From Flavobacterium sp. BFFFF2 (GTDB taxonomy: Bacteria > Bacteroidota > Bacteroidia > Flavobacteriales > Flavobacteriaceae), in the NCBI GenBank assembly GCA_002256385.1, contig NKJD01000004.1, positions 1 to 64,000 on the forward strand: a stretch of DNA of 64,000 nt, written 5' to 3'. The translations under genes and the position numbers were made by a program. Within the stretch, counting starts at the first letter, position 1. Every line of letters begins with the position of its first letter. Positions 1-64,000 of this stretch are shown here, piece after piece. The notes beneath the pieces are model-generated. The model was not told where the DNA came from, did no database searches, and was given only the letters and a program-made list of their open reading frames with translations.

Positions 1-2
1 TA

Positions 3-116
3 TGGAAATTTATGATCAAACAACTAAAATCAGTTTTTATAAAAGCTAACCTAGAACTAAACAGCGGAAAATATCTCAGCAAAGAAGCATTCATCAATCA
101 ATTAAATGTTGCTTGA
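3..116 (+). CDS. C-terminal fragment of an unidentified ORF entering from the left edge
   Basis: An open frame runs from the window edge to a TGA at 114-116 and encodes about 37 residues ending in NQLNVA. The composition (Lys, Asn, Leu) looks protein-like, but an open stretch this short can arise by chance in AT-rich DNA. I do not recognise a family. The rest of the gap up to 287 shows no clear gene. Confidence 0.3.
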   Translation, partial: WKFMIKQLKSVFIKANLELNSGKYLSKEAFINQLNVA

Positions 117-287
117 GTTTTTCAGCAGACCCTAAATAGGGAATATGCTATTATTTTCTCTCCCCAATCTAAATGGCCATTTGGACCCAACTTTAAGGAT
201 TGAAACAGAATGTGAAAAAAGCACAAGCCCAACTCAGAAAGCAACATTCCACCTTTCCTCTTTCAAACATTCCAACTCAGAAAAAAT

Positions 288-1007
288 CTACCCCAAAAAC
301 AGAAACATACAAGGTCGCTTATGCAAATCCATGTTCCTCGATTTCCAGACAGATATGGGGTGCATTTCAATTTGTTCGGTAGGTAAACTGATGTCAACGG
401 CCACACACAAGCGCGTTTGAGGCTGCAACATTTGGCACAAATCGGCTAAAAGCGCATTGTTGCGATAGGGCGTTTCAATAAACAATTGGGTTTGGTTCTC
501 CTCAATGGAGCGGCGTTCCAATTGTTTTAAAGTGTGCTTTTTCTCAGCCTTGTCTATGGGTAAATACCCATGAAAAGCAAACTGCTGCCCGTTGAGGCCA
601 GAGGCCATCAAAGCCAGTAAAATGGAGGAAGGCCCCACCAAAGGAATGACACGTATGCCCAATTTGTGCGCCATGGCGACCACTTCGGCACCCGGATCGG
701 CTACGCCTGGACAACCTGCTTCGCTCATCAGACCCACAGAAACACCTTGCATACAAGCGGCAAGCATGGCTGGAATCGAAGCGGCTTCGGTGTGTTTATT
801 GAGTGGATATAAAATCAAATCCGCTTGTACCACAGTCGGATTCATCGCTTTGATAAATCGGCGGGCCGTTTTTTCTTGTTCCACCACAAAATGCGTCAAT
901 TGACACACTATATGCGACACCCACTCTGGAAAAACATGGCTGATTTCAGAAGGCCCTAAAAAAGTAGGAATTAGATAGAGGTGTCCTTTATTTGGAGAAA
1001 CAATCAT
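288..1007 (-). CDS. RsmI-like SAM-dependent methyltransferase (tetrapyrrole methylase fold)
   Basis: This 239-residue protein belongs to the tetrapyrrole-methylase superfamily, in the short RsmI-like branch common in Bacteroidota. RsmI 2'-O-methylates C1402 of 16S rRNA; whether the short form does the same is inferred. The family signature SEAGCPGVADPG lies near residues 95-106, a GPSS motif follows around 125, and the C-terminus carries LHKRP, typical of the short form. The N-terminal SAM loop is weak (MIVSPNKGHLYLIPTFLG). The start codon overlaps the phosphatase stop by one base (TAATG), so the two genes are probably translationally coupled, downstream of dnaA. Confidence 0.85.
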   Translation of the reverse strand: MIVSPNKGHLYLIPTFLGPSEISHVFPEWVSHIVCQLTHFVVEQEKTARRFIKAMNPTVVQADLILYPLNKHTEAASIPAMLAACMQGVSVGLMSEAGCPGVADPGAEVVAMAHKLGIRVIPLVGPSSILLALMASGLNGQQFAFHGYLPIDKAEKKHTLKQLERRSIEENQTQLFIETPYRNNALLADLCQMLQPQTRLCVAVDISLPTEQIEMHPISVWKSRNMDLHKRPCMFLFLG

Positions 1008-1483
1008 TAAACTGATTTATTGTCTGCAGTTAATTCATTGGCAATGAGTTCGCACGCTTCGTTGAGCATGTGATAAACAGCCTCAAAGTCGCGCATTTCA
1101 CCAAAATATGGATCGGGGACTTCGGCATTTTCACCGGGAAAAATTTCGTCTAAAATCAACTGGACTTTGGCCTTGTCTTGGTCGGTACGCGCCATATACA
1201 GTACATCTGATTTATTGGCACAATCCATGACATAGATGCGGTCAAATCGGTCAAAATCAGCTGGTTCAAATTGACGGCCTCTTAATGTGGAAATGTCTAC
1301 ACCATACTTTTTGGCAACTTTTATAGAGCGTGGATCGGGTGCATCATTGATGTGATAGCCTGACGTTCCAGCCGAATCGATTCTAAATCCAGTGGCTGGT
1401 AAATGATGACGTAAAATACCTTCGGCCAAAGGCGACCGGCAAATATTTCCCAAACAAACCATCAACACCGAATAAGGCTTCAT
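1007..1483 (-). CDS. Low-molecular-weight protein-tyrosine phosphatase
   Basis: The 158-residue cytoplasmic enzyme hydrolyses phosphotyrosine or a related phosphoester. The P-loop CLGNICRSP gives the nucleophile Cys10 and Arg16, and DPYF supplies the general acid Asp124, so the active site looks complete. Length is normal for the family. Both ends overlap their neighbours by one base: its start overlaps the dnaA stop, and its stop overlaps the methylase start. This points to one dnaA-led transcript. The physiological substrate is unknown. Confidence 0.93.
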   Translation of the reverse strand: MKPYSVLMVCLGNICRSPLAEGILRHHLPATGFRIDSAGTSGYHINDAPDPRSIKVAKKYGVDISTLRGRQFEPADFDRFDRIYVMDCANKSDVLYMARTDQDKAKVQLILDEIFPGENAEVPDPYFGEMRDFEAVYHMLNEACELIANELTADNKSV

Positions 1484-2910
1484 TACAGTGAAAGCTTCTT
1501 GTTGATGTCTTCCACAAATTTCTTGAATTGCTTGTCGGTTGAAACCAAATTATCGACTGTCTTGCAAGCATGCAACACCGTAGCGTGGTCACGGTCACCT
1601 ATTTGTGAACCGATGTTTGCCAATGAAGCTTTGGTGTATTTTTTGGCAAAAAACATGGCCAATTGCCGCGCTTGCACCACATGGCGTTTGCGGGTTTTTG
1701 ACTGCAAGGTATCTACGTCCAATTGGAAATATTCAGAAACCACTTTTTGGATGTAGTCGATGGAAATTTCGCGTTTGATGTTGCGCACAAATTTTTCAAC
1801 GACACTTTTGGCCAACTCAAGATTCACCTCTTTTTTGTTGAAAGAGGATTGGGCAATGAGTGAAATAATAGCCCCTTCCAGTTCCCGCACATTCGACTTG
1901 ATGTTGCGGGCCACGTATTCAATAATTTCGTCGGCCATTTCAACCCCATCTCTATAAAGAATGTTGTTGAGAATGGAAATACGCGTTTCATAATCGGGTT
2001 GGTGCAATTCGGCAGACAATCCCCATTTAAAACGTGACAGCAAACGTTGTTCTATGTCTTGCATGTCAACCGGTGCTTTGTCAGAGGTTAAAATGACTTG
2101 CTTTCCGTTTTGATGTAAGTGGTTAAAAATGTGGAAAAACACATCTTGGGTACCCGATTTACCTGATAAAAATTGGACGTCATCAATGATGAGTACGTCA
2201 ATTAATTGGTAAAAATGGATGAAATCGTTGCGGTTGTTCTTTTTGACAGAGTCAATGTACTGTTGAGTAAAAACCTCTGCAGAAATATATAAAACGGTTT
2301 TTTCTGGATATTTATCTTTGATTTCAACCCCAATGGCATGCGCCAAATGGGTTTTTCCTAAACCAACACCACCAAAAATAAGCAGCGGATTAAACGAAGT
2401 GCCTCCAGGCTTATTGGCCACCGCCAAACCTGCCGATCGGGCTAAGCGATTGGAATCGCCTTCAAGGAAATTGTCAAAACTATAATTGGGATTGAGTTGG
2501 GATTCAATTTTCAGGTTGCGGATGCCCGGAATCACAAACGGATTCTTTACTTCAGGGTTTAAATTTCTGAAAGGCGCATCTACTTCTTGCGACTTGATGG
2601 GGCTTCGGTGGGCACTTGGCAATTGCTCCGTAAAAGGCTGCTTATTCCCATACGTGTTCTCCATCTTGATTCGATAAAGCAATTTGGCATTTTTCCCCAG
2701 TTCACGCGTGAGTGCCACTTTAAGCAACTTTACATAATGTTCTTCGAGCCATTCGTAGAAAAATTTGCTAGGTACTTGAATGTAAAGGGCATTGTCCGTG
2801 AGTTCAACCGATCGTATGGGCTCGAACCAGGTCTTGAAAGCCTGTTCTTGAATGTTGTCTTGAATAAACAACAGACAGTTATCCCAAACTGATTGCGCAG
2901 TTTTACTCAT
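1483..2910 (-). CDS. dnaA: Chromosomal replication initiator protein DnaA
   Basis: DnaA is the AAA+ ATPase that binds DnaA boxes and melts the replication origin. The 475 residues contain domain I (1-85), a variable linker, the AAA+ domain with Walker A GGVGLGKTH at 180-188 and Walker B VLIIDD at 239-244, and a C-terminal DNA-binding domain with the signature GDRDHATVLHAC near 440-455. Length is typical. It is the first gene of the three-gene minus-strand operon. The intergenic DNA before it (2911-3082) is AT-rich, but I see no DnaA boxes there, so the origin may lie elsewhere. Confidence 0.98.
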   Translation of the reverse strand: MSKTAQSVWDNCLLFIQDNIQEQAFKTWFEPIRSVELTDNALYIQVPSKFFYEWLEEHYVKLLKVALTRELGKNAKLLYRIKMENTYGNKQPFTEQLPSAHRSPIKSQEVDAPFRNLNPEVKNPFVIPGIRNLKIESQLNPNYSFDNFLEGDSNRLARSAGLAVANKPGGTSFNPLLIFGGVGLGKTHLAHAIGVEIKDKYPEKTVLYISAEVFTQQYIDSVKKNNRNDFIHFYQLIDVLIIDDVQFLSGKSGTQDVFFHIFNHLHQNGKQVILTSDKAPVDMQDIEQRLLSRFKWGLSAELHQPDYETRISILNNILYRDGVEMADEIIEYVARNIKSNVRELEGAIISLIAQSSFNKKEVNLELAKSVVEKFVRNIKREISIDYIQKVVSEYFQLDVDTLQSKTRKRHVVQARQLAMFFAKKYTKASLANIGSQIGDRDHATVLHACKTVDNLVSTDKQFKKFVEDINKKLSL

Positions 2911-3082
2911 ATTGGTATTGTTAGTAATAAAAAATAATTAATTTTGAAGTAGAGATTGGGGGAGTCCTCCACTCGTTTTTTTGTACGTGCAAATTTGTGA
3001 ACAAAAAAATGTAAAAAAAAATCAAATAGGGGTTGATTATTTAAAAATAAAAGTATATAAACCATTTTACAGTTTCGATTAA

Positions 3083-3523
3083 ATGTCTAAAACACCGCTT
3101 AATTACCACCAGATTTCATTTCGAGTAAGGTATTCAGAAACCGACCAAATGGGGGTGGTTTACCACGGCAGTTACATTCCCTATTTTGAAATGGCACGGG
3201 TCGAATGGCTTAGAAACAAAGGTGTTTCATATAAAGAGCTTGAAGAACAAGGCTTTGCCCTCCCAATTGTTTCCATGAAAATTGACTATAAAAAACCGGC
3301 CCGTTATGACGACCTTATTACGGTAACCGCCCGTATGCTCAATTATGCGGGGGTAAAGCTGTCTTTTGAGTGCGAAATCTATAACGAAGCCAATGACTTA
3401 TTAACAACTTCGCATTTTTTGTTGGTTTTTGTATCGACTTCAACAGGCAAACCATGCCTGCCTCCTGATGAAATTCAGCAATTTTTGACTGACATTTTAA
3501 CCCAAAAAGAGAACACCAATTAA
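3083..3523 (+). CDS. YbgC-type acyl-CoA thioesterase (hotdog fold)
   Basis: The 146-residue protein is a hotdog thioesterase of the YbgC / 4-hydroxybenzoyl-CoA thioesterase type, which hydrolyses acyl-CoA esters in the cytoplasm. The family active site is visible as YSETDQMGVVYH, with the likely catalytic Asp21 followed by the N-terminus of the hot-dog helix (YFEMARVEWLRN). It is divergent from dnaA. Its TAA stop shares bases with the stop of the convergent corA gene. The substrate is not evident. Confidence 0.88.
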   Translation: MSKTPLNYHQISFRVRYSETDQMGVVYHGSYIPYFEMARVEWLRNKGVSYKELEEQGFALPIVSMKIDYKKPARYDDLITVTARMLNYAGVKLSFECEIYNEANDLLTTSHFLLVFVSTSTGKPCLPPDEIQQFLTDILTQKENTN

Positions 3524-4590
3524 AACCACCTTTTTCTTTTAAAATACCAAAACATCAAAGCCAACAGCAAGCCCATTCCGAACATAACAATGTAATAACC
3601 ATTGACCCAATGCAATTCGGGCATGTTGTCAAAATTCATTCCATAAATGCCCACGACAAAAGTAAGTGGCATAAAAAATACCGAAACCACCGTGAGCGTT
3701 TTCATGACTTCGTTCATTTTATGGCTTTGGGTTGAAAAGTAAAAATTGCCAACCCCTTCTAAAGTTTGCATGTCGTAATCAATTTGATCGAGCAATTCCA
3801 GGCTTTTTTGGTGCAAGCGGTCAAAGAAGCAAAATGTTTGCCGGTCAACTCCAATATGGGGGTGCTCTTCGCCCAAGGTTTTCAACGAATACAACGAATC
3901 GCGCAACGGCAAAATAGACCGTTTCAGCAAGTGAAAATGGTCGCGGTGCAATTCGACCAACTCCAACACCCTCGGAGAACCGTTGGTTTTTGCCAAGTTG
4001 ATCAATTCTTCGACATGGTTTTCTTCGGTTTCAATGGTGATGTAAAAGTTTTCCATCACGGCATCGAGGAGCAAGTACAACAAATAATCCGTTTTCTTGT
4101 CACGAACCAAGCCCGCATGGGTGCGCAGGCGCTCGCGGATGTGGGTGAAAAAATCGCTTTTCTTTTCTTGAAACGACACCAACAACCCATCTTTCAAAAA
4201 AAAACTAATTTGCTCCACCTCCATACATTCTGAATTTTCGTGAGGCAAAATAGATTTGATGGAAAAAAACAACGCATCGTGGTATTCCTCCAACTTTGGG
4301 CGGCGCGTAGTATTCATGACATCGGTGAGTAAAAAGGTGTCCATTCCTACTTTTTCACCAATAACTTTCACCAACTCAACGTCGGTGAGTCCATGTAAAT
4401 TGAGCCATTTTTGGGTGGGCTGATGCAAAATAGCATCCAGCTTTTCGGGAACTACATGGGTAATTTCGGTAAGCAACTCGGCATTGTACACAAAAAGTTG
4501 CAAATCGGGAACCACTTTATGATGAAGCCCAGTGTATTCTAACAAGCCCGGATTTACCTTGCGTGTTTTTTTATAATGAATTTTTCTCAT
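3520..4590 (-). CDS. corA: CorA-family magnesium/cobalt transporter
   Basis: This inner-membrane channel protein of about 356 residues imports Mg2+ (or Co2+). The diagnostic YGMNF selectivity motif closes the first of two C-terminal transmembrane helices (VVSVFFMPLTFVVGIYGMNF and YYIVMFGMGLLLALMFWYF), and a long acidic, helical cytoplasmic domain precedes them. The frame is open upstream to 4779, but I choose the ATG at 4590 (MRKIHYKKT) because the extension is unlike CorA and would run into pepT. It is convergent with the thioesterase, overlapping four bases at the stop codons. Confidence 0.93.
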   Translation of the reverse strand: MRKIHYKKTRKVNPGLLEYTGLHHKVVPDLQLFVYNAELLTEITHVVPEKLDAILHQPTQKWLNLHGLTDVELVKVIGEKVGMDTFLLTDVMNTTRRPKLEEYHDALFFSIKSILPHENSECMEVEQISFFLKDGLLVSFQEKKSDFFTHIRERLRTHAGLVRDKKTDYLLYLLLDAVMENFYITIETEENHVEELINLAKTNGSPRVLELVELHRDHFHLLKRSILPLRDSLYSLKTLGEEHPHIGVDRQTFCFFDRLHQKSLELLDQIDYDMQTLEGVGNFYFSTQSHKMNEVMKTLTVVSVFFMPLTFVVGIYGMNFDNMPELHWVNGYYIVMFGMGLLLALMFWYFKRKRWF

Positions 4591-4621
4591 GGCAACGAAA
4601 GCCCACTTTTGGGACAAATGA

Positions 4622-4629
4622 TATCTTTG
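4622..4629 (+). promoter_or_regulatory. Possible -7 promoter element TATCTTTG for pepT
   Basis: TATCTTTG matches the Bacteroidota -7 consensus TAnnTTTG and sits 16 bp before the pepT ATG. I do not see a convincing TTG at the -33 position, so this is only half a promoter by sequence. Confidence 0.4.
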
Positions 4630-4645
4630 CTCAAAAATAGACAAA

Positions 4646-5896
4646 ATGCAACACCTGATCGATCGTTTTGTTCGGTATGTTAAAATAGATACCGAATCGG
4701 ACCCAAACTCAAACACCACTCCTAGCACTGAAAAGCAATGGAATATGGCCCATTTATTGGTGCAAGAACTCACAGACATGGGGCTTCAAGACGTGAGCAT
4801 TGACGAACATGCTTATGTCATGGCCACTTTGCCACCAAATGTGGATCATGCAGTGCCCACCATTGGGTTCATTTCGCATTTTGACACCACCCCCGATTTT
4901 ACGGGTGCCAACATTCAACCACAAGTGGTGCCCAATTATGATGGTGGCGATATTGTATTAAATGCGGAACATCACATTGTGCTGTCGCCCAACTATTTTC
5001 CCGATTTATTGCAATACAAAGGCCAAACTTTAATTACCACCAACGGCCTCACCTTGCTGGGAGCTGATGACAAAGCGGGCATTACTGAAATTATGGCCGC
5101 GATGGAATACCTGGTGGCGCATCCAGAAATTAAGCATGGGACCATACGCGTTGGCTTTACCCCAGACGAAGAAATTGGCCGCGGCGCCCATAAATTTGAT
5201 GTTGAAAAATTTGGTTGCGATTGGGCTTATACCATGGATGGCAGCCAAGTGGGCGAATTGGAATATGAAAATTTTAATGCAGCTGGCGCTAAAATTGTGA
5301 TTCAAGGCAAAAGCGTGCACCCAGGCTATGCCAAAGGCAAATTAATCAATGCCATGCGATTGGCCACTGAATTGGTGCACCAAATTCCAGCGCAAGAATC
5401 GCCTGAACACACCAGCGGTTACGAAGGTTTTTATCATATTACGGGGCTCGAAGGGCAATTGGAAGAAATGACCGTTTCGTTGATTATCCGCGACCACGAC
5501 AAAGCCTTGTTTGAACAACGCAAACAGTTCATTAGCCAATTGGTAGCCAATTTAAACGAACAATATGCGAAGGCTTTTGGCGGACCCATTGCCACGCTGA
5601 CCATGAACGACCAATATTACAACATGAAAGAAAAGGTGGAACCTGTTTTTCATATTGTTGACATTGCCGAACAAGCCATGAAAGACTTGGGTATTGAACC
5701 CCTTATTAAACCCATTCGTGGCGGAACCGATGGTTGTCAATTGTCGTACAAAGGCCTCCCCTGCCCCAACATTTTTGCCGGGGGCCACAATTTCCATGGC
5801 AAATACGAATACGTGCCTGTTGAAAGCATTCAAAAAGCGGTGGACGTTATTGTACGAATTGTTGAACTAACCGCGGAACGTGAAAAACAGGCCTAG
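4646..5896 (+). CDS. pepT: Peptidase T (tripeptide aminopeptidase, M20B)
   Basis: Peptidase T removes the N-terminal residue of tripeptides in the cytoplasm using two zinc ions. The 416 residues show the M20 metal-site motifs in order: [10 protein letters not shown] (His78, Asp80), GADDKAG, the catalytic/metal pair in [10 protein letters not shown], and GGTDG near the C-terminus. Length matches the family. It is divergent from corA and preceded by a TAnnTTTG element. Confidence 0.95.
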
Positions 5897-5971
5897 TTAT
5901 TGCCGTGAAATGACGAACAAATCTTAAAAATTTTAAATGATTTTCACGGTAAAAAACTATCTACGAAATCG

Positions 5972-6002
5972 TTTGAAATAAGCAAACAAACTGCTACATT
6001 TG
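5972..6002 (+). promoter_or_regulatory. Bacteroidota-type promoter for the acyl-CoA dehydrogenase gene
   Basis: TTTG at 5972-5975 is followed after exactly 19 bp by TACATTTG at 5995-6002. This is a full match to the TTTG-N19-TAnnTTTG pattern used by the primary sigma factor of Bacteroidota. The start codon is 21 bp downstream. Confidence 0.75.
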
Positions 6003-6023
6003 TGCCACTAAAATAGTCCCTCT

Positions 6024-7163
6024 ATGGATTTTAATTTGACTGAAGAGCATTTGATGATTCAACAAGCTGCTCGTGATTTTGCCCAAAACGAATTGTTGCC
6101 AGGCGTTATCGAGCGCGATGAATTTTCAAAATTTCCTGCCGAGCAGGTAAAAATGATGGCCGAAATGGGCTTCATGGGAATGATGGTTGACCCCAAATAC
6201 GGCGGCGCTGGTTTAGACAGCATCTCGTATGTGTTGGCCATGACCGAAATTTCAAAAGTTGATGCTTCCGCAGCCGTAGTCATGTCAGTGAATAACTCAT
6301 TGGTTTGCGCAGGCATGGAAAGATATTGTTCCGAAGAGCAGAAAATGAAATACTTGGTTCCTTTGGCCAAAGGCGAAGTGATTGGTGCCTTTTGTTTATC
6401 AGAACCAGAAGCGGGCAGCGATGCCACTTCGCAAAAAACCACTGCCATTGATAAAGGAGATCATTATTTGTTAAATGGCACCAAAAACTGGATCACCAAC
6501 GGAAACACTGCCTCTACTTACTTGGTCATGGCGCAAACCGATGTTGAAAAAGGGCACAAAGGCATCAATGCCTTTATTGTGGAAAGAAGTTGGGCAGGTT
6601 TTGAAATTGGCCCAAAAGAAAAAAAGATGGGCATCCGTGGAAGCGACACCCATTCCTTGATGTTTACCGATGTAAAAGTCCCGAAAGAAAACCGCATAGG
6701 GGAAGACGGATTCGGATTTAGTTTTGCCATGAATGTGTTGAACGGCGGACGAATCGGTATTGCTTCTCAAGCCTTAGGCATTGCCACCGGCGCCTACGAA
6801 TTGGCCTTAAAATATGCCCAAGAACGAAAAGCCTTTGGCAAAGAAATCATCAAGCACCAAGTGATCGCCTTTAAATTGGCCGATATGTTTACCCAAATTA
6901 CGGCTGCTAAAATGTTGATTTTTAAAGCAGCTTGCGAAAAAGACGAAGGCAAAGACATTGCGCACAGTGGCGCAATGGCCAAATTATATGCTTCAGAAAC
7001 GGCTATGTTTGTAACCACCGAAGCAGTACAAATTCATGGCGGGAATGGCTACGTAGCCGAGTACCATGTTGAGCGCATGATGCGTGATGCGAAGATTACC
7101 CAAATTTACGAAGGTACTTCTGAAATTCAGCGAATTGTTATTTCGCGTGGATTAACCGCCTAA
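6024..7163 (+). CDS. Acyl-CoA dehydrogenase (short/medium-chain type)
   Basis: This flavoenzyme of 379 residues introduces the alpha-beta double bond in beta-oxidation of acyl-CoAs, passing electrons to ETF. Family signatures are CLSEPEAGSDA (FAD/substrate loop, near 122-132), WITNG, and the C-terminal IYEGTSEIQRIVI, whose glutamate before GTSEIQR is the usual catalytic base in butyryl-CoA-type enzymes. Length is normal. It stands alone with its own promoter and a strong terminator. Confidence 0.94.
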   Translation: MDFNLTEEHLMIQQAARDFAQNELLPGVIERDEFSKFPAEQVKMMAEMGFMGMMVDPKYGGAGLDSISYVLAMTEISKVDASAAVVMSVNNSLVCAGMERYCSEEQKMKYLVPLAKGEVIGAFCLSEPEAGSDATSQKTTAIDKGDHYLLNGTKNWITNGNTASTYLVMAQTDVEKGHKGINAFIVERSWAGFEIGPKEKKMGIRGSDTHSLMFTDVKVPKENRIGEDGFGFSFAMNVLNGGRIGIASQALGIATGAYELALKYAQERKAFGKEIIKHQVIAFKLADMFTQITAAKMLIFKAACEKDEGKDIAHSGAMAKLYASETAMFVTTEAVQIHGGNGYVAEYHVERMMRDAKITQIYEGTSEIQRIVISRGLTA

Positions 7164-7187
7164 TGAAGTTTTAATTATTAGTTCATC

Positions 7188-7215
7188 AAAACCCTCCGAA
7201 AAGAGGGTTTTTTTT
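7188..7215 (+). terminator. Rho-independent terminator after the acyl-CoA dehydrogenase
   Basis: AAACCCTC (7189-7196) pairs with GAGGGTTT (7203-7210) across a six-base CGAAAA loop, and a run of T follows to 7215. Confidence 0.9.
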
Positions 7216-7306
7216 ATGATGAAAAACTGCCAGCCTGTCAGTTGTTTGCGTTTGGCGCATGCTTTGATATTCCATTTGTCATCAATCAAATCATCAATTT
7301 TTAAGT

Positions 7307-8005
7307 ATGTTAGGATATTATGTGCTTCTTGGACTCATTGGCATTGTCAGCTTTGCTGTGAGTTCTAAATTAAAAAGTAAATTCGAGTTCTATTCAAAAG
7401 TCAGGCTTCAAAACGGCATGAGTGGGGCTGAAATTGCCCAAAAAATGTTGGCAGACAATGGCATTTACGATGTAAAAGTGATGGCTGTTGAAGGCCAATT
7501 GACCGATCATTACAACCCAGCCAACAAAACGGTGAATTTGAGTGAGGCCGTGTATCATGAACGCAACGCGGCAGCCGCGGCAGTAGCTGCACACGAATGC
7601 GGACATGCGGTGCAACATGCGCAAGCCTATTCGATGTTGCAATTAAGATCGAATATGGTTCCGTTGGTTTCCATTTCATCAAGCTTGTCGCAATGGCTCA
7701 TCATTGGTGGCTTAATTTTGGGGGCAGCCGCTCATATTGGCTTTGGGTTTATCATTGCTGTCATTGGGTTGGTATTAATGGCCGTAGCTACTACCTTTAG
7801 TTTAATCACCTTACCCGTTGAATATGATGCCAGCAACCGAGCATTGGCTTGGTTAAAAAGCGAAAGAATGCTCACACCTTCAGAATATGAGGGTGCCGAA
7901 GACGCCTTAAAGTGGGCAGCACGCACCTATTTAGTAGCCGCCATTGGCGCATTGGCCAGTTTGCTGTATTGGGCCTTGCAAGTGTTTGGCTCACGCGAAG
8001 AGTAA
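7307..8005 (+). CDS. YugP-family zinc metallopeptidase (membrane)
   Basis: The 232-residue protein belongs to the Zn_peptidase_2 (YugP) family of membrane-bound neutral metallopeptidases. HECGHAVQHA near residue 97-106 is an HExxH-like site (HECGH) that would bind zinc. A hydrophobic N-terminus (LGYYVLLGLIGIVSFAV), a central hairpin of membrane segments (WLIIGGLILGAAAHIGFGFIIAVIGLVLM) and a C-terminal segment place it in the membrane. The substrate is unknown for the family. Confidence 0.9.
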   Translation: MLGYYVLLGLIGIVSFAVSSKLKSKFEFYSKVRLQNGMSGAEIAQKMLADNGIYDVKVMAVEGQLTDHYNPANKTVNLSEAVYHERNAAAAAVAAHECGHAVQHAQAYSMLQLRSNMVPLVSISSSLSQWLIIGGLILGAAAHIGFGFIIAVIGLVLMAVATTFSLITLPVEYDASNRALAWLKSERMLTPSEYEGAEDALKWAARTYLVAAIGALASLLYWALQVFGSREE

Positions 8006-8025
8006 ACTTGATAAAAATTCCCTTG

Positions 8026-8523
8026 CTATGGCTGGGGAATTTTCTTTTTAAGGGCTTCGACTACCTCATAAGCTGCTGGGCAAATGGACCGGTTCAGCAT
8101 CGTGAGTTTGTTGATTTGGTAGAATTTTTTTCGGTCGGTGTGTGGGTACTCCCGACAAGCTTTTGGCCGTACTTCATAGACCAAACAATGGTTGTCATCG
8201 GCCAAAAAGGCACAGGGCACTTGCTTGAGCACTTTGTCGCCTTCCTCGTCAACACGTAAGTATTGGGCTTCAAAAGCGGCGGGTTTCATTTTCAAAAATT
8301 TAGACAAGCGTTCCACGTCGGCATCGGTAAATAATGGGCCTGTCGTTTTGCAGCAATTGGCACAATCCAAACAATTGACGCGTTTGAATACCGCATCATG
8401 CAGGTCTTGCATCAGGTAATCAAGTTGTTTGGGCGGCTTTTTCTTGAGCTTTTCCAAATAACTGGCAGTTTCCTTTTCAGTATCTTTGGCCAAAGTGCCC
8501 AATTCTTTTATTGAAATATTCAT
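8026..8523 (-). CDS. YkgJ-family cysteine-cluster protein
   Basis: The 165-residue protein has the YkgJ signature CLDCANCC followed by further cysteines in VPCAF, HCLVY, KACREYP and SICPA, which probably coordinate a metal or Fe-S centre. The biochemical role of this family is not firmly known. The start at 8523 (MNISIKEL) is chosen over the longer open frame to 8703 because a TTG-N19-TATCTTTG promoter lies just upstream and the extension has no family likeness. It is divergent from, and overlaps the extreme 5' end of, the methyltransferase ORF. Confidence 0.87.
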   Translation of the reverse strand: MNISIKELGTLAKDTEKETASYLEKLKKKPPKQLDYLMQDLHDAVFKRVNCLDCANCCKTTGPLFTDADVERLSKFLKMKPAAFEAQYLRVDEEGDKVLKQVPCAFLADDNHCLVYEVRPKACREYPHTDRKKFYQINKLTMLNRSICPAAYEVVEALKKKIPQP

Positions 8524-9271
8524 GATGCAGCAAAAGCCCAAAGATACACAAGCCCACTCAATGTCCAACGACCTTTGGGGCAAAGCCCTGCTCGAATTTT
8601 TTGAAGGGACAGGCGACGGCCTCATTGAAACAGAAACCACGCACTCGGAGCCAGAACCCTTTTCAATGGCATATTTGTTTAGGAATTTGGAGCAATTACC
8701 CAAAGTGGAGCAAGTGGCACTTCAACTTGCGCAGGGAAGCATACTCGACATCGGTTGTGGCGCCGGAGCCCATTTGCAGATTTTACAAAACCTTCAAAAA
8801 GAAGCCTGGGGCATTGACACCTCAGCGGCTTCGATTAAAGTTTGTCAAGAAAGAGGGTTTCACAACACCGATTGCCGGTCGTTTGCTACCGAAAAAAGAA
8901 CTTTTGATACCCTTTTATTACTCATGAACGGGAGCGGCATTTTAGCTCCTATTACTAGATTGGTTGGTACGCTTAAACAATTAGGAACATTATTGAATCC
9001 GGGCGGATGCATCTTGCTTGATTCAACAGATATTGCCTATTTATTTCCCAATAAAATTCCTGAAAGAAAGCGTAAAATGAACAACAACTACTATGGGGAA
9101 GTGTCATTTACAGTGCGTTACAAAAACAAGAAACAAACCATGCCCTGGTTATATTTAGATGCAAAAACAGCCAAACAAGCTTTTGAAGAAGCTGGTTTTG
9201 AGGTAGTTTTTCCATGCGTCGATGGTGATTCGTACTTATTAAAAGCTACGATAAAAGAGCCTGCTCTTTAA
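8522..9271 (+). CDS. Class I SAM-dependent methyltransferase
   Basis: SAM motif I is clear as SILDIGCGAGAH, and the following strand order (WGIDTS, then FDTLLLLMNG) fits a Rossmann-fold methyltransferase of about 249 residues. The target is unknown. The start is uncertain: ATGs at 8522 and 8525 would put the N-terminus on top of the YkgJ start, while the ATG at 8561 (MSNDLWGKAL) resembles family N-termini and leaves a small intergenic space. The last codons lie within a hairpin (9260-9316) that probably ends the transcript. Confidence 0.8.
   Translation: MMQQKPKDTQAHSMSNDLWGKALLEFFEGTGDGLIETETTHSEPEPFSMAYLFRNLEQLPKVEQVALQLAQGSILDIGCGAGAHLQILQNLQKEAWGIDTSAASIKVCQERGFHNTDCRSFATEKRTFDTLLLLMNGSGILAPITRLVGTLKQLGTLLNPGGCILLDSTDIAYLFPNKIPERKRKMNNNYYGEVSFTVRYKNKKQTMPWLYLDAKTAKQAFEEAGFEVVFPCVDGDSYLLKATIKEPAL
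8539..8568 (-). promoter_or_regulatory. Promoter of the YkgJ gene, inside the divergent ORF
   Basis: Read on the minus strand, TTG (8568-8566) and TATCTTTG (8546-8539) are 19 bp apart, matching the flavobacterial TTG-N19-TAnnTTTG pattern. The YkgJ start codon is 15 bp downstream. Confidence 0.6.
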
Positions 9272-9316
9272 CAATTTATAATCCCCTCAGAAAATCCATT
9301 GTTAAAAAAGAGCAGG
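9260..9316. terminator. Long hairpin over the methyltransferase stop codon
   Basis: CCTGCTCTTTAACAAT (9260-9275) is complementary to 9298-9316, with a three-base bulge in the second arm and a 22-base loop. The stop codon TAA lies in the first arm. It is likely to act as a transcript end or mRNA-stabilising structure; there is no classical T-run. Confidence 0.55.
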
Positions 9317-9359
9317 ACTCTACACGGCACAAAATGTAATTTGGATGAAATTTTGGCGC

Positions 9360-9395
9360 GTAAAAGCTAAATAATGGATGTCATTTAGCTTTTAC
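9360..9395. repeat. Perfect 13-bp inverted repeat
   Basis: GTAAAAGCTAAAT (9360-9372) is perfectly repeated in inverse orientation at 9383-9395 with a 10-base loop. It lies alone in the gap between the convergent methyltransferase and RDD genes and could be a terminator or a protein-binding site. Confidence 0.6.
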
Positions 9396-9542
9396 AAATG
9401 TAAGTTTTTTACATAAATAAAATTGTATTCTCAACTTTTAATCGGCTTAAAATCAATTTAAAATTGGCTTAATTTTTAAATTCAAGAAAAATAAATCTAC
9501 ATTAAAGCAAAAGCAATCAAGTATATATTTATACCTAATGAA

Positions 9543-10280
9543 CTATTGTTTTTCCGTTAAATGCCGATAATCATTCAGCACGGTTTCAATGAAAGTACGC
9601 CGACTTGGCAGGGTGTTCACGATTCCGGTAATGGCGCACACTTTTTCTTCTAACAAACGCAATAAGATGGCATCCGATTTACTAATAGCTTCTTCAAATG
9701 ACACCTGAATAATTTGCACATCGCGGTCTGAAAGCCTTACCACCAACGGAAATTGCGGAATATATTCGTCATTAGTCTCATGAATTTTTGAACTTAAATA
9801 GGCCGATTGAGTGGGCAATTTCACGACCAATGTACCAGCCGCCAAGTCGCCAAGTCGTTTTGATTTGGACGAAATCAACATACAAATGACGCCGGCCATG
9901 CCCGAGCCAATGCCGAAATCAATGAATAAAAAAATCCATCTGCTCACACAATGAATAAAGTTTAATGGCAATCCGTCTTCACTGATGACACGGATGCGAA
10001 GCGCTTTTTTGCCAAACGTTTGGCCTTTAAAAAACAATTCCATGTATAGGGCATAAAACAAGGCGGGCAAGTTGAACAAACTAACCAAACCTACTACCGA
10101 CCAAGTATCTAACTGGTCCATTACGCCTTTTAACAAACCAAAAAGACAATAATTTGCTACCAGCAAATAAGCGATGATGATCAGCACATCAATCATATAC
10201 GCCAATATTCGTTCGCCAATGGATGCCAATTGAAGCTCCAAAGCCACATTTTGTGTAGTAGTAAGTTGTACTGTAGCCAT
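9543..10280 (-). CDS. RDD-family membrane protein
   Basis: The 245-residue protein has an RDD domain in residues 10-145: the Arg-containing first helix (ASIGERILAYMIDVLIIIAYLL), a second helix (FNLPALFYALYMELFFKG) with the typical GKKALRIRVIS after it, and a third segment (WIFLFIDFGIGSGMAGVICML). The C-terminal 90 residues are soluble. RDD proteins are mostly of unknown function, some linked to transport. It is divergent from the SpoIIM-like gene by 22 bp, and the two probably share a control region. Confidence 0.88.
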   Translation of the reverse strand: MATVQLTTTQNVALELQLASIGERILAYMIDVLIIIAYLLVANYCLFGLLKGVMDQLDTWSVVGLVSLFNLPALFYALYMELFFKGQTFGKKALRIRVISEDGLPLNFIHCVSRWIFLFIDFGIGSGMAGVICMLISSKSKRLGDLAAGTLVVKLPTQSAYLSSKIHETNDEYIPQFPLVVRLSDRDVQIIQVSFEEAISKSDAILLRLLEEKVCAITGIVNTLPSRRTFIETVLNDYRHLTEKQ

Positions 10281-10302
10281 ATTTTTTTACATTAGCAGAG
10301 TC

Positions 10303-11268
10303 ATGAGAGAATTTGCCTTTATCCGACAAAATAAAGCAAAATGGCTCGAAATCGAGCAAGCTTTAACTGAATTTGATGCGCATCCATCAGATGTTTGGAG
10401 TGCGCACTATATTCAATTATTGAATGACTTGGCTTTTTCACAATCGTTGTACCCCAAAAGCCGCACCACTACTTACCTAAATGCGTTGACCGTGCAATTG
10501 CACCAAAAGGTGTACAAACTGAAACAAGAGAACCGACATGCCATTAGAAACTTCTTTGCAGACGAAGTGCCGCGCATTGCCTTTACATACCGCCGCCAGA
10601 TTGGCTACAGCTTTCTGATTTTCTTTATTAGTGTACTTATTGGCATTATTTCTTCAAGCCAAGACCAGGCATTTGTACGCTTAATTCTGGGCGATTCGTA
10701 TGTCAACATGACCTTGGAAAACATCAAAAAAGGCGATCCGGTAGCCGTGTACCAACAAGGCAGCAACTGGGGCGGTTTTTTGGCCATCACCATTAACAAT
10801 TTAATGGTAGGTATGAAATGTTACATTTCGGGCATTTTGGCAGGCTTGGGAACGGGATATATTTTATTTCAAAATTCACTCATGTTGGGCTCATTCCAAT
10901 ACTTTTTTTATGAACAAGGCGTTTTATGGGAAAGTGTCCGCGGCATTTGGATTCATGGCTGCATGGAAATTTTTGGCATGGTCATTGAATCAGCCTGCGG
11001 ATTTATTTTGGCCGCCTCCTTTTTATTCCCCGGTACCCTACCCCGCTTGCAATCACTCAAAATCGGATTTAAAGACAGCTTGAAATTGTTTTTAAGCACC
11101 ATGCCTTTTACCATCATGGCGGGTATTTTAGAGGGTTTCATTACACGTTATTCCAAGGCAATGCCCCTGTTTTTATCTGTATTTTTAATTATCACCACCT
11201 TAACATTAATTTCATTTTATTATTTGGTGTATCCAAAGTGGCTGCATCAAAAACAAGTTCAATTATAA
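10303..11268 (+). CDS. SpoIIM-like (DUF95) membrane protein
   Basis: The 321-residue protein has a soluble N-terminus of about 100 residues and then five or so membrane segments, beginning at SFLIFFISVLIGIISS and ending with FLSVFLIITTLTLISFYYLVY. Its layout and the HGCMEIFGMVIESACGF motif fit the stage II sporulation protein M family as found in non-sporulating Bacteroidota, where the function is unknown. It is the first gene of a plus-strand operon with the next three genes (gap of 9 bp). Confidence 0.85.
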   Translation: MREFAFIRQNKAKWLEIEQALTEFDAHPSDVWSAHYIQLLNDLAFSQSLYPKSRTTTYLNALTVQLHQKVYKLKQENRHAIRNFFADEVPRIAFTYRRQIGYSFLIFFISVLIGIISSSQDQAFVRLILGDSYVNMTLENIKKGDPVAVYQQGSNWGGFLAITINNLMVGMKCYISGILAGLGTGYILFQNSLMLGSFQYFFYEQGVLWESVRGIWIHGCMEIFGMVIESACGFILAASFLFPGTLPRLQSLKIGFKDSLKLFLSTMPFTIMAGILEGFITRYSKAMPLFLSVFLIITTLTLISFYYLVYPKWLHQKQVQL

Positions 11269-11277
11269 CCCTTTTCT

Positions 11278-12204
11278 ATGGCAACTGTATTATTTAAAGA
11301 CAGAGTATTCGGCGACTATTTAACAGATACTTTCCAATTTTTTCGCGAACGCAAAAAACACTTTTTTGGCTTGTTTTTTAAGTTTGCTTTTCCAGCTATT
11401 TTACTGGCATTAGTGTTGATTTTTGGGTATTCGTATGAGTACAATTCGTTTATGTTTTCCAATAATATTCTAGTAAACAAACCAAATATAATCGACGCAT
11501 CTTCGATGTTGATTTTGCGCATTGTCGGCTATTTATTTGGCGTTTTTTTATTGTCCATTTTCATTTTTTCATTCCCGATTATCTATTTTAAAATTTACGA
11601 AAGAAATCCGGACGAACTATTTGGCATGCCAGAAGTTTGGGCTGAATGGAAATTGCGCTGGAAGCGCATCGTCAGTTTTTACTTGATTTCAATAGTGACA
11701 CTTTTTCCGTTAATGGGGATTTTGATTGGCCTAAACATTTTATTGATTTTCATACTCATTGGCTTGCCGTTATTAATGGTCACCATTCCAATGATGATTT
11801 TATTGTTTTACCAAATCATGCTGATGTATGTGTGTGAGGAATACACCTTTTCAACCAGCTTTGGCGAAGGCATTCAGGTGGTGAAACGTCAATTTTGGCC
11901 TTTGGTAGGCGCCACACTCATTATGATGATTGTGCAGTATATGGTTCAAATGATTTTTTCTATTATTCCGATGTTGTATGGATTTTTCAAACTTTTTACT
12001 TCTTTAAAAGACGGAAGTCAAGAGGGCATGGAGGCCGTTGCCATGTCGACCACCATTAGCACCATGCTTTCCATGTTGGCCAGTTTTTTTGTTTTCAACA
12101 TTATTTATACCCAACAGTTATTGATGCATTATTCGTATAGAGAAAGTACCGAAAGCAAGAGTACATACGAAGCTTTGGACGAACTCGGCAAAACGGATGC
12201 GTAA
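11278..12204 (+). CDS. Polytopic membrane protein of the SpoIIM/DUF4129 operon
   Basis: I do not recognise a named domain. The 308 residues hold about six membrane segments, including AILLALVLIFGYSYEY, LFGVFLLSIFIFSFPIIYF, a very hydrophobic pair around 125-180, and two near 215-240 and 265-290. A conserved-looking TSFGEGIQVVKRQFW lies between helices. The position between the SpoIIM-like and DUF4129 genes is standard for this island in Bacteroidota, where the gene is annotated only as hypothetical. Confidence 0.8.
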   Translation: MATVLFKDRVFGDYLTDTFQFFRERKKHFFGLFFKFAFPAILLALVLIFGYSYEYNSFMFSNNILVNKPNIIDASSMLILRIVGYLFGVFLLSIFIFSFPIIYFKIYERNPDELFGMPEVWAEWKLRWKRIVSFYLISIVTLFPLMGILIGLNILLIFILIGLPLLMVTIPMMILLFYQIMLMYVCEEYTFSTSFGEGIQVVKRQFWPLVGATLIMMIVQYMVQMIFSIIPMLYGFFKLFTSLKDGSQEGMEAVAMSTTISTMLSMLASFFVFNIIYTQQLLMHYSYRESTESKSTYEALDELGKTDA

Positions 12205-12228
12205 AACTGTATACTCACATTTACAACA

Positions 12229-12876
12229 ATGAACACCGCACTTCCCGACACGCTTGCAAAGCGCAAAGTTCGTTTGGGCGAACTGTCTGAATACCGCAAT
12301 GACAGGGCTTTTCAATACGAAGGAAAAGAGGGTGTTTCGGCATGGGATCGATTCATTCATTCGTTGAGTGAATGGTTGCGCCAAACGCTGGGAATTCCGG
12401 ATCATCTGATAAGCACTGAAACGGTTGAGTGGATTATTAGAGGCATCGCTATTTTGATTGTATTAGTTATTGCTTTTAAATTGTATCAATTATACCGCAA
12501 AAAACAAAAAGACACTTTACTGGGCTCCACAGATGAATCATGGGAAAAGTTTGGAGAATTGTTTGCCGTGCAACAAGAAGAACCGTACGAAAAACGGTTG
12601 CGCAAAGCCCTAAGTGAAGGCGACCAACGAGGCGCCATTCGGTTTTATTACTTATGGGTATTGTATGAATTGTCCGTGCGGGGTCAAATCACTTGGCACC
12701 TCGACAAAACGAACACCGATTATATTCAAGAAATTAAAAACCAAGACATTAGACAGCTATTTGCCGACATTTCTTATTGGTATGCTTATGTTTGGTATGG
12801 AGAATACCCTGTAACAGACGAATTGTTTGGCCGGGTTGAAACGCAGTGTGTAACCTTGATGAAACAGTTGCCATGA
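12229..12876 (+). CDS. DUF4129 domain protein
   Basis: The 215-residue protein has a single membrane helix (WIIRGIAILIVLVIAFKLYQLY, about residues 67-88) and a C-terminal domain from 110 onward with the DUF4129 pattern: KRLRKALSEGDQRGAIRFYYLWVLYEL, then TDYIQEI, WYAYVWYGEYPV. The domain is often found beside transglutaminase-like or MoxR-DUF58 systems; its role is unknown. It overlaps the next gene by ATGA, suggesting translational coupling. Confidence 0.85.
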   Translation: MNTALPDTLAKRKVRLGELSEYRNDRAFQYEGKEGVSAWDRFIHSLSEWLRQTLGIPDHLISTETVEWIIRGIAILIVLVIAFKLYQLYRKKQKDTLLGSTDESWEKFGELFAVQQEEPYEKRLRKALSEGDQRGAIRFYYLWVLYELSVRGQITWHLDKTNTDYIQEIKNQDIRQLFADISYWYAYVWYGEYPVTDELFGRVETQCVTLMKQLP

Positions 12877-14060
12877 GCCGAACGAATTGGACATACCTCA
12901 TATTGTTTGTGCTTGCCATGAGTGCCATGATGTGGCTGGAAATGAACAAGCCCGTCCCCTTTAGTTGGGAACCGCAATGCCGCATTGACGGCAAACAGCC
13001 CTTTGATTTATTTATTTTAAAAGACCGACTCAAGCAATGGCAACCAGGACCTGTCAGTCAAATACAAATTACGCCTTATCAATATTTTACTGGTTCCAAA
13101 ATCAAGACGTCAAAGTCCAAAACCTATTTGTACATTTCGTATGATTTTCAGCTCGACCAAGCATCGATGGACCAATTATTGTACCGCGTGCAGCAAGGCG
13201 ATCAATTGTTTATCAGCGCACGGACTTTTCCACAAAAATTGCTAGACACACTTGCACTTAAACAAAAAAACGAACTTGACTTAGACCAAAAGTTATCCAT
13301 ATTTTTGGACACCTTACATAAAAACACCCCTCGTTTTTCGCAAATAATCAGCAGTGAACCCACTTATTTTAATGAATGGCATCCAAAAAAAACCCGCCTA
13401 TTGGGGTTTCAGACTGACGCGGAAGGCAGCAACCATTGTAACTTTGTTTGTCAATCATTTGGAAAAGGAAAAATTTGGCTCCATTCCGCGCCATTGGCTT
13501 TTACCAATTTTGAATTATTGCACGCCCCCAACCACCTCTATGCCGAAGAAGTATTGTCGTTTTTGCCCAAACAACCGCTGCAATGGATTGTGTATCAGCA
13601 AGCAGACAACCACCAATCGAACTCCATTTTCCGAATCATTTTGACCAACCCAGGGCTAAAATGGTCGTTTTGGATCTTGCTTTTATTGGTGTTAAGTTTA
13701 TTTGTGTTTCAAACCAAACGGAAGCAGCGGGCTATTCCTTTGCTCATGCCTTTAAAAAATGAATCGCGCGAATGGATAGGCATCTTGAGCAGTTTGTATT
13801 TGCAAGCGGCCGATTATGACCGCTTGGCCAAACAAAAAGCTTTGTTGGTGCATGAAATGTTGCGAAAAGAATACGGCATAGAACCGCACTTGCCAAGCGA
13901 CGAATGGATCACACTTTTACATCGCCGCAGTGGCCTTACTTTAAATCAATGCCAACAAATAGCAAGCAGTCTTGAAGATGGCAAAAAAGAAGGTAAAAAA
14001 TGGACCACCAAAGATTGGCAGGCGTTTCACGAAACTTTAGATGTATTGTATCAACATTAA
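12873..14060 (+). CDS. DUF4350 domain membrane protein
   Basis: The 395-residue protein begins at the ATG overlapping the DUF4129 stop (ATGA). A helix at 6-24 is followed by a domain (about 40-240) with the GATase-like DUF4350 layout, a second helix (WSFWILLLLVLSLFVFQ, near 270) and a basic C-terminal cytoplasmic part. In many Bacteroidota the next genes would be a MoxR AAA+ ATPase and a DUF58 protein; here a CoA-transferase follows, so those partners must lie elsewhere or are absent. Confidence 0.8.
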   Translation: MSRTNWTYLILFVLAMSAMMWLEMNKPVPFSWEPQCRIDGKQPFDLFILKDRLKQWQPGPVSQIQITPYQYFTGSKIKTSKSKTYLYISYDFQLDQASMDQLLYRVQQGDQLFISARTFPQKLLDTLALKQKNELDLDQKLSIFLDTLHKNTPRFSQIISSEPTYFNEWHPKKTRLLGFQTDAEGSNHCNFVCQSFGKGKIWLHSAPLAFTNFELLHAPNHLYAEEVLSFLPKQPLQWIVYQQADNHQSNSIFRIILTNPGLKWSFWILLLLVLSLFVFQTKRKQRAIPLLMPLKNESREWIGILSSLYLQAADYDRLAKQKALLVHEMLRKEYGIEPHLPSDEWITLLHRRSGLTLNQCQQIASSLEDGKKEGKKWTTKDWQAFHETLDVLYQH

Positions 14061-14126
14061 TTTATTGAATGCTGAGAAATATCATAGTTACTCGTTCCAA
14101 AGCGATGTACCTTCGTGAAAAATTAA

Positions 14127-15407
14127 ATGATGGGCCGTTATGTTACCGCAGCCAAGGCTGTACAAGTTATTTCATCGCATGCCAGAGTATATGTTCAGGC
14201 TGCCGCTGCCACCCCAACCGTGTTAACCCAAGCCTTAACTGATCGGGCGGCTGAGCTAAAAAATGTAGAAATTTGCCATTTGCACACCGAAGGGCCTGCC
14301 TCTTATGCCAACCCCGAATTGCGCGATTCGTTTCATGTGAATTCCTTTTTTTTAGGAGCCAATGTGCGCCATACCCTTGCGGCTGGTAACGGTTCGTATA
14401 CGCCTGTTTTTTTGAGTGAATTGCCTTTGTTATTCCGTAAAAATGTACTACCGCTTGATGTGGCTTTTATTCATGTGTCGGTGCCAGATGACCATGGCTA
14501 TTGTTCATTGGGTGTGTCGGTGGAAGCCTCCGTGGCTGCCATCGAAATGGCGCGCATCGTTATTGCCCAAGTGAATCCACAAATGCCGCGCACCTTTGGT
14601 GACGGCCTGATTCACGTGTCACAAATAGACTATTTGGTTGAGGTAAACACCCCAATTTTTAGCCACGAACCAGAAGGAATTACCCCCGAAGAAGAAAAAA
14701 TAGGGACGTTAATTGCCTCGTTAATTGAGGACAAAAGCACGCTACAGATGGGCATTGGCTCCATACCCAATGCGGCATTGGCCCACCTAAAAAACCACCA
14801 ACATTTGGGCTTACACACCGAAATGTTTTCTGACGGCGTCATTGACCTCATTGAAAAGCAAGTAATTGACTGTCAATTTAAAGGCACCACCCGCGGCAGG
14901 GTGTTGGCCACCTTTATCATGGGCTCAAAAAGGCTGTACGATTTTGTCGATGACAACCCTTTCATTGAACTCAAAGAATCATCGGCGGTTAATGACACGG
15001 CCCGCATTAGGAAAAACCCGAAAATGGTGGCCATCAATTCGGCCATCGAAGTAGATGTAACGGGCCAAGTGTGCGCCGATTCTATAGGATTTAAAATGTA
15101 TTCAGGCGTGGGCGGTCAAATGGATTTTATCCGTGGGGCTTCCTTAAGCGAGGGCGGCAAAGCCATTATAGCCTTGCCTTCGGTAACCAAAAAAGGCGAG
15201 AGTCGCATTGTGCCGTTCTTAAAACAAGGCGCTGGCGTAGTGACCACCCGTGCACATACCCACTATGTAATAACCGAATACGGCATCGCCGATTTGTATG
15301 GCAAAACATTGAAACAACGGGTAAATGCTTTGGTCAACATTGCCCATCCAACCCATCGGGAATCAGTTGAAAAGGCGTATTTTGAAGCAGCGAAATATCT
15401 CTTTTAA
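14127..15407 (+). CDS. Acetyl-CoA hydrolase/transferase family protein (4-hydroxybutyrate CoA-transferase-like)
   Basis: The 426-residue enzyme is of the Cat1/AbfT type, which moves CoA between short-chain acids such as acetate, succinate or 4-hydroxybutyrate. The mid-protein GIGSIPNAALAHL and HTEMFSDGVIDL carry the family glycine loop and the likely catalytic glutamate, and GVGGQMDFIRGA and ITEYGIADLYGKT are typical C-terminal motifs. Length is normal. It seems monocistronic. Which acid it uses cannot be told from sequence alone. Confidence 0.9.
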   Translation: MMGRYVTAAKAVQVISSHARVYVQAAAATPTVLTQALTDRAAELKNVEICHLHTEGPASYANPELRDSFHVNSFFLGANVRHTLAAGNGSYTPVFLSELPLLFRKNVLPLDVAFIHVSVPDDHGYCSLGVSVEASVAAIEMARIVIAQVNPQMPRTFGDGLIHVSQIDYLVEVNTPIFSHEPEGITPEEEKIGTLIASLIEDKSTLQMGIGSIPNAALAHLKNHQHLGLHTEMFSDGVIDLIEKQVIDCQFKGTTRGRVLATFIMGSKRLYDFVDDNPFIELKESSAVNDTARIRKNPKMVAINSAIEVDVTGQVCADSIGFKMYSGVGGQMDFIRGASLSEGGKAIIALPSVTKKGESRIVPFLKQGAGVVTTRAHTHYVITEYGIADLYGKTLKQRVNALVNIAHPTHRESVEKAYFEAAKYLF

Positions 15408-15433
15408 TTGGCGAAAATTTTACCGTTTACCAC

Positions 15434-16396
15434 TTAAAAAAACCGCACCAAATACAAATACAAAGGCATTCCAATAGTAATGTTTAATGGAAAGGTAATG
15501 GCCAAAGCCATCGGCAAAAACAAGCCTGGATTGGCTTTAGGAACCGCCATTTTCATGGCAGCTGGCACCGCTATATAAGAAGCACTGGCAGCCAACACCG
15601 ACAACACAAATCGGTTGCCCAAATCTTGGACAAAATACCCACTCAAACAGGCCACGACACAGCCATTTACTAAAGGGATAAAAATGGAAAATGCGACGGC
15701 GAACCACCCATTTTTAATGAAATCTTGCATTTTTTTGCCACTCACCAAGCCCATGTCGAGCAAGAAAATGGCCAAAAATCCTTTAAACAAATCGTTGGTA
15801 AACGGCCGAATGCCCTCGGCTTGTTGTTCGTTGGCCATAAAACCAATGCACAAACTCCCCAAAATAAGCAACACACTGCCATTGGTGACCGAATGTTTGA
15901 GCACATGCGACATGGATCCGATGGCGTTTTTTTCGGTGGCAAATTTGCGAATGAGAATAACACCCACAATAATGGCGGGCACTTCCATGAGTGCCATGAC
16001 CGCCACCATGTGTCCGCTGTAATGCAATTGTTGGGCTTCTAAAAAGCTGCCAGCAGTAACAAAAGTAACGGCACTCACCGAACCATAGGCAGCGGCCACT
16101 GCGCCCGCATCATAGACCGTAAATTTTCGGCGAAGGATAAAAAAGGTATAAAACGGGATGCACACAGCGGTAGCAATTCCCAAAGCAACAGAACCCAAAA
16201 TTTCAGCTGAAAACGAACTGTGCGCCAATTCTTGCCCGCCCTTAAAACCGATGGACAACAACAGATATAACGAAATGAATTTGGCAGACGAGGGCGGAAT
16301 TTCCAAGTCGCTTTTACATTGCACGGCGATGACGCCCAACAAAAAAAACAGCAACGCTGGATTGGTCAAATTATCGGTAAGGAGTTGTAAATTCAT
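15434..16396 (-). CDS. SbtA-like sodium-dependent bicarbonate transporter family permease
   Basis: The 320-residue integral membrane protein has about ten hydrophobic segments and the family stretch FISLYLLLSIGFKGGQEL close to the N-terminus. SbtA of cyanobacteria takes up bicarbonate with sodium; heterotrophic homologues are poorly studied, so bicarbonate supply for carboxylases is an inference. It sits 29 bp downstream of the Sua5 gene on the same strand. Confidence 0.87.
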   Translation of the reverse strand: MNLQLLTDNLTNPALLFFLLGVIAVQCKSDLEIPPSSAKFISLYLLLSIGFKGGQELAHSSFSAEILGSVALGIATAVCIPFYTFFILRRKFTVYDAGAVAAAYGSVSAVTFVTAGSFLEAQQLHYSGHMVAVMALMEVPAIIVGVILIRKFATEKNAIGSMSHVLKHSVTNGSVLLILGSLCIGFMANEQQAEGIRPFTNDLFKGFLAIFLLDMGLVSGKKMQDFIKNGWFAVAFSIFIPLVNGCVVACLSGYFVQDLGNRFVLSVLAASASYIAVPAAMKMAVPKANPGLFLPMALAITFPLNITIGMPLYLYLVRFF

Positions 16397-16425
16397 GGTT
16401 TTTTACTATAAAAATGAGTTGAAAT

Positions 16426-17379
16426 TTATTGCGATGCGCGGGTTAGACGATCATTAATAGCGCGTCCCAAATCAACATCGGGGGCGCGTTCGGCAATGAT
16501 GAGATCTAACTGAGCGGCATCAAATTGATGTAATTTTTGGTACAATTGTTCGGCGGCTTCAGCATAGTTTCCAGAAGCAGAAAGCGGCTCACTTCGATGT
16601 ATTGCAGCATGCAAATAGTGCTCACTAAATGACAGCACCCCTATTTTTTTGCCCGCATATTGTTGCACGATATCCATGACCTGATCGGTACAAATCAACG
16701 GGGTTCTGGGCGAATAATGCTTGTAGTGCATCCCAGGTGCTTGCGGGATTTTGCTCGAGGTGTTTTTTATGGAAATTGGCCCCAACTTACTTTCGAGGGC
16801 TTCCAAGGAAATGCTTCCCAAACGATACAAAACCGGCGCCCCGTTTTCAAACCCAACAATGGTTGATTCAAGGCCGGCTTGACAAGGTCCACCATCAACT
16901 ATGAGTGGTAGCTCGGTGCCAAAATAAGCGCGAACATGGTCGGCCGTGGTGGGGCTAATGTGGGTAAATGGATTGGCACTCGGCGCCGCCAATGGACTCC
17001 CTGCAGCTTCAATGATTTGCAAAGCGATTAGGTGATTGGGCATCCGCAAAGCCACGGTAGGTTGGCCACCCGTTACCCAATCGGGAACTTTTTCGTTTTT
17101 GGGCACGATCAATGTAAGTGGTCCCGGCCAAAACGCATCCATCAGCCTTTCTAGCTGTTCTGAACACCGAGCCATCAGGTTTTTGGCTTGCTCTTTTGAA
17201 GCAACATGCACAATCAGCGGATGATTCAGCGGCCTGTTTTTCAACGCATAAATCCGTGAAATCGCCCTTTCACTATGCATATTGGCGGCTAAACCATACA
17301 CGGTTTCGGTTGGAAACCCAATTACTTCGCCATTTTGTAGCAAATGTGCTGCTTGTTGTATCGTTGAATCTATTGTCAT
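16426..17379 (-). CDS. L-threonylcarbamoyladenylate synthase (Sua5 type)
   Basis: The enzyme makes threonylcarbamoyl-AMP from threonine, bicarbonate and ATP for the t6A37 modification of ANN-decoding tRNAs. The YrdC domain spans residues 8-200 (GFPTETVYGLAANM, then PLAAPSANPFTHISPTTADHV). A linker HYKHYSPRTPL and the Sua5 C-terminal domain follow, so this is the long form (317 residues). The bicarbonate-permease-like gene is directly downstream, though a functional link is only a guess. It starts 2 bp after the DUF6671 stop. Confidence 0.94.
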   Translation of the reverse strand: MTIDSTIQQAAHLLQNGEVIGFPTETVYGLAANMHSERAISRIYALKNRPLNHPLIVHVASKEQAKNLMARCSEQLERLMDAFWPGPLTLIVPKNEKVPDWVTGGQPTVALRMPNHLIALQIIEAAGSPLAAPSANPFTHISPTTADHVRAYFGTELPLIVDGGPCQAGLESTIVGFENGAPVLYRLGSISLEALESKLGPISIKNTSSKIPQAPGMHYKHYSPRTPLICTDQVMDIVQQYAGKKIGVLSFSEHYLHAAIHRSEPLSASGNYAEAAEQLYQKLHQFDAAQLDLIIAERAPDVDLGRAINDRLTRASQ

Positions 17380-17380
17380 A

Positions 17381-18226
17381 TTAAGGGTTACAGTGTGAAC
17401 AATACATGGGATCTTCGGTTGTTTTATTCACGTGAAAAGGTTTGTTTTCTTGGTAATCACAAGCCATACATTGCCAAACAGCTTCTAAGGGCGATTCGGT
17501 GGGAAACCCACACCAAGCGCAGGGCAATCCGCGAATGACGCCGGTTTTTTGAAAACCTGGATGGGCACAATGTGGACAACTAGATAAAACCGCTTCCACC
17601 AATTGCTGGGTTAATTGCCCGATGACTGCTTGCCTTTTTGGATTCAGGTGCGCGCGCATGTCGGTTTCAACATAGACTTTTCCATATTTATCATGGATTG
17701 TCTTGTAATTGGCCCACAGGCTTTTTTCGTCTTGTATGCCTTTATACATATCTGTGTATATGTCATTGGCTGGCCTAAGAATGAGGGCGTGCGACGGAAA
17801 ATGAATCCTTTCACAAAAAGCCTCCAAATCGGAAAATGATTTCAGCGACTCGGCCGCAAAATTAGTATCTGTTGAAAGTGTTTGCACCACCACCTCCAAA
17901 TTTATGGCCTTGTATTGTAACATCAAATACTCCTGATTGGCCGCCATAAATGGAATCCGTGGATGCGGTCCAAAGGAACCTTCACTGGCAATAGCGATCT
18001 CGGCCGAACTTGCGTCCAAGCCAAGCTGGCATTTGGCCCGCAGCACCTCTAAAATGGTCCCGTTACGCGGTTTTTCGCCCGAAAACGTGCCCAATTGATC
18101 GGTATCAATAGTTGTCGGCACGACACACTGCACCCCTAAATTCGCTTCCAAAATGGGTGCCATGATGGTTTCTTTTTGATGCTTGGTGGCAATGACACAG
18201 CGTTTTTGATCAAAAAGTATACTCAT
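17381..18226 (-). CDS. DUF6671 family protein with C-terminal zinc ribbon
   Basis: The 281-residue cytoplasmic protein begins with a conserved domain (KRCVIATKHQKETIMAPI, then DTDQLGTFSGE) and ends in zinc-ribbon cysteine pairs CPHC, CAWC, CMAC and CSHC between residues 215 and 280. It fits what is annotated as DUF6671; no function is known. Its start overlaps the stop of a 51-residue membrane protein by ATGA, and the Sua5 gene follows directly. Confidence 0.8.
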   Translation of the reverse strand: MSILFDQKRCVIATKHQKETIMAPILEANLGVQCVVPTTIDTDQLGTFSGEKPRNGTILEVLRAKCQLGLDASSAEIAIASEGSFGPHPRIPFMAANQEYLMLQYKAINLEVVVQTLSTDTNFAAESLKSFSDLEAFCERIHFPSHALILRPANDIYTDMYKGIQDEKSLWANYKTIHDKYGKVYVETDMRAHLNPKRQAVIGQLTQQLVEAVLSSCPHCAHPGFQKTGVIRGLPCAWCGFPTESPLEAVWQCMACDYQENKPFHVNKTTEDPMYCSHCNP

Positions 18227-18378
18227 AATTGAATCTTTGACTTTGATTGGGTTTTAAACAACACCAAAGCCATGACAATGCCCACGGCACTGCAAATATA
18301 TCCTTCGTCTTTATAGTTTTCGGAGCAGGCCATCAACAGTCCAGCTACTAATATCAAAATAGAAATAATTCGGAACAT
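18223..18378 (-). CDS. Small membrane protein (51 aa) coupled to the DUF6671 gene
   Basis: A frame from ATG at 18378 encodes 51 residues starting MFRIISILILVAGLLMACSE. There are two hydrophobic segments (4-18 and about 29-41) around a short acidic loop (ENYKDEGY), and a basic tail. The TGA overlaps the ATG of the DUF6671 gene as ATGA, which argues for a real, translationally coupled gene. LLMAC resembles a lipobox, but the second hydrophobic segment makes a two-helix membrane protein as likely. No family recognised. Confidence 0.6.
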   Translation of the reverse strand: MFRIISILILVAGLLMACSENYKDEGYICSAVGIVMALVLFKTQSKSKIQL

Positions 18379-18389
18379 GTTTTAAAATT

Positions 18390-18632
18390 TTATTGAATGA
18401 AAGCTTTCAGCTCAAGAGAAACATTCACGGGCTGGCTTCGGAGCGATTTTTGCAATGCGCTCCATTGGTTTTGCAATTGCTTGATGTTATTTTCCCTAAA
18501 GGAGATGGTTTCTTCTTCGGTAGTCGTGTCAATTTTTGACTCTTGATAACGAATCAGGTGCGCAAAATTGAGTTCGAATAATTCAAGCAGCACCTCTGGG
18601 GTGTACGTGCCATTTACAAGTTCTAGTTCCAT
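18390..18632 (-). CDS. Small conserved-looking hypothetical protein (80 aa)
   Basis: The ATG at 18632 (MELELVNGTYTPEVLLELFE) is preferred: the open frame upstream to 18722 is read through a repeat element. The 80 residues look helical and charged, with a coiled-coil-like part (TEEETISFRENNIKQLQNQW). I do not recognise the family with certainty. It lies just upstream of the 51-residue membrane protein on the same strand. Confidence 0.6.
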   Translation of the reverse strand: MELELVNGTYTPEVLLELFELNFAHLIRYQESKIDTTTEEETISFRENNIKQLQNQWSALQKSLRSQPVNVSLELKAFIQ

Positions 18633-18646
18633 CGTTTTTATTATTA

Positions 18647-18806
18647 GAAGTGGTTTAAACTTTTTTGATTGAAGCGAAAAATGAGGATTTTTGTTCCAGA
18701 TTTTAACTTTTTTGCATTGCATAGCAGCGCTACGGAATAATAAAAAGCTAAAATATGGGGCGAAAAGACCATTTTGCAGCCAATTGAAAAAAGCTTAAAT
18801 CACTTC
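18647..18806. repeat. Repeat R1, copy a (160-bp element with terminal inverted repeats)
   Basis: The ends GAAGTGGTTTAAACTTTTTT and, inverted, GAAGTGATTTAAGCTTTTTT match at 18 of 20 positions. The interior matches, in inverse orientation, two separate pieces at 35806-35909 and 36083-36136, showing that this is the uninterrupted form of the element found there. It fills almost the whole gap between the 80-residue gene and the isocitrate dehydrogenase gene and encodes nothing evident. Confidence 0.8.
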
Positions 18807-18817
18807 ATCGTTAAAAA

Positions 18818-20254
18818 TTATTCTCCTTGACCTTTTGAAAACCCTTCTTTGCCATCAAAGGTGTACAGGTTTTCCGTTTTAATGACGTCCAAACCAACAG
18901 CCGCTGCTTGGGTCAGCAACGAAACAAGCACCGCAGGCGTAAAGTTTTCATCGCTTGCCATTTTAAATCGACAACGCCAATGGTCGGTGCACAATGTTTC
19001 TTTAAAACCATTGGGCCACACTTTGATGCCGCGGTTGGTAATCATGCTTAAAGCCGCTTGGGTCGTGTTTATTTTCTGTAAAATCAGAGCCAATTCATTG
19101 GCATCGCTTCCTGACCAGTGTACAAATAAATCTGTGCCAATCCATGCTTTTGCTTGGGCTTGTTTGCGGACATAAGGCACTTGCTTAATCGGTTGCAAAT
19201 CGGCATAATGTACTGGCGCAAACGACTGCGGTTTTTGGCCCAAGCGGGCAATAATGGCAGCAGCAAATTCGCGGGTTCCCACTTGTTCTTTGCTCAATCC
19301 TTCTTTGAAAATGTCGTAGGTATGAATGCCGTCTTCTAAGGTTTTAAGCCACGCATTTTGAATGGATTCTGCTACTTGGTGTTGGCCAATGTGCACCAAC
19401 ATCTGCACCGCTCCTTGCAACAAGCCAGACGGATTGGCTTTGTTTTGACCTGCTCTGCGTGGCGCCGATCCGTGAATGGCCTCAAACATCGCGCAGTGTT
19501 CCCCAATATTTGACGAACCTGATAGGCCAACCGAGCCCGCAATTTGCGCGGTGATGTCCGATAAAATATCGCCATATAAATTCAAGGTAACAATGACATC
19601 AAATTGCTCTGGGGTGTCGGCCACTTTGGCGGCTCCTATATCAACAATCCAATGTTCGTTTTCAATTTCTGGATACTCCACGGCTATTTCGTCAAACACT
19701 TTGTGAAACAAGCCGTCGGTTTGCTTCATGATGTTGTCTTTGGTCAGGCAAGTCACTTTTTTGCGGCCGTTTGATTTTGCATATTCAAAAGCGTACCGAA
19801 CAATGCGCTCGCAACCAGGACGACTTATCAACTTTAGACATTGCACCACCTCATCGGTCTGTTGGTGCTCGATGCCTGCGTACAAATCTTCTTCGTTTTC
19901 ACGGATAATGACCAAATCCATATTCGGATGCTTGGTGTCCACAAACGGATGCAAGCTCATGCATGGACGCACGTTGGCATACAAGCCTAAAAATTTGCGG
20001 GTGGTTACATTCAAGCTTTTGTAGCCTCCACCTTGTGGCGTGGTAATCGGCGCTTTCAAAAACACTTTGTTTTTGCGGATGACATCCCACGATTCAGATG
20101 AAATACCAGCCGTGTTGCCTGCCAAATATAATTTTTCACCAATTTCAATTTCTTCAAATGCCACATCGGCACCTGCTGCCTTTAGAATATCAATGGTGGC
20201 ATCCATAATTTCTGGGCCAATGCCATCGCCCTTTGCAATTGTAATTGTTGTCAT
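18818..20254 (-). CDS. icd: NADP-type isocitrate dehydrogenase
   Basis: The TCA-cycle enzyme decarboxylates isocitrate to 2-oxoglutarate. The 478 residues begin with the decarboxylating dehydrogenase GDGIGPEI motif. They continue with the substrate loop YANVRPC, ENEEDLYAGIEH, and the metal/cofactor motif NLYGDILSD, followed by AIHGSAPRRAGQNKANPSG. A C-terminal extension of about 130 residues after the core matches the long Thermus/Bacteroidota form. It is divergent from a LysR regulator with an 86-bp shared control region. Confidence 0.93.
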   Translation of the reverse strand: MTTITIAKGDGIGPEIMDATIDILKAAGADVAFEEIEIGEKLYLAGNTAGISSESWDVIRKNKVFLKAPITTPQGGGYKSLNVTTRKFLGLYANVRPCMSLHPFVDTKHPNMDLVIIRENEEDLYAGIEHQQTDEVVQCLKLISRPGCERIVRYAFEYAKSNGRKKVTCLTKDNIMKQTDGLFHKVFDEIAVEYPEIENEHWIVDIGAAKVADTPEQFDVIVTLNLYGDILSDITAQIAGSVGLSGSSNIGEHCAMFEAIHGSAPRRAGQNKANPSGLLQGAVQMLVHIGQHQVAESIQNAWLKTLEDGIHTYDIFKEGLSKEQVGTREFAAAIIARLGQKPQSFAPVHYADLQPIKQVPYVRKQAQAKAWIGTDLFVHWSGSDANELALILQKINTTQAALSMITNRGIKVWPNGFKETLCTDHWRCRFKMASDENFTPAVLVSLLTQAAAVGLDVIKTENLYTFDGKEGFSKGQGE

Positions 20255-20314
20255 TTGTTTCAGATTTTATTTTGCAAAGGTTAAACGAATGATTCATTTA
20301 TTTTTATTTATATT

Positions 20315-20328
20315 TGCAATGATTTGCA
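20315..20328. promoter_or_regulatory. Candidate LysR-type operator
   Basis: TGCAA-TGAT-TTGCA is a perfect five-base inverted repeat, close to the T-N11-A form bound by LysR regulators. It overlaps the end of a TATATTTG (20309-20316) -7-like element and lies 13-26 bp before the lysR start, in the lysR/icd divergent region. Confidence 0.45.
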
Positions 20329-20340
20329 TTAAAAAATTTT

Positions 20341-21264
20341 ATGAATTATACCCTGCACCAACTTCAAGTATTTTTAAAAATAGCAGAAACCAAAAGCGTT
20401 ACCAAAGCAGCAAATGAATTGTTTCTGACCCAACCTGCTGTGTCTATTCAATTGAAAAACCTGCAAGATCAATTTGATATTCCGTTGACAGAGGTAGTCG
20501 GACGAAAACTGTACATTACCGATTTTGGCGCAGAAATTGCCCAAGCCGCCGAAAACATCCTGAACGAGGTGCATGCCATTAATTACAAAACGCAAGCATA
20601 CAAAGGCACCTTGACGGGTAAATTAAAAATCAGTGTGGTGTCAACGGGTAAGTATGTGATTCCATATTTGCTCACCGATTTCATCAAAATGAATCCGGGG
20701 GTAGAATTGCAATTGGATGTAGCCAACAAAAACAGGGTCATTGACAGTTTGGAGAAAAACGAAGTCGATTTTTGTTTGGTGTCGGTGATGCCCGAACACT
20801 TGAAGCTCGAGCGCATTCCACTAATGGACAACCAATTATATTTGGTGGCCAATCAAGATTTTAAAATGCCGAAAACACCGCTTACACCAAAAGAATTGCC
20901 CCAATTGCCGCTTATTTATCGGGAGCCAGGCTCGGGAACCAGATCGGTGATGGAATTATTTTTAAACAAGCAGCGGGTGAACATCCGCAAAAAAATGGAA
21001 CTTGCCACGAATGAAGCAGTCAAGCAAGCCATAATAGCGGGCTTAGGTTGTTCCATTATGCCCCTAATTGGCATCAAAAATGAATTGCAAAACGGCGACC
21101 TACAAATCATTCCGGTGCAGGGTATGCCCATTCAATCGCAATGGAATTTAATATGGTTATCGAGCAAAAGATTGTCGCCCGCGGCCGAAGCCTATCGGGC
21201 GTATGTCGTGGAACACCACCAAGACATTATTAACCGCCACTTTGGGTGGTGTCGGGAGTGGTAG
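20341..21264 (+). CDS. LysR-family transcriptional regulator
   Basis: The 307-residue regulator has the N-terminal winged helix-turn-helix (LHQLQVFLKIAETKSVTKAANELFLTQPAVSIQLKNL, residues 4-40) and a periplasmic-binding-like effector domain from about 90 (LKISVVSTGKYVIPYLL). The divergent layout suggests that it controls icd and itself through the palindrome between them. The effector is unknown; the domain resembles the CysB/CbbR group by eye only. Confidence 0.92.
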   Translation: MNYTLHQLQVFLKIAETKSVTKAANELFLTQPAVSIQLKNLQDQFDIPLTEVVGRKLYITDFGAEIAQAAENILNEVHAINYKTQAYKGTLTGKLKISVVSTGKYVIPYLLTDFIKMNPGVELQLDVANKNRVIDSLEKNEVDFCLVSVMPEHLKLERIPLMDNQLYLVANQDFKMPKTPLTPKELPQLPLIYREPGSGTRSVMELFLNKQRVNIRKKMELATNEAVKQAIIAGLGCSIMPLIGIKNELQNGDLQIIPVQGMPIQSQWNLIWLSSKRLSPAAEAYRAYVVEHHQDIINRHFGWCREW

Positions 21265-21378
21265 GGGGATTGTTGTTTTTAGTATTGGGCTCTGGTTTAA
21301 AACAAATCAGTTTTAGAATACATTTCAATGATTTGGCAGTTCTTTTTTAATAACACACATCGCGTGGCAAGCAAAAAG

Positions 21379-21804
21379 TTAATACCTACCCGCTTCATTT
21401 TTTAAATACATTTCCGGACTGAACACCGCTAATTTGCTATGTTGAAAATCCTTCATGTTTCTGGTCAGGATGATTGATATCTCAGCATTATTTTCTGCTG
21501 CAAAATTTTGCAAAGCATCTTCAAAGTCTTTAAAATTTGAATGTAAAGATTCAATAATGACAGCCTTGTCAATGTTTACAACTTCAATGATATTAAGTAA
21601 TTGTTTTAACTTTTCAACAATCACCTCATGCTTAGCCATCTTCCTCAATAAATAATACACATTGCTAACAATGACTGGGGTTGTATAGCCTTTTATCTTA
21701 TTATTTTCGCACAACACAAAGACTGCCGTTGCGTGTTCTGCAAAAGGTGCTCTGTCAAAAAAGAAATCGAGAACGACATCTGTATCAATTAAAACATGAT
21801 CCAT
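21379..21804 (-). CDS. PIN-domain toxin (VapC-like)
   Basis: The 141-residue protein is a PIN-fold ribonuclease. It has the N-terminal acidic pair in VLIDTDVVLDFF (Asp7, Asp9), a central DFEDALQ and a C-terminal TRNMKDF, which together give the usual acidic metal site. It starts directly after the antitoxin stop with no intervening base, the usual layout of a type II toxin-antitoxin operon. Confidence 0.88.
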   Translation of the reverse strand: MDHVLIDTDVVLDFFFDRAPFAEHATAVFVLCENNKIKGYTTPVIVSNVYYLLRKMAKHEVIVEKLKQLLNIIEVVNIDKAVIIESLHSNFKDFEDALQNFAAENNAEISIILTRNMKDFQHSKLAVFSPEMYLKNEAGRY

Positions 21805-22056
21805 TTAAAGATGTTTCTTTTCTAAGGCAGTTACCAATTCTTTTTTGTAATCAAAATCTGTCGGAGCTATAAACGAACCTCGTAATGATTTTACTAGTGG
21901 ACTCATATTAACGGCTTCTTTCTTAGGGGTTTCTGCGGTTAATGACTTTAAATAATTCTCAATGATATTTGACAAACTGCGGTTGTTTTGCTTCGCGTAG
22001 TCTTTCGCATTTTGAATTACATCTTGTTCTATAACCAATGTCAATTTTGTGTTCAT
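21805..22056 (-). CDS. DUF6364-type antitoxin of the PIN toxin
   Basis: The 83-residue protein starts at MNTKLTL; an ATG six codons upstream also exists. The N-terminus TKLTLVIEQDVIQNAKDYAKQNNRSLSNIIENYL reads as a ribbon-helix-helix-like DNA-binding fold, as in DUF6364 antitoxins, and the C-terminal 35 residues would wrap the PIN toxin. Autoregulation of the pair is expected from the family and is not shown here. Confidence 0.85.
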   Translation of the reverse strand: MNTKLTLVIEQDVIQNAKDYAKQNNRSLSNIIENYLKSLTAETPKKEAVNMSPLVKSLRGSFIAPTDFDYKKELVTALEKKHL

Positions 22057-22236
22057 GCCAAAATAATTTAGCACAAATGTAAAAAAAGAAAACGGTACAC
22101 GTGTGATTTTGTTAAATTTTAAACGTGTAAAATGAATTGTATGCTAGTTTATAAATCCAAAAAAATTACTCACTATATCTTACCAATTTAACATTCAAAC
22201 AAACCTAGGGGAGCAATGTTTTGAATCATTATCCTT

Positions 22237-23118
22237 TTACCCCTTCTTCCCCTTAATCATCGCTTCTAGCATGTCCCACATTTCGGGGGTAATTTCTTTG
22301 AGCATGCTAAATTGGCCGCCGCCTGTCAGCCATTGTCCGCCGTCTAAGGTCACGACTTCGCCGTTCATGTAGGCTGAAAAATCGGACACCATATAAGCCG
22401 CCAAATTGGCCAATTCTTGGTGTTCGCCCATGCGGCCAACGGGTACGCTATGTTGCACGTCAAATTTTTTCGCCAAGTCGCCAGGCAATAACCGATCCCA
22501 AGCGCCTTTGGTTGGAAACGGGCCCGGAGCCAAGGCATTTAAGCGAATGCCATACTGCGCCCATTCGACAGCCAAACTGCGGGTTAGGGCCAACACCCCT
22601 GCTTTGGCCGTGGCGCTGGGCACGACATAGGCCGAACCCGTCCATGAATAGGTGGTTACAATGCTTAAAATGACTTTGTTGCGCTCGCCTTTGTCAATCC
22701 AATGTTTGCCCAAAGCCAAGGTGCAATTTTTACTGCCTTTCAGCACAATATCTAAAACAGTGTCAAAAGCCCTAGACGACAAGCGTTCGGTGGGTGCAAT
22801 AAAATTGCCTGCCGCATTGTTCACCAAGCCATCAATAGTCCCAAAACGACTGAGGGTTTGTGCAATGAGGTGTTCCACTTGGTCGTATTCGCGCACATCG
22901 CAGGCCAAAGGCAAGCAAGTGCCGCCCGTAGGTTGCTGCAAGTCGAGGGCCGCTTGTTGTAATTTGTCAAAATTGCGCGAGGCAATGACGACATTGGCGC
23001 CCAGTTCAAGCAAATAACGGCTCATGGAAAATCCCAAGCCGCTTCCGCCGCCTGTAACGATGTATGTTTTTCCTTCTAATGCGTTGTCACGCAACATTTT
23101 TTGGGTGTACGGATTCAT
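22237..23118 (-). CDS. SDR-family oxidoreductase, 2,4-dienoyl-CoA reductase-like
   Basis: The 293-residue short-chain dehydrogenase has the NADPH-binding TGGGSGLG near residues 22-29 and NNAAGNF near 107-113. At the usual YxxxK site it has S in place of Tyr (PSATAKAG), as in peroxisomal-type 2,4-dienoyl-CoA reductases, which use a different proton donor. A role in oxidation of unsaturated fatty acids fits the acyl-CoA dehydrogenase elsewhere in the window. The aminotransferase gene lies 3 bp upstream on the same strand. Confidence 0.88.
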   Translation of the reverse strand: MNPYTQKMLRDNALEGKTYIVTGGGSGLGFSMSRYLLELGANVVIASRNFDKLQQAALDLQQPTGGTCLPLACDVREYDQVEHLIAQTLSRFGTIDGLVNNAAGNFIAPTERLSSRAFDTVLDIVLKGSKNCTLALGKHWIDKGERNKVILSIVTTYSWTGSAYVVPSATAKAGVLALTRSLAVEWAQYGIRLNALAPGPFPTKGAWDRLLPGDLAKKFDVQHSVPVGRMGEHQELANLAAYMVSDFSAYMNGEVVTLDGGQWLTGGGQFSMLKEITPEMWDMLEAMIKGKKG

Positions 23119-23121
23119 AGT

Positions 23122-24282
23122 TTATGTGTTCTTTAGGTTTAGATTACTCCATTGTTGCAATTTTTCAATGGCAGCTTGGAGGGTTTGGTCGGTTTTGGCA
23201 AAACAAAAACGGACGCGTTTTAGATCGAGGCGGTCTTCATAAAAGACCGAAAGGGGAATGCAAGCTACGCCCGCTTCTTCAATTAAACGGGTACAAAAAG
23301 CCCGATCAGGTTCGGCTGAAAAGGCTTGGTAAGAGGCCACCTGAAAATAACTGCCTTCGCAGGACAGTAATTCCCAGCCCGTATCTTGGAGGCCTGCTCT
23401 AAACAAATCGCGTTTGGGTTGGTATAGGGCAGCCGCCGAGCCCAATGGCTTCTGATCGAGGTAAGCCGAGAGCGTGTGTTGTCCCAAACTATTTACGCTA
23501 AACACCATAAATTGGTGCACTTTTTTAATTTCGGCCATGAGCGATGCGGCAGCGGCAACGTAGCCAATTTTCCAACCTGTAATGTGCAAGCTTTTGCCAA
23601 ACGACGACACCACGACCAACCGATTTTGTAATTGTTCGAGCTGGTGACCCGAAAGGTGCGGCTTGTTAAAGGTGATGAATTCATAGACCTCATCAAACAA
23701 AAAATGCAGTTGCGGATGCTTTTCGGCCAAAGCCAAAAGTTCGGTAAAATCGGCCGCTGTCCACACATAACCTGACGGATTATGCGGATTATTAATGACC
23801 ATCCATTTGGTCTTTGGACTTATTTTTCGGTAAATCAATTCCCAGTCAGGCGCAAAGTCATGGGCCAATGGGATATGAATGGGTTTGGCACCGCACAATA
23901 TAATGGGGGTTTCGTAGCAATCGTAAGCCGGATCAAACAACACCACTTCATCGCCTTGATGTACCAGCGCGGTTAGGGTGGCAAACAAGCCTTGGGTGGC
24001 ACCCGCTGTGACCAACAATTCGGTGGCTGGCTGCAACTTTCGGCCATAATGACGCTGAATGGTATCGGCCAATTGGTCGAGCAATTTGGGCAAACCCGAC
24101 ATGGGTGTATATTGGTGGCAGTTTTGGTGCAGCACCTCTTGGTGCATTTCAACCAGCAAAGGATCAACGGGAAAATCGGGAAAACCCTGCGACAAATTAA
24201 TGGCTCCTGCGGCTTGGGCCTGTTGCGAGATCAGCGTAAAAATGCTGGTTTCCAAATGCGGGAGTTTTGAAGTCATGGTCAA
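23122..24282 (-). CDS. PLP-dependent aminotransferase (methionine aminotransferase type)
   Basis: The 386-residue fold-type I aminotransferase resembles YbdL/kynurenine aminotransferases, which transaminate methionine and aromatic residues. It shows INLSQGFPDFPVD at the N-terminus, NNPHNPSG, and the PLP-lysine motif SFGKSLHITGWKIGY around residues 225-240. Length is normal. It is cotranscribed with the SDR gene (3 bp apart), although no pathway link is obvious. Confidence 0.9.
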   Translation of the reverse strand: MTMTSKLPHLETSIFTLISQQAQAAGAINLSQGFPDFPVDPLLVEMHQEVLHQNCHQYTPMSGLPKLLDQLADTIQRHYGRKLQPATELLVTAGATQGLFATLTALVHQGDEVVLFDPAYDCYETPIILCGAKPIHIPLAHDFAPDWELIYRKISPKTKWMVINNPHNPSGYVWTAADFTELLALAEKHPQLHFLFDEVYEFITFNKPHLSGHQLEQLQNRLVVVSSFGKSLHITGWKIGYVAAAASLMAEIKKVHQFMVFSVNSLGQHTLSAYLDQKPLGSAAALYQPKRDLFRAGLQDTGWELLSCEGSYFQVASYQAFSAEPDRAFCTRLIEEAGVACIPLSVFYEDRLDLKRVRFCFAKTDQTLQAAIEKLQQWSNLNLKNT

Positions 24283-24491
24283 ATTTTCAACTGTTCTGAA
24301 ACAAATAAGCAGTCCGATGGCTACCTATCAATGGCACCAAAGATAATGGATTATATCGATTTCGCGGTGGATCCCATTTTTGTCAAGACGGTTTATTTCT
24401 CGGTAAAAAATATCATAAAATGGAATGTACCAAGTAATTTTCCATTCATTTAATCTATTTTTGTTAAAGTCCAAAAAGAGCGATTCGAATT

Positions 24492-25073
24492 ATGAAAAAC
24501 ATTGACAGAGAAAGCCTTGAAAAAGCATATCAATTGTTTGAATCAAATGACATTGATCAAATGGCAATTGGTACTACCAACGGTTTGATGCAAATTCATC
24601 GGTACTTGTTTGATGGCCTCTATGACTTTGCTGGACAAATTAGAAAACTAAACATTTCAAAAGGCGGTTTCCGATTTGCGACTGCACTATATCTCCCTGA
24701 AATTTTAGTAAAAATTGAACAAATGCCCGAAACGACCTTTGAGGAGATTATAGCAAAATATGTCGAAATGAATATTGCGCATCCGTTTATGGAAGGAAAT
24801 GGCCGCTCTATGAGAATTTGGCTGGATCAAATTTTAAAAAACCGACTCCAAAAAGTGGTCAATTGGCAATTTGTCGACAAAATAGGGCACTTACAAGCCA
24901 TGGAAAGAAGCCCGATCAACGACTTGGAATTGAGAACGTTGCTCAAAGACAACCTGACGAGCGACGTGAATAACCGGGAAATTATTTTCAAAGGAATTGA
25001 GCAATCGTACTATTACGAAGGGTATAAAAAAGAAGATGATTCCTCATTTTATGGAGACGGGCAAGGGCTATAA
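24492..25073 (+). CDS. Class III Fic protein (self-inhibited AMPylator-like)
   Basis: The 193-residue protein has a complete Fic motif [12 protein letters not shown] at residues 97-108, which in this family transfers AMP from ATP to a target hydroxyl. Near the C-terminus, SYYYEG (Ser172, Glu176, Gly177) matches the (S/T)xxxE(G/N) inhibitory-helix motif; its C-terminal place defines class III, as in the Neisseria NmFic. No separate antitoxin is therefore needed, and none is seen beside it. A TATTTTTG (24456-24463) -7-like element precedes it. Confidence 0.9.
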
Positions 25074-25128
25074 AACTATCTATGCACGTGATTGCTTTTT
25101 GTGAAACGAAGTAAAATTAACAGCTATT

Positions 25129-25908
25129 TTAAAAATCTTTAAAAGCAGCCAAAAAAGGAGCACCAATCAAGCTTTGCAACACGGCGGGTTCATGGTTGGT
25201 GTAAAAGTCGAAAGTTGGCGAGTACGAAGGATCGCGAAAACCAGACGTTTCTGCAATAATTGCCTGCGTTTGACGGGCTACGGCCTCGCCCGAATCAATG
25301 ATGCGCACCTGGGGCGGCAACAACTTCTTTAATATAGGAATCAAATACGGATAATGGCTGCAACCCAACACCAAATGATCAATGTGGGCGGCCAACATAG
25401 GCGCAAGGTACTGTTCCAACAATTTTACCATTTCAGGGCTGTCTATTTTACCAGCTTCAATAAGCGGCACCAAACCATGACCAATTTGCTCAATGCGCTG
25501 AATACCTGTAAACTGGCCTGCTGTTTGGTGAAAAAGGGCGCTGCTTAACGTGCCTTGCGTGGCCAATATGCCAATAGCTTTGGTGCTCGACTGCAACGCT
25601 GCTGGCTTAATGGCGGGTTCAATGCCAATGAACGGCACCTTATATTGGGTGCGCAATTCGGCAATGGCATTGGTTGTGGCGGTATTGCACGCCACTACTA
25701 TGATTTTACAACCCAAATCAAGCAACAACTCGGTGTTTTTCTGGCTCAATTTTACAATCTCTTCCTTTGACTTTTCGCCATAAGGGGCATGTTTACTATC
25801 GGCCAAATAGATGGTGCTTTCGCCAGGCATGAGGGCATGCACTTCGCGCCAAATGGAGGTGCCGCCTACCCCTGAGTCAAATAATCCGATGGGTTGATTG
25901 TGGTACAT
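25129..25908 (-). CDS. murI: Glutamate racemase
   Basis: MurI makes D-glutamate for peptidoglycan. The 259 residues contain IGLFDSGVGGTSIW at the N-terminus, the first catalytic cysteine in VVACNTATTNA and the second in LGCSHYPYL, with the glutamate-binding PAIKPA between them. Length is normal. On the minus strand a TACCTTTG element (25920-25913) lies just before the start. Confidence 0.95.
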   Translation of the reverse strand: MYHNQPIGLFDSGVGGTSIWREVHALMPGESTIYLADSKHAPYGEKSKEEIVKLSQKNTELLLDLGCKIIVVACNTATTNAIAELRTQYKVPFIGIEPAIKPAALQSSTKAIGILATQGTLSSALFHQTAGQFTGIQRIEQIGHGLVPLIEAGKIDSPEMVKLLEQYLAPMLAAHIDHLVLGCSHYPYLIPILKKLLPPQVRIIDSGEAVARQTQAIIAETSGFRDPSYSPTFDFYTNHEPAVLQSLIGAPFLAAFKDF

Positions 25909-25912
25909 CAGA

Positions 25913-25920
25913 CAAAGGTA
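25913..25920 (-). promoter_or_regulatory. -7-like element TACCTTTG before murI
   Basis: The minus strand reads TACCTTTG five bases before the murI ATG, matching TAnnTTTG. A -33 element is not clear. If used, the mRNA would be nearly leaderless or start at a later codon. Confidence 0.35.
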
Positions 25921-26173
25921 ATCGATTTGGCTATAATTTGTAAATGAGAATTTTACGGAAGATCAGGTTGGATGCAATTAGCTGCGACCACGTGGCATGA
26001 AATTATTTTCACATGTAAAATATATTTTTAGTTTTTACATTTTTTTGTAAGTTAGCATCGCAAAATACAGTTTTATCATATTTGTTATGACAAAATAACA
26101 GATTATTATATAGTGACCACGCCTAATTTCGGAACCATTTAAATCAATTATACTCAACTAAAATGTAAAAACC

Positions 26174-27343
26174 ATGAGAACTATTTGCCTACTTTTATTA
26201 TTGATGACCACCCTAACTTGGGGTCAAGACAACAAAATTCGAGGTGTTATTAAGGATGCTGAAACCCATCAGCCCATTCCTTATGTAAATATCTATAGTG
26301 AAAACGAACTAAAAAACAACAACACTGGCTCTATTTCAAACGATTATGGAGAATTTGCAGTAGTCAATAATCACACTAAAATTATTTTTAGTCATATCAA
26401 CTACGAAACATTTACTTTAGAATCAGACGGAAAGCTTAAAGAAGTTTTATTGAAACCTAAAAATTATGTGTTGGATGAAATTGTGATTTCCAATGAGGAC
26501 CCGAGAGATTATTTGAAAAGAATACTAAAATTATCAAATAATAAAATAGAGAAAAACACCCTGTTGAAGGGGTACTGCAGAGAAATAGTAAAAGTCAACA
26601 ACGAATACACTAAATTCTCGGATGCGCTGGTGGACTATTACATCAAAAAAGGGAATGGAAAATCCAATCTAATATTGGGCCAGCATCGGGCCTTAAAAAG
26701 CAAAAAAATAGACAATGAAGACGACAAAAAGATTGACAACATCAATACCGCTTTCAATGTAAAAGACTATGTAAAAGCCGCTTATAAATTTGAGGCCGTT
26801 GAAAAATTGCTAAAATCCGATAATTATGAATTTGAGAGAAAAATCAAGAAAGAAGCAAATGGCGCCGAATACGAATATGTTGAAATTATTCCCAAGATGG
26901 ACAGCGATGAAATGCTAAACAAAGGCTATATCATTATTGATCCAACATCGAAGAGCATACTCGAGTTTAAAATTTACAGTGCCGAAACTCATTTAAAAAA
27001 TGCCAAAATGATCAATTTCTGGATTGCAAAAGGAAAACTTAACAAGGGATTAGTTTGGTCAAAATTTAAATTGATTAACAACCAATATATTTTAACTTAC
27101 AATAAAAGACAGGCAGATGTTTACATTAAAATGGGAAGTAAAATTGATCATAACTTTGACTTTTCAAGCGACATTTTCGTGTATGAATTTAAGAACAATG
27201 TTGAAATTCCAGAAAACGGATACAAAAAGAAGACCCTTTTTGAAGCTGGAACCAACTATACAGATCAGTTTTGGACGAAGTACAACGTGTTTCCACTCAG
27301 TGAAGCAGAAGAACGATTTATTAATTCTGTGCAAGAGAAATAG
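26174..27343 (+). CDS. Secreted protein with CarboxypepD_reg-like N-terminal domain
   Basis: The 389-residue protein has a signal peptide (MRTICLLLLLMTTLTWGQ) and then a carboxypeptidase-regulatory-like beta-sandwich (IRGVIKDAETHQPIPYVNIY through KEVLLKPKNYVLDEIVIS, residues 22-110). This is the domain found at the front of many Bacteroidota outer-membrane proteins. The C-terminal 270 residues have no membrane helix and are not recognised. It is probably periplasmic or outer-membrane attached. It is monocistronic with a terminator downstream. Confidence 0.8.
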   Translation: MRTICLLLLLMTTLTWGQDNKIRGVIKDAETHQPIPYVNIYSENELKNNNTGSISNDYGEFAVVNNHTKIIFSHINYETFTLESDGKLKEVLLKPKNYVLDEIVISNEDPRDYLKRILKLSNNKIEKNTLLKGYCREIVKVNNEYTKFSDALVDYYIKKGNGKSNLILGQHRALKSKKIDNEDDKKIDNINTAFNVKDYVKAAYKFEAVEKLLKSDNYEFERKIKKEANGAEYEYVEIIPKMDSDEMLNKGYIIIDPTSKSILEFKIYSAETHLKNAKMINFWIAKGKLNKGLVWSKFKLINNQYILTYNKRQADVYIKMGSKIDHNFDFSSDIFVYEFKNNVEIPENGYKKKTLFEAGTNYTDQFWTKYNVFPLSEAEERFINSVQEK

Positions 27344-27815
27344 GGTATTGACTTTGAATAAATATTAGTAGTAATTACTGTTCCAACAAAGTAAATTTTA
27401 GATAGTCATTAAGAACCTCGTTTAACAGGATTAAACGAGGTTTTTTTGCGACAACCTGAAAATAGAGGAGGTTGCATCTGGCAATAACTAGCTATTAATG
27501 TAGGTTTATATAAGTCAGACACAGGGTAAAATGCAGCGTTAAATTAGGCTGTAATTATCACATTTTATTCTGGCTGCAATATGGCATAAAGCTGATTAAC
27601 AGACAATTAAATCCCCGAACTTACCCACTGCTACAATACTTTATTTTATAACAAAAAGTATAATAATTTAACAATTTATACCTATTTCCAATATAATAAT
27701 CAGATTTTTCAATTTATTTTTGAAAAATAATATTAATGGAATCAAAACAGAAATCACATGCTGATTTGGCCATTTGACAAAGCATTTCATTGGATAAATT
27801 TAAAACATACACAAT
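27344..27815. other. Intergenic stretch without a gene
   Basis: Apart from the terminator at 27414-27447, the stretch is AT-rich and shows no coding frame, repeat or RNA that I can support. Confidence 0.6.
27414..27447 (+). terminator. Rho-independent terminator
   Basis: AACCTCGTTTAA (27414-27425) pairs perfectly with TTAAACGAGGTT (27431-27442) across a CAGGA loop, followed by a T-run to 27447. It ends the transcript of the secreted protein gene. Confidence 0.93.
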
Positions 27816-28217
27816 ATGAAATCATTCATTTTATACCTCATGTTGGTGCTGCTTTCAAGTAGCCTTTTAGTTGCGCAAAGCGATTTGAACAATGTACTCA
27901 AAGGAGGCGAATTGCTGCTAAGCGGAATTTCCATTCTTAAATCAAAAAAAGGAACAAACCCGACTAGCAATGTGGTGACTTCGGTGTGTGTGAAAAACAA
28001 AATGGACAGCAAAATAATTTACAGGCTTACAGGAAAATCTGAGCAAGGAACTGATATCACTAAAGAACTAATTATTCAGAACGACAGCAAGGAATGCTAC
28101 ATTGATTTGCCCAAAGGTGTATACTCCTATGAAGTGGAGTTGCCGAACAAGGAGATTTATAGGAAAGGCGAATATAATTTTGATGCAGAAGTTGTCATCA
28201 CCATTAAAAAGGAATGA
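27816..28217 (+). CDS. Small secreted hypothetical protein
   Basis: The 133-residue protein starts with a signal peptide (MKSFILYLMLVLLSSSLLVAQ). The mature part reads as a beta-rich domain: VCVKNKMDSKIIYRLTGKS, KELIIQNDSKECYIDLPKG, VYSYEVELPNKEIYRKGEY. It has two cysteines that could pair. No family is recognised; export to the periplasm or outside is inferred from the signal peptide. Confidence 0.75.
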   Translation: MKSFILYLMLVLLSSSLLVAQSDLNNVLKGGELLLSGISILKSKKGTNPTSNVVTSVCVKNKMDSKIIYRLTGKSEQGTDITKELIIQNDSKECYIDLPKGVYSYEVELPNKEIYRKGEYNFDAEVVITIKKE

Positions 28218-28341
28218 TTAGCTGCAGGGCAAATTGTTTTGAAGAGTAGCTTTGAATTGTGACTTGACAGCCGTAAAATGCAATACTTAGGTTAAACCAG
28301 GTGGAATACCGGTTCCGACCAACTGGATTCGGCATCCGAAC

Positions 28342-28369
28342 CCACTTGCTGTCATTAAAAAGCAAGTGG
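28342..28369. repeat. 9-bp hairpin between convergent genes
   Basis: CCACTTGCT (28342-28350) and AGCAAGTGG (28361-28369) form a perfect stem with a 10-base loop. It lies between the small secreted gene and the convergent HMA gene and may act as a terminator; there is no T-run. Confidence 0.5.
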
Positions 28370-28467
28370 CTCGATTTACCTTGCCATTAATGTATAGGTT
28401 GGTTTAATATTGAAATTTAAATAGTGGGTATAACGATGTTAATCAACACGATTCGGGAAAATCATGT

Positions 28468-28851
28468 TTACGGCGCGCTTCTTTCATATTGGCAACAACC
28501 ATGCAAATGATCATACACTTCTTGGGTGGATTTGGCGGTGTCAGAATCATGTCCTACTTTGGCAATGGCTTCTTTCACTTGCTGAAGGGTGGTTTTGGTT
28601 TCATTGATAATGACATCTAACTGGTGTGTGTCAATATTCCAAACAGCCATTTTTACTCCTTTCACTTGATAAGCGGCCTTTTCAATGCGCTTTTTACACA
28701 TTTCGCAATTGCCTTTTACTTCAAATGAATAATTGGCATTGGTCGATAAACTGGGAGCTGGAGCCGTTTGTGAAAAGCCAATGATTGGCATTAAAAAAAT
28801 CATGATTGCCCATAGAAGGGGTTGGGTGAATTGTGGGTGAATTGTTTTCAT
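28468..28851 (-). CDS. Exported heavy-metal-associated (HMA) domain protein
   Basis: The 127-residue protein has a hydrophobic export signal (about residues 11-28) and an HMA domain whose metal site is GNCEMCKKRIEKA (CxxC). The tail HLHGCCQYE adds a His/Cys site. HMA domains bind copper or another soft metal. The gene follows a TonB-dependent receptor and a HYC_CC_PP protein on the same strand, so a role in periplasmic metal handling for that uptake system is inferred. Confidence 0.85.
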   Translation of the reverse strand: MKTIHPQFTQPLLWAIMIFLMPIIGFSQTAPAPSLSTNANYSFEVKGNCEMCKKRIEKAAYQVKGVKMAVWNIDTHQLDVIINETKTTLQQVKEAIAKVGHDSDTAKSTQEVYDHLHGCCQYERSAP

Positions 28852-28859
28852 ATAGTATA

Positions 28860-29112
28860 ATTTGAGATTAAAAAATTAAAAGATTGAAAAATTGAAGGAT
28901 GGAAGGATTGAAGGATTGAAAAAATAACTGAATTTAAAAGGCTTCCCTAGCTCTTGTCCAAAGAATAGGGAAACAATTTTATTAACAATTGAACTTTAAA
29001 CAAATAAACTGTTGCCTAATGGCTATTGCCTTCTCTCGCCTTTAGACTTTAGCTTCGCTCCGTTCGAACCATTCGTTCCGATGGTTCTCGGGTCGACTTT
29101 CGACTCCTTTGA
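28860..29112. repeat. Low-complexity tract and inverted repeats between HMA and TonB receptor genes
   Basis: 28870-28924 is a degenerate array of GATTGAAG/ATTGAAAA units. Further on, GAACCAT (29066-29072) is inverted at 29081-29087, and GTCGA...TCGAC lies next to it. No gene is seen. Confidence 0.5.
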
Positions 29113-31128
29113 TTAATAGAATTTTTGTCGAAAACCGATGTACGTCATTCTGCCAAATAATGGACCATAAACCAGCGTTGGGTCAAAATAAGGGCCAAAT
29201 GGCTGCGAACTGCCTACGATGGCTTTGTCTTGTTGGTAATTAAATGCATTTTCGATGCCGGCATACAGCTCTGTTTTTTTGGAAAACAATTTTGTGATTT
29301 GCGCATTGACCACTGAAAATGAAGGCGAAAAAGAAGGAAGCTGCTCGTTGGCAGGGTTTTGCTGTGTGCTTGGCAAACGCTGCGGCCCTAAAGCATTCCA
29401 TGTTGCATCTGCTCTCCAAGACCCACCCACTGAATTGGCTGTTGAATGCCATTCAACGTTTACAAAATACCGATCTTGTGCCTGCAAAGGTTGTTGAAAT
29501 GTGCCAGCCAAATAATCTGTCGATAAAGCATATTTTTTATATGCCATCCGCACATTGGTATTTCTGATGGGCGAAACAGTGGCTTCGACCTGAAAACTGA
29601 CCGCGTATGATTGGCCTTTTAAATTATACACTTCCACCTTACGGGCATCTGACAACACATCTACCACTACCTGATTCAAAAAACGGGTATAATAAACATC
29701 GGTTGACAATTCGGCTTTGCGGCCAAAAAGGATGAATTGTTGGGAGAAACTTACACCCGTATTCCAAGCTTTTTCTGGGTTCAAGCCATAAGTGCTACCC
29801 TTTGCTGCTTCTAGTTGCCATTGTCTGCTGCTGGCCAAATAACCTTGATTTTCGGCAAATACATTCGCCAAGCGTTGACCCCGACCAAGCGAATAGCGCA
29901 ATGCAGCCCCTTTCCAAGGAATATAACGCAAATGAAACCTTGGTGTAATAAATCCGCCCATGCGGTTGTGGTAATCTGACCGAATTCCCACACTAAGCAT
30001 TAGGTTGTCTTGGTTGTTAAAGGTGTATTCCGCATACACCCCAGCACCGTTATCAGAACGGCTCCAGTCAGTTGCACCGAGCCATTCGGTATACTGATCA
30101 AAATTGGCCTGTAAACCCACGGTGTAATGGTGTTTGATAGACCCTAAAATAGATTGAAACACACCATTTAGAAATCCACTTCGCTGGCGAATGTAATACG
30201 TTTGAAGCCCAAAATAACTATCTTGTTCATGCGAACTCAAATTTGTTTGAATACCAACACTTTGAAAAGGACGCCCTTTAAAAATATACCCTAGCTTTTG
30301 CGACCATTCCATGCGGTTGGTTTGCGTTTCAGAACCCCAATAATTGGTAGTGCCTCTGTCTTTTGACGGGTCAAAATCCATTTGACCAGCCAATTTCTGA
30401 TCACGCAAAGCCTTAACAGTCATAAAAGCCACCCAACCCGTTTTGGGATTTTCATAGTGCCACCGATTCATTACATTAATTTGCCGACCAACTGGACTGT
30501 CCATAAACCCATCACCATTCATGTCAAAACGCGTAAAGCGGGCATTTGAATGCACATACAACGAAGTAGCCCAGTTGGTTGAAACAACCTGACTCCACTG
30601 CAAATTAAGTTCGGAGCGCGTATCGTTGGCAGCATACATATTTACATAAAAAGGGATGTCCTGTTTAGGTTTAATAAGCTCGGTATTAATTTGTCCAGAA
30701 ATACTTTCATAGCCATTAACCACACTGCCCATTCCTTTGGTAATTTGGATGCTTTCAATCCAAGACCCAGGCACAAACGACATGCCATAAACCTGCGAGG
30801 CACCGCGAACAGATGGAATATTTTCTTCTGAGTTTAAAATATAAGGACTCGAAAGCCCTAATAACTTAATTTGTCTGGTCCCTGAAACGGCATCCGGATA
30901 ATTGACATCGACCGCCGGATTGGTCTCAAAACTTTCAGCCAAGTTGCAACATGCCGCTTTTAGTAACTCTTTGCGTGAAACGACCGAAGTATTGGTTGTT
31001 ACATTTAATGGTTTTTGTATGCTGCGTTGGTTTGGATCAATTTTTACTTCGTTCAATTGAGTCTGTCCCCTACCCGATTGATGAAATAAAACAAACCCCA
31101 GCACTAGGAAATAATGTGGTTTATTCAT
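29113..31128 (-). CDS. TonB-dependent outer-membrane receptor (metal-linked)
   Basis: The 671-residue protein has a signal peptide (MNKPHYFLVLGFVLFHQSGRG), a plug domain (about 45-165, with VVSRKELLKAACCNLAESFETNPAVDVNYPD and the GYESISGQIN plug end) and a beta-barrel ending in IGFRQKFY with a terminal aromatic. The double cysteine CCNLAESFE is a feature I associate with receptors found beside HMA and HYC_CC_PP genes. It lacks the usual N-terminal carboxypeptidase-like domain. Likely cargo is a metal or metal chelate, inferred from the neighbours. Confidence 0.88.
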   Translation of the reverse strand: MNKPHYFLVLGFVLFHQSGRGQTQLNEVKIDPNQRSIQKPLNVTTNTSVVSRKELLKAACCNLAESFETNPAVDVNYPDAVSGTRQIKLLGLSSPYILNSEENIPSVRGASQVYGMSFVPGSWIESIQITKGMGSVVNGYESISGQINTELIKPKQDIPFYVNMYAANDTRSELNLQWSQVVSTNWATSLYVHSNARFTRFDMNGDGFMDSPVGRQINVMNRWHYENPKTGWVAFMTVKALRDQKLAGQMDFDPSKDRGTTNYWGSETQTNRMEWSQKLGYIFKGRPFQSVGIQTNLSSHEQDSYFGLQTYYIRQRSGFLNGVFQSILGSIKHHYTVGLQANFDQYTEWLGATDWSRSDNGAGVYAEYTFNNQDNLMLSVGIRSDYHNRMGGFITPRFHLRYIPWKGAALRYSLGRGQRLANVFAENQGYLASSRQWQLEAAKGSTYGLNPEKAWNTGVSFSQQFILFGRKAELSTDVYYTRFLNQVVVDVLSDARKVEVYNLKGQSYAVSFQVEATVSPIRNTNVRMAYKKYALSTDYLAGTFQQPLQAQDRYFVNVEWHSTANSVGGSWRADATWNALGPQRLPSTQQNPANEQLPSFSPSFSVVNAQITKLFSKKTELYAGIENAFNYQQDKAIVGSSQPFGPYFDPTLVYGPLFGRMTYIGFRQKFY

Positions 31129-31275
31129 GTCATATTTTTTAGCCGGTCACAGGCAAAAAGCCCGACCTATCAAATTGAAATTGTCTTAAAACTAATTGCA
31201 CAGCAGAAACATCAATAAATGAAGTCGTATAAACTGAAAGCCAATTAGCTATTGAAAGGGAATCTCAATATAATT

Positions 31276-31692
31276 TCAGGCATAAAAAATAAGCTTGCTA
31301 AATAGGATGTAGGGTGGAGGTGCGTGACTTTGTTTTGGTCTAAGTGGATAAATGGACCTAAAAGACAGGTTGGTGTTTTCTGAAACAGGTATAAACTCAG
31401 ATGAATTGGGCACGCAGGCAACCCATTCCATGGCTAAAACATGCTGGTGAAACCAGTGTGGGCTTTGCTGCTTCCATTCCAAATGTTCATTGTGACAACA
31501 CTTATTTGAGGTCTCTTCTTCACCACAACAAGCATTGTCCGTACCTTTTTGATTGCTTGAATAAGAAGGCTTAATCTCTGCAATTTCTCCTCCACACCAA
31601 TGCACCTCAATATGGAAACCCGCCATGACAACAAGCAAAAGCAGGCTCAATTGAATCGCTATAATTTTGGTGAAAACAGTACGTGCAATCAT
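31276..31692 (-). CDS. HYC_CC_PP family protein
   Basis: The 138-residue protein carries the three marks that name this family. There is an N-terminal VHWCGGE after a membrane segment (IIAIQLSLLLLVVMAGF), the cysteine pairs NACCGEE and NKCCHNE, and a C-terminal HAPPP. The cysteines and histidines suggest metal binding at the periplasmic face. The family typically sits next to TonB receptors and HMA proteins, as here. Minus-strand TACCTTTG (31704-31697) lies just before the ATG. Confidence 0.85.
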   Translation of the reverse strand: MIARTVFTKIIAIQLSLLLLVVMAGFHIEVHWCGGEIAEIKPSYSSNQKGTDNACCGEEETSNKCCHNEHLEWKQQSPHWFHQHVLAMEWVACVPNSSEFIPVSENTNLSFRSIYPLRPKQSHAPPPYILFSKLIFYA

Positions 31693-32004
31693 GATGCAAA
31701 GGTACGTTGTACTATTTTAAAGAAAATGATTGTTTGAAATTATTTAACATGTAGGCTGAAAACCCTTGCAGAAAGCCGGAGTTGTTCAACTCAAAATTCA
31801 TTTTTCCCGAAATAGGATAGATGAAAAATGGAGAAATATTAGATGTGAAAAAATGTAATTCTCACCAAATAGGTCATGATACTCATAGAATGAGGGCAAC
31901 CACACAAAAGCATCTTATTTATAATTCAATATTATTGAACACCAGTACATTTGTCCTGCAAATAAGTAAAAACAATATTTTTTTTAACAAATATAAACAA
32001 AATC
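31693..32004. other. Intergenic region between divergent genes
   Basis: This AT-rich stretch contains a TACCTTTG element on the minus strand at 31704-31697 and a TACATTTG element on the plus strand at 31946-31953, each fitting TAnnTTTG for the flanking divergent genes. No -33 motif is convincing and no gene is seen; an open frame across it (31821-32075) has poor composition. Confidence 0.45.
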
Positions 32005-32196
32005 ATGAAAAAAACAATTTTATCATTAGCTTTTCTTTCTTTATCATTTTTAGCTGTAACTTCTTCATGTCGTGAAATTGGTGGCGCACAATCAACTGGC
32101 GGCTCTCAGACGTTAAAGCCTAAAAATGAAGCGAGCATTGTTAGCTTTAAAGGATCGCAATGTTTATACACCAATGCACCTAAAATCAAAGCATAA
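32005..32196 (+). CDS. Small lipoprotein (63 aa)
   Basis: The sequence opens MKKTILSLAFLSLSFLAVTSSC, a classic lipoprotein signal with the acylated cysteine at 22, followed by only 41 mature residues rich in Gly, Ser and Lys with one more cysteine (SQCLYT). A strong terminator follows, which supports an independent gene. No family is recognised. Confidence 0.7.
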   Translation: MKKTILSLAFLSLSFLAVTSSCREIGGAQSTGGSQTLKPKNEASIVSFKGSQCLYTNAPKIKA

Positions 32197-32224
32197 ACAA
32201 GTGTTTTAAAAAAATTAAATATAG

Positions 32225-32249
32225 AGAGGCTCATTGAGCCTCTTTTTTT
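32225..32249 (+). terminator. Rho-independent terminator after the small lipoprotein
   Basis: AGAGGCT (32225-32231) pairs with AGCCTCT (32237-32243), with the pairing extendable into the CATTG loop, and is followed by a T-run to 32249. Confidence 0.88.
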
Positions 32250-32281
32250 ATATTTAAGACCGAATAATAACGAGAATAAAT

Positions 32282-34672
32282 ATGGCTTTGTTGTCTGTTT
32301 TTAATCGAATACTGCATTGGATTAAGCAATGGCATCTACAAATTGTTTCATCACCTGTAAAATACACTTTGTTCTTTACGAGTATATTTATCTTTTACGC
32401 AGCACTACCTGAACCATTGTTTCAATCAAATTATGCAACTGTGGTCTTTGATGAAAACAACCAACTCTTAGGTGCCAAAATTGCATCTGATGGCCAATGG
32501 CGTGCTCCAGCGGCTGACTCGGTGCCCATTAAGTTTAAAACATGCTTGCTGCAGTTTGAAGACCGCTATTTTTACACACATCCTGGCATAAACCCGTGGT
32601 CTATGACCAAAGCCATTTTACATAACATACAAAGCAAAAAGAATAAACGAGGCGGAAGTACTATTTCGCAACAATTAATTCGTTTATCAAGACAAGGAAA
32701 AGCGCGTACTTATGTCGAAAAAGGGATCGAAAGCGTACTAGCTGTTCGGCTAGAATGTCGCTATTCCAAAGAACAAATCCTTAATTTGTATGCCGCCCAT
32801 GCCCCGTTTGGCGGAAACGTGGTTGGTTTAGAAATGGCATCATGGCGCTATTATGGTATAGCACCGCATCAATTGTCGTGGGCCGAATCGGCTTTGCTAG
32901 CCGTGTTGCCCAATGCTCCCAAAAAAATATACCCCGGCAAAAACCAGCAAACTTTGCTCCACAAACGCAATCAATTATTACAACGTTTAAATAGAACAGG
33001 TAAAATAGATGAACTAACCTATAAGCTGGCAATGCAAGAACCATTGCCCAAAAAACCATTTCCACTGCCTACCCTAGCCCCTCATTTTGTTTCTTTTTTA
33101 GCCAAAAAATCACCCGGTCAACGCATTACAAGCACCCTTCAATTAAGTGTCCAAGATCGCATAAACCAATTGGTGCGCATGTATCATGCCCATTTTATGC
33201 AAAACGAAGTACACAATGCCGGTGTGGTGGTCATTGATGTAAAAAAACACAGTGTAGTGGGTTATGTAGGGAATACGCCAACCGACGCAGTGCATTGCAA
33301 AGCGGTCGATATGATTCAAGCTGCTCGGAGCACTGGAAGTATTTTAAAACCATTTTTATTGGCCTCACTATTAGATCAAGGTCAATTGCTGCCACACGCT
33401 TTGGTACCAGATATCCCCGTTCAAATTTCAGGTTTTGTACCCCAAAATTACGACCCACATTTTGATGGCGCAGTCCCTGCCGACAGGGCATTGGCACGTT
33501 CGTTAAACATTCCAGCCGTGTTGGAATTGCAACAATTTGGCGTACATCCATTTTATGCCCGTTTAAAAAATGACTTTAAAATGACTACACTCAACCAACA
33601 CCCCGATCATTACGGTTTGTCATTGATATTGGGCGGTGCCGAATGTACCCTATGGGATTTAGCACGCATCTACGCCGGTTGGGCACAAACACTGACATGT
33701 TATACGGCTATTAAAAAATACCCGAAGGCACCTTACGCGCCATTGATTTGGGAAAAGGCAAAAAGTAAAATCCAGTCTGCAACAACAAAACAAAAACCGA
33801 TATTGAGTGTGGGTTCGCTTTATGCCACTTTACAAGCCATGCAAGAAGTGAACCGCCCCGAAGGGGATGAAGCCTGGCGGTATTTTGATTCTTCGCTCCC
33901 CATTTCGTGGAAAACAGGAACCAGCTTTGGCAATCGTGATGCGTGGGCCGTCGGCATTAGTTCCGATTTTGTAGTAGCCGTTTGGGTCGGAAATGCTTCT
34001 GGTGAAGGCCGTCCCGAACTAACTGGCGTTGGGTATGCAGCTCCGCTCCTTTTTGATGTATTTCGATCATTGCCCCGATCCAATCCTTTTGAGGCACCCA
34101 TCAACGACATGGAAAACGTGCGAGTATGCACCCAAAGTGGGTATTTGGCGCAAGCAATTTGTCCGCAAAAAACAGAAAGGGTTCCCAAAAGAGGAAGCCA
34201 ATCTGCCGTTTGTCCGTACCACAAATGGACACATCTTGATGTTTCAAAACAATGGCGGGTAAATAGCAGTTGTGTATCGCCCACTGAAATGATCAACCAA
34301 AGTTGGTTTGTTTTACCGCCCGTAATGGCCTATTATTTCCAGAATAACCATGCCGACTACCGCGCGCTGCCACCATGGCGCGCTGGTTGTCATCAAGATG
34401 AAAATCAATTTTTTGACTTCATTTACCCAAAAACAAATGGTAAAATATATTTGACCCGAAATCAGGAAGGCCAATTTCAAGCCTTTGTTTGTAAAGTGGC
34501 GTGTTCTGAGACCAAAAGCACCTTGTTTTGGTATTTGGATCGAAAATATTTAGGCCAAACCTCTGATTTTCATGAGCTCCCCATTCAAGCCCCTACTGGG
34601 ATTCATCGGTTGGTAGTGGTACATGAAAATGGACAAGAAATTCACCGCACTATTGAGATCATCCGCGATTGA
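32282..34672 (+). CDS. pbpC: Penicillin-binding protein 1C
   Basis: The 796-residue bifunctional murein synthase is anchored by an N-terminal helix (YTLFFTSIFIFYAAL). The GT51 glycosyltransferase domain (about 70-240) has EDRYFYTHPGINP with the catalytic glutamate, and GGSTISQQL. The transpeptidase domain has STGSILKPF (SxxK serine), RSLNIPA (SxN) and WKTGTSFGNRDAW (KTG). The C-terminal 200 residues fit the BiPBP_C domain of PbpC. Length is normal for the class. Confidence 0.95.
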   Translation: MALLSVFNRILHWIKQWHLQIVSSPVKYTLFFTSIFIFYAALPEPLFQSNYATVVFDENNQLLGAKIASDGQWRAPAADSVPIKFKTCLLQFEDRYFYTHPGINPWSMTKAILHNIQSKKNKRGGSTISQQLIRLSRQGKARTYVEKGIESVLAVRLECRYSKEQILNLYAAHAPFGGNVVGLEMASWRYYGIAPHQLSWAESALLAVLPNAPKKIYPGKNQQTLLHKRNQLLQRLNRTGKIDELTYKLAMQEPLPKKPFPLPTLAPHFVSFLAKKSPGQRITSTLQLSVQDRINQLVRMYHAHFMQNEVHNAGVVVIDVKKHSVVGYVGNTPTDAVHCKAVDMIQAARSTGSILKPFLLASLLDQGQLLPHALVPDIPVQISGFVPQNYDPHFDGAVPADRALARSLNIPAVLELQQFGVHPFYARLKNDFKMTTLNQHPDHYGLSLILGGAECTLWDLARIYAGWAQTLTCYTAIKKYPKAPYAPLIWEKAKSKIQSATTKQKPILSVGSLYATLQAMQEVNRPEGDEAWRYFDSSLPISWKTGTSFGNRDAWAVGISSDFVVAVWVGNASGEGRPELTGVGYAAPLLFDVFRSLPRSNPFEAPINDMENVRVCTQSGYLAQAICPQKTERVPKRGSQSAVCPYHKWTHLDVSKQWRVNSSCVSPTEMINQSWFVLPPVMAYYFQNNHADYRALPPWRAGCHQDENQFFDFIYPKTNGKIYLTRNQEGQFQAFVCKVACSETKSTLFWYLDRKYLGQTSDFHELPIQAPTGIHRLVVVHENGQEIHRTIEIIRD

Positions 34673-34683
34673 GCATCCAAATA

Positions 34684-35400
34684 TTAAACATGCCTTATTT
34701 CAGAAGGATCCAATAACGCTTCACGTCTTAATTTCAACCAAACTTGCGCCACGGCTATGACGTCTTTTTCACAATAAACAATGATGCGGTCCACGTCTTT
34801 TTCTACATAATAAACGTGCGCCACCTGGCTGCCATCAATGTCATCTTTTGACGATGGAATCCCCAATACTTTGGTGAGTAATTTGAGGGAGGTAAAATGT
34901 TTATAGTCGCCAAATTTCCAAAGTTCTAAAGTGTCTAAATGCGGTATTTCCCATGGCTTTTTACCAAACAATTGAATGGGCTTAGGCAATGCCACCCCAT
35001 GAATTAACATCCGACGTGCCATAAAAGGGATGTCAAATTCTTTGATGTTGTGGCCACATAACAGATGTTGAGGGCCTGAAAAATGCGTGTTTAACAAATC
35101 GGAAAATTCAATTAATAAGGTACGTTCTTCTCCAAAAAAAGAAGTTACTCTAAATTGACGATCTGCCCGATTGTCAGTAAAATAGCCAACCGAAATGCAG
35201 ACAATTTTACCAAATTCGGCCCAAATACCTGCCCGTTCATAAAAGTCGGCTGCCGAAAAGTCGTCACGGCGTTGGTAGGCCGTTTTTTGTTCCCAAAGCG
35301 CTTGCCAGTCTGGGTCCAATTGCGTGTAGTTTTCCTGCTCTGGAACGGTTTCAATGTCGATGAACAACACCGAAGACAAAGGAATTTTTTCAAAGTTCAT
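34684..35400 (-). CDS. DnaQ-like 3'-5' exonuclease
   Basis: The 238-residue protein begins with the Exo I motif FIDIETVPEQ (Asp and Glu). Further on are GHNIKEFDIPFMARR (Exo II) and YCEKDVIAVAQ (Exo III-like), in the order seen in the predicted PolB-like 3'-5' exonuclease family. No polymerase domain is attached. A role in DNA repair or nucleic-acid trimming is inferred from the fold. Confidence 0.88.
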   Translation of the reverse strand: MNFEKIPLSSVLFIDIETVPEQENYTQLDPDWQALWEQKTAYQRRDDFSAADFYERAGIWAEFGKIVCISVGYFTDNRADRQFRVTSFFGEERTLLIEFSDLLNTHFSGPQHLLCGHNIKEFDIPFMARRMLIHGVALPKPIQLFGKKPWEIPHLDTLELWKFGDYKHFTSLKLLTKVLGIPSSKDDIDGSQVAHVYYVEKDVDRIIVYCEKDVIAVAQVWLKLRREALLDPSEIRHV

Positions 35401-35800
35401 GGGCTTATAATTGAAAGTGATTAAAATATGGCGTATAAAAATTTAAAAGCAAGTTAGCCTTTTTTTTTTAATTTGAAGCAGGTAAAATTAGAAAAATTGA
35501 CGCATCAATACTGTTGTGAACTCATTGGGTATTGCCCTTATTTTTAACAGAAATTGCGGTTTGCTTGCGTCCAAAAACAGTTTTATAAAGTCGATAATAA
35601 AAATAACAAAGCATGCTGTGTACTCAAAAAAACGGGACATTCGTGGCTTGAATTTTGAAGACGCTGGCTGAATCCACTGCCACGATAACATAAAAAAAGG
35701 CTGCCTGTCCGGCCAACCTTTTTGGGGGAAATTTAAACCCAAATTACGCATTAGAAATTTATTACATGGAAAAATGACTGCAAATCTGGTAATGTACCGA

Positions 35801-36139
35801 GAATTGATTTAAACTTTTTTCAATTGGCTGCAAAATGGTCTTTTCGCCCCATATTGCCCCTTTTTTTTACTCCGTAGCGCTGCTATGCAGTGCAAAAAAG
35901 TTTAAACCCAAATAATGTATTAGAATTTTATTACAAGTAAAAATGACTGCAAATCTGGAAATGTACTCCTTTTTTTGTCCTCAATGTAGCTTAGCTACAT
36001 CTGCGGTAAAAAAAGTCCGTGCACTCCCAGCTTTTTTGTCCTTTTCCCTTTCATCACAAAGTCCAATACATCATTTGGGTTGCAATCTGGAACCAAAATC
36101 CTCATTTTTCGCTTCAATCAAAAAAGTCTAAATCAATTC
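35801..36139. repeat. Repeat R1, copy b, interrupted by an R2 element
   Basis: The ends GAATTGATTTAAACTTTTTT (35801-35820) and the inverse at 36120-36139 match 19 of 20. The two halves (to about 35904 and from about 36082) match copy a at 18647-18806, where they are contiguous. The break is occupied by the inner R2 element. Confidence 0.8.
35905..36081. repeat. Repeat R2, inner copy (177-bp MITE-like element)
   Basis: AACCCAAATAATGTATTAGA (35905-35924) and TCCAATACATCATTTGGGTT (36062-36081) are inverted repeats matching 18 of 20. The interior contains AGCTTAGCT-type and TGTAG-CTACA hairpins and a stretch (GGTAAAAAAAGTCCGTGCAC onward) repeated almost exactly at 36175-36220 in the outer copy. 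It encodes no transposase, so any movement would need a protein from elsewhere. Confidence 0.8.
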
Positions 36140-36358
36140 AGTTTTGTATCCTCGATGTAGCGCTGCTACACCTGCGGTAAAAAAAGTCCGTGCACTCCCA
36201 GCTTTTTTGTCCTTTTCCCATTTTAATGGCGTTAATATTTGTTTTTAAATGGGTCATTAAGAACCAACTTTTTTTAATTGGAGTTTGCAAATGCAAACTT
36301 TTTGTAAGTGTTGGTTTCATTACAAAGTCTAATGCATAATCTGGGTTAAACATGTCAA

Positions 36359-36616
36359 TTATTTGTCAATGGAGCTTAACACTCTTTGCATAAACTGATT
36401 AAGTGCCTCTTTGGGCGCAACCCCACTTTTTATTAATTTTTGCACTTCAAGCGCGCCGTGCAAATTAGAATTCAATTCGCCCAACACATCCAATTCTTCT
36501 GGTTTTAATGAAGAAACTTCGGTTAATGCTTCTAGTACCTCAATGGTTTCAATGAGGTAGTCTTGGTCGTTTTGCTCAATAAATTGAACCAAATGTTTAA
36601 TAACAGGTAACTTCAT
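36359..36616 (-). CDS. DUF6952 family protein
   Basis: The 85-residue helical, acidic protein (MKLPVIKHLVQFIEQNDQDY onward) fits the small family annotated DUF6952, found after peroxiredoxin and thioredoxin genes in Flavobacteriia. Its function is unknown. It is the third gene of that operon here, 9 bp after the thioredoxin stop. Confidence 0.82.
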   Translation of the reverse strand: MKLPVIKHLVQFIEQNDQDYLIETIEVLEALTEVSSLKPEELDVLGELNSNLHGALEVQKLIKSGVAPKEALNQFMQRVLSSIDK

Positions 36617-36625
36617 AGCATATAT

Positions 36626-36937
36626 TTATGATGCAAATTTTTGAACTAAATCTGCCAAAATATCTGCTTTGTTGGTTTGCACCTCATCTTTCAGTTGGCC
36701 ATTTTCAAAAGATGCAAATGTGGGCAAATTACTGACGTTGGCCAATTTTCGCGACTCAGGAAATTGTTCTGCATCAACAATAACAAAAGTTAACTCTGGA
36801 TGTTCTTGCGCCATCAATTTAAATTTTGGTTTCATAATGCGGCAATTGCCACACCAAGAAGCTGAAAATTGCACCACCGTTTTGGGGTTTTGGGCAAGTG
36901 TTTGGGCCAAATTATCTTCGGTAAGTTCTACTAGCAT
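36626..36937 (-). CDS. Thioredoxin-family protein
   Basis: The 103-residue protein has a thioredoxin fold with the active site SASWCGNCRIMKP (Cys29, Cys32) in place of the classic WCGPC, and the cis-proline stretch NLPTFASF. It lacks a signal peptide, so it is cytoplasmic. Its place right after the peroxiredoxin gene (9 bp) suggests that it reduces that enzyme. Confidence 0.92.
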   Translation of the reverse strand: MLVELTEDNLAQTLAQNPKTVVQFSASWCGNCRIMKPKFKLMAQEHPELTFVIVDAEQFPESRKLANVSNLPTFASFENGQLKDEVQTNKADILADLVQKFAS

Positions 36938-36946
36938 AGGGAATTA

Positions 36947-37585
36947 TTAATGATTGCTCAAATACGAAGCCGTGCTTTTGCGGTCGGCACTCATGGCATC
37001 TTTTCCTTCTTCCCAATTGGCTGGACAAACTTCTCCTTTTGTTTGCACATGGGTGTAGGCATCAATCAAACGCAAAAATTCGTGCACGTTGCGGCCTAAT
37101 GGCATATCATTCACACTTTCGTGGAAAATTTTACCCGTTTCGTCAATTAAATAAGTGGCACGGTAAGTCACATTTGACCCAACCAACATTAATGAATCGG
37201 TGTCGTCATTGTATTCGCCAGCTTCGATGTCTAGAATACCCAAAGCAGATGACAAATTGCGCGTGGTATCAGCCAAAATCGGATACGTAACGCCTTCAAT
37301 ACCGCCTTGGTTTTTAGGGGTATTTAACCATGCAAAATGCACTTCATTGGTGTCGCATGATGCGCCAATTACTGTGGTGTTGCGTTTTTCGAACTCGCCC
37401 AAAGCCTCTTGAAATGCGTGTAATTCAGTCGGACATACAAAAGTGAAATCTTTTGGATACCAAAACAAGATTACTTTTTTAGCGTTTTCAATTGCTTCGT
37501 CCAAAATGTTGACGCGCATGTTATCGCCCATAAATGAAATCGCATCTACCGCAATGTTTGGAAATTGTTTGCCTACTAAAGCCAT
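36947..37585 (-). CDS. 2-Cys peroxiredoxin (AhpC/Prx1 type)
   Basis: The 212-residue enzyme reduces hydrogen peroxide and organic peroxides. DFTFVCPTE holds the peroxidatic Cys51 and GEVCPANW near the C-terminus the resolving cysteine. It is the first gene of a three-gene minus-strand operon with thioredoxin and DUF6952. A TATCTTTG (-7-like) lies on the minus strand at 37623-37616, 30 bp before the start. Confidence 0.95.
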   Translation of the reverse strand: MALVGKQFPNIAVDAISFMGDNMRVNILDEAIENAKKVILFWYPKDFTFVCPTELHAFQEALGEFEKRNTTVIGASCDTNEVHFAWLNTPKNQGGIEGVTYPILADTTRNLSSALGILDIEAGEYNDDTDSLMLVGSNVTYRATYLIDETGKIFHESVNDMPLGRNVHEFLRLIDAYTHVQTKGEVCPANWEEGKDAMSADRKSTASYLSNH

Positions 37586-37615
37586 ATTTTAAGTTTTAAG
37601 TGTTTTTTGATGGGG

Positions 37616-37623
37616 CAAAGATA
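37616..37623 (-). promoter_or_regulatory. -7 element TATCTTTG before the peroxiredoxin operon
   Basis: The minus strand reads TATCTTTG, matching TAnnTTTG, 30 bp before the peroxiredoxin start codon. No clear -33 TTG is seen, which might mean an activator is needed. Confidence 0.4.
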
Positions 37624-37702
37624 AGGCCTACTTTCAGCCTTAAGTATTACTTTTGATTATTATTTATTATTTAATCATTGGTTTTAGCAATGGTTCTCAG
37701 GC

Positions 37703-38785
37703 TTATTTATTGGCTCGATATCGCTCAATAAGCTGTTGTGCCGCGCTAAATGGCGAAATGACACCCAACTCAACTTGCTGTTCCAGTTGGCTCACCTGTT
37801 CTTGAACTGCAGGGTGCGTCATAAATGATTGAAAAAGTTGATCTTGAATGGTTTGCCGCATCCATTGCTGGTTTTGCTGTCGGCGGCGTTGCTCAAAATG
37901 CCCGTTTTGTTTTTGTTCAGTTTCAAATTGTTGAATGAGTTGCCACACCTCATTTACACCAGCGCCTTCAATGGCACTACAACACTGCACCTTCGGAATC
38001 CAACCTGTTTCTTTGGGAGGAAAATAATGCAAGGCCCGCTGAAATTCAGTTTTGGCCAAACGGGCTTTATTGATGTTGTCGCCATCGGCTTTATTGATAA
38101 TCACGGCATCGGCCATTTCCATAATGCCGCGTTTAATGCCTTGCAGTTCATCACCCGCACCAGCTAACTTAAGCAACAAGAAAAAATCGACCATTTGGTG
38201 CACCAAGGTTTCGCTTTGGCCCACCCCAACGGTTTCTACCAAAATAACATCAAAGCCGAATGCTTCACACAACATCATGGCTTCGCGTGTTTTACGGGCC
38301 ACTCCTCCTAGCGTAGTTCCTGAAGCCGAAGGCCTGATAAATGCCAACGGATCATTGACCAAAGTTTCCATACGTGTTTTATCGCCCAAAATACTTCCTC
38401 TTGACAGCGAACTACTTGGGTCAATGGCCAACACGGCCACTTTGAGTCCTTGTTGGGTAAGTAAAGTGCCGAAAGTTTCAATAAAAGTGCTTTTGCCCAC
38501 GCCAGGCACCCCAGTAATACCGATCCGCAAACAGGGACGTGCCCACATCAAACAAAATTGAATGAGTTGTTCTGCTTCTGTCGCCCAATCGGGCAAAGTA
38601 CTTTCAACCAAAGTGATGGCCCTACTTAGGGCTACCCGGTTATGCTGCTTGATGCCTTCTATGAGTGCGGCTGCGGTTGGACGCGCCCCCTTATTTTGCT
38701 GCCACAGCGCCACAGCCCTCGGGTTAATCGAAGGTTGGGGTGTTACTCCAGCTTGTTCTGTAAGCGCGGTTTTGATTGGTTTCAC
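37703..38785 (-). CDS. meaB: MeaB/ArgK-family GTPase (methylmalonyl-CoA mutase chaperone)
   Basis: MeaB protects and reloads adenosylcobalamin-dependent methylmalonyl-CoA mutase. The 360 residues have the P-loop GVPGVGKSTFIE, the switch stretch DPSSSLSRGSILGDKTRM, ETVGVGQSE, and the base-recognition NKADGDN. A helical extension lies at each end. The mutase itself is not in this window, so the chaperone gene is separate from its client here. Confidence 0.93.
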   Translation of the reverse strand: MKPIKTALTEQAGVTPQPSINPRAVALWQQNKGARPTAAALIEGIKQHNRVALSRAITLVESTLPDWATEAEQLIQFCLMWARPCLRIGITGVPGVGKSTFIETFGTLLTQQGLKVAVLAIDPSSSLSRGSILGDKTRMETLVNDPLAFIRPSASGTTLGGVARKTREAMMLCEAFGFDVILVETVGVGQSETLVHQMVDFFLLLKLAGAGDELQGIKRGIMEMADAVIINKADGDNINKARLAKTEFQRALHYFPPKETGWIPKVQCCSAIEGAGVNEVWQLIQQFETEQKQNGHFEQRRRQQNQQWMRQTIQDQLFQSFMTHPAVQEQVSQLEQQVELGVISPFSAAQQLIERYRANK

Positions 38786-38943
38786 AACGTTATAACAAAG
38801 GGTAAATGTACAAATTTGTCGGGGGTTTTTTCAGCGAAATCAAATCAATTGGATGTTAAATTGTTGCAAAATGACAAACTAGGATCACGCATGTAGGCCT
38901 TTTTACGTTCCTTTGCAGACCAATTTAAAAATCACAAATAAGG

Positions 38944-40155
38944 ATGTCGACCAAAGTAACGCAAGCTGCCGAAAAAACTTTGTATAGCGTGTTGGTTGCC
39001 ATTGCTGCTGCCCATTTTTTAAACGATTGGATTCAGGCACTGGTTCCATCCATGTATCCTATTTTTAAGGACGAATACCACCTTACTTTTAGTCAAATTG
39101 GCTGGCTTACTTTTGTTTTTCAATGCACAGCTTCCTTATTACAACCGCTTATTGGTTTTTATACCGACAAATATCCAAAACCATTTTCACAAGTAATTGG
39201 CATGTTTTTTTCGCTGAGCGGCATTGTCATGCTGGCTTATACCCATTCGTATGGAGGGCTTTTGGTCGCTGTTAGTTTAATCGGAATGGGGTCTGCGGTA
39301 TTTCATCCAGAGTCAGCTCGGGTTTCATTTATTGCTGCTGGAAAACGCAGGGGTTTGGCCCAATCTATTTTTCAAATCGGGGGCAACCTCGGAACGGCCT
39401 TTGGCCCTTTAACCATTGCTTGGTTTGTGGTGGGTCATGGCCAGCGGCAAGTATTGGTTTTTATATGGGTGGCATTGGCTGGGATGGCGCTGCTTACACG
39501 AATTGCCTTTTGGTACCGCCACCACATTGTTCGAAATACCATCCAGCAACGTTCCGTTCAATTTGAACACCATTTAAGTAAAAAACAGGTCAAAGGCGCC
39601 GTGTTTCTTTTGCTGGTCATCATCTTTTCAAAATTCTTTTACACAGCCAGCATATCAAGTTATTACACCTTTTATTTGATGGATCAGTTTTCATTAACGA
39701 TCCAACAAGCACAGTTTCACTTGTTTTTGTATTTAGCGGCTTATGCAGTGGGCACCATGCTCGGTGGGCCTTTAGGCGATCGGTTTGGGCGCAAGTGGGT
39801 GATTGGATTTTCGGTTTTTGGCGCCGCGCCGTTTACTTTACTGCTGCCTTACGTAAACTTATGGTGGACCGATGCTTTGATGATTGCCATTGGACTGATT
39901 ATTTCATCCGCCTTTCCGGCCATTTTGGTATATGCCCAAGAATTAATGCCTAAAAAATTAGGCATGGTTTCTGGATTATTTTACGGTTTGGCATTTGGCA
40001 TGGCGGCTATGGGTTCTGCCATCATGGGGCATTTGGCCGATATGTATTCTATTGAAATGGTATACCGCATGGCGGCATTCTTCCCGTTAATTGGGGGTGT
40101 GTTCTATTTTTTACCCAATTTAAAAGCGGCAAAAAAAGAAGTTACAGCCGCTTAG
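38944..40155 (+). CDS. MFS transporter, fosmidomycin-resistance (Fsr) type
   Basis: The 403-residue transporter has twelve predicted membrane segments and the Fsr-like N-terminus AHFLNDWIQALVPSMYPIFKDEY. The MFS loop motif GDRFGRKW is between helices of the second half. Fsr-type exporters remove fosmidomycin and related compounds; the natural substrate is unknown. Its 3' end overlaps the convergent histidine-kinase gene by 14 bp. Confidence 0.88.
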   Translation: MSTKVTQAAEKTLYSVLVAIAAAHFLNDWIQALVPSMYPIFKDEYHLTFSQIGWLTFVFQCTASLLQPLIGFYTDKYPKPFSQVIGMFFSLSGIVMLAYTHSYGGLLVAVSLIGMGSAVFHPESARVSFIAAGKRRGLAQSIFQIGGNLGTAFGPLTIAWFVVGHGQRQVLVFIWVALAGMALLTRIAFWYRHHIVRNTIQQRSVQFEHHLSKKQVKGAVFLLLVIIFSKFFYTASISSYYTFYLMDQFSLTIQQAQFHLFLYLAAYAVGTMLGGPLGDRFGRKWVIGFSVFGAAPFTLLLPYVNLWWTDALMIAIGLIISSAFPAILVYAQELMPKKLGMVSGLFYGLAFGMAAMGSAIMGHLADMYSIEMVYRMAAFFPLIGGVFYFLPNLKAAKKEVTAA

Positions 40156-41536
40156 CATTGTTAAATTTGAGTGTAAATGTGGTGCCTTCTCCTTCGGTAC
40201 TGTGCACATTGAGCGAAATATTCAACATCACTGACAAACGTTTTACAATGGAAAGTCCCAAGCCCGTTCCTTTGATTTCGGGGTGGTTGTTTTCATTGGA
40301 TCGGTAAAACATTTCAAAAATTTTATCCATGTCTTGGACTGAAATCCCGAACCCTTCATCAATTACTTGGCAAAATAATTCTTGGTTATATTCAAATAAA
40401 CGAACCTTTATGGTGGTGTATTCTTGCGAATATTTAAGCGAGTTGGACAACAAATTACTAAAAATAATACTCAGCAAATAGTTGTCTGAAAGCAGGTAAA
40501 AATCAGTTTCTGCGTCCAAAACCATCTCAATGTGTTGGCTGTTGCTTTTGGGGGCAAAACGCAAAATAATTTCCTGAATGATGCCGTTCAAATACACCTC
40601 CTCATTCAGCATATTGCGTTGCTGGTTTTCAAAACGCGCCAACAACAGCAATTCCTCGACCAACGTATTTAACCGATCCACTTCTGAAATGCTGTGGCGA
40701 ATTTTATCTTCGTATTCTTCGCGGGTTCTTGGTTTGCGAATTAACACTTCTAAGGTACCTTTGATCACAGCCAAAGGCGTTCGCAATTCATGGGAGGCGT
40801 CAGAAGTAAAACGCTTTTCGCGTTCCACCGCCGACTGAATCCGGTCGAGCAATTTATTAATGGTATCTGAAAGGGTATATAATTCGTCTTTGTTTTTAGG
40901 CAATTCAATACGCTCATCCAAGTTTTCTTGGGTAATGGCGTTGGAGGTTCTAATGATGTTCCGAATGGGCATAATACTTTGACCCGCAATAAAACGAGCC
41001 GCTACAAACAAAAAGATCAACGCAATGGGATAAATAACCAACAAGTTTTGTTGGAGTTTGGTCATTACCGCGCGGGCTTCTTCTAAGGAAACAGCTACAT
41101 TCAAATAGCCTACAATTTTACCAGAATTAATGACCAACGGCTTTTGAATTTGCCGAATGAGCTGCCCCGATAAACGCCATTCAGTGAAAACAGGCTTTTG
41201 GGCATTCGCTTCAAAATTAAGGCGGTACACTTTTAAGTTTTCGGAGCTTTCAAGCACGACCCCATCGGCATCGGTCAATTCAAGAAACTTTGGGTTTACG
41301 CTTACTTCATTGTGTTCGCGTTGCCGCAACTCTTCGCGGCCTCGCAAATGAACTGAGGTATTAAAGTACACCTTGTTCATGTACTCTTTGAGCTCGTAAT
41401 TGATGTCGTCGTTTACCCGTTTGTTTACCGTAAAACTAACGATCGAATAAATCCCCACAAACACCGCAGCGATAAGCAATGCGGTCATGATGATGTAGTA
41501 AAATGCGATGCGGTTTTTTAACGAAAACTCAAACAT
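40142..41536 (-). CDS. Sensor histidine kinase
   Basis: The 464-residue kinase has two membrane helices (about 11-34 and 165-184) around a periplasmic sensor domain of 130 residues, a HAMP linker (184-240), the HisKA box SDASHELRTPLAVIKG with His249, and an ATPase domain with N, G1 (DEGFGIS), F and G2 (GTGLGLSIVKR) boxes. It is paired with the response regulator directly upstream (121 bp) on the same strand. The signal is unknown. Confidence 0.94.
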   Translation of the reverse strand: MFEFSLKNRIAFYYIIMTALLIAAVFVGIYSIVSFTVNKRVNDDINYELKEYMNKVYFNTSVHLRGREELRQREHNEVSVNPKFLELTDADGVVLESSENLKVYRLNFEANAQKPVFTEWRLSGQLIRQIQKPLVINSGKIVGYLNVAVSLEEARAVMTKLQQNLLVIYPIALIFLFVAARFIAGQSIMPIRNIIRTSNAITQENLDERIELPKNKDELYTLSDTINKLLDRIQSAVEREKRFTSDASHELRTPLAVIKGTLEVLIRKPRTREEYEDKIRHSISEVDRLNTLVEELLLLARFENQQRNMLNEEVYLNGIIQEIILRFAPKSNSQHIEMVLDAETDFYLLSDNYLLSIIFSNLLSNSLKYSQEYTTIKVRLFEYNQELFCQVIDEGFGISVQDMDKIFEMFYRSNENNHPEIKGTGLGLSIVKRLSVMLNISLNVHSTEGEGTTFTLKFNNAKRL

Positions 41537-41556
41537 GAATGGGCGGATTAATTAGA

Positions 41557-41645
41557 AGGAATTCAAACTTTTTGTGCTGCTGAAAAATAACGCAGCGCAA
41601 AAAAAGTGGCCATGTCCAATGACCTTTTACAGCCATTAAACAATT
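41557..41645. repeat. Possible degenerate R1-like repeat
   Basis: Between the regulator and kinase genes, the stretch reads GAATTCAAACTTTTTGTGCT and later GACCTTTTACAGCCATTAAA, similar in order and spacing to R1 (TTTAAACTTTTTTGCACTGC and GACCATTTTGCAGCCAATTG). The likeness is partial, so relation is only possible. Confidence 0.3.
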
Positions 41646-41657
41646 TAATTGTGCTGC

Positions 41658-42323
41658 TTAATCTTGCGCAATATAACCCACACCACGGATGGTTTTAATG
41701 AAATCTTTTTCTTTGGTCAAATTAAGTTTTTTGCGCAGTGAATTCATAAACACGTCAATAACGCCCGTGTCATAATCAAAATGAATGTCCCATACATCGG
41801 CGATAATATTGGTTCGGGTACAAACTTTTCCTTTGTTGGTAATTAAATACTCCAACAAACTAAATTCCTTTTGCGTTAAAATAACCTCGCGCTTGGACTC
41901 AAATACTTGGTGCGAATTGCGGTTGATTTCAATGGTTCCCAAACGCAGCACGTCGGGCATGGTCCCTTGGGTTGTGCGCTGTACTTTGATGCGCAGCAAC
42001 AGTTCTTCAAATGAGAATGGCTTTTTGATATAGTCATTGGCACCTGCCTTGAGCCCTTCAATGGTTTCTTGGATGGTGTCTTTGGCTGTTAAAAAAATGA
42101 TCGGCGTTTTGGTATCACGGGCACGAATGGCTTTGCACACATCAATGCCTAACATTTTGGGCAAAATCCAGTCTAAAAGTATTAAATCGGGCAATTCTTT
42201 GCGGGCAATATCATGGCCCATTTGACCGTCTGATGCGGTAATAACCTGAAAACCTTCTTCTTCAAGACCTTGTTTTAAAAAATCTGAAATTCCAGCCTCA
42301 TCCTCTACAATTAATATTTTCAT
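41658..42323 (-). CDS. OmpR-family response regulator
   Basis: The 221-residue regulator has a receiver domain with the acidic pocket EDE, phosphoacceptor Asp51 (LILLDWILPKM), the threonine in FLTAKD and Lys100, and a winged-helix DNA-binding domain (residues 125-220, ending TIRGVGYIAQD). It is the upstream gene of a two-component pair. An inverted repeat ahead of it (42380-42413) may be its operator. Confidence 0.95.
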   Translation of the reverse strand: MKILIVEDEAGISDFLKQGLEEEGFQVITASDGQMGHDIARKELPDLILLDWILPKMLGIDVCKAIRARDTKTPIIFLTAKDTIQETIEGLKAGANDYIKKPFSFEELLLRIKVQRTTQGTMPDVLRLGTIEINRNSHQVFESKREVILTQKEFSLLEYLITNKGKVCTRTNIIADVWDIHFDYDTGVIDVFMNSLRKKLNLTKEKDFIKTIRGVGYIAQD

Positions 42324-42379
42324 ATGGCAAGCAACTTAATTTAAATGATTAAAAATCACATCCAAATTTAACGAAAACC

Positions 42380-42413
42380 TCATTAATACGGGTATTTTTT
42401 TGCAAATTAATGA
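42380..42413. promoter_or_regulatory. Inverted repeat upstream of the response regulator
   Basis: TCATTAAT (42380-42387) and ATTAATGA (42406-42413) are perfect inverse copies 18 bp apart, 57-90 bp before the regulator start. This could be an operator for autoregulation; nothing else is seen in the 242-bp gap. Confidence 0.4.
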
Positions 42414-42565
42414 AGTATTAAGCCTTGACAAGAATAGGCATTGCGCCACAAAACAACTTATCGCCCGATTGAATTAAACATGGCTGGTTTTGGTCTCGAT
42501 TATTTTTTGAATAAAATAAAACATTTCACAATCGATTTCATAAAGCAAAACGTTTGTGGGCACGC

Positions 42566-43021
42566 TTATGCAGCTGTACTTCCCTTTTTATTGCTAAAAA
42601 AGAAATAGCCCAAAACGCCTGCGACTATGGGCTCCATAAATGTAAGCAATTGGCCTTCAGACTCAAACGCTTCATTCAACAGGACTGCTGGCGTTTTACC
42701 ATTCAAATCAATCGATGGTATTGTACTTGGCACAGCAAACAAGCAATACGAGATGATCGCTAAGTAGAGGATTGATGCGCCCAATGCTACATACAAAAAT
42801 AAGGTAGATTTTAGCTCTTCCTGAAACCATTCTCTTTTAAAGAATGAACTTGAAAACATCAAACTAAATACTGGCCCCAAATACAAGGCCACCCATTTGA
42901 TCACCATGGCCGAAATAGGCTTGAAATCGCCTAAAATTTCGTTGAATAAAAACAAAACAATGACGCCAGTCCATAAGAACCAAAGCGTCATGAGTGTTTT
43001 TTGTGCTGTAAAAAAGGTCAT
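42566..43021 (-). CDS. Four-helix membrane protein of unknown function
   Basis: The 151-residue protein has about four hydrophobic segments (TLWFLWTGVIVLFLFNEIL, VIKWVALYLGPVFSLMF, LFLYVALGASILYLAIISYCLF, FMEPIVAGVLGYFFFS) and ends in a basic tail. No family is recognised. It starts 10 bp after the lipoprotein gene stop, so the two are probably one transcript. Confidence 0.7.
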   Translation of the reverse strand: MTFFTAQKTLMTLWFLWTGVIVLFLFNEILGDFKPISAMVIKWVALYLGPVFSLMFSSSFFKREWFQEELKSTLFLYVALGASILYLAIISYCLFAVPSTIPSIDLNGKTPAVLLNEAFESEGQLLTFMEPIVAGVLGYFFFSNKKGSTAA

Positions 43022-43031
43022 CTTCTACCAT

Positions 43032-43949
43032 TTAAGATTTAAAAAACGTTTTAATTTTTGACTTAAAATTATAAGTCGATTGTATAATGCGCGGTTCCCC
43101 AAATTTTGATTCTTTGAAAAACTCAATGTGTTTCACCACCACGTTGTATTCTTTTGTCAATTTCTTCGACGGGTCTGAAAACAAGCTGGCAAGTTGTTCG
43201 TTCTGAAATGGGTTGTTGCTTAGCGCATCATTTTCATACATGTCCATTAATGCTGACTGACTGATGTCGATGAACTGGTTTCCCACTTCTTTTTTCACCA
43301 CCAAAAACACAAACAGCAGCGAGTAACCTTGATGCACGCAAAAGAAATTCGAAAACTTACAAGTTTCTTGGATGCAGCCCGCGCCTTTAAAAGGCTTTCC
43401 GTCTTTAGAAATGCATTCATTGGCCGTTACGATGCCAAACGAATCACCATTGATGGCAAAATATTTATAATTTTCTGGTTCCACATTTAATTTTGAAACA
43501 ACCACATTTTCTATTTTTTTCCGGCACTGATCAAGTGTGTATGCATCGTTAAAATACTGTTTTAAAGACACTTTGCTTGACGGAATGAGCCTTTGAAAGA
43601 ATGAAATGGCCGAATTCTTATTCGTGCTCTTAGTTGTCTCTGCAGGACTGCTCCCTAATTTAATGCCAATCATTGCGTCTAAGTACCGTTCAATGTGGTC
43701 AGAAACCCCATTACTATTTAAATCAATCATCTGTCCAAATCCATTCACCTCAGTTCCTGGCATTGAGTTGAGTTCTTTGTCCATAAAATTGGGAACCCCA
43801 TCACTATCGCCGTCTTTCAACGAGGCTACAATGGAGTCCAATTTTACCGAAAGTCTGGCATTTTCAGCTTTCAAATCGTTCACTTGCTTGCGTGTGGCGC
43901 AGGAACTACTCAACGCCAACATCAGGAGGGATAAAAAGATTTTTTTCAT
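43032..43949 (-). CDS. Lipoprotein with thrombospondin-type-3-like calcium motifs
   Basis: The 305-residue protein has a lipoprotein signal (lipobox LALSSSC, Cys17), a short coiled coil (20-45), and two calcium-loop-like motifs: DGDSDG (46-51) and DLNSNG (76-81), in the DxDxDG style of OmpA-type linkers. The C-terminal 200 residues carry five cysteines between 130 and 205 and are not recognised. It is probably outer-membrane anchored. It is co-directional with the four-helix membrane protein gene, 10 bp apart. Confidence 0.72.
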   Translation of the reverse strand: MKKIFLSLLMLALSSSCATRKQVNDLKAENARLSVKLDSIVASLKDGDSDGVPNFMDKELNSMPGTEVNGFGQMIDLNSNGVSDHIERYLDAMIGIKLGSSPAETTKSTNKNSAISFFQRLIPSSKVSLKQYFNDAYTLDQCRKKIENVVVSKLNVEPENYKYFAINGDSFGIVTANECISKDGKPFKGAGCIQETCKFSNFFCVHQGYSLLFVFLVVKKEVGNQFIDISQSALMDMYENDALSNNPFQNEQLASLFSDPSKKLTKEYNVVVKHIEFFKESKFGEPRIIQSTYNFKSKIKTFFKS

Positions 43950-44047
43950 GTAAAAAATGAATTAACATTGAATGCTGCCAACAGATTGAACTACCTTATT
44001 ATAAATCATATATATCAATACAAGAACTCGAATGACACCCAAAAATG

Positions 44048-44668
44048 CTAGGGCATCAAGTCGTAGCCCAATTTGGTTTTTAATTCATCGAGTGGGATTT
44101 CGGTGAAGCTGTTGCTGTTGTCGTTTGGAAACAGCAAGCAATGCATCACTTCTTTGGTGTTTGAATCTAGTACAATTTTATAGCAATAATCGGGTACGCC
44201 GATGTTGTTTTTGCCCAGCGTTTTGTTTGTGCTATAAATATTGCCCGCTATAATAAACAAGGGCTTGCTTTGTGATTCATCGCGGATGCTCGTTTCCCAC
44301 TTTTTCCAAATGCCCCGATTGAGTTTTTTGGTTTGAGGCACACAATTATAATAACAAAAGGTTTTTTCGTCAGCTTCGCAATCGTTGGCAAAATCTTCCG
44401 CATTGGCCAAATGCCCTTTGTCATAAGGACTGCCCGCATAATCAGATCCGGAGGCCGAAATAATGCCGCATTTTTTAAAAGAAAAACCTTTGCGGTCGCA
44501 ATCGCCACCCCCTTTGTATAAGGTGTAGGTCACGTACAACGGTTCTTTTAGCTGATAATTAAAATAAGACTTGTAAGCGCCAACATCAATGATGGTGTCG
44601 GTTTTAAATGTTTGCCCAAGGGCAAAGGAGCAACATATAAGGAAGGCTAATGCGAGGTGTTTTTTCAT
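44048..44668 (-). CDS. Secreted DNA/RNA non-specific endonuclease
   Basis: The 206-residue protein has a signal peptide (MKKHLALAFLICCSFALGQ) and the beta-beta-alpha-metal nuclease motif YDKGHLANAED, with DKGH in place of DRGH and His86 as the general base, then YYNCVPQTKKLNRGIWKKWE holding the metal-binding asparagines. Six or more cysteines suggest disulfides outside the cytoplasm. An upstream ATG at 44686 would overlap the GH19 stop as TAATG and cannot be excluded. Confidence 0.88.
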   Translation of the reverse strand: MKKHLALAFLICCSFALGQTFKTDTIIDVGAYKSYFNYQLKEPLYVTYTLYKGGGDCDRKGFSFKKCGIISASGSDYAGSPYDKGHLANAEDFANDCEADEKTFCYYNCVPQTKKLNRGIWKKWETSIRDESQSKPLFIIAGNIYSTNKTLGKNNIGVPDYCYKIVLDSNTKEVMHCLLFPNDNSNSFTEIPLDELKTKLGYDLMP

Positions 44669-44685
44669 AAATAAAGTGATACGCA

Positions 44686-45273
44686 TTAAACATTAGCCGC
44701 AATGTGACTGATACTGGCATAGTACTTTTGGGCATAATCTTTAATAAGATCGGCCTTGTCCAGTCCATTAATGATTCGGCGCGCATTGGTCCAATCTTCG
44801 GTGGTTCCAGCAAAGTAATTTGACAGTTTTTTGCCCGTAAACCAGCCTTCCATCATGCCCAAAAACATGATTTTAGTAGCATTGGGCAATTCCATGACGC
44901 CAGCCGCATGATGAATAAAATCTTTCTTTAATTCTTTGCCCGCTCTTTCATAGTTTTCGTACCATGTTAACTGAACAAATCCACGGCCATAAAACACCTC
45001 GTTGGTGTCGGTGTAGGGCTTTTTGTTCTGTTTTACTTTGCCCCCATAAATCAGGTTTTTTCCCTTGCCCCATTCTTCAATGGGTTGCATGGTACGCCCC
45101 GTTTCGTGGTGTGCTGTGGCGAACATATAAGCCAACCAACGCTCGTCTTGACGTGAATAGTTGGCCTCCCATTCATCAAGAATGGCTGACACGCCTTGCA
45201 CCTGCTTGGTGCTCATTGACCCGCTAAAAAGCGTCAATTTAATTTGATCGAAGAAGAATTTACGATTAATCAT
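44686..45273 (-). CDS. GH19-type lysozyme/chitinase-like enzyme
   Basis: The 195-residue protein has the glycoside hydrolase 19 marks FATAHHETGRTMQP (general acid Glu57) and YGRGFVQLTWYENYERAG (residues 95-112), as in phage-type endolysins and small chitinases. There is no signal peptide, so it must leave the cell by a holin-like route, a secretion system or lysis, or act on cell-internal material. It lies between a membrane protein and a secreted nuclease gene on the same strand. Confidence 0.87.
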   Translation of the reverse strand: MINRKFFFDQIKLTLFSGSMSTKQVQGVSAILDEWEANYSRQDERWLAYMFATAHHETGRTMQPIEEWGKGKNLIYGGKVKQNKKPYTDTNEVFYGRGFVQLTWYENYERAGKELKKDFIHHAAGVMELPNATKIMFLGMMEGWFTGKKLSNYFAGTTEDWTNARRIINGLDKADLIKDYAQKYYASISHIAANV

Positions 45274-45348
45274 AATTCATAGTTTTTATTATCGGTTATG
45301 AAAAATTTTAAAATTATGGGCTGCTCTTGGAAGGAAGTAAAGTAAAAA

Positions 45349-46278
45349 CTACCCTTTTTTGTTTTGTGAAGGTTCCGTTTTTTTTGACCCACGCAATTGC
45401 ATCATTTTACTCAACAAATCGAACCAAAAGGGCGCGCCCAATGAAATGGCCAGGGCAGTTAACATACAACCAAATACACTGTAAAGGATGTTAATACCAG
45501 AAATGCCTTGCCAACCCAATCCCAACACGGCATTGGCTTCATGAAGTTCACTTTGATCGGCCAGCATCAGTTGGGCCTGCTGCAAGGAGGCTTGGAGTTG
45601 TTCGTCAGCCTCCCTATTTTCGGGTTGACTGCTGTTTTGCTTAGTTTTCAAGTATTGATCGGCAATGCTTGCCAACTGTGCGGCCTGTTGCGGATTATAG
45701 GACAGGTTTTTAACAATTTGAATGGTGTCCGCATTAAAGGACAATGCCACGGTGAACGCAACCAAAAGAGTAATTTTTTGGGTCTGCTTTTTATACCAAC
45801 CCGTTGCCCTGTCCATGGTTTCGTTAAACCAATTTTCGGCCAATTGCTGAAAATGCGCCAGTTTGCCATCGGCTTCTTGATATAGGATTTCCAAGTATTT
45901 CCCTGTTTCGGGATTCACTTTCTTTATTTCTTGAATGCCGTCGAGCAATTGTTGTTCCGGATGGACGCTGCCTGCTGACAAGTCTTTACACAAATGCACC
46001 AAAGCACTTGAAAACGAACCGCTGCTCATGTAAGAGGGCTTCTTCTTGTTGCTTTCACCCAAATATTTAATTACAGGCTGCTGGTAAAATTGCGCCACAA
46101 TGGCATTCGGCCGGTCGTCCAAATCGGTTAACATTCTTCGGATTCCTTTTTCGAGGGTTTTGGCCCTTAAATTTAAAAAAGAAGCAACGATTTCGTTGAG
46201 CGTTGTTACCAACAAACTATATAGTGAGTAAATAAACACCAAGCCAATGACTACGTTTATTGCTGTTGAATTGAACAT
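45349..46278 (-). CDS. Membrane protein with large central domain, unknown function
   Basis: The 309-residue protein has an N-terminal helix (INVVIGLVFIYSLYSLLVTTLNEIVASFL), a second hydrophobic stretch near 165-185 (ITLLVAFTVALSFNAD), a Gln/Glu/Ala-rich helical part (195-245), and a C-terminal helix (LYSVFGCMLTALAISLGAPFWFDLL). I know similar proteins only as hypothetical integral membrane proteins. It is the first gene of the minus-strand group down to 42566. Confidence 0.72.
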   Translation of the reverse strand: MFNSTAINVVIGLVFIYSLYSLLVTTLNEIVASFLNLRAKTLEKGIRRMLTDLDDRPNAIVAQFYQQPVIKYLGESNKKKPSYMSSGSFSSALVHLCKDLSAGSVHPEQQLLDGIQEIKKVNPETGKYLEILYQEADGKLAHFQQLAENWFNETMDRATGWYKKQTQKITLLVAFTVALSFNADTIQIVKNLSYNPQQAAQLASIADQYLKTKQNSSQPENREADEQLQASLQQAQLMLADQSELHEANAVLGLGWQGISGINILYSVFGCMLTALAISLGAPFWFDLLSKMMQLRGSKKTEPSQNKKG

Positions 46279-46965
46279 CTTTTACCAGGTATTTCTGAGT
46301 GATTTCCTTTTTTTCGATAGACTAATTTAAATAAAATTATTGAAATCAATTTCATTTAAAACAAAATGACTATTTGAATGCCGTAAAACTAAAGGTATAA
46401 AAGACGCTTGTCAATACGTATAAATACGTATTCAGTGAAAGAAGTTAAATCGCAAAAGTTGCTGTATTTAATTAAAACAACCAATTGAAAATGACTATTT
46501 TAAACCATTAAAATACACATTAACAGCCAGTTAAAAAACACAAATCAATTAAGTTAAGTGACACGAACTGACTGCACCACATAGGCAGACATGTATGGAG
46601 CTAAAAAAAATGGCTGACGGGGGAAGTGGGTTTGGGCTGCTCTAAAATATGGAAAGCAAATTGTGGAAGCGAACCAATAAACATGTTTTGATGGCTGCGT
46701 TAATGTATAACCTCACTAACTAGCAGAAACTCATCACCCGAAAACCCAAATCATAAGATGGTATTTTTGCCTCAATGATAGAAAAACACAAACCAATATA
46801 GAAACGGCTTGCGACAACTTGAACAACTTGTGTTTAAGCACCACAACTTCAATGCAAAAATGAACCTCGCTGAAATGGCCTTAAACGAGATTGTTTTTAA
46901 ACTTATTTTTTATCTACTTTTTGACTGGGGTTGCGGAAGTGCTAGGGTTGTTGGGTGAAGTGTTT
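46279..46965. other. 687-bp intergenic stretch
   Basis: No gene is supported. A palindrome lies at 46413-46432, AAAATGACTATTT occurs twice (about 46362 and 46489), and AACCTCG...CGAGATT with a T-run near 46863-46900 looks like a decayed terminator resembling that at 27414. The rest is AT-rich and featureless. Confidence 0.5.
46413..46432. promoter_or_regulatory. Palindrome AATACGTAT-AA-ATACGTATT
   Basis: Nine-base arms are perfect inverse copies around a two-base centre, and each half contains the self-palindrome ATACGTAT, so the site is also a direct repeat. It lies 135 bp before the membrane-protein gene at 46278 and would suit a dimeric regulator. Confidence 0.45.
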
Positions 46966-48309
46966 TTATTCCACATTTTTGAATTGAAACTCATATGTAT
47001 AAAGTTCAATATTCGGCTTCGTTTTAATTAATTCAACTAATTTTTTGTCAGGTTTATGTAAACTTATTATTCCTTTAACTTCTCTTCTTAATTCTGCTGT
47101 TAAACCATTGATATAATTTTCAATTTGTTCAACCACTTCAATTCCTGCTTCATTTCTCTTTAGTTCTACAACATATAAAATATCTTTTGTTTTATCAATT
47201 AGGAGCAAATCCAAAATTCCATTTACGCTTTGAATGTAATATTGGCGACCGAATATTTTTTCATCTTGATAAACTTCAAGTTTCTTACCAAAGACCTCGT
47301 ATCCATATTTTATTTGTTCTAAAATCATATCTTCGAGAATCTTTTCTTTAGATAGTAATTTTGCTTCTTGGAACGAAGACAAGTTAAAAGGCTTTTTAAT
47401 TCTGAAAATACTATTAATTAATTGATTTGCAAATTGCTGATTTTCACTAATTCGTGATAATTCTTTCAGTTTTTCTTTTCTGCTTTTATAGTAAGAATTA
47501 TGTGGGTATTTCAAAATAAGAAATTCTAAAACTTCAAAAAAATTATCTGTGTTTCTAGTTTTCTCAAGCGAGTAAAGGTAATTATTTGCGAAAATATTAA
47601 AATCGTCAAGTTCTCTATCTATTTCTATTTTATGCCTTATTTGATATGCTTCTTCAAGTGAAAATATTTCTAAACTTTTTTTATAAAATCTTAAAGCATT
47701 TTCAAATTCAGAAATTCTATTGTAAGCGTATCCTAAATCATTAAAGACATTCCATTTAAATATTTGAAAATCCTCTAACAATAACTGAAAATCTTTTTCG
47801 TTTTCAATTAAATCTTCCAATTCATTCATGAATAAAAGGTTTTGTTTAATTGAATTTTCAAAATTGCCAGTTTCTAGATAACATAATCCAATGAAATAGC
47901 TTGCAACGTAATCATCAATTCTATTAAATTGATAAAGTGCAATTTCGAAATTATCACTATCAAGATAAATCAAACCATTTATATAATCCGCTGCATCAGT
48001 ATTATTTGCAATTTCCAATGAACAATTATAAAACTGCTTTTTTGTGGTTTCATCGAAAAAAGTGAGAAGCGGCTCCCAGATTAAAAAATACATTTCTGGA
48101 AAATCATTTAAATCTCCCACAAAATCTAATGCCAATTCTTGGTAAAAATCATCAACTTGTCCATTAATAGCCAATTTAGTTTTTTCGAATTCTTTGTACA
48201 AATCGTCAATACTTATTTCGTTTCTGAAACAATTTAAAGTATCATGTAATATTTGACTTGTATAATTGTTTTTTAATTCTTCAAGTAAGAATAGTACTTT
48301 GTCAGTCAT
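46966..48309 (-). CDS. TPR-repeat protein with C-terminal NucS-like PD-(D/E)XK nuclease domain
   Basis: The 447-residue protein has tetratricopeptide-like helical repeats over about residues 100-230 (for example YFIGLCYLETGNFENSIKQN and DLGYAYNRISEFENALRFYK). The C-terminal domain has GILDLLLID (Asp367) followed by VVELKRNEAGIEVVEQIENY (Glu382, Lys384, Gln394), a complete D...ExK site with the NucS/DUF91 look. This suggests a nuclease recruited through the TPR part, for repair or phage defence. It is more AT-rich than the core genes, which hints at transfer. Confidence 0.78.
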   Translation of the reverse strand: MTDKVLFLLEELKNNYTSQILHDTLNCFRNEISIDDLYKEFEKTKLAINGQVDDFYQELALDFVGDLNDFPEMYFLIWEPLLTFFDETTKKQFYNCSLEIANNTDAADYINGLIYLDSDNFEIALYQFNRIDDYVASYFIGLCYLETGNFENSIKQNLLFMNELEDLIENEKDFQLLLEDFQIFKWNVFNDLGYAYNRISEFENALRFYKKSLEIFSLEEAYQIRHKIEIDRELDDFNIFANNYLYSLEKTRNTDNFFEVLEFLILKYPHNSYYKSRKEKLKELSRISENQQFANQLINSIFRIKKPFNLSSFQEAKLLSKEKILEDMILEQIKYGYEVFGKKLEVYQDEKIFGRQYYIQSVNGILDLLLIDKTKDILYVVELKRNEAGIEVVEQIENYINGLTAELRREVKGIISLHKPDKKLVELIKTKPNIELYTYEFQFKNVE

Positions 48310-48371
48310 TTTTAATTTTTTATTCTGTTTTATAGATTATCCGGGTAGAGTATCGCACAACATTAGTTAGA

Positions 48372-48482
48372 CCGCTTCACGAAGTTGCCGATCAAAGCGG
48401 GCTTAGTTCTCTCTGCCAAGATAATATTTATCGTGAAAACGAAAGATCTGGGTACCGAAATCTCGGCAATTTTGTGAAACGG
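48372..48482. repeat. Imperfect 20-bp inverted repeat with 71-bp loop
   Basis: CCGCTTCACGAAGTTGCCGA (48372-48391) and TCGGCAATTTTGTGAAACGG (48463-48482) are inverse copies matching 17 of 20, all three differences being G-U-compatible on one strand. It lies between the nuclease and lipoprotein genes. It resembles a folded recombination site or a long RNA hairpin; no coding role is evident. Confidence 0.55.
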
Positions 48483-48498
48483 CAGTTTGTTGTTGTAA

Positions 48499-49095
48499 CT
48501 ATTTGTTATTTTTAATTTCTTGAACCCTTTTAATAAGTAAATTATCAAGGTCAATTTCATATTCAACGCTTCTTATGACTATCTGATCTTCATCATTTTT
48601 TACCTTTATGACAGTATCTAAAAAAATAGTCTCGATAATTTTTCCTCTTCTTGATAGAACTTTACTATAGTTTGAAATCTTTCCGTTTTCTCTGAAAAAT
48701 GTCGAGTCGAGTTTCAGTTTTTCGAAATTACTAAAGTCAGGTTTAATATATTTATTCCCGATATATTGAGCATACCTTTTCTTTGGAATTGGATATTTGC
48801 TATCATAAATTGATCGAAAGTATAAATCTTTTCCTCTCACTTCTAAAAAAGCGCTTTTTGAATAATCAATTTTACCATTTGGTAAAAATGCAATTTTCTC
48901 TCTCATTACTTTTTTGTCACCGTTTGAAAATCTATAAACAGAAGTGATTTTGTCATTTTTATCAAGCTCAATAATTATACTATCATTTGACTTTTCTCTA
49001 ATAATTGGCATATGTACAACATCCTTGTTACTGACCTCTTTGGCACATGAAAACACTAATAATATCGAGATTAAAAATGTTAAATATTTCGTCAT
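48499..49095 (-). CDS. Lipoprotein of unknown function (198 aa)
   Basis: The signal MTKYLTFLISILLVFSCAKE has a lipobox with Cys17. The mature part is Lys/Asp/Ile-rich and looks beta-stranded, with a repeat-like start (IIIELDKNDKITSVYRFSNGDKK). No family is recognised. The gene is AT-rich and is flanked by an inverted repeat on one side and R3 hairpin repeats on the other. Confidence 0.7.
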   Translation of the reverse strand: MTKYLTFLISILLVFSCAKEVSNKDVVHMPIIREKSNDSIIIELDKNDKITSVYRFSNGDKKVMREKIAFLPNGKIDYSKSAFLEVRGKDLYFRSIYDSKYPIPKKRYAQYIGNKYIKPDFSNFEKLKLDSTFFRENGKISNYSKVLSRRGKIIETIFLDTVIKVKNDEDQIVIRSVEYEIDLDNLLIKRVQEIKNNK

Positions 49096-49130
49096 TGTGT
49101 TGGTGTTGTTCTGTTATAGCAACTAACCCC

Positions 49131-49290
49131 GCTCCGCAAAGTCTCCCGACTTTGCGGCCACAGCCAAAGTTGAATTTCTGGATATAAATCTAAGAAGTTT
49201 TCGGATTTCTTCGTGAAAAAAAAAAGTAAGGTTACCTGAGAGAGCAACATTACCACTTTTAACATTCCAACTTTAAAACTCATAGTGCAA
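49131..49290. repeat. Repeat R3, copy 1
   Basis: This copy opens with a perfect hairpin, CCGCAAAGTC-TCCC-GACTTTGCGG (49134-49157), then GAATTTCTGGATATAAATCT, AAGAAGTTTTCGGATTTC, and a purine/pyrimidine part ending CATAGTGCAA. Copy 2 follows three bases later. Confidence 0.85.
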
Positions 49291-49293
49291 GCT

Positions 49294-49425
49294 GCTCCGC
49301 AAAGTCTCCCGACTTTTCGGCAAAAACCAAAATCGATTTTCAGGATCGAAATCTAAGAAGTTTTCGGATTTCGTGGGGCAATAAAAATAAAATTAACTGC
49401 CGAGCAACTTTCAAACTTTCAACTT
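49294..49425. repeat. Repeat R3, copy 2 (tandem with copy 1)
   Basis: This is the same element as copy 1 with one mismatch in the hairpin (GACTTTTCGG) and a shortened end. It shares ATCTAAGAAGTTTTCGGATT and GGGGCAATAAAAATAAAATT with the other copies. Confidence 0.8.
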
Positions 49426-49431
49426 AGCTTT

Positions 49432-49526
49432 GGGCGTGCCCCGCCTGCCTAAGGCGAGGCGGGTCGGGCTGTCCGTTATATCTTTTGCTAAAGCAAAAGG
49501 ATGCCACTGCCATCCCTCACGCGATT
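49432..49526. repeat. Repeat R4, copy 1 (GC-rich double hairpin)
   Basis: The element has a CCCGCCT...AGGCGGG stem, GTCGGGCTGTCCG, then the hairpin CTTTTGCT-AA-AGCAAAAG (49482-49499) and CCATCCCTCACGCGA. Related copies are at 59071 and 62083. From 49527 to 49762 the DNA shows only a doubled GTTTAAAGTTTCAG and no gene. Confidence 0.7.
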
Positions 49527-49762
49527 TTAGTTTAAAGTTTCAGGTTTAAAGTTTCAGATTTTTTACGAACAGCACCTACTAAAACCAGGCACTTAGTTCC
49601 CGCCGGGCTGGTCTAAAGTCAATATTTCCTTGCGTTTAAAAGTTTTTCAACGCTTGAAATGTCAAGTGATAACATTTGTTGCTGCATTAATTTTATTGCT
49701 GATTTTCAGGTGGTTTATTGGTTAAAGTGCTTCGCCATAAACTTTGATTGATTGTAAAAGTC

Positions 49763-50032
49763 TCATTTATTAAGAACAAATCTTCTAAACATGCATACAA
49801 GATAAAAAGATAAAAATACCGCAGCCATTATTGCGATAAATATCTGGTGTTTTGATATACAAGGTGGGCAATCTTCATTACCAATGCATGGCTCGCAACT
49901 TGGTTTAAGGTAATAAAATATTAGACCTAAGATTACTTCTAAAACAATTAGTTGTAAAAATTTAATTTTACAAAATCTCTTAATCTCATGGATTTGCATC
50001 ATCAATTTTTTATTTAATTTTTTTAAGCGCAA
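49763..50032 (-). CDS. Small two-helix membrane protein with cysteine-rich loop
   Basis: The 89-residue protein has helices at about 24-41 (FLQLIVLEVILGLIFYYL) and 64-82 (IFIAIMAAVFLSFYLVCMF) joined by an exported loop CEPCIGNEDCPPC with four cysteines in CxxC pairs, which could bind metal or form disulfides. The ATG at 50002 (MMQIHEIK) is an alternative start. No family is recognised. It stands alone between R4 and R3 repeats. Confidence 0.6.
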   Translation of the reverse strand: MRLKKLNKKLMMQIHEIKRFCKIKFLQLIVLEVILGLIFYYLKPSCEPCIGNEDCPPCISKHQIFIAIMAAVFLSFYLVCMFRRFVLNK

Positions 50033-50078
50033 TTGGATTTTTGTAATTCTTACATTATGTACTGATATACTTCACCCC

Positions 50079-50250
50079 ACTCCGCAATCCTGATGACTAT
50101 CCGAACCCAACTTTGCGGCCACAGCCAAAGTCGAATTTCTGGCTATAAATCTAAGAAGTTTTCGGGTTTCGTGGGGCAATAAAAATAAAATTAACTGGCG
50201 CGCAACTTTCCAACTTTCAACATTCCAACTTTAAAACTCATAGTGCAAGC
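50079..50250. repeat. Repeat R3, copy 3 (hairpin disrupted)
   Basis: The body matches copies 1 and 4 from CTTTGCGGCCACAGCCAAAG onward, but the first hairpin arm is broken by about ten extra bases. It ends in GTGCAAGC and runs into the palindrome GCAAGCT-AA-AGCTTGC (50246-50261), also found after copy 5. The remaining DNA to 50351 has no gene. Confidence 0.75.
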
Positions 50251-50351
50251 TAAAGCTTGCGTACCTGAAGCCCACTGGCCTTTTATTACGCTAACGCTCC
50301 ATACAATTCGGCCTTTGGCCTCGGGTCTCCTCTATGTATCGTATACCCATG

Positions 50352-50855
50352 TTACCTTAGTGTTTTATGTTCAAAATCTAATTTAAAATCATTGTATTTT
50401 TTCCCATTATATATACAATTTTCGATGGTGACAAAATATGCACAATACTCTGGGGTAGTAGTTCCAAGTGGATTTAGTGCAGGTTTGATTTTAGATAATT
50501 TATGCTCTTCTTTACTACCATTTTTATCAATAATCAAAAAACATATGTCATTTTTGTAGTTTATATTATCTACTGTAATGCTGAAGTCACCGTCATCCCA
50601 AACCAGAATACGATCTATGTTAAATGTTAATGACCGTATTTTTTTGTCAAAATTTCCGTTGTTCAAATACTCTATATAAATTATTTTTTCGACACTCATA
50701 CCATTCCCGTTGAAATTCACAATTTTTATTTTATCAATATAGGGATCTGTATATGCTTTTTTTTCCGGTTTTTTTTTACAACAAATAAGCAATATCACCA
50801 CAAAAAGCACTTTAACCGCAATTCTAATCTTTTTTATCTGAGCCATAGACTGCAT
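50352..50855 (-). CDS. Lipoprotein of unknown function (167 aa)
   Basis: A short signal (IAVKVLFVVILLICC) ends in a lipobox-like LLICC followed by a basic KKKPEKK. The mature domain is beta-rich (IKIVNFNGNGMSVEKIIYIEY, SLTFNIDRILVW) with four more cysteines. The first ATG (50855) or one three codons later may be used. No family is recognised. The gene is AT-rich and flanked by R3 repeats on both sides. Confidence 0.68.
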   Translation of the reverse strand: MQSMAQIKKIRIAVKVLFVVILLICCKKKPEKKAYTDPYIDKIKIVNFNGNGMSVEKIIYIEYLNNGNFDKKIRSLTFNIDRILVWDDGDFSITVDNINYKNDICFLIIDKNGSKEEHKLSKIKPALNPLGTTTPEYCAYFVTIENCIYNGKKYNDFKLDFEHKTLR

Positions 50856-50890
50856 TGTAAATTGTTTTACTTATTTCACTTTCTGTCGCC

Positions 50891-51048
50891 GCTCCGCAAA
50901 GTCTCCCGACTTTGCGGCCACAGCCAAAGTTGAATTTCTGGATATAAATCTAAGAAGTTTTCGGATTTCGTTATGCAAAAAAACAAAATTAACTGAGGGA
51001 AGAACTTTCCAACTTTCAACATTCCAACTTTAAAACTCATAGTGCAAC
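50891..51048. repeat. Repeat R3, copy 4
   Basis: The hairpin CCGCAAAGTC-TCCC-GACTTTGCGG (50894-50917) is perfect, and the body is nearly identical to copy 1. It is followed directly by copy 5. Confidence 0.85.
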
Positions 51049-51050
51049 CT

Positions 51051-51203
51051 GCTCCGCAAAGTCTCCCGACTTTGCGGCAAAAACCAAAGTAGATTTTCTG
51101 GATATAAATCTATTAAGTTTTCTGGTTTCGTGGGGCAATAAAAATAAAATTAACTGGCGAGCAACTTTCCAACTTTCAACATTCCAACGTTATTACTGGC
51201 AAA
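51051..51203. repeat. Repeat R3, copy 5 (tandem with copy 4)
   Basis: The hairpin at 51054-51077 is perfect. The end differs (CATTCCAACGTTATTACTGG) and is followed by GCAAGCT-AA-AGCTTGC and GTACCTGAAGCCCACTGG, as after copy 3. Confidence 0.82.
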
Positions 51204-51271
51204 GCAAGCTAAAGCTTGCGTACCTGAAGCCCACTGGGCTTCCTCCTCTATATCTCATATGCTTTGCTCGT

Positions 51272-51519
51272 GTGATCCCATTTTGCTCCATTTTGAACAT
51301 TTCAACTTTCAAACAAAAATGGGATTACACTTCGCTTCGCTTGCGTGATCCCATTTTGCTCCGTTTTGAACATTTCAACTTTCAAACAAAAATGGGATTA
51401 CACTTCGCTTCGCTTGCGTGATCCCATTTTGCTCCGTTCTGAACATTTCAACTTTCAAACAAAAATGGGATTACACTTCGCTTCGCTTGCGTGATCCCAT
51501 TTTGCTCCGTTCTGAACAT
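51272..51519. repeat. 73-bp tandem repeat, three full units and a partial fourth
   Basis: Units start at 51272, 51345, 51418 and 51491, each with GTGATCCCATTTTGCTCCGT. AAAATGGGAT in one unit pairs perfectly with ATCCCATTTT at the start of the next, and CAC/GTG extends the stem past a TA bulge, so each junction forms a hairpin with a 14-base loop. There is no variable spacer, so it is not a CRISPR array. Confidence 0.92.
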
Positions 51520-51530
51520 GCCATAAAAGC

Positions 51531-51591
51531 AACGCAACCAAGGTTGCGTTACCTTTTTATTTTTTTAGCCGCTTACAAAAGCAAGCTTTTG
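51531..51591. repeat. Two stem-AA-stem palindromes
   Basis: AACGCAACC-AA-GGTTGCGTT (51531-51550) and CAAAAGC-AA-GCTTTTG (51576-51591) are perfect palindromes with an AA centre. The first is followed by a T-rich run on the plus strand and could be a terminator. Confidence 0.65.
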
Positions 51592-51599
51592 ACGCTTTA

Positions 51600-51633
51600 A
51601 AAAAATAAAAACGGCACCGTTAGGTGCCGTTTT
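51600..51633 (-). terminator. Terminator of the tRNA cluster
   Basis: AAAACGGCACC (51608-51618) and GGTGCCGTTTT (51623-51633) form a perfect stem with a GTTA loop. On the minus strand it is followed by a T-rich run (A-rich at 51594-51610 on the plus strand), so it ends the minus-strand tRNA transcript and could work in both directions. Confidence 0.88.
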
Positions 51634-51646
51634 ATACATGCATTCG

Positions 51647-51728
51647 TGACCACGATGGGATTCGAACCCATACGCCTTGCAGCACCACCCCCTCAAGATG
51701 GCGAGTCTACCAATTTCTCCACGTGGCC
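51647..51728 (-). tRNA. tRNA-Leu (anticodon GAG)
   Basis: The minus strand folds as a class II tRNA: acceptor GGCCACG/CGTGGTC, D-arm with TTGGTAGA, anticodon stem CCATC/GGTGG with loop TTGAGGG (anticodon GAG, reading CTC/CTT), a short variable arm and T-arm GGTTCGAATCC. The 3' CCA is not encoded. Confidence 0.93.
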
Positions 51729-51767
51729 TCAAAAAAAAAGTTATCCGAAAAACGAACAACTTTTTTG

Positions 51768-51840
51768 TGACCCGACTGGGGCTCGAACCCAGGACCCCAA
51801 CATTAAAAGTGTTGTGCTCTACCAGCTGAGCTATCGAGTC
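51768..51840 (-). tRNA. tRNA-Lys (anticodon TTT), copy 1
   Basis: The 73-base minus-strand gene has acceptor GACTCGA-type pairing, D-arm AGCTCAGCTGGTAGAGC, anticodon loop CTTTTAA in a CAACA/TGTTG stem, and T-arm GGTTCGAGCCC. It is almost identical to the next copy (one D-loop base differs). CCA is not encoded. Confidence 0.95.
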
Positions 51841-51862
51841 TAATAAATAAGCAAAAAAAAAG

Positions 51863-51935
51863 TGACCCGACTGGGGCTCGAACCCAGGACCCCAACATTA
51901 AAAGTGTTGTGCTCTACCAACTGAGCTATCGAGTC
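51863..51935 (-). tRNA. tRNA-Lys (anticodon TTT), copy 2
   Basis: This is the first gene of the minus-strand tRNA transcript and differs from the other lysine tRNA only by AGTTGGT in the D-loop. The promoter lies 21 bp upstream. Confidence 0.95.
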
Positions 51936-51955
51936 TGACTTTTGTAATGCGGGTG

Positions 51956-51987
51956 CAAATATAGTGTGTTATTGCGTATATTTCAAA
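51956..51987 (-). promoter_or_regulatory. Promoter of the tRNA cluster
   Basis: On the minus strand, TTTG (51987-51984) and TATATTTG (51963-51956) are 20 bp apart, a full match to the Bacteroidota promoter pattern, ending 20 bp before the first tRNA. Confidence 0.75.
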
Positions 51988-52046
51988 GCAATTTAGGCTT
52001 AAATTTACCATTCAATTTACCTTGAATATAAACAATTGAAAAACAG

Positions 52047-52589
52047 ATGTTTAATAATAAAAAACACGTGGTTTTAGTGGGTTACATGGCGGCTGGGAAA
52101 AGCGAAGTGGGCAAAAAGTTGGCCGAAATTACGCACTTGCCCTTCGTGGATCTCGATGAACACATTGAAAAACAGACGGGTTTAAGCCCAGCCGAGTGGA
52201 TCGTCAATCGGGGCGATATTGCCTTTCGGAGGGTGGAACACACACTTTTTACTGAACTTTGTCAAGGTTTGGTGCCAACTATCATTTCAACGGGCGGCGG
52301 CACGCCTTGCTATGCCCAAAACGACTTGTGGTTGCAGCACCCTCACTGTATATCTTTTTATTTAAAAGCAGCGCCTGCTACGCTTTTAGGTCGGCTCCAG
52401 AAATCAGCCAGTATTAGGCCTTTAAAACCCAGTGCGCATACGGACGAGGAAGCACTAGAACACCTTGCCAAACACCTCTTTGAAAGGGTTCCCTACTATA
52501 CAAAAGCGAAACATACCATTGCAACGGATGGAAAAAATATTGATGCAGTGGTGGCTGAGTTGGTTAAAATATTGGAGACGGATCAATAA
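52047..52589 (+). CDS. aroK: Shikimate kinase
   Basis: Shikimate kinase phosphorylates shikimate in aromatic amino-acid synthesis. The 180 residues have the P-loop GYMAAGKS (12-19), the DLDEHIE shikimate/metal site, FRRVEH with the substrate-binding arginine, the STGGGTP Walker B-like loop, and a lid region near 115-125 (SIRPLK). Length is typical. It is a single gene, with a terminator shared with the convergent peptidase gene. Confidence 0.93.
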   Translation: MFNNKKHVVLVGYMAAGKSEVGKKLAEITHLPFVDLDEHIEKQTGLSPAEWIVNRGDIAFRRVEHTLFTELCQGLVPTIISTGGGTPCYAQNDLWLQHPHCISFYLKAAPATLLGRLQKSASIRPLKPSAHTDEEALEHLAKHLFERVPYYTKAKHTIATDGKNIDAVVAELVKILETDQ

Positions 52590-52621
52590 GTAGATTCATC
52601 ACTTAATTACCCCATTTTTCC

Positions 52622-52653
52622 AAACAAAAACGGCCCGAAGGCCGCTTGTTTTA
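52622..52653. terminator. Bidirectional terminator between aroK and aminopeptidase P
   Basis: CGGCC-CGAA-GGCCG (52631-52644) is flanked by an A-rich left side and TTGTTTT on the right, so it can stop transcripts from both strands. Confidence 0.75.
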
Positions 52654-53943
52654 TGAATTCATGAGGTGTTCAATTTCCTCTGCTTCAATCGGAATGTTCG
52701 CCATTAAATTGATGGGCGCTCCCTGCGGCTGAATCACCATGTCGTCTTCGAGGCGAATGCCAAAGCCTTCTTCGGGGATGTAAATGCCTGGTTCAACAGT
52801 AAAAACCATGTTGGCTTGCATGGGTTCGTGCAACAATCCATAATCGTGGGTGTCTAAGCCCATGTGATGCGAAGTGCCGTGCATAAAATATTTTTTATAG
52901 GCGGGCCAATCTGGGTTTTCGTTTTGTACATCGGGGGGGGTTAACAAGCCCAAGTCAAGCAAGGCACTGGTCATAATTTTACCCACTTCCAAATGGTATT
53001 CTTTCCACAACGTGCCAGGCGTCAACAATTGAGCGGCTTCGTTTTTCACTTTTAACACCGCGTTGTACACCTCTTTTTGACGGGCATTAAAACGCCCCGA
53101 AACAGGAATGGTGCGGCTCAAATCACTGGAATAATTGGCGTATTCGGCCCCCACATCAAGCAAAATGAGATCGCCAGCCAAACAAGCTCGGTTGTTTTCA
53201 ATATAATGCAACACGTTGGCATTTTTACCCGATGCTATAATAGGCGTGTAAGCAAATCCTTTTGACCGATTGCGCACAAATTCGTGAATCAATTCGGCTT
53301 CAATTTCGTACTCCATAACGCCCGGTTTCACAAAAGGCAAAATGCGGCGAACGCCTTTTTCCGTAATGTCGCAGGCATGTTTAATGAGGGCCAATTCTTC
53401 GGCTTCTTTCACGGAGCGCAACCTTTGCAAAATCGGATTGGATCGTTCCACCTTGTGCGCTGGATAAGTCGCTTTAAACCATTTGATAAAACGGTCTTCG
53501 CGCGTTTCGGTTTCTACGCTGGCGCGGTAATGTTCATTGGTATTCAAATACGCCGTGTCCGCATAGGTCATCACCTCTTTCAAAATTTTATGAAAGTCGC
53601 TCAGCCAATACACCGTCCGAACGCCCGACACCTCAAAAGCGCGTTCTTTGGTCAGTTTTTCACCTTCCCAAATGGCAATGTGCTCATTGGTTTCACGCAA
53701 AAACAACACTTCGCGCAAATGCGCATAAGGGGCGTCTGGAAAAATAAGTAATACACTTTCTTCTTGGTCTACGCCGCTCAAATAAAAGATATCGCGGTGT
53801 TGGGCAAAAGGCAAAGTGCTGTCGGCACTTACTGGGTAAATGTCGTTTGAATTAAACAAAGCGACACTATTGGGTTTCATTTGACTGGCAAATTTGGCCC
53901 GGTTTTTAATAAATAACTGGCTGTTTATGGGTAAATATTTCAT
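52651..53943 (-). CDS. pepP: Xaa-Pro aminopeptidase (aminopeptidase P, M24B)
   Basis: The 430-residue cytoplasmic metalloenzyme removes N-terminal residues that precede proline. An N-terminal creatinase-like domain (1-170) precedes the pita-bread domain with its metal ligands: LLDVGAEYANYSSDLSRT (two Asp), HGTSHHMGLDTHD (His), VEPGIY (Glu) and RLEDD (Glu). Length matches the family. The fumarase gene is upstream on the same strand, 33 bp away. Confidence 0.94.
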   Translation of the reverse strand: MKYLPINSQLFIKNRAKFASQMKPNSVALFNSNDIYPVSADSTLPFAQHRDIFYLSGVDQEESVLLIFPDAPYAHLREVLFLRETNEHIAIWEGEKLTKERAFEVSGVRTVYWLSDFHKILKEVMTYADTAYLNTNEHYRASVETETREDRFIKWFKATYPAHKVERSNPILQRLRSVKEAEELALIKHACDITEKGVRRILPFVKPGVMEYEIEAELIHEFVRNRSKGFAYTPIIASGKNANVLHYIENNRACLAGDLILLDVGAEYANYSSDLSRTIPVSGRFNARQKEVYNAVLKVKNEAAQLLTPGTLWKEYHLEVGKIMTSALLDLGLLTPPDVQNENPDWPAYKKYFMHGTSHHMGLDTHDYGLLHEPMQANMVFTVEPGIYIPEEGFGIRLEDDMVIQPQGAPINLMANIPIEAEEIEHLMNS

Positions 53944-53976
53944 CTTATATTTTTATGTGAGCAGTCGTGAACCGCG

Positions 53977-55578
53977 TTACAGATTAGCAAAAAAATCGTT
54001 CCCCTTGTCGTCGGTGATAATGAAGGCGGGGAAATCTTTCACCGTAATTTTACGGATGGCTTCCATGCCCAATTCTTCAAAATCGACCAATTCCACACTC
54101 AAAATATTTTCTTGGGCCAAAATAGCGGCGGGGCCACCAATGGATCCAAGGTAGAATCCACCAAATTGTTGACAGGCTTCGCGCACCTCGTTGCTGCGGT
54201 TTCCTTTGGCCAACATAATCATACTGCCGCCCGCTTTCTGAAAAGCATTGACATACACATCCATGCGGCCTGCGGTGGTGGGCCCAAAGCTTCCCGATGG
54301 CATGCCGTCGGGTGTTTTGGCTGGGCCAGCATAGTAAATCGGGTGGTTTTTAAAGTACTCAGGCATCGGTTTGCCTGCATCCAGCAATTCTTGGATTTTG
54401 GCATGCGCAATGTCACGCGCCACAATAAGCGTTCCGTTCAGTTTTAAACGGGTCTTAATCGGATATTTGCTCAATTCGGCTAAAATGTCCGCCATCGGAC
54501 GGTTCAAATCAACCACAACGGGTTCATCTAAATGCGGTGCCACTTCAGGCAAAAACCGTGCTGGGTTGGTTTCTAGTTGTTCCAAAAACAAGCCATCAGC
54601 CGTGATTTTGGCCTTGATGTTTCGGTCGGCCGAACAAGACACGCCCATGCCAACTGGACACGAAGCTGCATGTCGTGGCAACCGAATGACCCGCACATCA
54701 TGGGTTAAATATTTTCCGCCAAATTGCGCACCAATGGCACTTTCTTGGCAAATTTGGTGCACTTTGGCTTCCCATTCCTTGTCTCTGAAAGCCTGTCCGG
54801 CCATATTGCCAGAAGTGGGTAAATGGTCATAATAACCAGCTGATGCTTTTTTGACCGCTGACAAATTCGCCTCGGCCGAAGTACCACCAATGACTATGGC
54901 CAAATGGTAGGGTGGGCAAGCCGAGGTGCCCAAATCTTTGATTCTTTCTTGGATAAAGGCCTCTAACGATTTTTCATTAAGCAGCGATTTCGTTTTTTGG
55001 TATAAAAAGGTTTTGTTGGCAGAACCGCCGCCTTTGGCCAAAAATAAAAACTCATATTGGTTGCCCTTGGTGGCATAAATGTCAATTTGAGCGGGCAAGT
55101 TGGAACCCGAATTTTTCTCTTCAAACATGCTGATGGGCACAATTTGTGAATAACGCAAATTGCGTTTTTGATAAGTGTCAAAAATGCCGCGCGACAAACA
55201 TTCCGCGTCATCGGCGCCGGTATATACATTTTCGCCTTTTTTGGCCATCACAATGGCAGTTCCCGTGTCTTGGCACGAAGGCAATTGCCCACGAACCGCC
55301 ACTTCGGCATTTTGTAATAAATTGTAAGCTACAAACCGGTCGTTGTCGGTGGCTTCTGGGTCGTCAATGATGTTGCGCAGTTGTTGCAGATGTCCTGGAC
55401 GCAGCATAAAAGATACGTCGTTCATGGCGTGTTCCGCCAACAAAGCAATGCCTTCTGGGTCCACCATTAAAATGTCACGGTCGCCCATGCGCTCGACCCG
55501 CACATAGTCAGCACTAATTTTTTTATAAGGGGTTTCATCCTTTAAAATCGGATAAGGATTTTGATATATAAATTCCAT
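53977..55578 (-). CDS. Class I fumarate hydratase (iron-sulfur)
   Basis: The TCA-cycle enzyme hydrates fumarate to malate through a 4Fe-4S cluster. The 533 residues show the cluster cysteines in [25 protein letters not shown] and, between them, [17 protein letters not shown], and the C-terminal subdomain motif [11 protein letters not shown]. Length matches the fused FumA/FumB form. The oxygen-sensitive type contrasts with the peroxide-defence operon in the same window, though many Bacteroidota have both. Confidence 0.94.
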
Positions 55579-55618
55579 GTCTGTAAAATTGAAGCGTAAA
55601 GGTATGAATTCGGGAATA

Positions 55619-55678
55619 GAAAATAGAGCAAAGAGAAAAGAGCAAAGAGAAAAGAGAAAAGAAGAAAGAGAAAAAGTA
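55619..55678. repeat. Purine-rich low-complexity tract
   Basis: AGAGCAAAGAGAAAAGAGC-type units repeat over about 60 bp between the divergent fumarase and HTH genes. A pyrimidine counterpart (CTCTTTTCTCTTTCTTC) appears at about 57040. No coding or binding role is evident. Confidence 0.6.
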
Positions 55679-55727
55679 AACGCAATAGCATTTTCCGCTT
55701 ATAAACAAATTTGCTTACATTTGAACT

Positions 55728-56216
55728 ATGAATACCTATTTAGAGAAATATAAAGGCATACATCCTGGCGTTGTTTTGGCGCGAGAATTAAAGAAAAGAG
55801 CCCTCCACCAAAGGCCTTTTGCCATAGCTGTTGGGGAGCATCCACAAACCCTGAATGCCATTACGAAAGGAAAAAGAAAATTAAACACGGAACTAGCTTT
55901 AAAAATCGAGGAAAAACTTGGTTTGGAAGAAGGTACTTTAGCATTGCTCCAAACATATTTTGATATAAATGAACACAAAAAGAAAATGACCCAGCGCACA
56001 CCCAATCTCACTTGTGTAAGAAAATCATTATTCTGGGATACGGACATCAACAAAATCGACTGGGAGAAACAATATAAAGCAGTGATTCAGCGAGTCTTTG
56101 AAAGGGGTAATGACACTGAAAAAAGTGAAATTATTGGTTTTTATGGCCAGAAAAAAATAGCAATAGCTTTAGCGCAAATGAATGCGCCGTACATTGTTCA
56201 TAATCAAGATTTTTAA
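55728..56216 (+). CDS. HTH antitoxin-like protein with DUF6922 domain
   Basis: The 162-residue protein has an N-terminal HigA-like helix-turn-helix (HPGVVLARELKKRALHQRPFAIAVGEHPQTLNAITKGKRKL in outline, residues 12-55) and a C-terminal domain with RKSLFWDTDINKIDWEKQYKAVIQRVFERG (from about 89), the DUF6922 pattern. The partner 21 bp downstream is an AbiEii-type toxin, so this is the likely antitoxin and autorepressor. Confidence 0.82.
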   Translation: MNTYLEKYKGIHPGVVLARELKKRALHQRPFAIAVGEHPQTLNAITKGKRKLNTELALKIEEKLGLEEGTLALLQTYFDINEHKKKMTQRTPNLTCVRKSLFWDTDINKIDWEKQYKAVIQRVFERGNDTEKSEIIGFYGQKKIAIALAQMNAPYIVHNQDF

Positions 56217-56237
56217 CCACTTCCGAAAGTAAAAAAG

Positions 56238-56876
56238 ATGTACTTAAATACCGTAAATCACCAGCTGAAGAACGCTTTAACTATTTTAATGAAAGCAGCC
56301 GTGTTCTCCTCATTCAGACTGGTAGGCGGAACGGCATTAAGCTTACAATTAGGACATAGAGAATCGATTGATATTGATTTATTTAGTGATGTTTCGTATG
56401 GTTCCATAGACTTTAATGAGATAGAATATTTTTTGAAAAGAAATTTTGAATATGTTGATTTTTTAAACGTGCCTCCAGCATTTGGACGATCTTATTTTAT
56501 TGGGGAAAGCCCCAACAATTCAATAAAATTAGATGTGTTTTATACGGATGCTTTTATCCAACCATTTATCGAGAAAGAAGGCATCAGAATGGCTACTGTC
56601 GCCGAAATTATTGCCATGAAACTGGATGTTGTTCAAAGAGTAGGACGAAAAAAAGACTTTTGGGATTTGCATGAGCTTTTGAATGCTTTCACCATCAATC
56701 AAATGATTGAACTTCACAAACAGCGCTATCCATTTTCCCATGACAGCACGTTGATTATTCAACATTTCACCAATTTCACCCGCGCTGACGATGATTTTGA
56801 CCCCATTTGCTACAAAGGAAAATACTGGGAATTTATAAAAGATGATTTTGAAGACGCCATCAAAAACGGATTTTAA
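56238..56876 (+). CDS. AbiEii-type nucleotidyltransferase toxin
   Basis: The 212-residue protein has the nucleotidyltransferase core FRLVGGTALSLQLGHRESID (GG at 30-31) followed by Asp45 and Asp47 in DIDLFSD, then RMATVAEIIAMKLDVVQRVGRKKDFWDLHEL, typical of AbiEii/AbiGii toxins. Members transfer nucleotides, in known cases onto tRNA, causing growth arrest or abortive infection. The antitoxin candidate is directly upstream. Confidence 0.88.
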   Translation: MYLNTVNHQLKNALTILMKAAVFSSFRLVGGTALSLQLGHRESIDIDLFSDVSYGSIDFNEIEYFLKRNFEYVDFLNVPPAFGRSYFIGESPNNSIKLDVFYTDAFIQPFIEKEGIRMATVAEIIAMKLDVVQRVGRKKDFWDLHELLNAFTINQMIELHKQRYPFSHDSTLIIQHFTNFTRADDDFDPICYKGKYWEFIKDDFEDAIKNGF

Positions 56877-56982
56877 ACCTACCAAAAAATCTGGCCTCGC
56901 CTTAACTAACTGGGAATTGGATCATTTGGGAAACAAAGAGCAAAGAAGCTATTTAATGCCTTACCGTCCAACAAATCATCGA

Positions 56983-57015
56983 ACAAAAAAAATCCCGAAC
57001 CAACGTCCGGGATTT
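56983..57015 (-). terminator. Terminator of htpG
   Basis: AATCCCG (56991-56997) and CGGGATT (57008-57014) form a stem with a 10-base loop. On the minus strand the stem is followed by a run of T (A-run at 56985-56992 on the plus strand), 43 bp after the htpG stop. Confidence 0.85.
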
Positions 57016-57058
57016 CTTGTAGCCTCTTTATTCTTGGCTCTTTTCTCTTTCTTCGGGC

Positions 57059-58942
57059 CTAAAGCCTTTCAAAACTGCGTTTCACAAAAGCGGTCAGCTC
57101 TTCGCCTTTAAGCAAACCTTGGCCAATTTTGGCCAAATCAAGGGCTGCTTGAATGTGTTGTTCACGCACGGCTTCGTCAGTGGTTTGCAACAACCGATTG
57201 GCCAAATCTGAATTGGTGTTCACCACCAAATTATACATATCAGGGAAATTGCCCATCGCAAACATGCCGCCGCCACCCGACTGGCTCATTTCTTTCATGC
57301 GGCGCATAAATTCGGGTTGGGTAATGACGAATGGGGCTGCATGGCTATCCAGCGCTTCCATTTGCACGGTATACGTCGATTTTGGCACAATTTTTTCAAT
57401 GAACTCTTGCAAGTTTTTGGTTTCCTCTTCGCTTAATTTTGAAGGCAAACTGTCTTCTTTGGCAATCAATTTATCAATGTGATCAGCATCGACACGGGCA
57501 AAAGTGAGGTTTTCATTTTCACCCTCCAACTTCTGAATCAAGTGCGACACAATCGGACTATCTAACAACAACACCTCGTAGCCTTTTTCGTGGGCAATGT
57601 CAATGTAACTGTGTTGGTTTTCGGCATTTGAAGCATATAACAATACCAATTTGCCGTCTTTGTCGGTTTGCGTGGCCGCAAATTTTTCTTTCAATTCATC
57701 CAAGGTGTAAAAGTCGCCTTTCACGGTGGGGTACAACATAAAAGCACCCGCCTTTTCAGAGAACTTCGGTTCCGACAACATGCCATATTCGAGTACAATT
57801 TTAATGTCGTTCCACTTGGCTTCAAAGTCGGCACGGTTGTCGGTAAACAACGACTTAAGCTTGTCGGCTACCTTGCGGGTAATGTAATTGGAAATCTTTT
57901 TCACGTTGCCATCGGCTTGCAAATACGAGCGCGACACATTCAACGGAATATCGGGTGAATCAATCACGCCGCGCAACATCACCAAAAATTCGGGTACAAT
58001 TCCCTCCACATTATCGGTGACATACACTTGATTTTGGTACAACTGAATCTTGTCTTTTTGCACCTGCAATTGCGCATCAAGCTTAGGAAAATAGAGAATC
58101 CCCGTTAAGTTAAACGGATAATCGACATTCAAATGAATGTTAAAAAGCGGCTCCTCAAACTGCATCGGATACAGTTCGCGGTAAAAACTTTTATAATCTT
58201 CGTCGCTGAGGTCCGCAGGTTGACGCGTCCAAGCCGGATTCGGGTTGTTGATGACGTTTTCTACCTCTTCATACTCGGTTTTATAATCTTCAGGGGCATC
58301 TTCTGGTTTCGGAAGCGCCACTTTTTTGGTGCCAAATACGATGGGCACCGGCATGAATTTATTGTATTTTTTTAGTAATTCCGAAATTTTCGATTCCTCC
58401 AAAAACTCTTCCGAATCTTCGGCTATGTGCAACACAATTTCCGAACCGCGCTCGGTTTTGTCGTGCGCCACCAACGTAAATTCAGGGCTGCCATCGCAAG
58501 TCCAATGGGCGGCTGGTGCGTCCTGATATGATTTGGTGATGATTTCAACCTTCGAAGCCACCATAAAAGCCGAGTAAAACCCAAGCCCAAAATGGCCAAT
58601 AATGCCGCTGTCTTTGGCGCTGTCTTTGTATTTTTCAAGGAACTCTTCGGCCCCCGAAAATGCAATTTGGTTAATGTATTTCTCTACTTCTTCCAGCGTC
58701 ATACCCAAACCTTGGTCAATAATGCTCAGGGTTTTGGCCTCCTTGTCAATTTTAATGTGAATTTTCGGATCGCCATATTCCACCTTGGCCTCCCCAAGAC
58801 TGGTTAAATGCTTTAATTTCAGCGTGGCATCGGTGGCATTCGACACCAATTCGCGCAAAAAGATTTCGTGGTCGCTGTATAAAAACTTTTTAATGAGTGG
58901 GAAAATGTTTTCGACCGAAACATTAATTTTTCCAGTGGACAT
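57059..58942 (-). CDS. htpG: Molecular chaperone HtpG (Hsp90)
   Basis: This cytoplasmic ATP-dependent chaperone of about 627 residues has the GHKL ATPase domain with RELVSNATDATLKL, DQGLGMTLEEVE and GHFGLGFYSAFMVA, then the middle domain (YPFNLTGILYFPKL) and the C-terminal dimerisation domain. The start at 58942 (MSTGKINVSVENIFPL) is preferred over the ATG three codons upstream. It is monocistronic with a strong terminator. Confidence 0.95.
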   Translation of the reverse strand: MSTGKINVSVENIFPLIKKFLYSDHEIFLRELVSNATDATLKLKHLTSLGEAKVEYGDPKIHIKIDKEAKTLSIIDQGLGMTLEEVEKYINQIAFSGAEEFLEKYKDSAKDSGIIGHFGLGFYSAFMVASKVEIITKSYQDAPAAHWTCDGSPEFTLVAHDKTERGSEIVLHIAEDSEEFLEESKISELLKKYNKFMPVPIVFGTKKVALPKPEDAPEDYKTEYEEVENVINNPNPAWTRQPADLSDEDYKSFYRELYPMQFEEPLFNIHLNVDYPFNLTGILYFPKLDAQLQVQKDKIQLYQNQVYVTDNVEGIVPEFLVMLRGVIDSPDIPLNVSRSYLQADGNVKKISNYITRKVADKLKSLFTDNRADFEAKWNDIKIVLEYGMLSEPKFSEKAGAFMLYPTVKGDFYTLDELKEKFAATQTDKDGKLVLLYASNAENQHSYIDIAHEKGYEVLLLDSPIVSHLIQKLEGENENLTFARVDADHIDKLIAKEDSLPSKLSEEETKNLQEFIEKIVPKSTYTVQMEALDSHAAPFVITQPEFMRRMKEMSQSGGGGMFAMGNFPDMYNLVVNTNSDLANRLLQTTDEAVREQHIQAALDLAKIGQGLLKGEELTAFVKRSFERL

Positions 58943-58951
58943 ACTACACAA

Positions 58952-59618
58952 TTTAAGGTTATGCTCCAGCAGCTACAAAACCAATACCAAACCGCGCTGG
59001 CTGACAAATTGACGGATGCACCCCCGCCTATAGCAGACAAGCTGTCATTTAGCAGGCGCTTTTTTCTTTTGGGCGCCCCCCGCCCAGGCGGGTCAGGCTG
59101 TCGGGCGTCGCTCTTTTGGCCTAAGGCGCAAAAGGAGCTTCGGCAAGCCCGCCATCCTTGGCGCGATCTGCCAGTTAACGACGCCATTATTTGTAAGTGT
59201 ATGAATGGTGCACACTTCAACGAGCTTGGGTAATTTTGGTTGTTTCATGTATTACCGAGCTATGAAAAGCAGTAGTGTATAAGTAATCCAGACATTGATA
59301 GTAAACTTTCTTGTATTTGTACGCTTATGTAACAAATTAACAAATAATTAACAAAAAAAAAAAAAACAAGTCAATACCCAATTTAAATATATTTGCAACA
59401 ATAAAAATAGTAAACAGCTTACAAAAGAGCTTGGCGCGCTCACATGAACCAAACAAAAAGCAGTTGGTTTTTTGGTATACAATAATTATAAATAGGGCAA
59501 GCTGGATTTGAACTGGGTTGTACAGCGGGCCAAACGAACCAAACCCCATAAAAAACTCCCCTTCAGCTAAAGTGGAAAGAAGCTTCGGGGGAGCGAAATC
59601 AAAAAAATTTTAACAAAG
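58952..59618. other. 667-bp intergenic region before the toxin-like gene
   Basis: Apart from repeat R4 copy 2 (59071-59168), it holds a poly-A tract (59352-59367), a TATATTTG -7-like element at 59388-59395 without a clear -33 partner, and a CTCCCC...GGGGAG inverted repeat near 59556-59595 just before the next gene. An open frame at 58961-59233 is read through the repeat and is not a gene. Confidence 0.5.
59071..59168. repeat. Repeat R4, copy 2
   Basis: The arrangement is that of copy 1: CCCGCC-CA-GGCGGG stem, GTCAGGCTGTCGGGCG, CTTTTGGCC...GGCGCAAAAG hairpin, then CAAGCCCGCCATCCTTGGCG. The last 31 bases recur exactly at 62083-62113. Confidence 0.72.
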
Positions 59619-60953
59619 ATGAAAAAATTTATTTTAACCGCATTATTACTGGTCACTTATGTGTCCTTTTCGCAAGTATCACTCATCCGACAAGAAGCAG
59701 AAACCAAGGGTGTGGTGCTTTTTGATATGGAACGAGCCATTTTAGACAAAGCGGAGCAAATTGAGGCTCGCTTTAACACTTTGAAAACCTATTCTAAGGA
59801 ATACAACCTCAAAACCTTAGCTTGTCAGTTGGACTCTGATGACTTCAATTCATTTATCTTTAATTTGAATGTACTAAACGACATTTACACAAATGACATC
59901 AGTGATGCCTCATCTACTTCGTTTGACTACTTGAAAAGCTACTGGGGGCTCACCGATGCCGACAAAGCAGCCCTTTCTGCTTTGTACGTAAATCAATTGA
60001 ACAAATCGCAATTGCCTTTGGTTTATTTAACGGATGACCAATATAATGACAAATGCAATTTGCAAGAAGTAATAGGCTTATACGTTGCAGATGGGAAGAT
60101 TTATAAAACTGCGGTAAAAGACCTATTCCCGTCTTCTGTGGAGCAATCAGGCAACGAAGTGTTTTTAAATTTGGCTTTGGCAAGTATTTATAATCGAATT
60201 TCTTCGCCATCCGACCACGCAGCAATTGACTATGTTTCATTAAACGCCACAGACAATATTTATGTAGGATGTATTAAAAACGCATGGAGCAGTTTTGTGA
60301 CTGATTTTGTCAATTCAAAAGGAGCTACTATCGGCATGGGAACTTTTTCGTATGTTTGTGATGGGTGTACTACGCTTTCATTGTGGAAAAGCGATGATCA
60401 ATTAGCGGCACAGAAATTGAGTGATGGTTATGCGAAATGTGTATTAAACGCGGAGAAAAAAGCGTCATGGAAAGCAATGATAGATACATTTTCAAATTCA
60501 TTAAACGCAGAGTTACAATCTGTATGTCCTAGCAACATTGATTTAAACACTTTCAAGAGAGGAATATTAGATGGAACTTATACAGTGCCGGCAAATACAG
60601 TTTCAAAAATAGAGCAATTAGCATTGCCATTAAAAAACTATGCAAATTCATTTATTGTCGATAACAATTTAGTTCTTGAAAATGGGGAAGATTCAGTTAT
60701 TTATGCTGGTTTTCCGCCAAACATTCCCATTGAAACTTATGATCTAACTGCAGCAGAAATTGCTGGTTGCGTTATTGGCACTGTTATTGGTGGTTTTGGA
60801 TTGCTGAGTGGAATTGCTCACATAAAGGAAAAAGGAATACAGTTTATTTGCAAATGGGTTACTAAAAATTTGATTCGATTTGCTACTCCTCTTGGGAATA
60901 TTTTTATGGCTGCAATGTTAGCAGCTTGTTTGTACAATAATTACTACGATTAA
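59619..60953 (+). CDS. Secreted protein with bacteriocin-like hydrophobic C-terminus
   Basis: The 444-residue protein has a signal peptide (MKKFILTALLLVTYVSFSQ) and a soluble, mostly helical domain (20-370) with scattered cysteines (YVCDGCTT, QSVCPS). The last 70 residues hold two membrane-active segments: a Gly-rich one, EIAGCVIGTVIGGFGLLSGI, and PLGNIFMAAMLAACLYN, split by a basic amphipathic stretch (KEKGIQFICKWVTKNLIR). That ending resembles pore-forming bacteriocins. No family is recognised. It is followed within 3 bp by small membrane-protein genes that could give immunity. Confidence 0.7.
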   Translation: MKKFILTALLLVTYVSFSQVSLIRQEAETKGVVLFDMERAILDKAEQIEARFNTLKTYSKEYNLKTLACQLDSDDFNSFIFNLNVLNDIYTNDISDASSTSFDYLKSYWGLTDADKAALSALYVNQLNKSQLPLVYLTDDQYNDKCNLQEVIGLYVADGKIYKTAVKDLFPSSVEQSGNEVFLNLALASIYNRISSPSDHAAIDYVSLNATDNIYVGCIKNAWSSFVTDFVNSKGATIGMGTFSYVCDGCTTLSLWKSDDQLAAQKLSDGYAKCVLNAEKKASWKAMIDTFSNSLNAELQSVCPSNIDLNTFKRGILDGTYTVPANTVSKIEQLALPLKNYANSFIVDNNLVLENGEDSVIYAGFPPNIPIETYDLTAAEIAGCVIGTVIGGFGLLSGIAHIKEKGIQFICKWVTKNLIRFATPLGNIFMAAMLAACLYNNYYD

Positions 60954-60956
60954 ATT

Positions 60957-61160
60957 ATGAAAACTTTGTCTACGTATGTCGTTTTTTTGATTATTGCGTC
61001 AAAATTTGGATACATGATTTGCCAAGCATTTTTTAAAGTAAAAAATGATAATTTAGAACTTCTTATTGAACTCGCTTACTTGTTGGTAGCAGTTTATATA
61101 ATATACGATAACAAATACTTAAGAAAAGAAAACATAAAATTAAAGAATGAGGAAAAGTAA
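60957..61160 (+). CDS. Small two-helix membrane protein (67 aa), possible immunity protein
   Basis: The helices are at about 5-24 (STYVVFLIIASKFGYMICQA) and 36-53 (LIELAYLLVAVYIIYD), followed by a charged tail (NKYLRKENIKLKNEEK). It begins 3 bp after the toxin-like gene. Size, topology and position are those of immunity proteins for membrane-active toxins; this is inference. It looks similar in layout to the protein at 61564. Confidence 0.62.
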   Translation: MKTLSTYVVFLIIASKFGYMICQAFFKVKNDNLELLIELAYLLVAVYIIYDNKYLRKENIKLKNEEK

Positions 61161-61169
61161 TTTATTGCT

Positions 61170-61355
61170 ATGATTACCGCTGTCGATATCATCATATTCC
61201 CTGTTGTTTTTTTATCTGGTATTTTTGTTTCTGTCTATTTAGTAAACGGAAACAAAAACAGAAGATTGCCGCTAATTTTAATTGGTGTCTTAGGTTGGTT
61301 TTATGTTGCCTTTCATTTTACAGAAAAAGCAGCTCGAAAATACTTGAAAAAATAA
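61170..61355 (+). CDS. Small two-helix membrane protein (61 aa)
   Basis: The protein reads as helices at 4-25 (AVDIIIFPVVFLSGIFVSVYLV) and 33-51 (LPLILIGVLGWFYVAFHF) with basic loop NGNKNRR and basic tail. It starts 9 bp after the previous gene on the same strand and is AT-rich like it. No family is recognised. Confidence 0.6.
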   Translation: MITAVDIIIFPVVFLSGIFVSVYLVNGNKNRRLPLILIGVLGWFYVAFHFTEKAARKYLKK

Positions 61356-61363
61356 ACAAATGA

Positions 61364-61383
61364 GGCTGCTGGAAACGGCAGCC
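61364..61383 (+). terminator. Weak hairpin after the second small membrane gene
   Basis: GGCTGC (61364-61369) pairs with GCAGCC (61378-61383) across an eight-base loop. A T-rich stretch follows about 10 bases later, so termination may be partial. Confidence 0.45.
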
Positions 61384-61563
61384 GCATTGTGTTTTTACAT
61401 TTTTATCAACTATGCGATCTAGATTACATAGCACTAATTTTTTTTAGCTATGTGTGTTTTCAATTGATATGCTTATTTATTTTTATCTTAACTATTTAAA
61501 AACCAAAAACAAGTCGTCATAAAAAGCAAGTCAAATAATGTCTAAAATATGGAAGATTGACCC

Positions 61564-61767
61564 ATGAAAGAAAAAGTTCTAAGCATCCTTTTTGTCGTTG
61601 TTTTTCTAATTTACTTGGTGGCAAGGATATTACACCATTACTATCAAATTCGATATCAAAAAGAATATTGGATTATTGAAGAAATCGATGATTCTTGCGT
61701 TACTTTCATGTTTTTATTCTTGGCAATAAAGTATGTTCTTGATAAAAAGAAAAGAGTAAATAGGTAG
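61564..61767 (+). CDS. Small two-helix membrane protein (67 aa)
   Basis: Helices lie at about 5-23 (VLSILFVVVFLIYLVARIL) and 44-58 (DDSCVTFMFLFLAIKYVL), with a tail KKKRVNR. Length, helix spacing and the VVFLI start resemble the protein at 60957, suggesting paralogues. It is separated from the previous gene by 208 bp with a weak hairpin. Confidence 0.58.
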   Translation: MKEKVLSILFVVVFLIYLVARILHHYYQIRYQKEYWIIEEIDDSCVTFMFLFLAIKYVLDKKKRVNR

Positions 61768-61873
61768 TGTAATGGATTGGTTTTCTTTGTGCTATTCCTT
61801 AGATTGAAAGAACAAAGGGATTTTAACAAAGTCAATGAGCAAACCACCATCACGGTCAAAGAGTAACTCAAAT

Positions 61874-61900
61874 AGGCTGTCTTCAATAGGCAGCCTTTTT
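61874..61900 (+). terminator. Terminator after the small membrane-protein genes
   Basis: AGGCTG (61874-61879) and CAGCCT (61891-61896) form a stem with an 11-base loop followed by TTTTT. It probably ends the toxin-like cassette. Confidence 0.7.
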
Positions 61901-62082
61901 CTTTATATCTTTTCAAGATTAACTACACATAATGGTAGGACATTTTACCATTCTCCCAACAGCAATTTAGATCCAGTTAAATAACACTGGTTCTTGCAGC
62001 GGAACGGATAAAAAACCGAGGTATTTAAAAATGCGCTTCAAAACAAGCCCGACGCAGCCGCCATTCAAATGGTTATTCATTC

Positions 62083-62113
62083 TTCGGCAAGCCCGCCATC
62101 CTTGGCGCGATCC
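62083..62113. repeat. Repeat R4, copy 3 (partial, 31 bp)
   Basis: This stretch is identical to the last 31 bases of copy 2 (CTTCGGCAAGCCCGCCATCC, then TTGGCGCGATC). The rest of the gap 61901-62244 shows no gene. Confidence 0.75.
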
Positions 62114-62192
62114 CTATTATTACCATTAAAATCCACCCAGTGTAGAAGCCTAAAATTTTACATTTCGTTAACATTTGTTATCTTATTTATAA

Positions 62193-62224
62193 TTTGTCTA
62201 AATAAAAATAAGCTATTATTTTTG
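62193..62224 (+). promoter_or_regulatory. Promoter of the FecA-like receptor gene
   Basis: TTTG (62193-62196) and TATTTTTG (62217-62224) are 20 bp apart, matching the Bacteroidota pattern, and the ATG is 20 bp downstream. Confidence 0.68.
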
Positions 62225-62244
62225 CACCCAAATTAAAAATAATC

Positions 62245-64000
62245 ATGTTCATTCTTCGATACTCATTCTTGCTTTTGCTTGTTGTTCAAGTCCAAGCCCA
62301 AACTTCCACCGACTCCATGCGTGTCAACACCTTAGACACAGTGCATATCAAAGCCAAATCGCAAACAATGTATGTGTTACCCGAACAAGCGCAAGGCATA
62401 TTATTTGCTGGCAAAAAAACGCAACAAGTAAACCTACACGACAAACCCTTTGTGTCAGCTACCAACCAAATGCGACAAGCTTTGGCAGCGGTGCCCGGCG
62501 TTTCCATTTGGGAAAGCGATGGCTCGGGCGTGCAAATCAATATTGGATTTAGGGGCCTAAGCCCCAACCGCAGCTGGGAACTCAACACCCGCCAAAACGG
62601 CTACGACATTGCCGCCGATGTGTTTGGCTATCCAGAAGCCTATTACAACCCACCCCTCGATGCCGTCGAATCCATTCAGTTGGTGCGTGGCGGGTCTGCC
62701 TTGGCATTTGGCCCGCAAATTGGCGGTTCCCTCAATTATGTACTCAAAAGAGAAACCGAAAAGCCATTCGCCATTGAAGCCAATACGAGTATTGGTTCGT
62801 TTAATATGTTGAGTCATTTTATGGCGGTGGGTGGCAAAAAATCAAAATGGACGTATTATGGCTACCACCATCTGCGCAAAGGCGATGGCTGGCGCAGCAA
62901 CAACGGCTATCAGGTGCGGCACTTGCATGGCTATTTGGCTTATCAAATCAACCCAGCCCACCAATTATCCGCCGAAATTACCCGCATGGACTACCAAGTG
63001 CAACAACCCGGCGGATTAACCGATCTGCAATTTGCCCAAAACCCAAGGCAATCCAATCGGGCGCGCAATTGGTTTGGCGTGCAGTGGCACATTGCTCAAC
63101 TCAAATATACGGCCCAGTGGAACCAAGCGTTTTCGTCGCATTTTCAGCTTACCGGCCTGCTGGCCGACCGCAACAGCGTGGGCTTTACCGACGCCATCAC
63201 CAAACCCGATGTCATTGACCCGGCCACCAACAACTATGCCCCACGCCGCGTCGACATTGACGAATATGAAAACCTGACCTTTGAAAACCGCCAGTTGTGG
63301 CAATTCAAATTAGGCCAGCAAAAACAGCAATGGGCATTCGGGTTTCGTTTGTATCAGGCGCACACTTTTCGCCGCCAAAAAGGCGTGGGCAGCAGCAACT
63401 GGGACATGGATTTTGCCGCCACCAACGATTTCTTTAAAACAGCCATGGATTACCGCACCCGCAACATGGCCTATTTTACAGAATGGATTTTCAAACCTTC
63501 CGCCAATTGGCGCATCGTGCCGGGCATCCGCCATGAAACGGTGCAGTCTTTGGCCGAAGGAAACATCGACACAAACACACCGATTAATCAGCTGAAACAA
63601 ACCCGTCAAAAAACATTGGTAGGTTTAGGCATTCAATGGCAGCACAAGCAGTGGAATTATATGGCCAATGTGTCCCAGTCATTCCGGCCTGTGTTGTTCT
63701 CTGACCTCACGCCCGCCGCCCCCACCGATGTCGTTGATCCGCAATTAAAAGATGCCACCGCCGTTTCAGCAGAATTGGGAGCCCGAGGCAACCTTACCAA
63801 GTGGTTCCAACTCGACATCACCCTGTTTTACATGCAATACAACAACCGCATTGGTACACTTACCCAATGGACCAACCCCAACCAACCGAGTTTGGGCACC
63901 TATCTGTACCGCACCAATGTGGGCACTTCCATTCACCAAGGCATCGAATTAGGCACCGAACTACAACTTCATAAACTGTTCAAATGGCCCGCAAAAACGG
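62245..64000 (+). CDS. TonB-dependent receptor, FecA-like (N-terminal 585 residues; runs off the window)
   Basis: The frame is open from ATG 62245 to the window end. A signal peptide (MFILRYSFLLLLVVQVQAQ) is followed by a plug domain (about 55-190) with MRQALAAVPGVSIWESDGSG, NIGFRGLSPNRS and VESIQLVRGGSALAFGPQIGGSLNYVLK, as in siderophore receptors such as FecA. Beta-barrel strands follow. No N-terminal carboxypeptidase-like or STN domain is present. Likely cargo is a ferric chelate. GC content is higher than in the preceding small genes. Confidence 0.92.
   Translation, partial: MFILRYSFLLLLVVQVQAQTSTDSMRVNTLDTVHIKAKSQTMYVLPEQAQGILFAGKKTQQVNLHDKPFVSATNQMRQALAAVPGVSIWESDGSGVQINIGFRGLSPNRSWELNTRQNGYDIAADVFGYPEAYYNPPLDAVESIQLVRGGSALAFGPQIGGSLNYVLKRETEKPFAIEANTSIGSFNMLSHFMAVGGKKSKWTYYGYHHLRKGDGWRSNNGYQVRHLHGYLAYQINPAHQLSAEITRMDYQVQQPGGLTDLQFAQNPRQSNRARNWFGVQWHIAQLKYTAQWNQAFSSHFQLTGLLADRNSVGFTDAITKPDVIDPATNNYAPRRVDIDEYENLTFENRQLWQFKLGQQKQQWAFGFRLYQAHTFRRQKGVGSSNWDMDFAATNDFFKTAMDYRTRNMAYFTEWIFKPSANWRIVPGIRHETVQSLAEGNIDTNTPINQLKQTRQKTLVGLGIQWQHKQWNYMANVSQSFRPVLFSDLTPAAPTDVVDPQLKDATAVSAELGARGNLTKWFQLDITLFYMQYNNRIGTLTQWTNPNQPSLGTYLYRTNVGTSIHQGIELGTELQLHKLFKWPAKT

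Follow-up and report, generated by a model that had tools for sequence, protein, structure and literature searches.

Integrons are among the described systems closest to the gene array reported here. From the IntI–attC structure, an insertion specific to the integron recombinase IntI is thought to read the extrahelical bases of folded attC sites. For IntegronFinder 2.0, Salinibacter ruber carries the complete integron in Bacteroidetes proper (PMC9024848). The usual explanation for arrays of orphan immunity genes is homologous or illegitimate recombination. According to a study of Vibrio cholerae arrays, there was no evidence that an integrase takes part in effector-immunity insertion (PMC5361080). 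The recombinase-associated acquired interbacterial defence (rAID) arrays of Bacteroidales consist of co-oriented short low-GC orphan immunity-like genes with conserved intergenic motifs (PMC12247911). Finally, the Flavo-1 motif (RF01705) is widespread among Bacteroidetes, where its function is unknown (PMC2864571, PMC9723704).

We analysed a window of 64,000 nucleotides from Flavobacterium sp. BFFFF2 – the term refers below to this whole stretch – with a gene array at positions 46966–51203. The array is not a classical integron array. On balance it is probably a hotspot at tRNA genes that has gained its content by two routes, capture of attC cassettes and recombination between R3 modules, which would have made it a mosaic of single AT-rich genes. 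The features of the region are as follows.

46966..48309, minus strand: 447-aa gene for a TPR and NucS-like nuclease protein (Pfam TPR_1 and NucS_C)
48353..48495, plus strand (bottom strand relative to the minus-strand genes): probable attC site, a long inverted repeat (covariance model, fold)
48499..49095, minus strand: 198-aa lipoprotein gene, orphan-immunity-like (relatives in genus genomes)
49119..49127, minus strand: cassette head GTTAGTTGC(TATAACA) of the 198-aa gene, joined directly to the R3 end
49130..49293, minus strand: R3 heading the 198-aa gene (sequence comparison with the reference copy)
49294..49423, minus strand: R3, second of a tandem doublet
49458..49530, minus strand: Flavo-1 element (RF01705), 52.5 bits against a gathering score of 42
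49531..49747, minus strand: CASTAIL 3′ module behind the 89-aa gene, 70–79% identity to other genomic copies
49763..50032, minus strand: 89-aa Cys-rich membrane protein gene, orphan-immunity-like (relative behind an Rhs toxin tip)
50106..50251, minus strand: R3 heading the 89-aa gene, with a degenerate hairpin
50352..50855, minus strand: 167-aa lipoprotein-like gene, no relatives found
50890..51050, minus strand: R3 heading the 167-aa gene
51051..51192, minus strand: R3, second of a tandem doublet, on the tRNA side
51193..51645, no strand assigned: tRNA-proximal repeat block, three to four 73-bp tandem copies
51646..51935, minus strand: tRNA-Leu(gag), tRNA-Lys(ttt), tRNA-Lys(ttt), conserved hotspot anchor
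52047..52589, plus strand: shikimate kinase-like gene, conserved anchor

The first-pass annotation of this DNA had described four co-oriented, AT-rich genes on the minus strand, with five R3 repeats and a long inverted repeat between them, and this picture was confirmed. The genes have a GC content of 26.1% (447 aa), 27.5% (198 aa), 27.4% (89 aa) and 28.6% (167 aa), against 41.0% for the window and 45–47% for the housekeeping genes flanking the array; all five R3 copies were recovered, at 84–100% identity to the reference copy, and so was the inverted repeat, at 48353–48495. R3 does not, however, separate all genes: it heads the 198-, 89- and 167-aa genes, but it is the inverted repeat, an element other than R3, that parts the 198- and 447-aa genes. 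Pfam holds no known immunity domain for any of the four proteins. The C-terminal half of the 447-aa protein matches PDC-S02, a candidate defence model of PADLOC (E 1.3e-17), and exact peptide patterns retrieved no relative of this protein from the genome contig collection. The model of the 198-aa protein (pLDDT 71.8) had no PDB fold match at E below 0.001, and a plasmid search with this protein gave no match. For the 167-aa gene, a search of 400 genus genomes yielded no relatives, and the single-sequence structure model of its product (pLDDT 41.5) is uninformative. The 89-aa gene owes its length to a TTG start; about 80 aa would probably be made from a nearby ATG.

A tRNA cluster, left out of the earlier annotation, marks the end of the array. 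The order of tRNA genes and shikimate kinase anchor is kept in 10 of 10 genus relatives and the DNA beyond tRNA-Leu differs, so that the proposal of a hotspot is well founded. Blocks resembling 51193..51645 lie between tRNA and R3 on two other contigs, C55 and C95 (77–85% identity over about 185 nt). R3 itself occurs in the genome as ten full copies at four loci, three of them no more than about 0.6 kb from a tRNA gene, and these copies cluster at gene starts and tRNA loci. Genome-wide scatter of R3 amid conserved gene content, named beforehand as the outcome that would speak against gene turnover, is thus not what we see: R3 keeps to its four loci, and the gene content varies. On the minus strand, the copy at 49130–49293 shows a conserved TTAGATTTAT stretch, then the hairpin CCGCAAAGTCGGGAGACTTTGCGG about 39 nt before the ATG. 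Among the five copies the 10-bp hairpin is perfect in three, carries one mismatch in another and is degenerate before the 89-aa gene; with up to three mismatches it is found genome-wide at these array sites and once on C55 only, a reversed control pattern giving zero. Two tandem doublets (49130–49423 and 50890–51192) are made of blocks about 86% identical (family D4). Among 60 genomes of relatives, R3 was absent except for a bare 27-bp hairpin in G019, without the rest of the repeat. That R3 might stem from a phage or plasmid was also considered and rejected, as no exact match was present in viral contigs and none in plasmids.

A second array, at a tRNA-Arg gene on C55, repeats one unit three times in tandem: R3, a single gene, a terminator module and Flavo-1. 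Flavo-1 is met both in the window array and at every C55 unit end and, differing in this from what is described for the motif, it is here a member of a repeated module 3′ of AT-rich genes. CASTAIL copies are likewise found 3′ of AT-rich genes; a hairpin resembling a terminator is present in full copies elsewhere and degenerate at 49531..49747.

The far end of the array is of another kind. The inverted repeat at 48353–48495, which folds at −49.8 kcal/mol (z −4.7 versus dinucleotide shuffles), is probably an integron attC site. It is the best match in 10 kb to the attC covariance model R1, built without the window site (23.3 bits, E 5.6e-4 unfiltered), a score that is weak genome-wide (E 0.21). 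Its architecture matches that of cassette sites, it lies exactly at the gene junction, and its right end, CTAATGTTGTGC, comes immediately before the 447-aa gene, itself probably a cassette whose 5′ side starts at this right end. The site may be functional. Upstream of the 198-aa gene, GTTAGTTGC sits at a G/TTR core, as expected for a cassette head; the head of the homologous G263 cassette is the same (GTTAGTTGCAATAAAA), and other relatives have GTTAGTGGCAATAACA and GTTAGCAGTAATAATA. In most G263 cassettes the head is complementary to its own attC tail. For the 198-aa module no such complementarity was found between the window tail, GTTGTAACT or GTTGTTGTA, and the head GTTAGTTGC, and the window attC would therefore be degenerate or stem from another event. 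The gene-cassette array proposed at first is thus supported at one junction, where a probable attC and a cassette head occur, and by the repeated unit of the same design on C55, but it fails for R3, which is not attC-like: R3 has no R″/R′ core boxes, the attC model gives no match, and we rejected it as an attC site. Where integrons are recognized by two or more attC sites, the window array has a single one.

Could the whole array result from homologous recombination alone? All modules, the 198-aa one included, would then come from exchange and duplication at R3, CASTAIL and Flavo-1, the attC-like repeat being a passive leftover. The similar blocks of the R3 doublets fit this account, as do the weak score of the window attC and the C55 array, built to the same design without attC (the attC model found no site at C55, C24 or C95). 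We nevertheless consider it rather unlikely, since the head of the 198-aa cassette is common to cassettes of other species and its attC-like neighbour sits precisely at the junction between genes.

The nature of the genes leads to a further comparison. The 198-aa gene has seven relatives in the 400 genus genomes (35–50% identity for the six aligned), with an invariant Ser16-Cys17 lipobox in the family alignment. One of the seven, in L189, directly follows an Rhs toxin tip, and it is the only one beside such a tip; others are cassettes in attC arrays headed by a tyrosine recombinase. A relative of the 89-aa gene in L200/G333 also directly follows an Rhs toxin tip, the Rhs core being confirmed by TIGR03696 in both instances (L189 and L200). 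Because of this position of their relatives, the 198- and 89-aa genes look like orphan immunity genes; for the 447- and 167-aa genes no relative beside a toxin was found. The genes of the array may protect against incoming toxins. As in displaced Rhs or T6SS immunity arrays, AT-rich immunity-like genes stand without their toxin, and Rhs tips, immunity genes and the CASTAIL 3′ module exist elsewhere in this genome – indeed, CASTAIL-bearing contigs hold five of its five Rhs places. Here, by contrast, it is tRNA genes, and not an Rhs or T6SS locus, that the arrays adjoin, and R3 heads the genes.

There is also a likeness to rAID arrays: they are defined by at least two co-directional genes under 41% GC, which here have 26–29%, and by conserved intergenic motifs, a place that R3 may take before three genes. 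If the array were a recombinase-associated defence system in its own right, R3 being the motif conserved between genes, these short, co-oriented immunity-like genes would be accounted for. We hold this to be improbable: no tyrosine recombinase lies upstream of the array, the 103-kb window contig (C50) giving no PF00589 match – contrary to the idea of a recombinase beside the array – and C55, C24 and C95 none either, and R3 is not shared with relatives beyond the bare hairpin already mentioned. The array also differs from rAID arrays in that the host belongs to the Flavobacterium group and the motifs are R3, CASTAIL and Flavo-1, with one attC. More improbable still is a REP- or MITE-like R3 that a transposase has dispersed without any relation to the genes, the array being a coincidence, for despite the leading hairpin of the repeat and its bare counterpart in G019, the RAYT transposase thought of earlier is not found in this genome (no PF01797 protein, controls positive) and the few full copies keep to gene starts and tRNA loci.

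We return to the proposed hotspot with two routes, and to the source of its cassettes. Another contig, C69, carries an attC array of its own together with the gene for a 588-aa integron-like tyrosine recombinase, which shares 57% identity over 569 aa with the recombinase heading the G263 array. There are about 25 strong attC sites genome-wide. The arms of attC sites covary strongly: in 14 of 20 pairs both sides change, and the score is 0.498, versus 0.153 after shuffling and no more than 0.10 with slid partners. Cassette heads are complementary to their own tails at 7.5 of 9 positions (several at 9 of 9), versus 5.3 of 9 with other tails. As in integrons and chromosomal integrons, cassettes here and in relatives have attC sites folding on the bottom strand and AACGTT right ends, mostly carry one co-oriented AT-rich gene and, in this genome and in relatives, stand in arrays headed by a tyrosine recombinase. 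The window differs, with its one weak site and no recombinase. The C69 enzyme also differs from IntI: it is without the IntI-specific insertion (a gap, query 476–502 versus chain 178–246 of IntI4, PDB 2a3v), scores 216.7 when the cut-off of the NCBIfam integron-integrase model TIGR02249 is 265, and is longer by about 300 residues at the N-terminus.

A scenario may now be proposed. The hotspot at the tRNA-Lys-Lys-Leu cluster would fill with single, AT-rich accessory genes, of which the 198- and 89-aa genes at least come from Rhs-linked immunity families. At the far end, the 198- and 447-aa genes would be integron-type cassettes or their remnants, the attC-like site between them and the 198-aa head having been kept, and their most likely source would be the genome's own integron-like system, with its 588-aa recombinase and attC arrays. 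Nearer the tRNAs, each gene has an R3 module at its head and, at C55, the terminator module and then Flavo-1 after it. Promoter or leader and terminator are probably provided by these repeated modules, R3 possibly offering both a promoter and homology for exchange, and homologous recombination between them would duplicate, swap or lose whole units. More speculatively – we would not bet on it – a separate flavobacterial integron lineage might be at work, its recombinase devoid of the attC-recognition insertion of IntI and extended by 300 N-terminal residues, moving attC cassettes that each hold a promoter box of the Bacteroidota type in their attC loop and that trade anti-toxin immunity genes, with the R3 modules of tRNA hotspots as docking points for such cassettes outside the main array.

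One and the same family follows an Rhs toxin in one genome and forms an attC cassette in others, with a head-bearing copy in a tRNA-linked array. The captured integron-type cassette, next to a probable attC site, would connect genes for toxin immunity with an integron-like system of an unusual sort, encoded elsewhere in the genome. This makes it testable how folded attC sites can be used by a recombinase without the part of IntI thought to read extrahelical bases. If it is true that such recombinases serve attC-like sites in Flavobacterium, surveys built on canonical IntI undercount them.

The locus is a tRNA hotspot with a mosaic of single accessory genes. Four AT-rich genes (46966-50855; 26-29% GC against 41% in the window), all on the minus strand, form an array separated from a tRNA cluster by a repeat block.

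43032-46278, minus strand: gene row just past the array (NUC1-type nuclease, GH19-like enzyme, membrane protein with weak SieB similarity)
46966-48309, minus strand: 447-aa gene
48353-48495: long inverted repeat at the fourth joint, between the 447- and 198-aa genes
48499-49095, minus strand: 198-aa gene
49458-49530: Flavo-1 element (RF01705)
49763-50032, minus strand: 89-aa gene
50352-50855, minus strand: 167-aa gene
51261-51519: 73-bp tandem repeat adjoining tRNA-Leu
51646-51935: tRNA-Leu/Lys/Lys cluster

The first-pass annotation had proposed a gene-cassette array or a recombination hotspot. The hotspot is borne out by a comparison between species: across ten Flavobacterium relatives, which protein identities of about 40-60% place in different species, the order of shikimate kinase and tRNA-Lys-Lys-Leu is conserved, while the neighbour beyond tRNA-Leu differs (orphans of 23-26% GC, ordinary genes, or an ORF that by its sequence reads as serine-recombinase-like or tyrosine-integrase-like). 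The tRNA-Arg site on contig C55 of the window's genome is also variable. The gene row at 43032-46278 has normal GC and may represent an older island.

All five copies of the hairpin-led repeat R3 in the array are real. They were said to separate the genes; they do head the 198-, 89- and 167-aa genes, but the 447/198-aa joint is the long inverted repeat. The R3 hairpin ends about 39 nt upstream of the ATG of the 198- and 167-aa genes, and most copies share a conserved TTAGATTTAT, a putative promoter. R3 is not scattered genome-wide, the arrangement that, together with conserved gene content, would have told against the proposal: its ten full copies are confined to four loci (the window, C55, C24 and C95). 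A tRNA gene lies within about 0.6 kb of R3 in the window, on C55 and on C95, and the intervening stretch is similar among the three. Beside tRNA-Arg on C55 the window's plan recurs as R3, single gene, the 3' module CASTAIL, Flavo-1 and the next R3, one unit holding a paralogous pair instead. On C24, R3 stands upstream of a 111-aa lipoprotein-like gene close to the contig end; on C95 it has no gene module. The exact hairpin CCGCAAAGTCTCCCGACTTTGCGG occurs alone, the rest of R3 being absent, in another species (L029, G019:C1:281538). The 73-bp tandem repeat (copies 95-96% identical) carries GTGATCCCATTTTGCTCC, and related pieces lie on C55 and C95.

In one relative, G263, a homologue of the 198-aa gene stands among more than 20 co-oriented genes, with sites of about 140 nt between them, behind a 592-aa tyrosine recombinase. 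A covariance model of these attC sites shows strong two-sided covariation over sixteen sites. Compared with the reverse complement of the tail of the same cassette, the heads agree at 7.5/9 positions, against 5.3/9 for other tails, with several misses stemming from the automatic choice of tails; a head complementary to its own tail is the integron cassette signature. The array (L203/L204, 3879-25916 of the joined 40 kb) holds mostly signal-peptide/lipoprotein-like cassettes of 20-30% GC, one of them duplicated (7319-7789 and 7932-8402). Two further contigs share a cassette region (L254/L255: CALPLL020000056.1, titled Rhizobium sp., and CANHHG010000022.1, a Bacteroidetes MAG), and the contig titled Rhizobium is therefore probably mislabelled.

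In the genome of the window itself there are about 25 attC sites and, on C69, a recombinase 57% identical to that of G263 with an array behind it. Although its best solved relative is IntI4 (2a3v), comparison with that structure finds the IntI-specific stretch absent. The C69 locus (L223, 1-8457) encodes this integron-like enzyme, which has 588 aa and a long N-terminal extension. Arrays on C69, C99, C107, C109, C46, C47 and C79 carry restriction-modification-like, RelE/HTH toxin-antitoxin-like and AT-rich lipoprotein-like genes.

The window locus behaves like a cassette array. With the model built without it, 48353-48495 is the top match in 10 kb (E 5.6e-4; genome-wide E 0.21). Separately from that match, the 198-aa gene starts with GTTAGTTGCTATAACA, which is the cassette head of its relatives (GTTAGTTGCAATAAAA, GTTAGTGGCAATAACA, GTTAGCAGTAATAATA) and is fused directly to an R3 end. 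On this sequence evidence we take the 198-aa module as a putative captured cassette. The expected tail was not found at the site behind the gene, which is therefore degenerate or exchanged. The proposed gene-cassette array thus stands in its cassette head and attC-like site at this gene, but fails the tests for a classical integron, as it does those for a rAID system.

The 198-aa protein has seven relatives in 400 genus genomes, and the lipobox is invariant among the ones that were aligned. One relative (L189) lies directly behind an Rhs tip, as does an 89-aa relative (L200); cognate immunity genes occupy this position, which makes both putative immunity genes. The 447-aa protein joins TPRs to a NucS-like nuclease, its C-terminal half matching a candidate phage-defence model. 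A search for relatives of the 167-aa protein found none.

CASTAIL, a terminator-bearing module of roughly 200 nt, connects arrays to toxin loci. It has about 15 full copies, with an AT-rich gene in front at most places where a gene is callable, and 5/5 Rhs-core places are on contigs carrying it. On C83, displaced Rhs tips, one with a HELGH metalloprotease-like motif, are followed by immunity-like genes; within L126 (C83, 5780-16746) two tyrosine recombinases and a CHC2/Toprim primase-like gene are interspersed among them, possibly a mobile element within the Rhs locus. Flavo-1, to which the literature assigns no function (PMC9723704), has 19 copies above cut-off in the genome and exceeds it in 24/38 genomes sampled. 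At its 21 genome places CASTAIL often comes before it, behind AT-rich genes. Rather than acting as an RNA, Flavo-1 may serve at the DNA level as a site of recombination or insertion.

The motif TAnnTTTG, the Bacteroidota -7 box, occurs on the gene strand in 29/71 distinct attC sites (shuffled mean 6.5, maximum 13), many of them near-copies within one array and not independent, and once on the bottom strand. Its distance from the right end is in most cases 58-66 nt. Across the same sites (of L203-L210, L223 and L260-L267), TAnnTTTR reaches 54/71 against 12 shuffled, again with many near-copies. Both motifs lie in the attC loops at far above the shuffled expectation, so the attC ahead of each cassette may drive its expression.

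Cassette capture is probably one route of supply to the hotspot, and recombination between R3 modules would be a second. The wider finding from this genome is its integron-like system.
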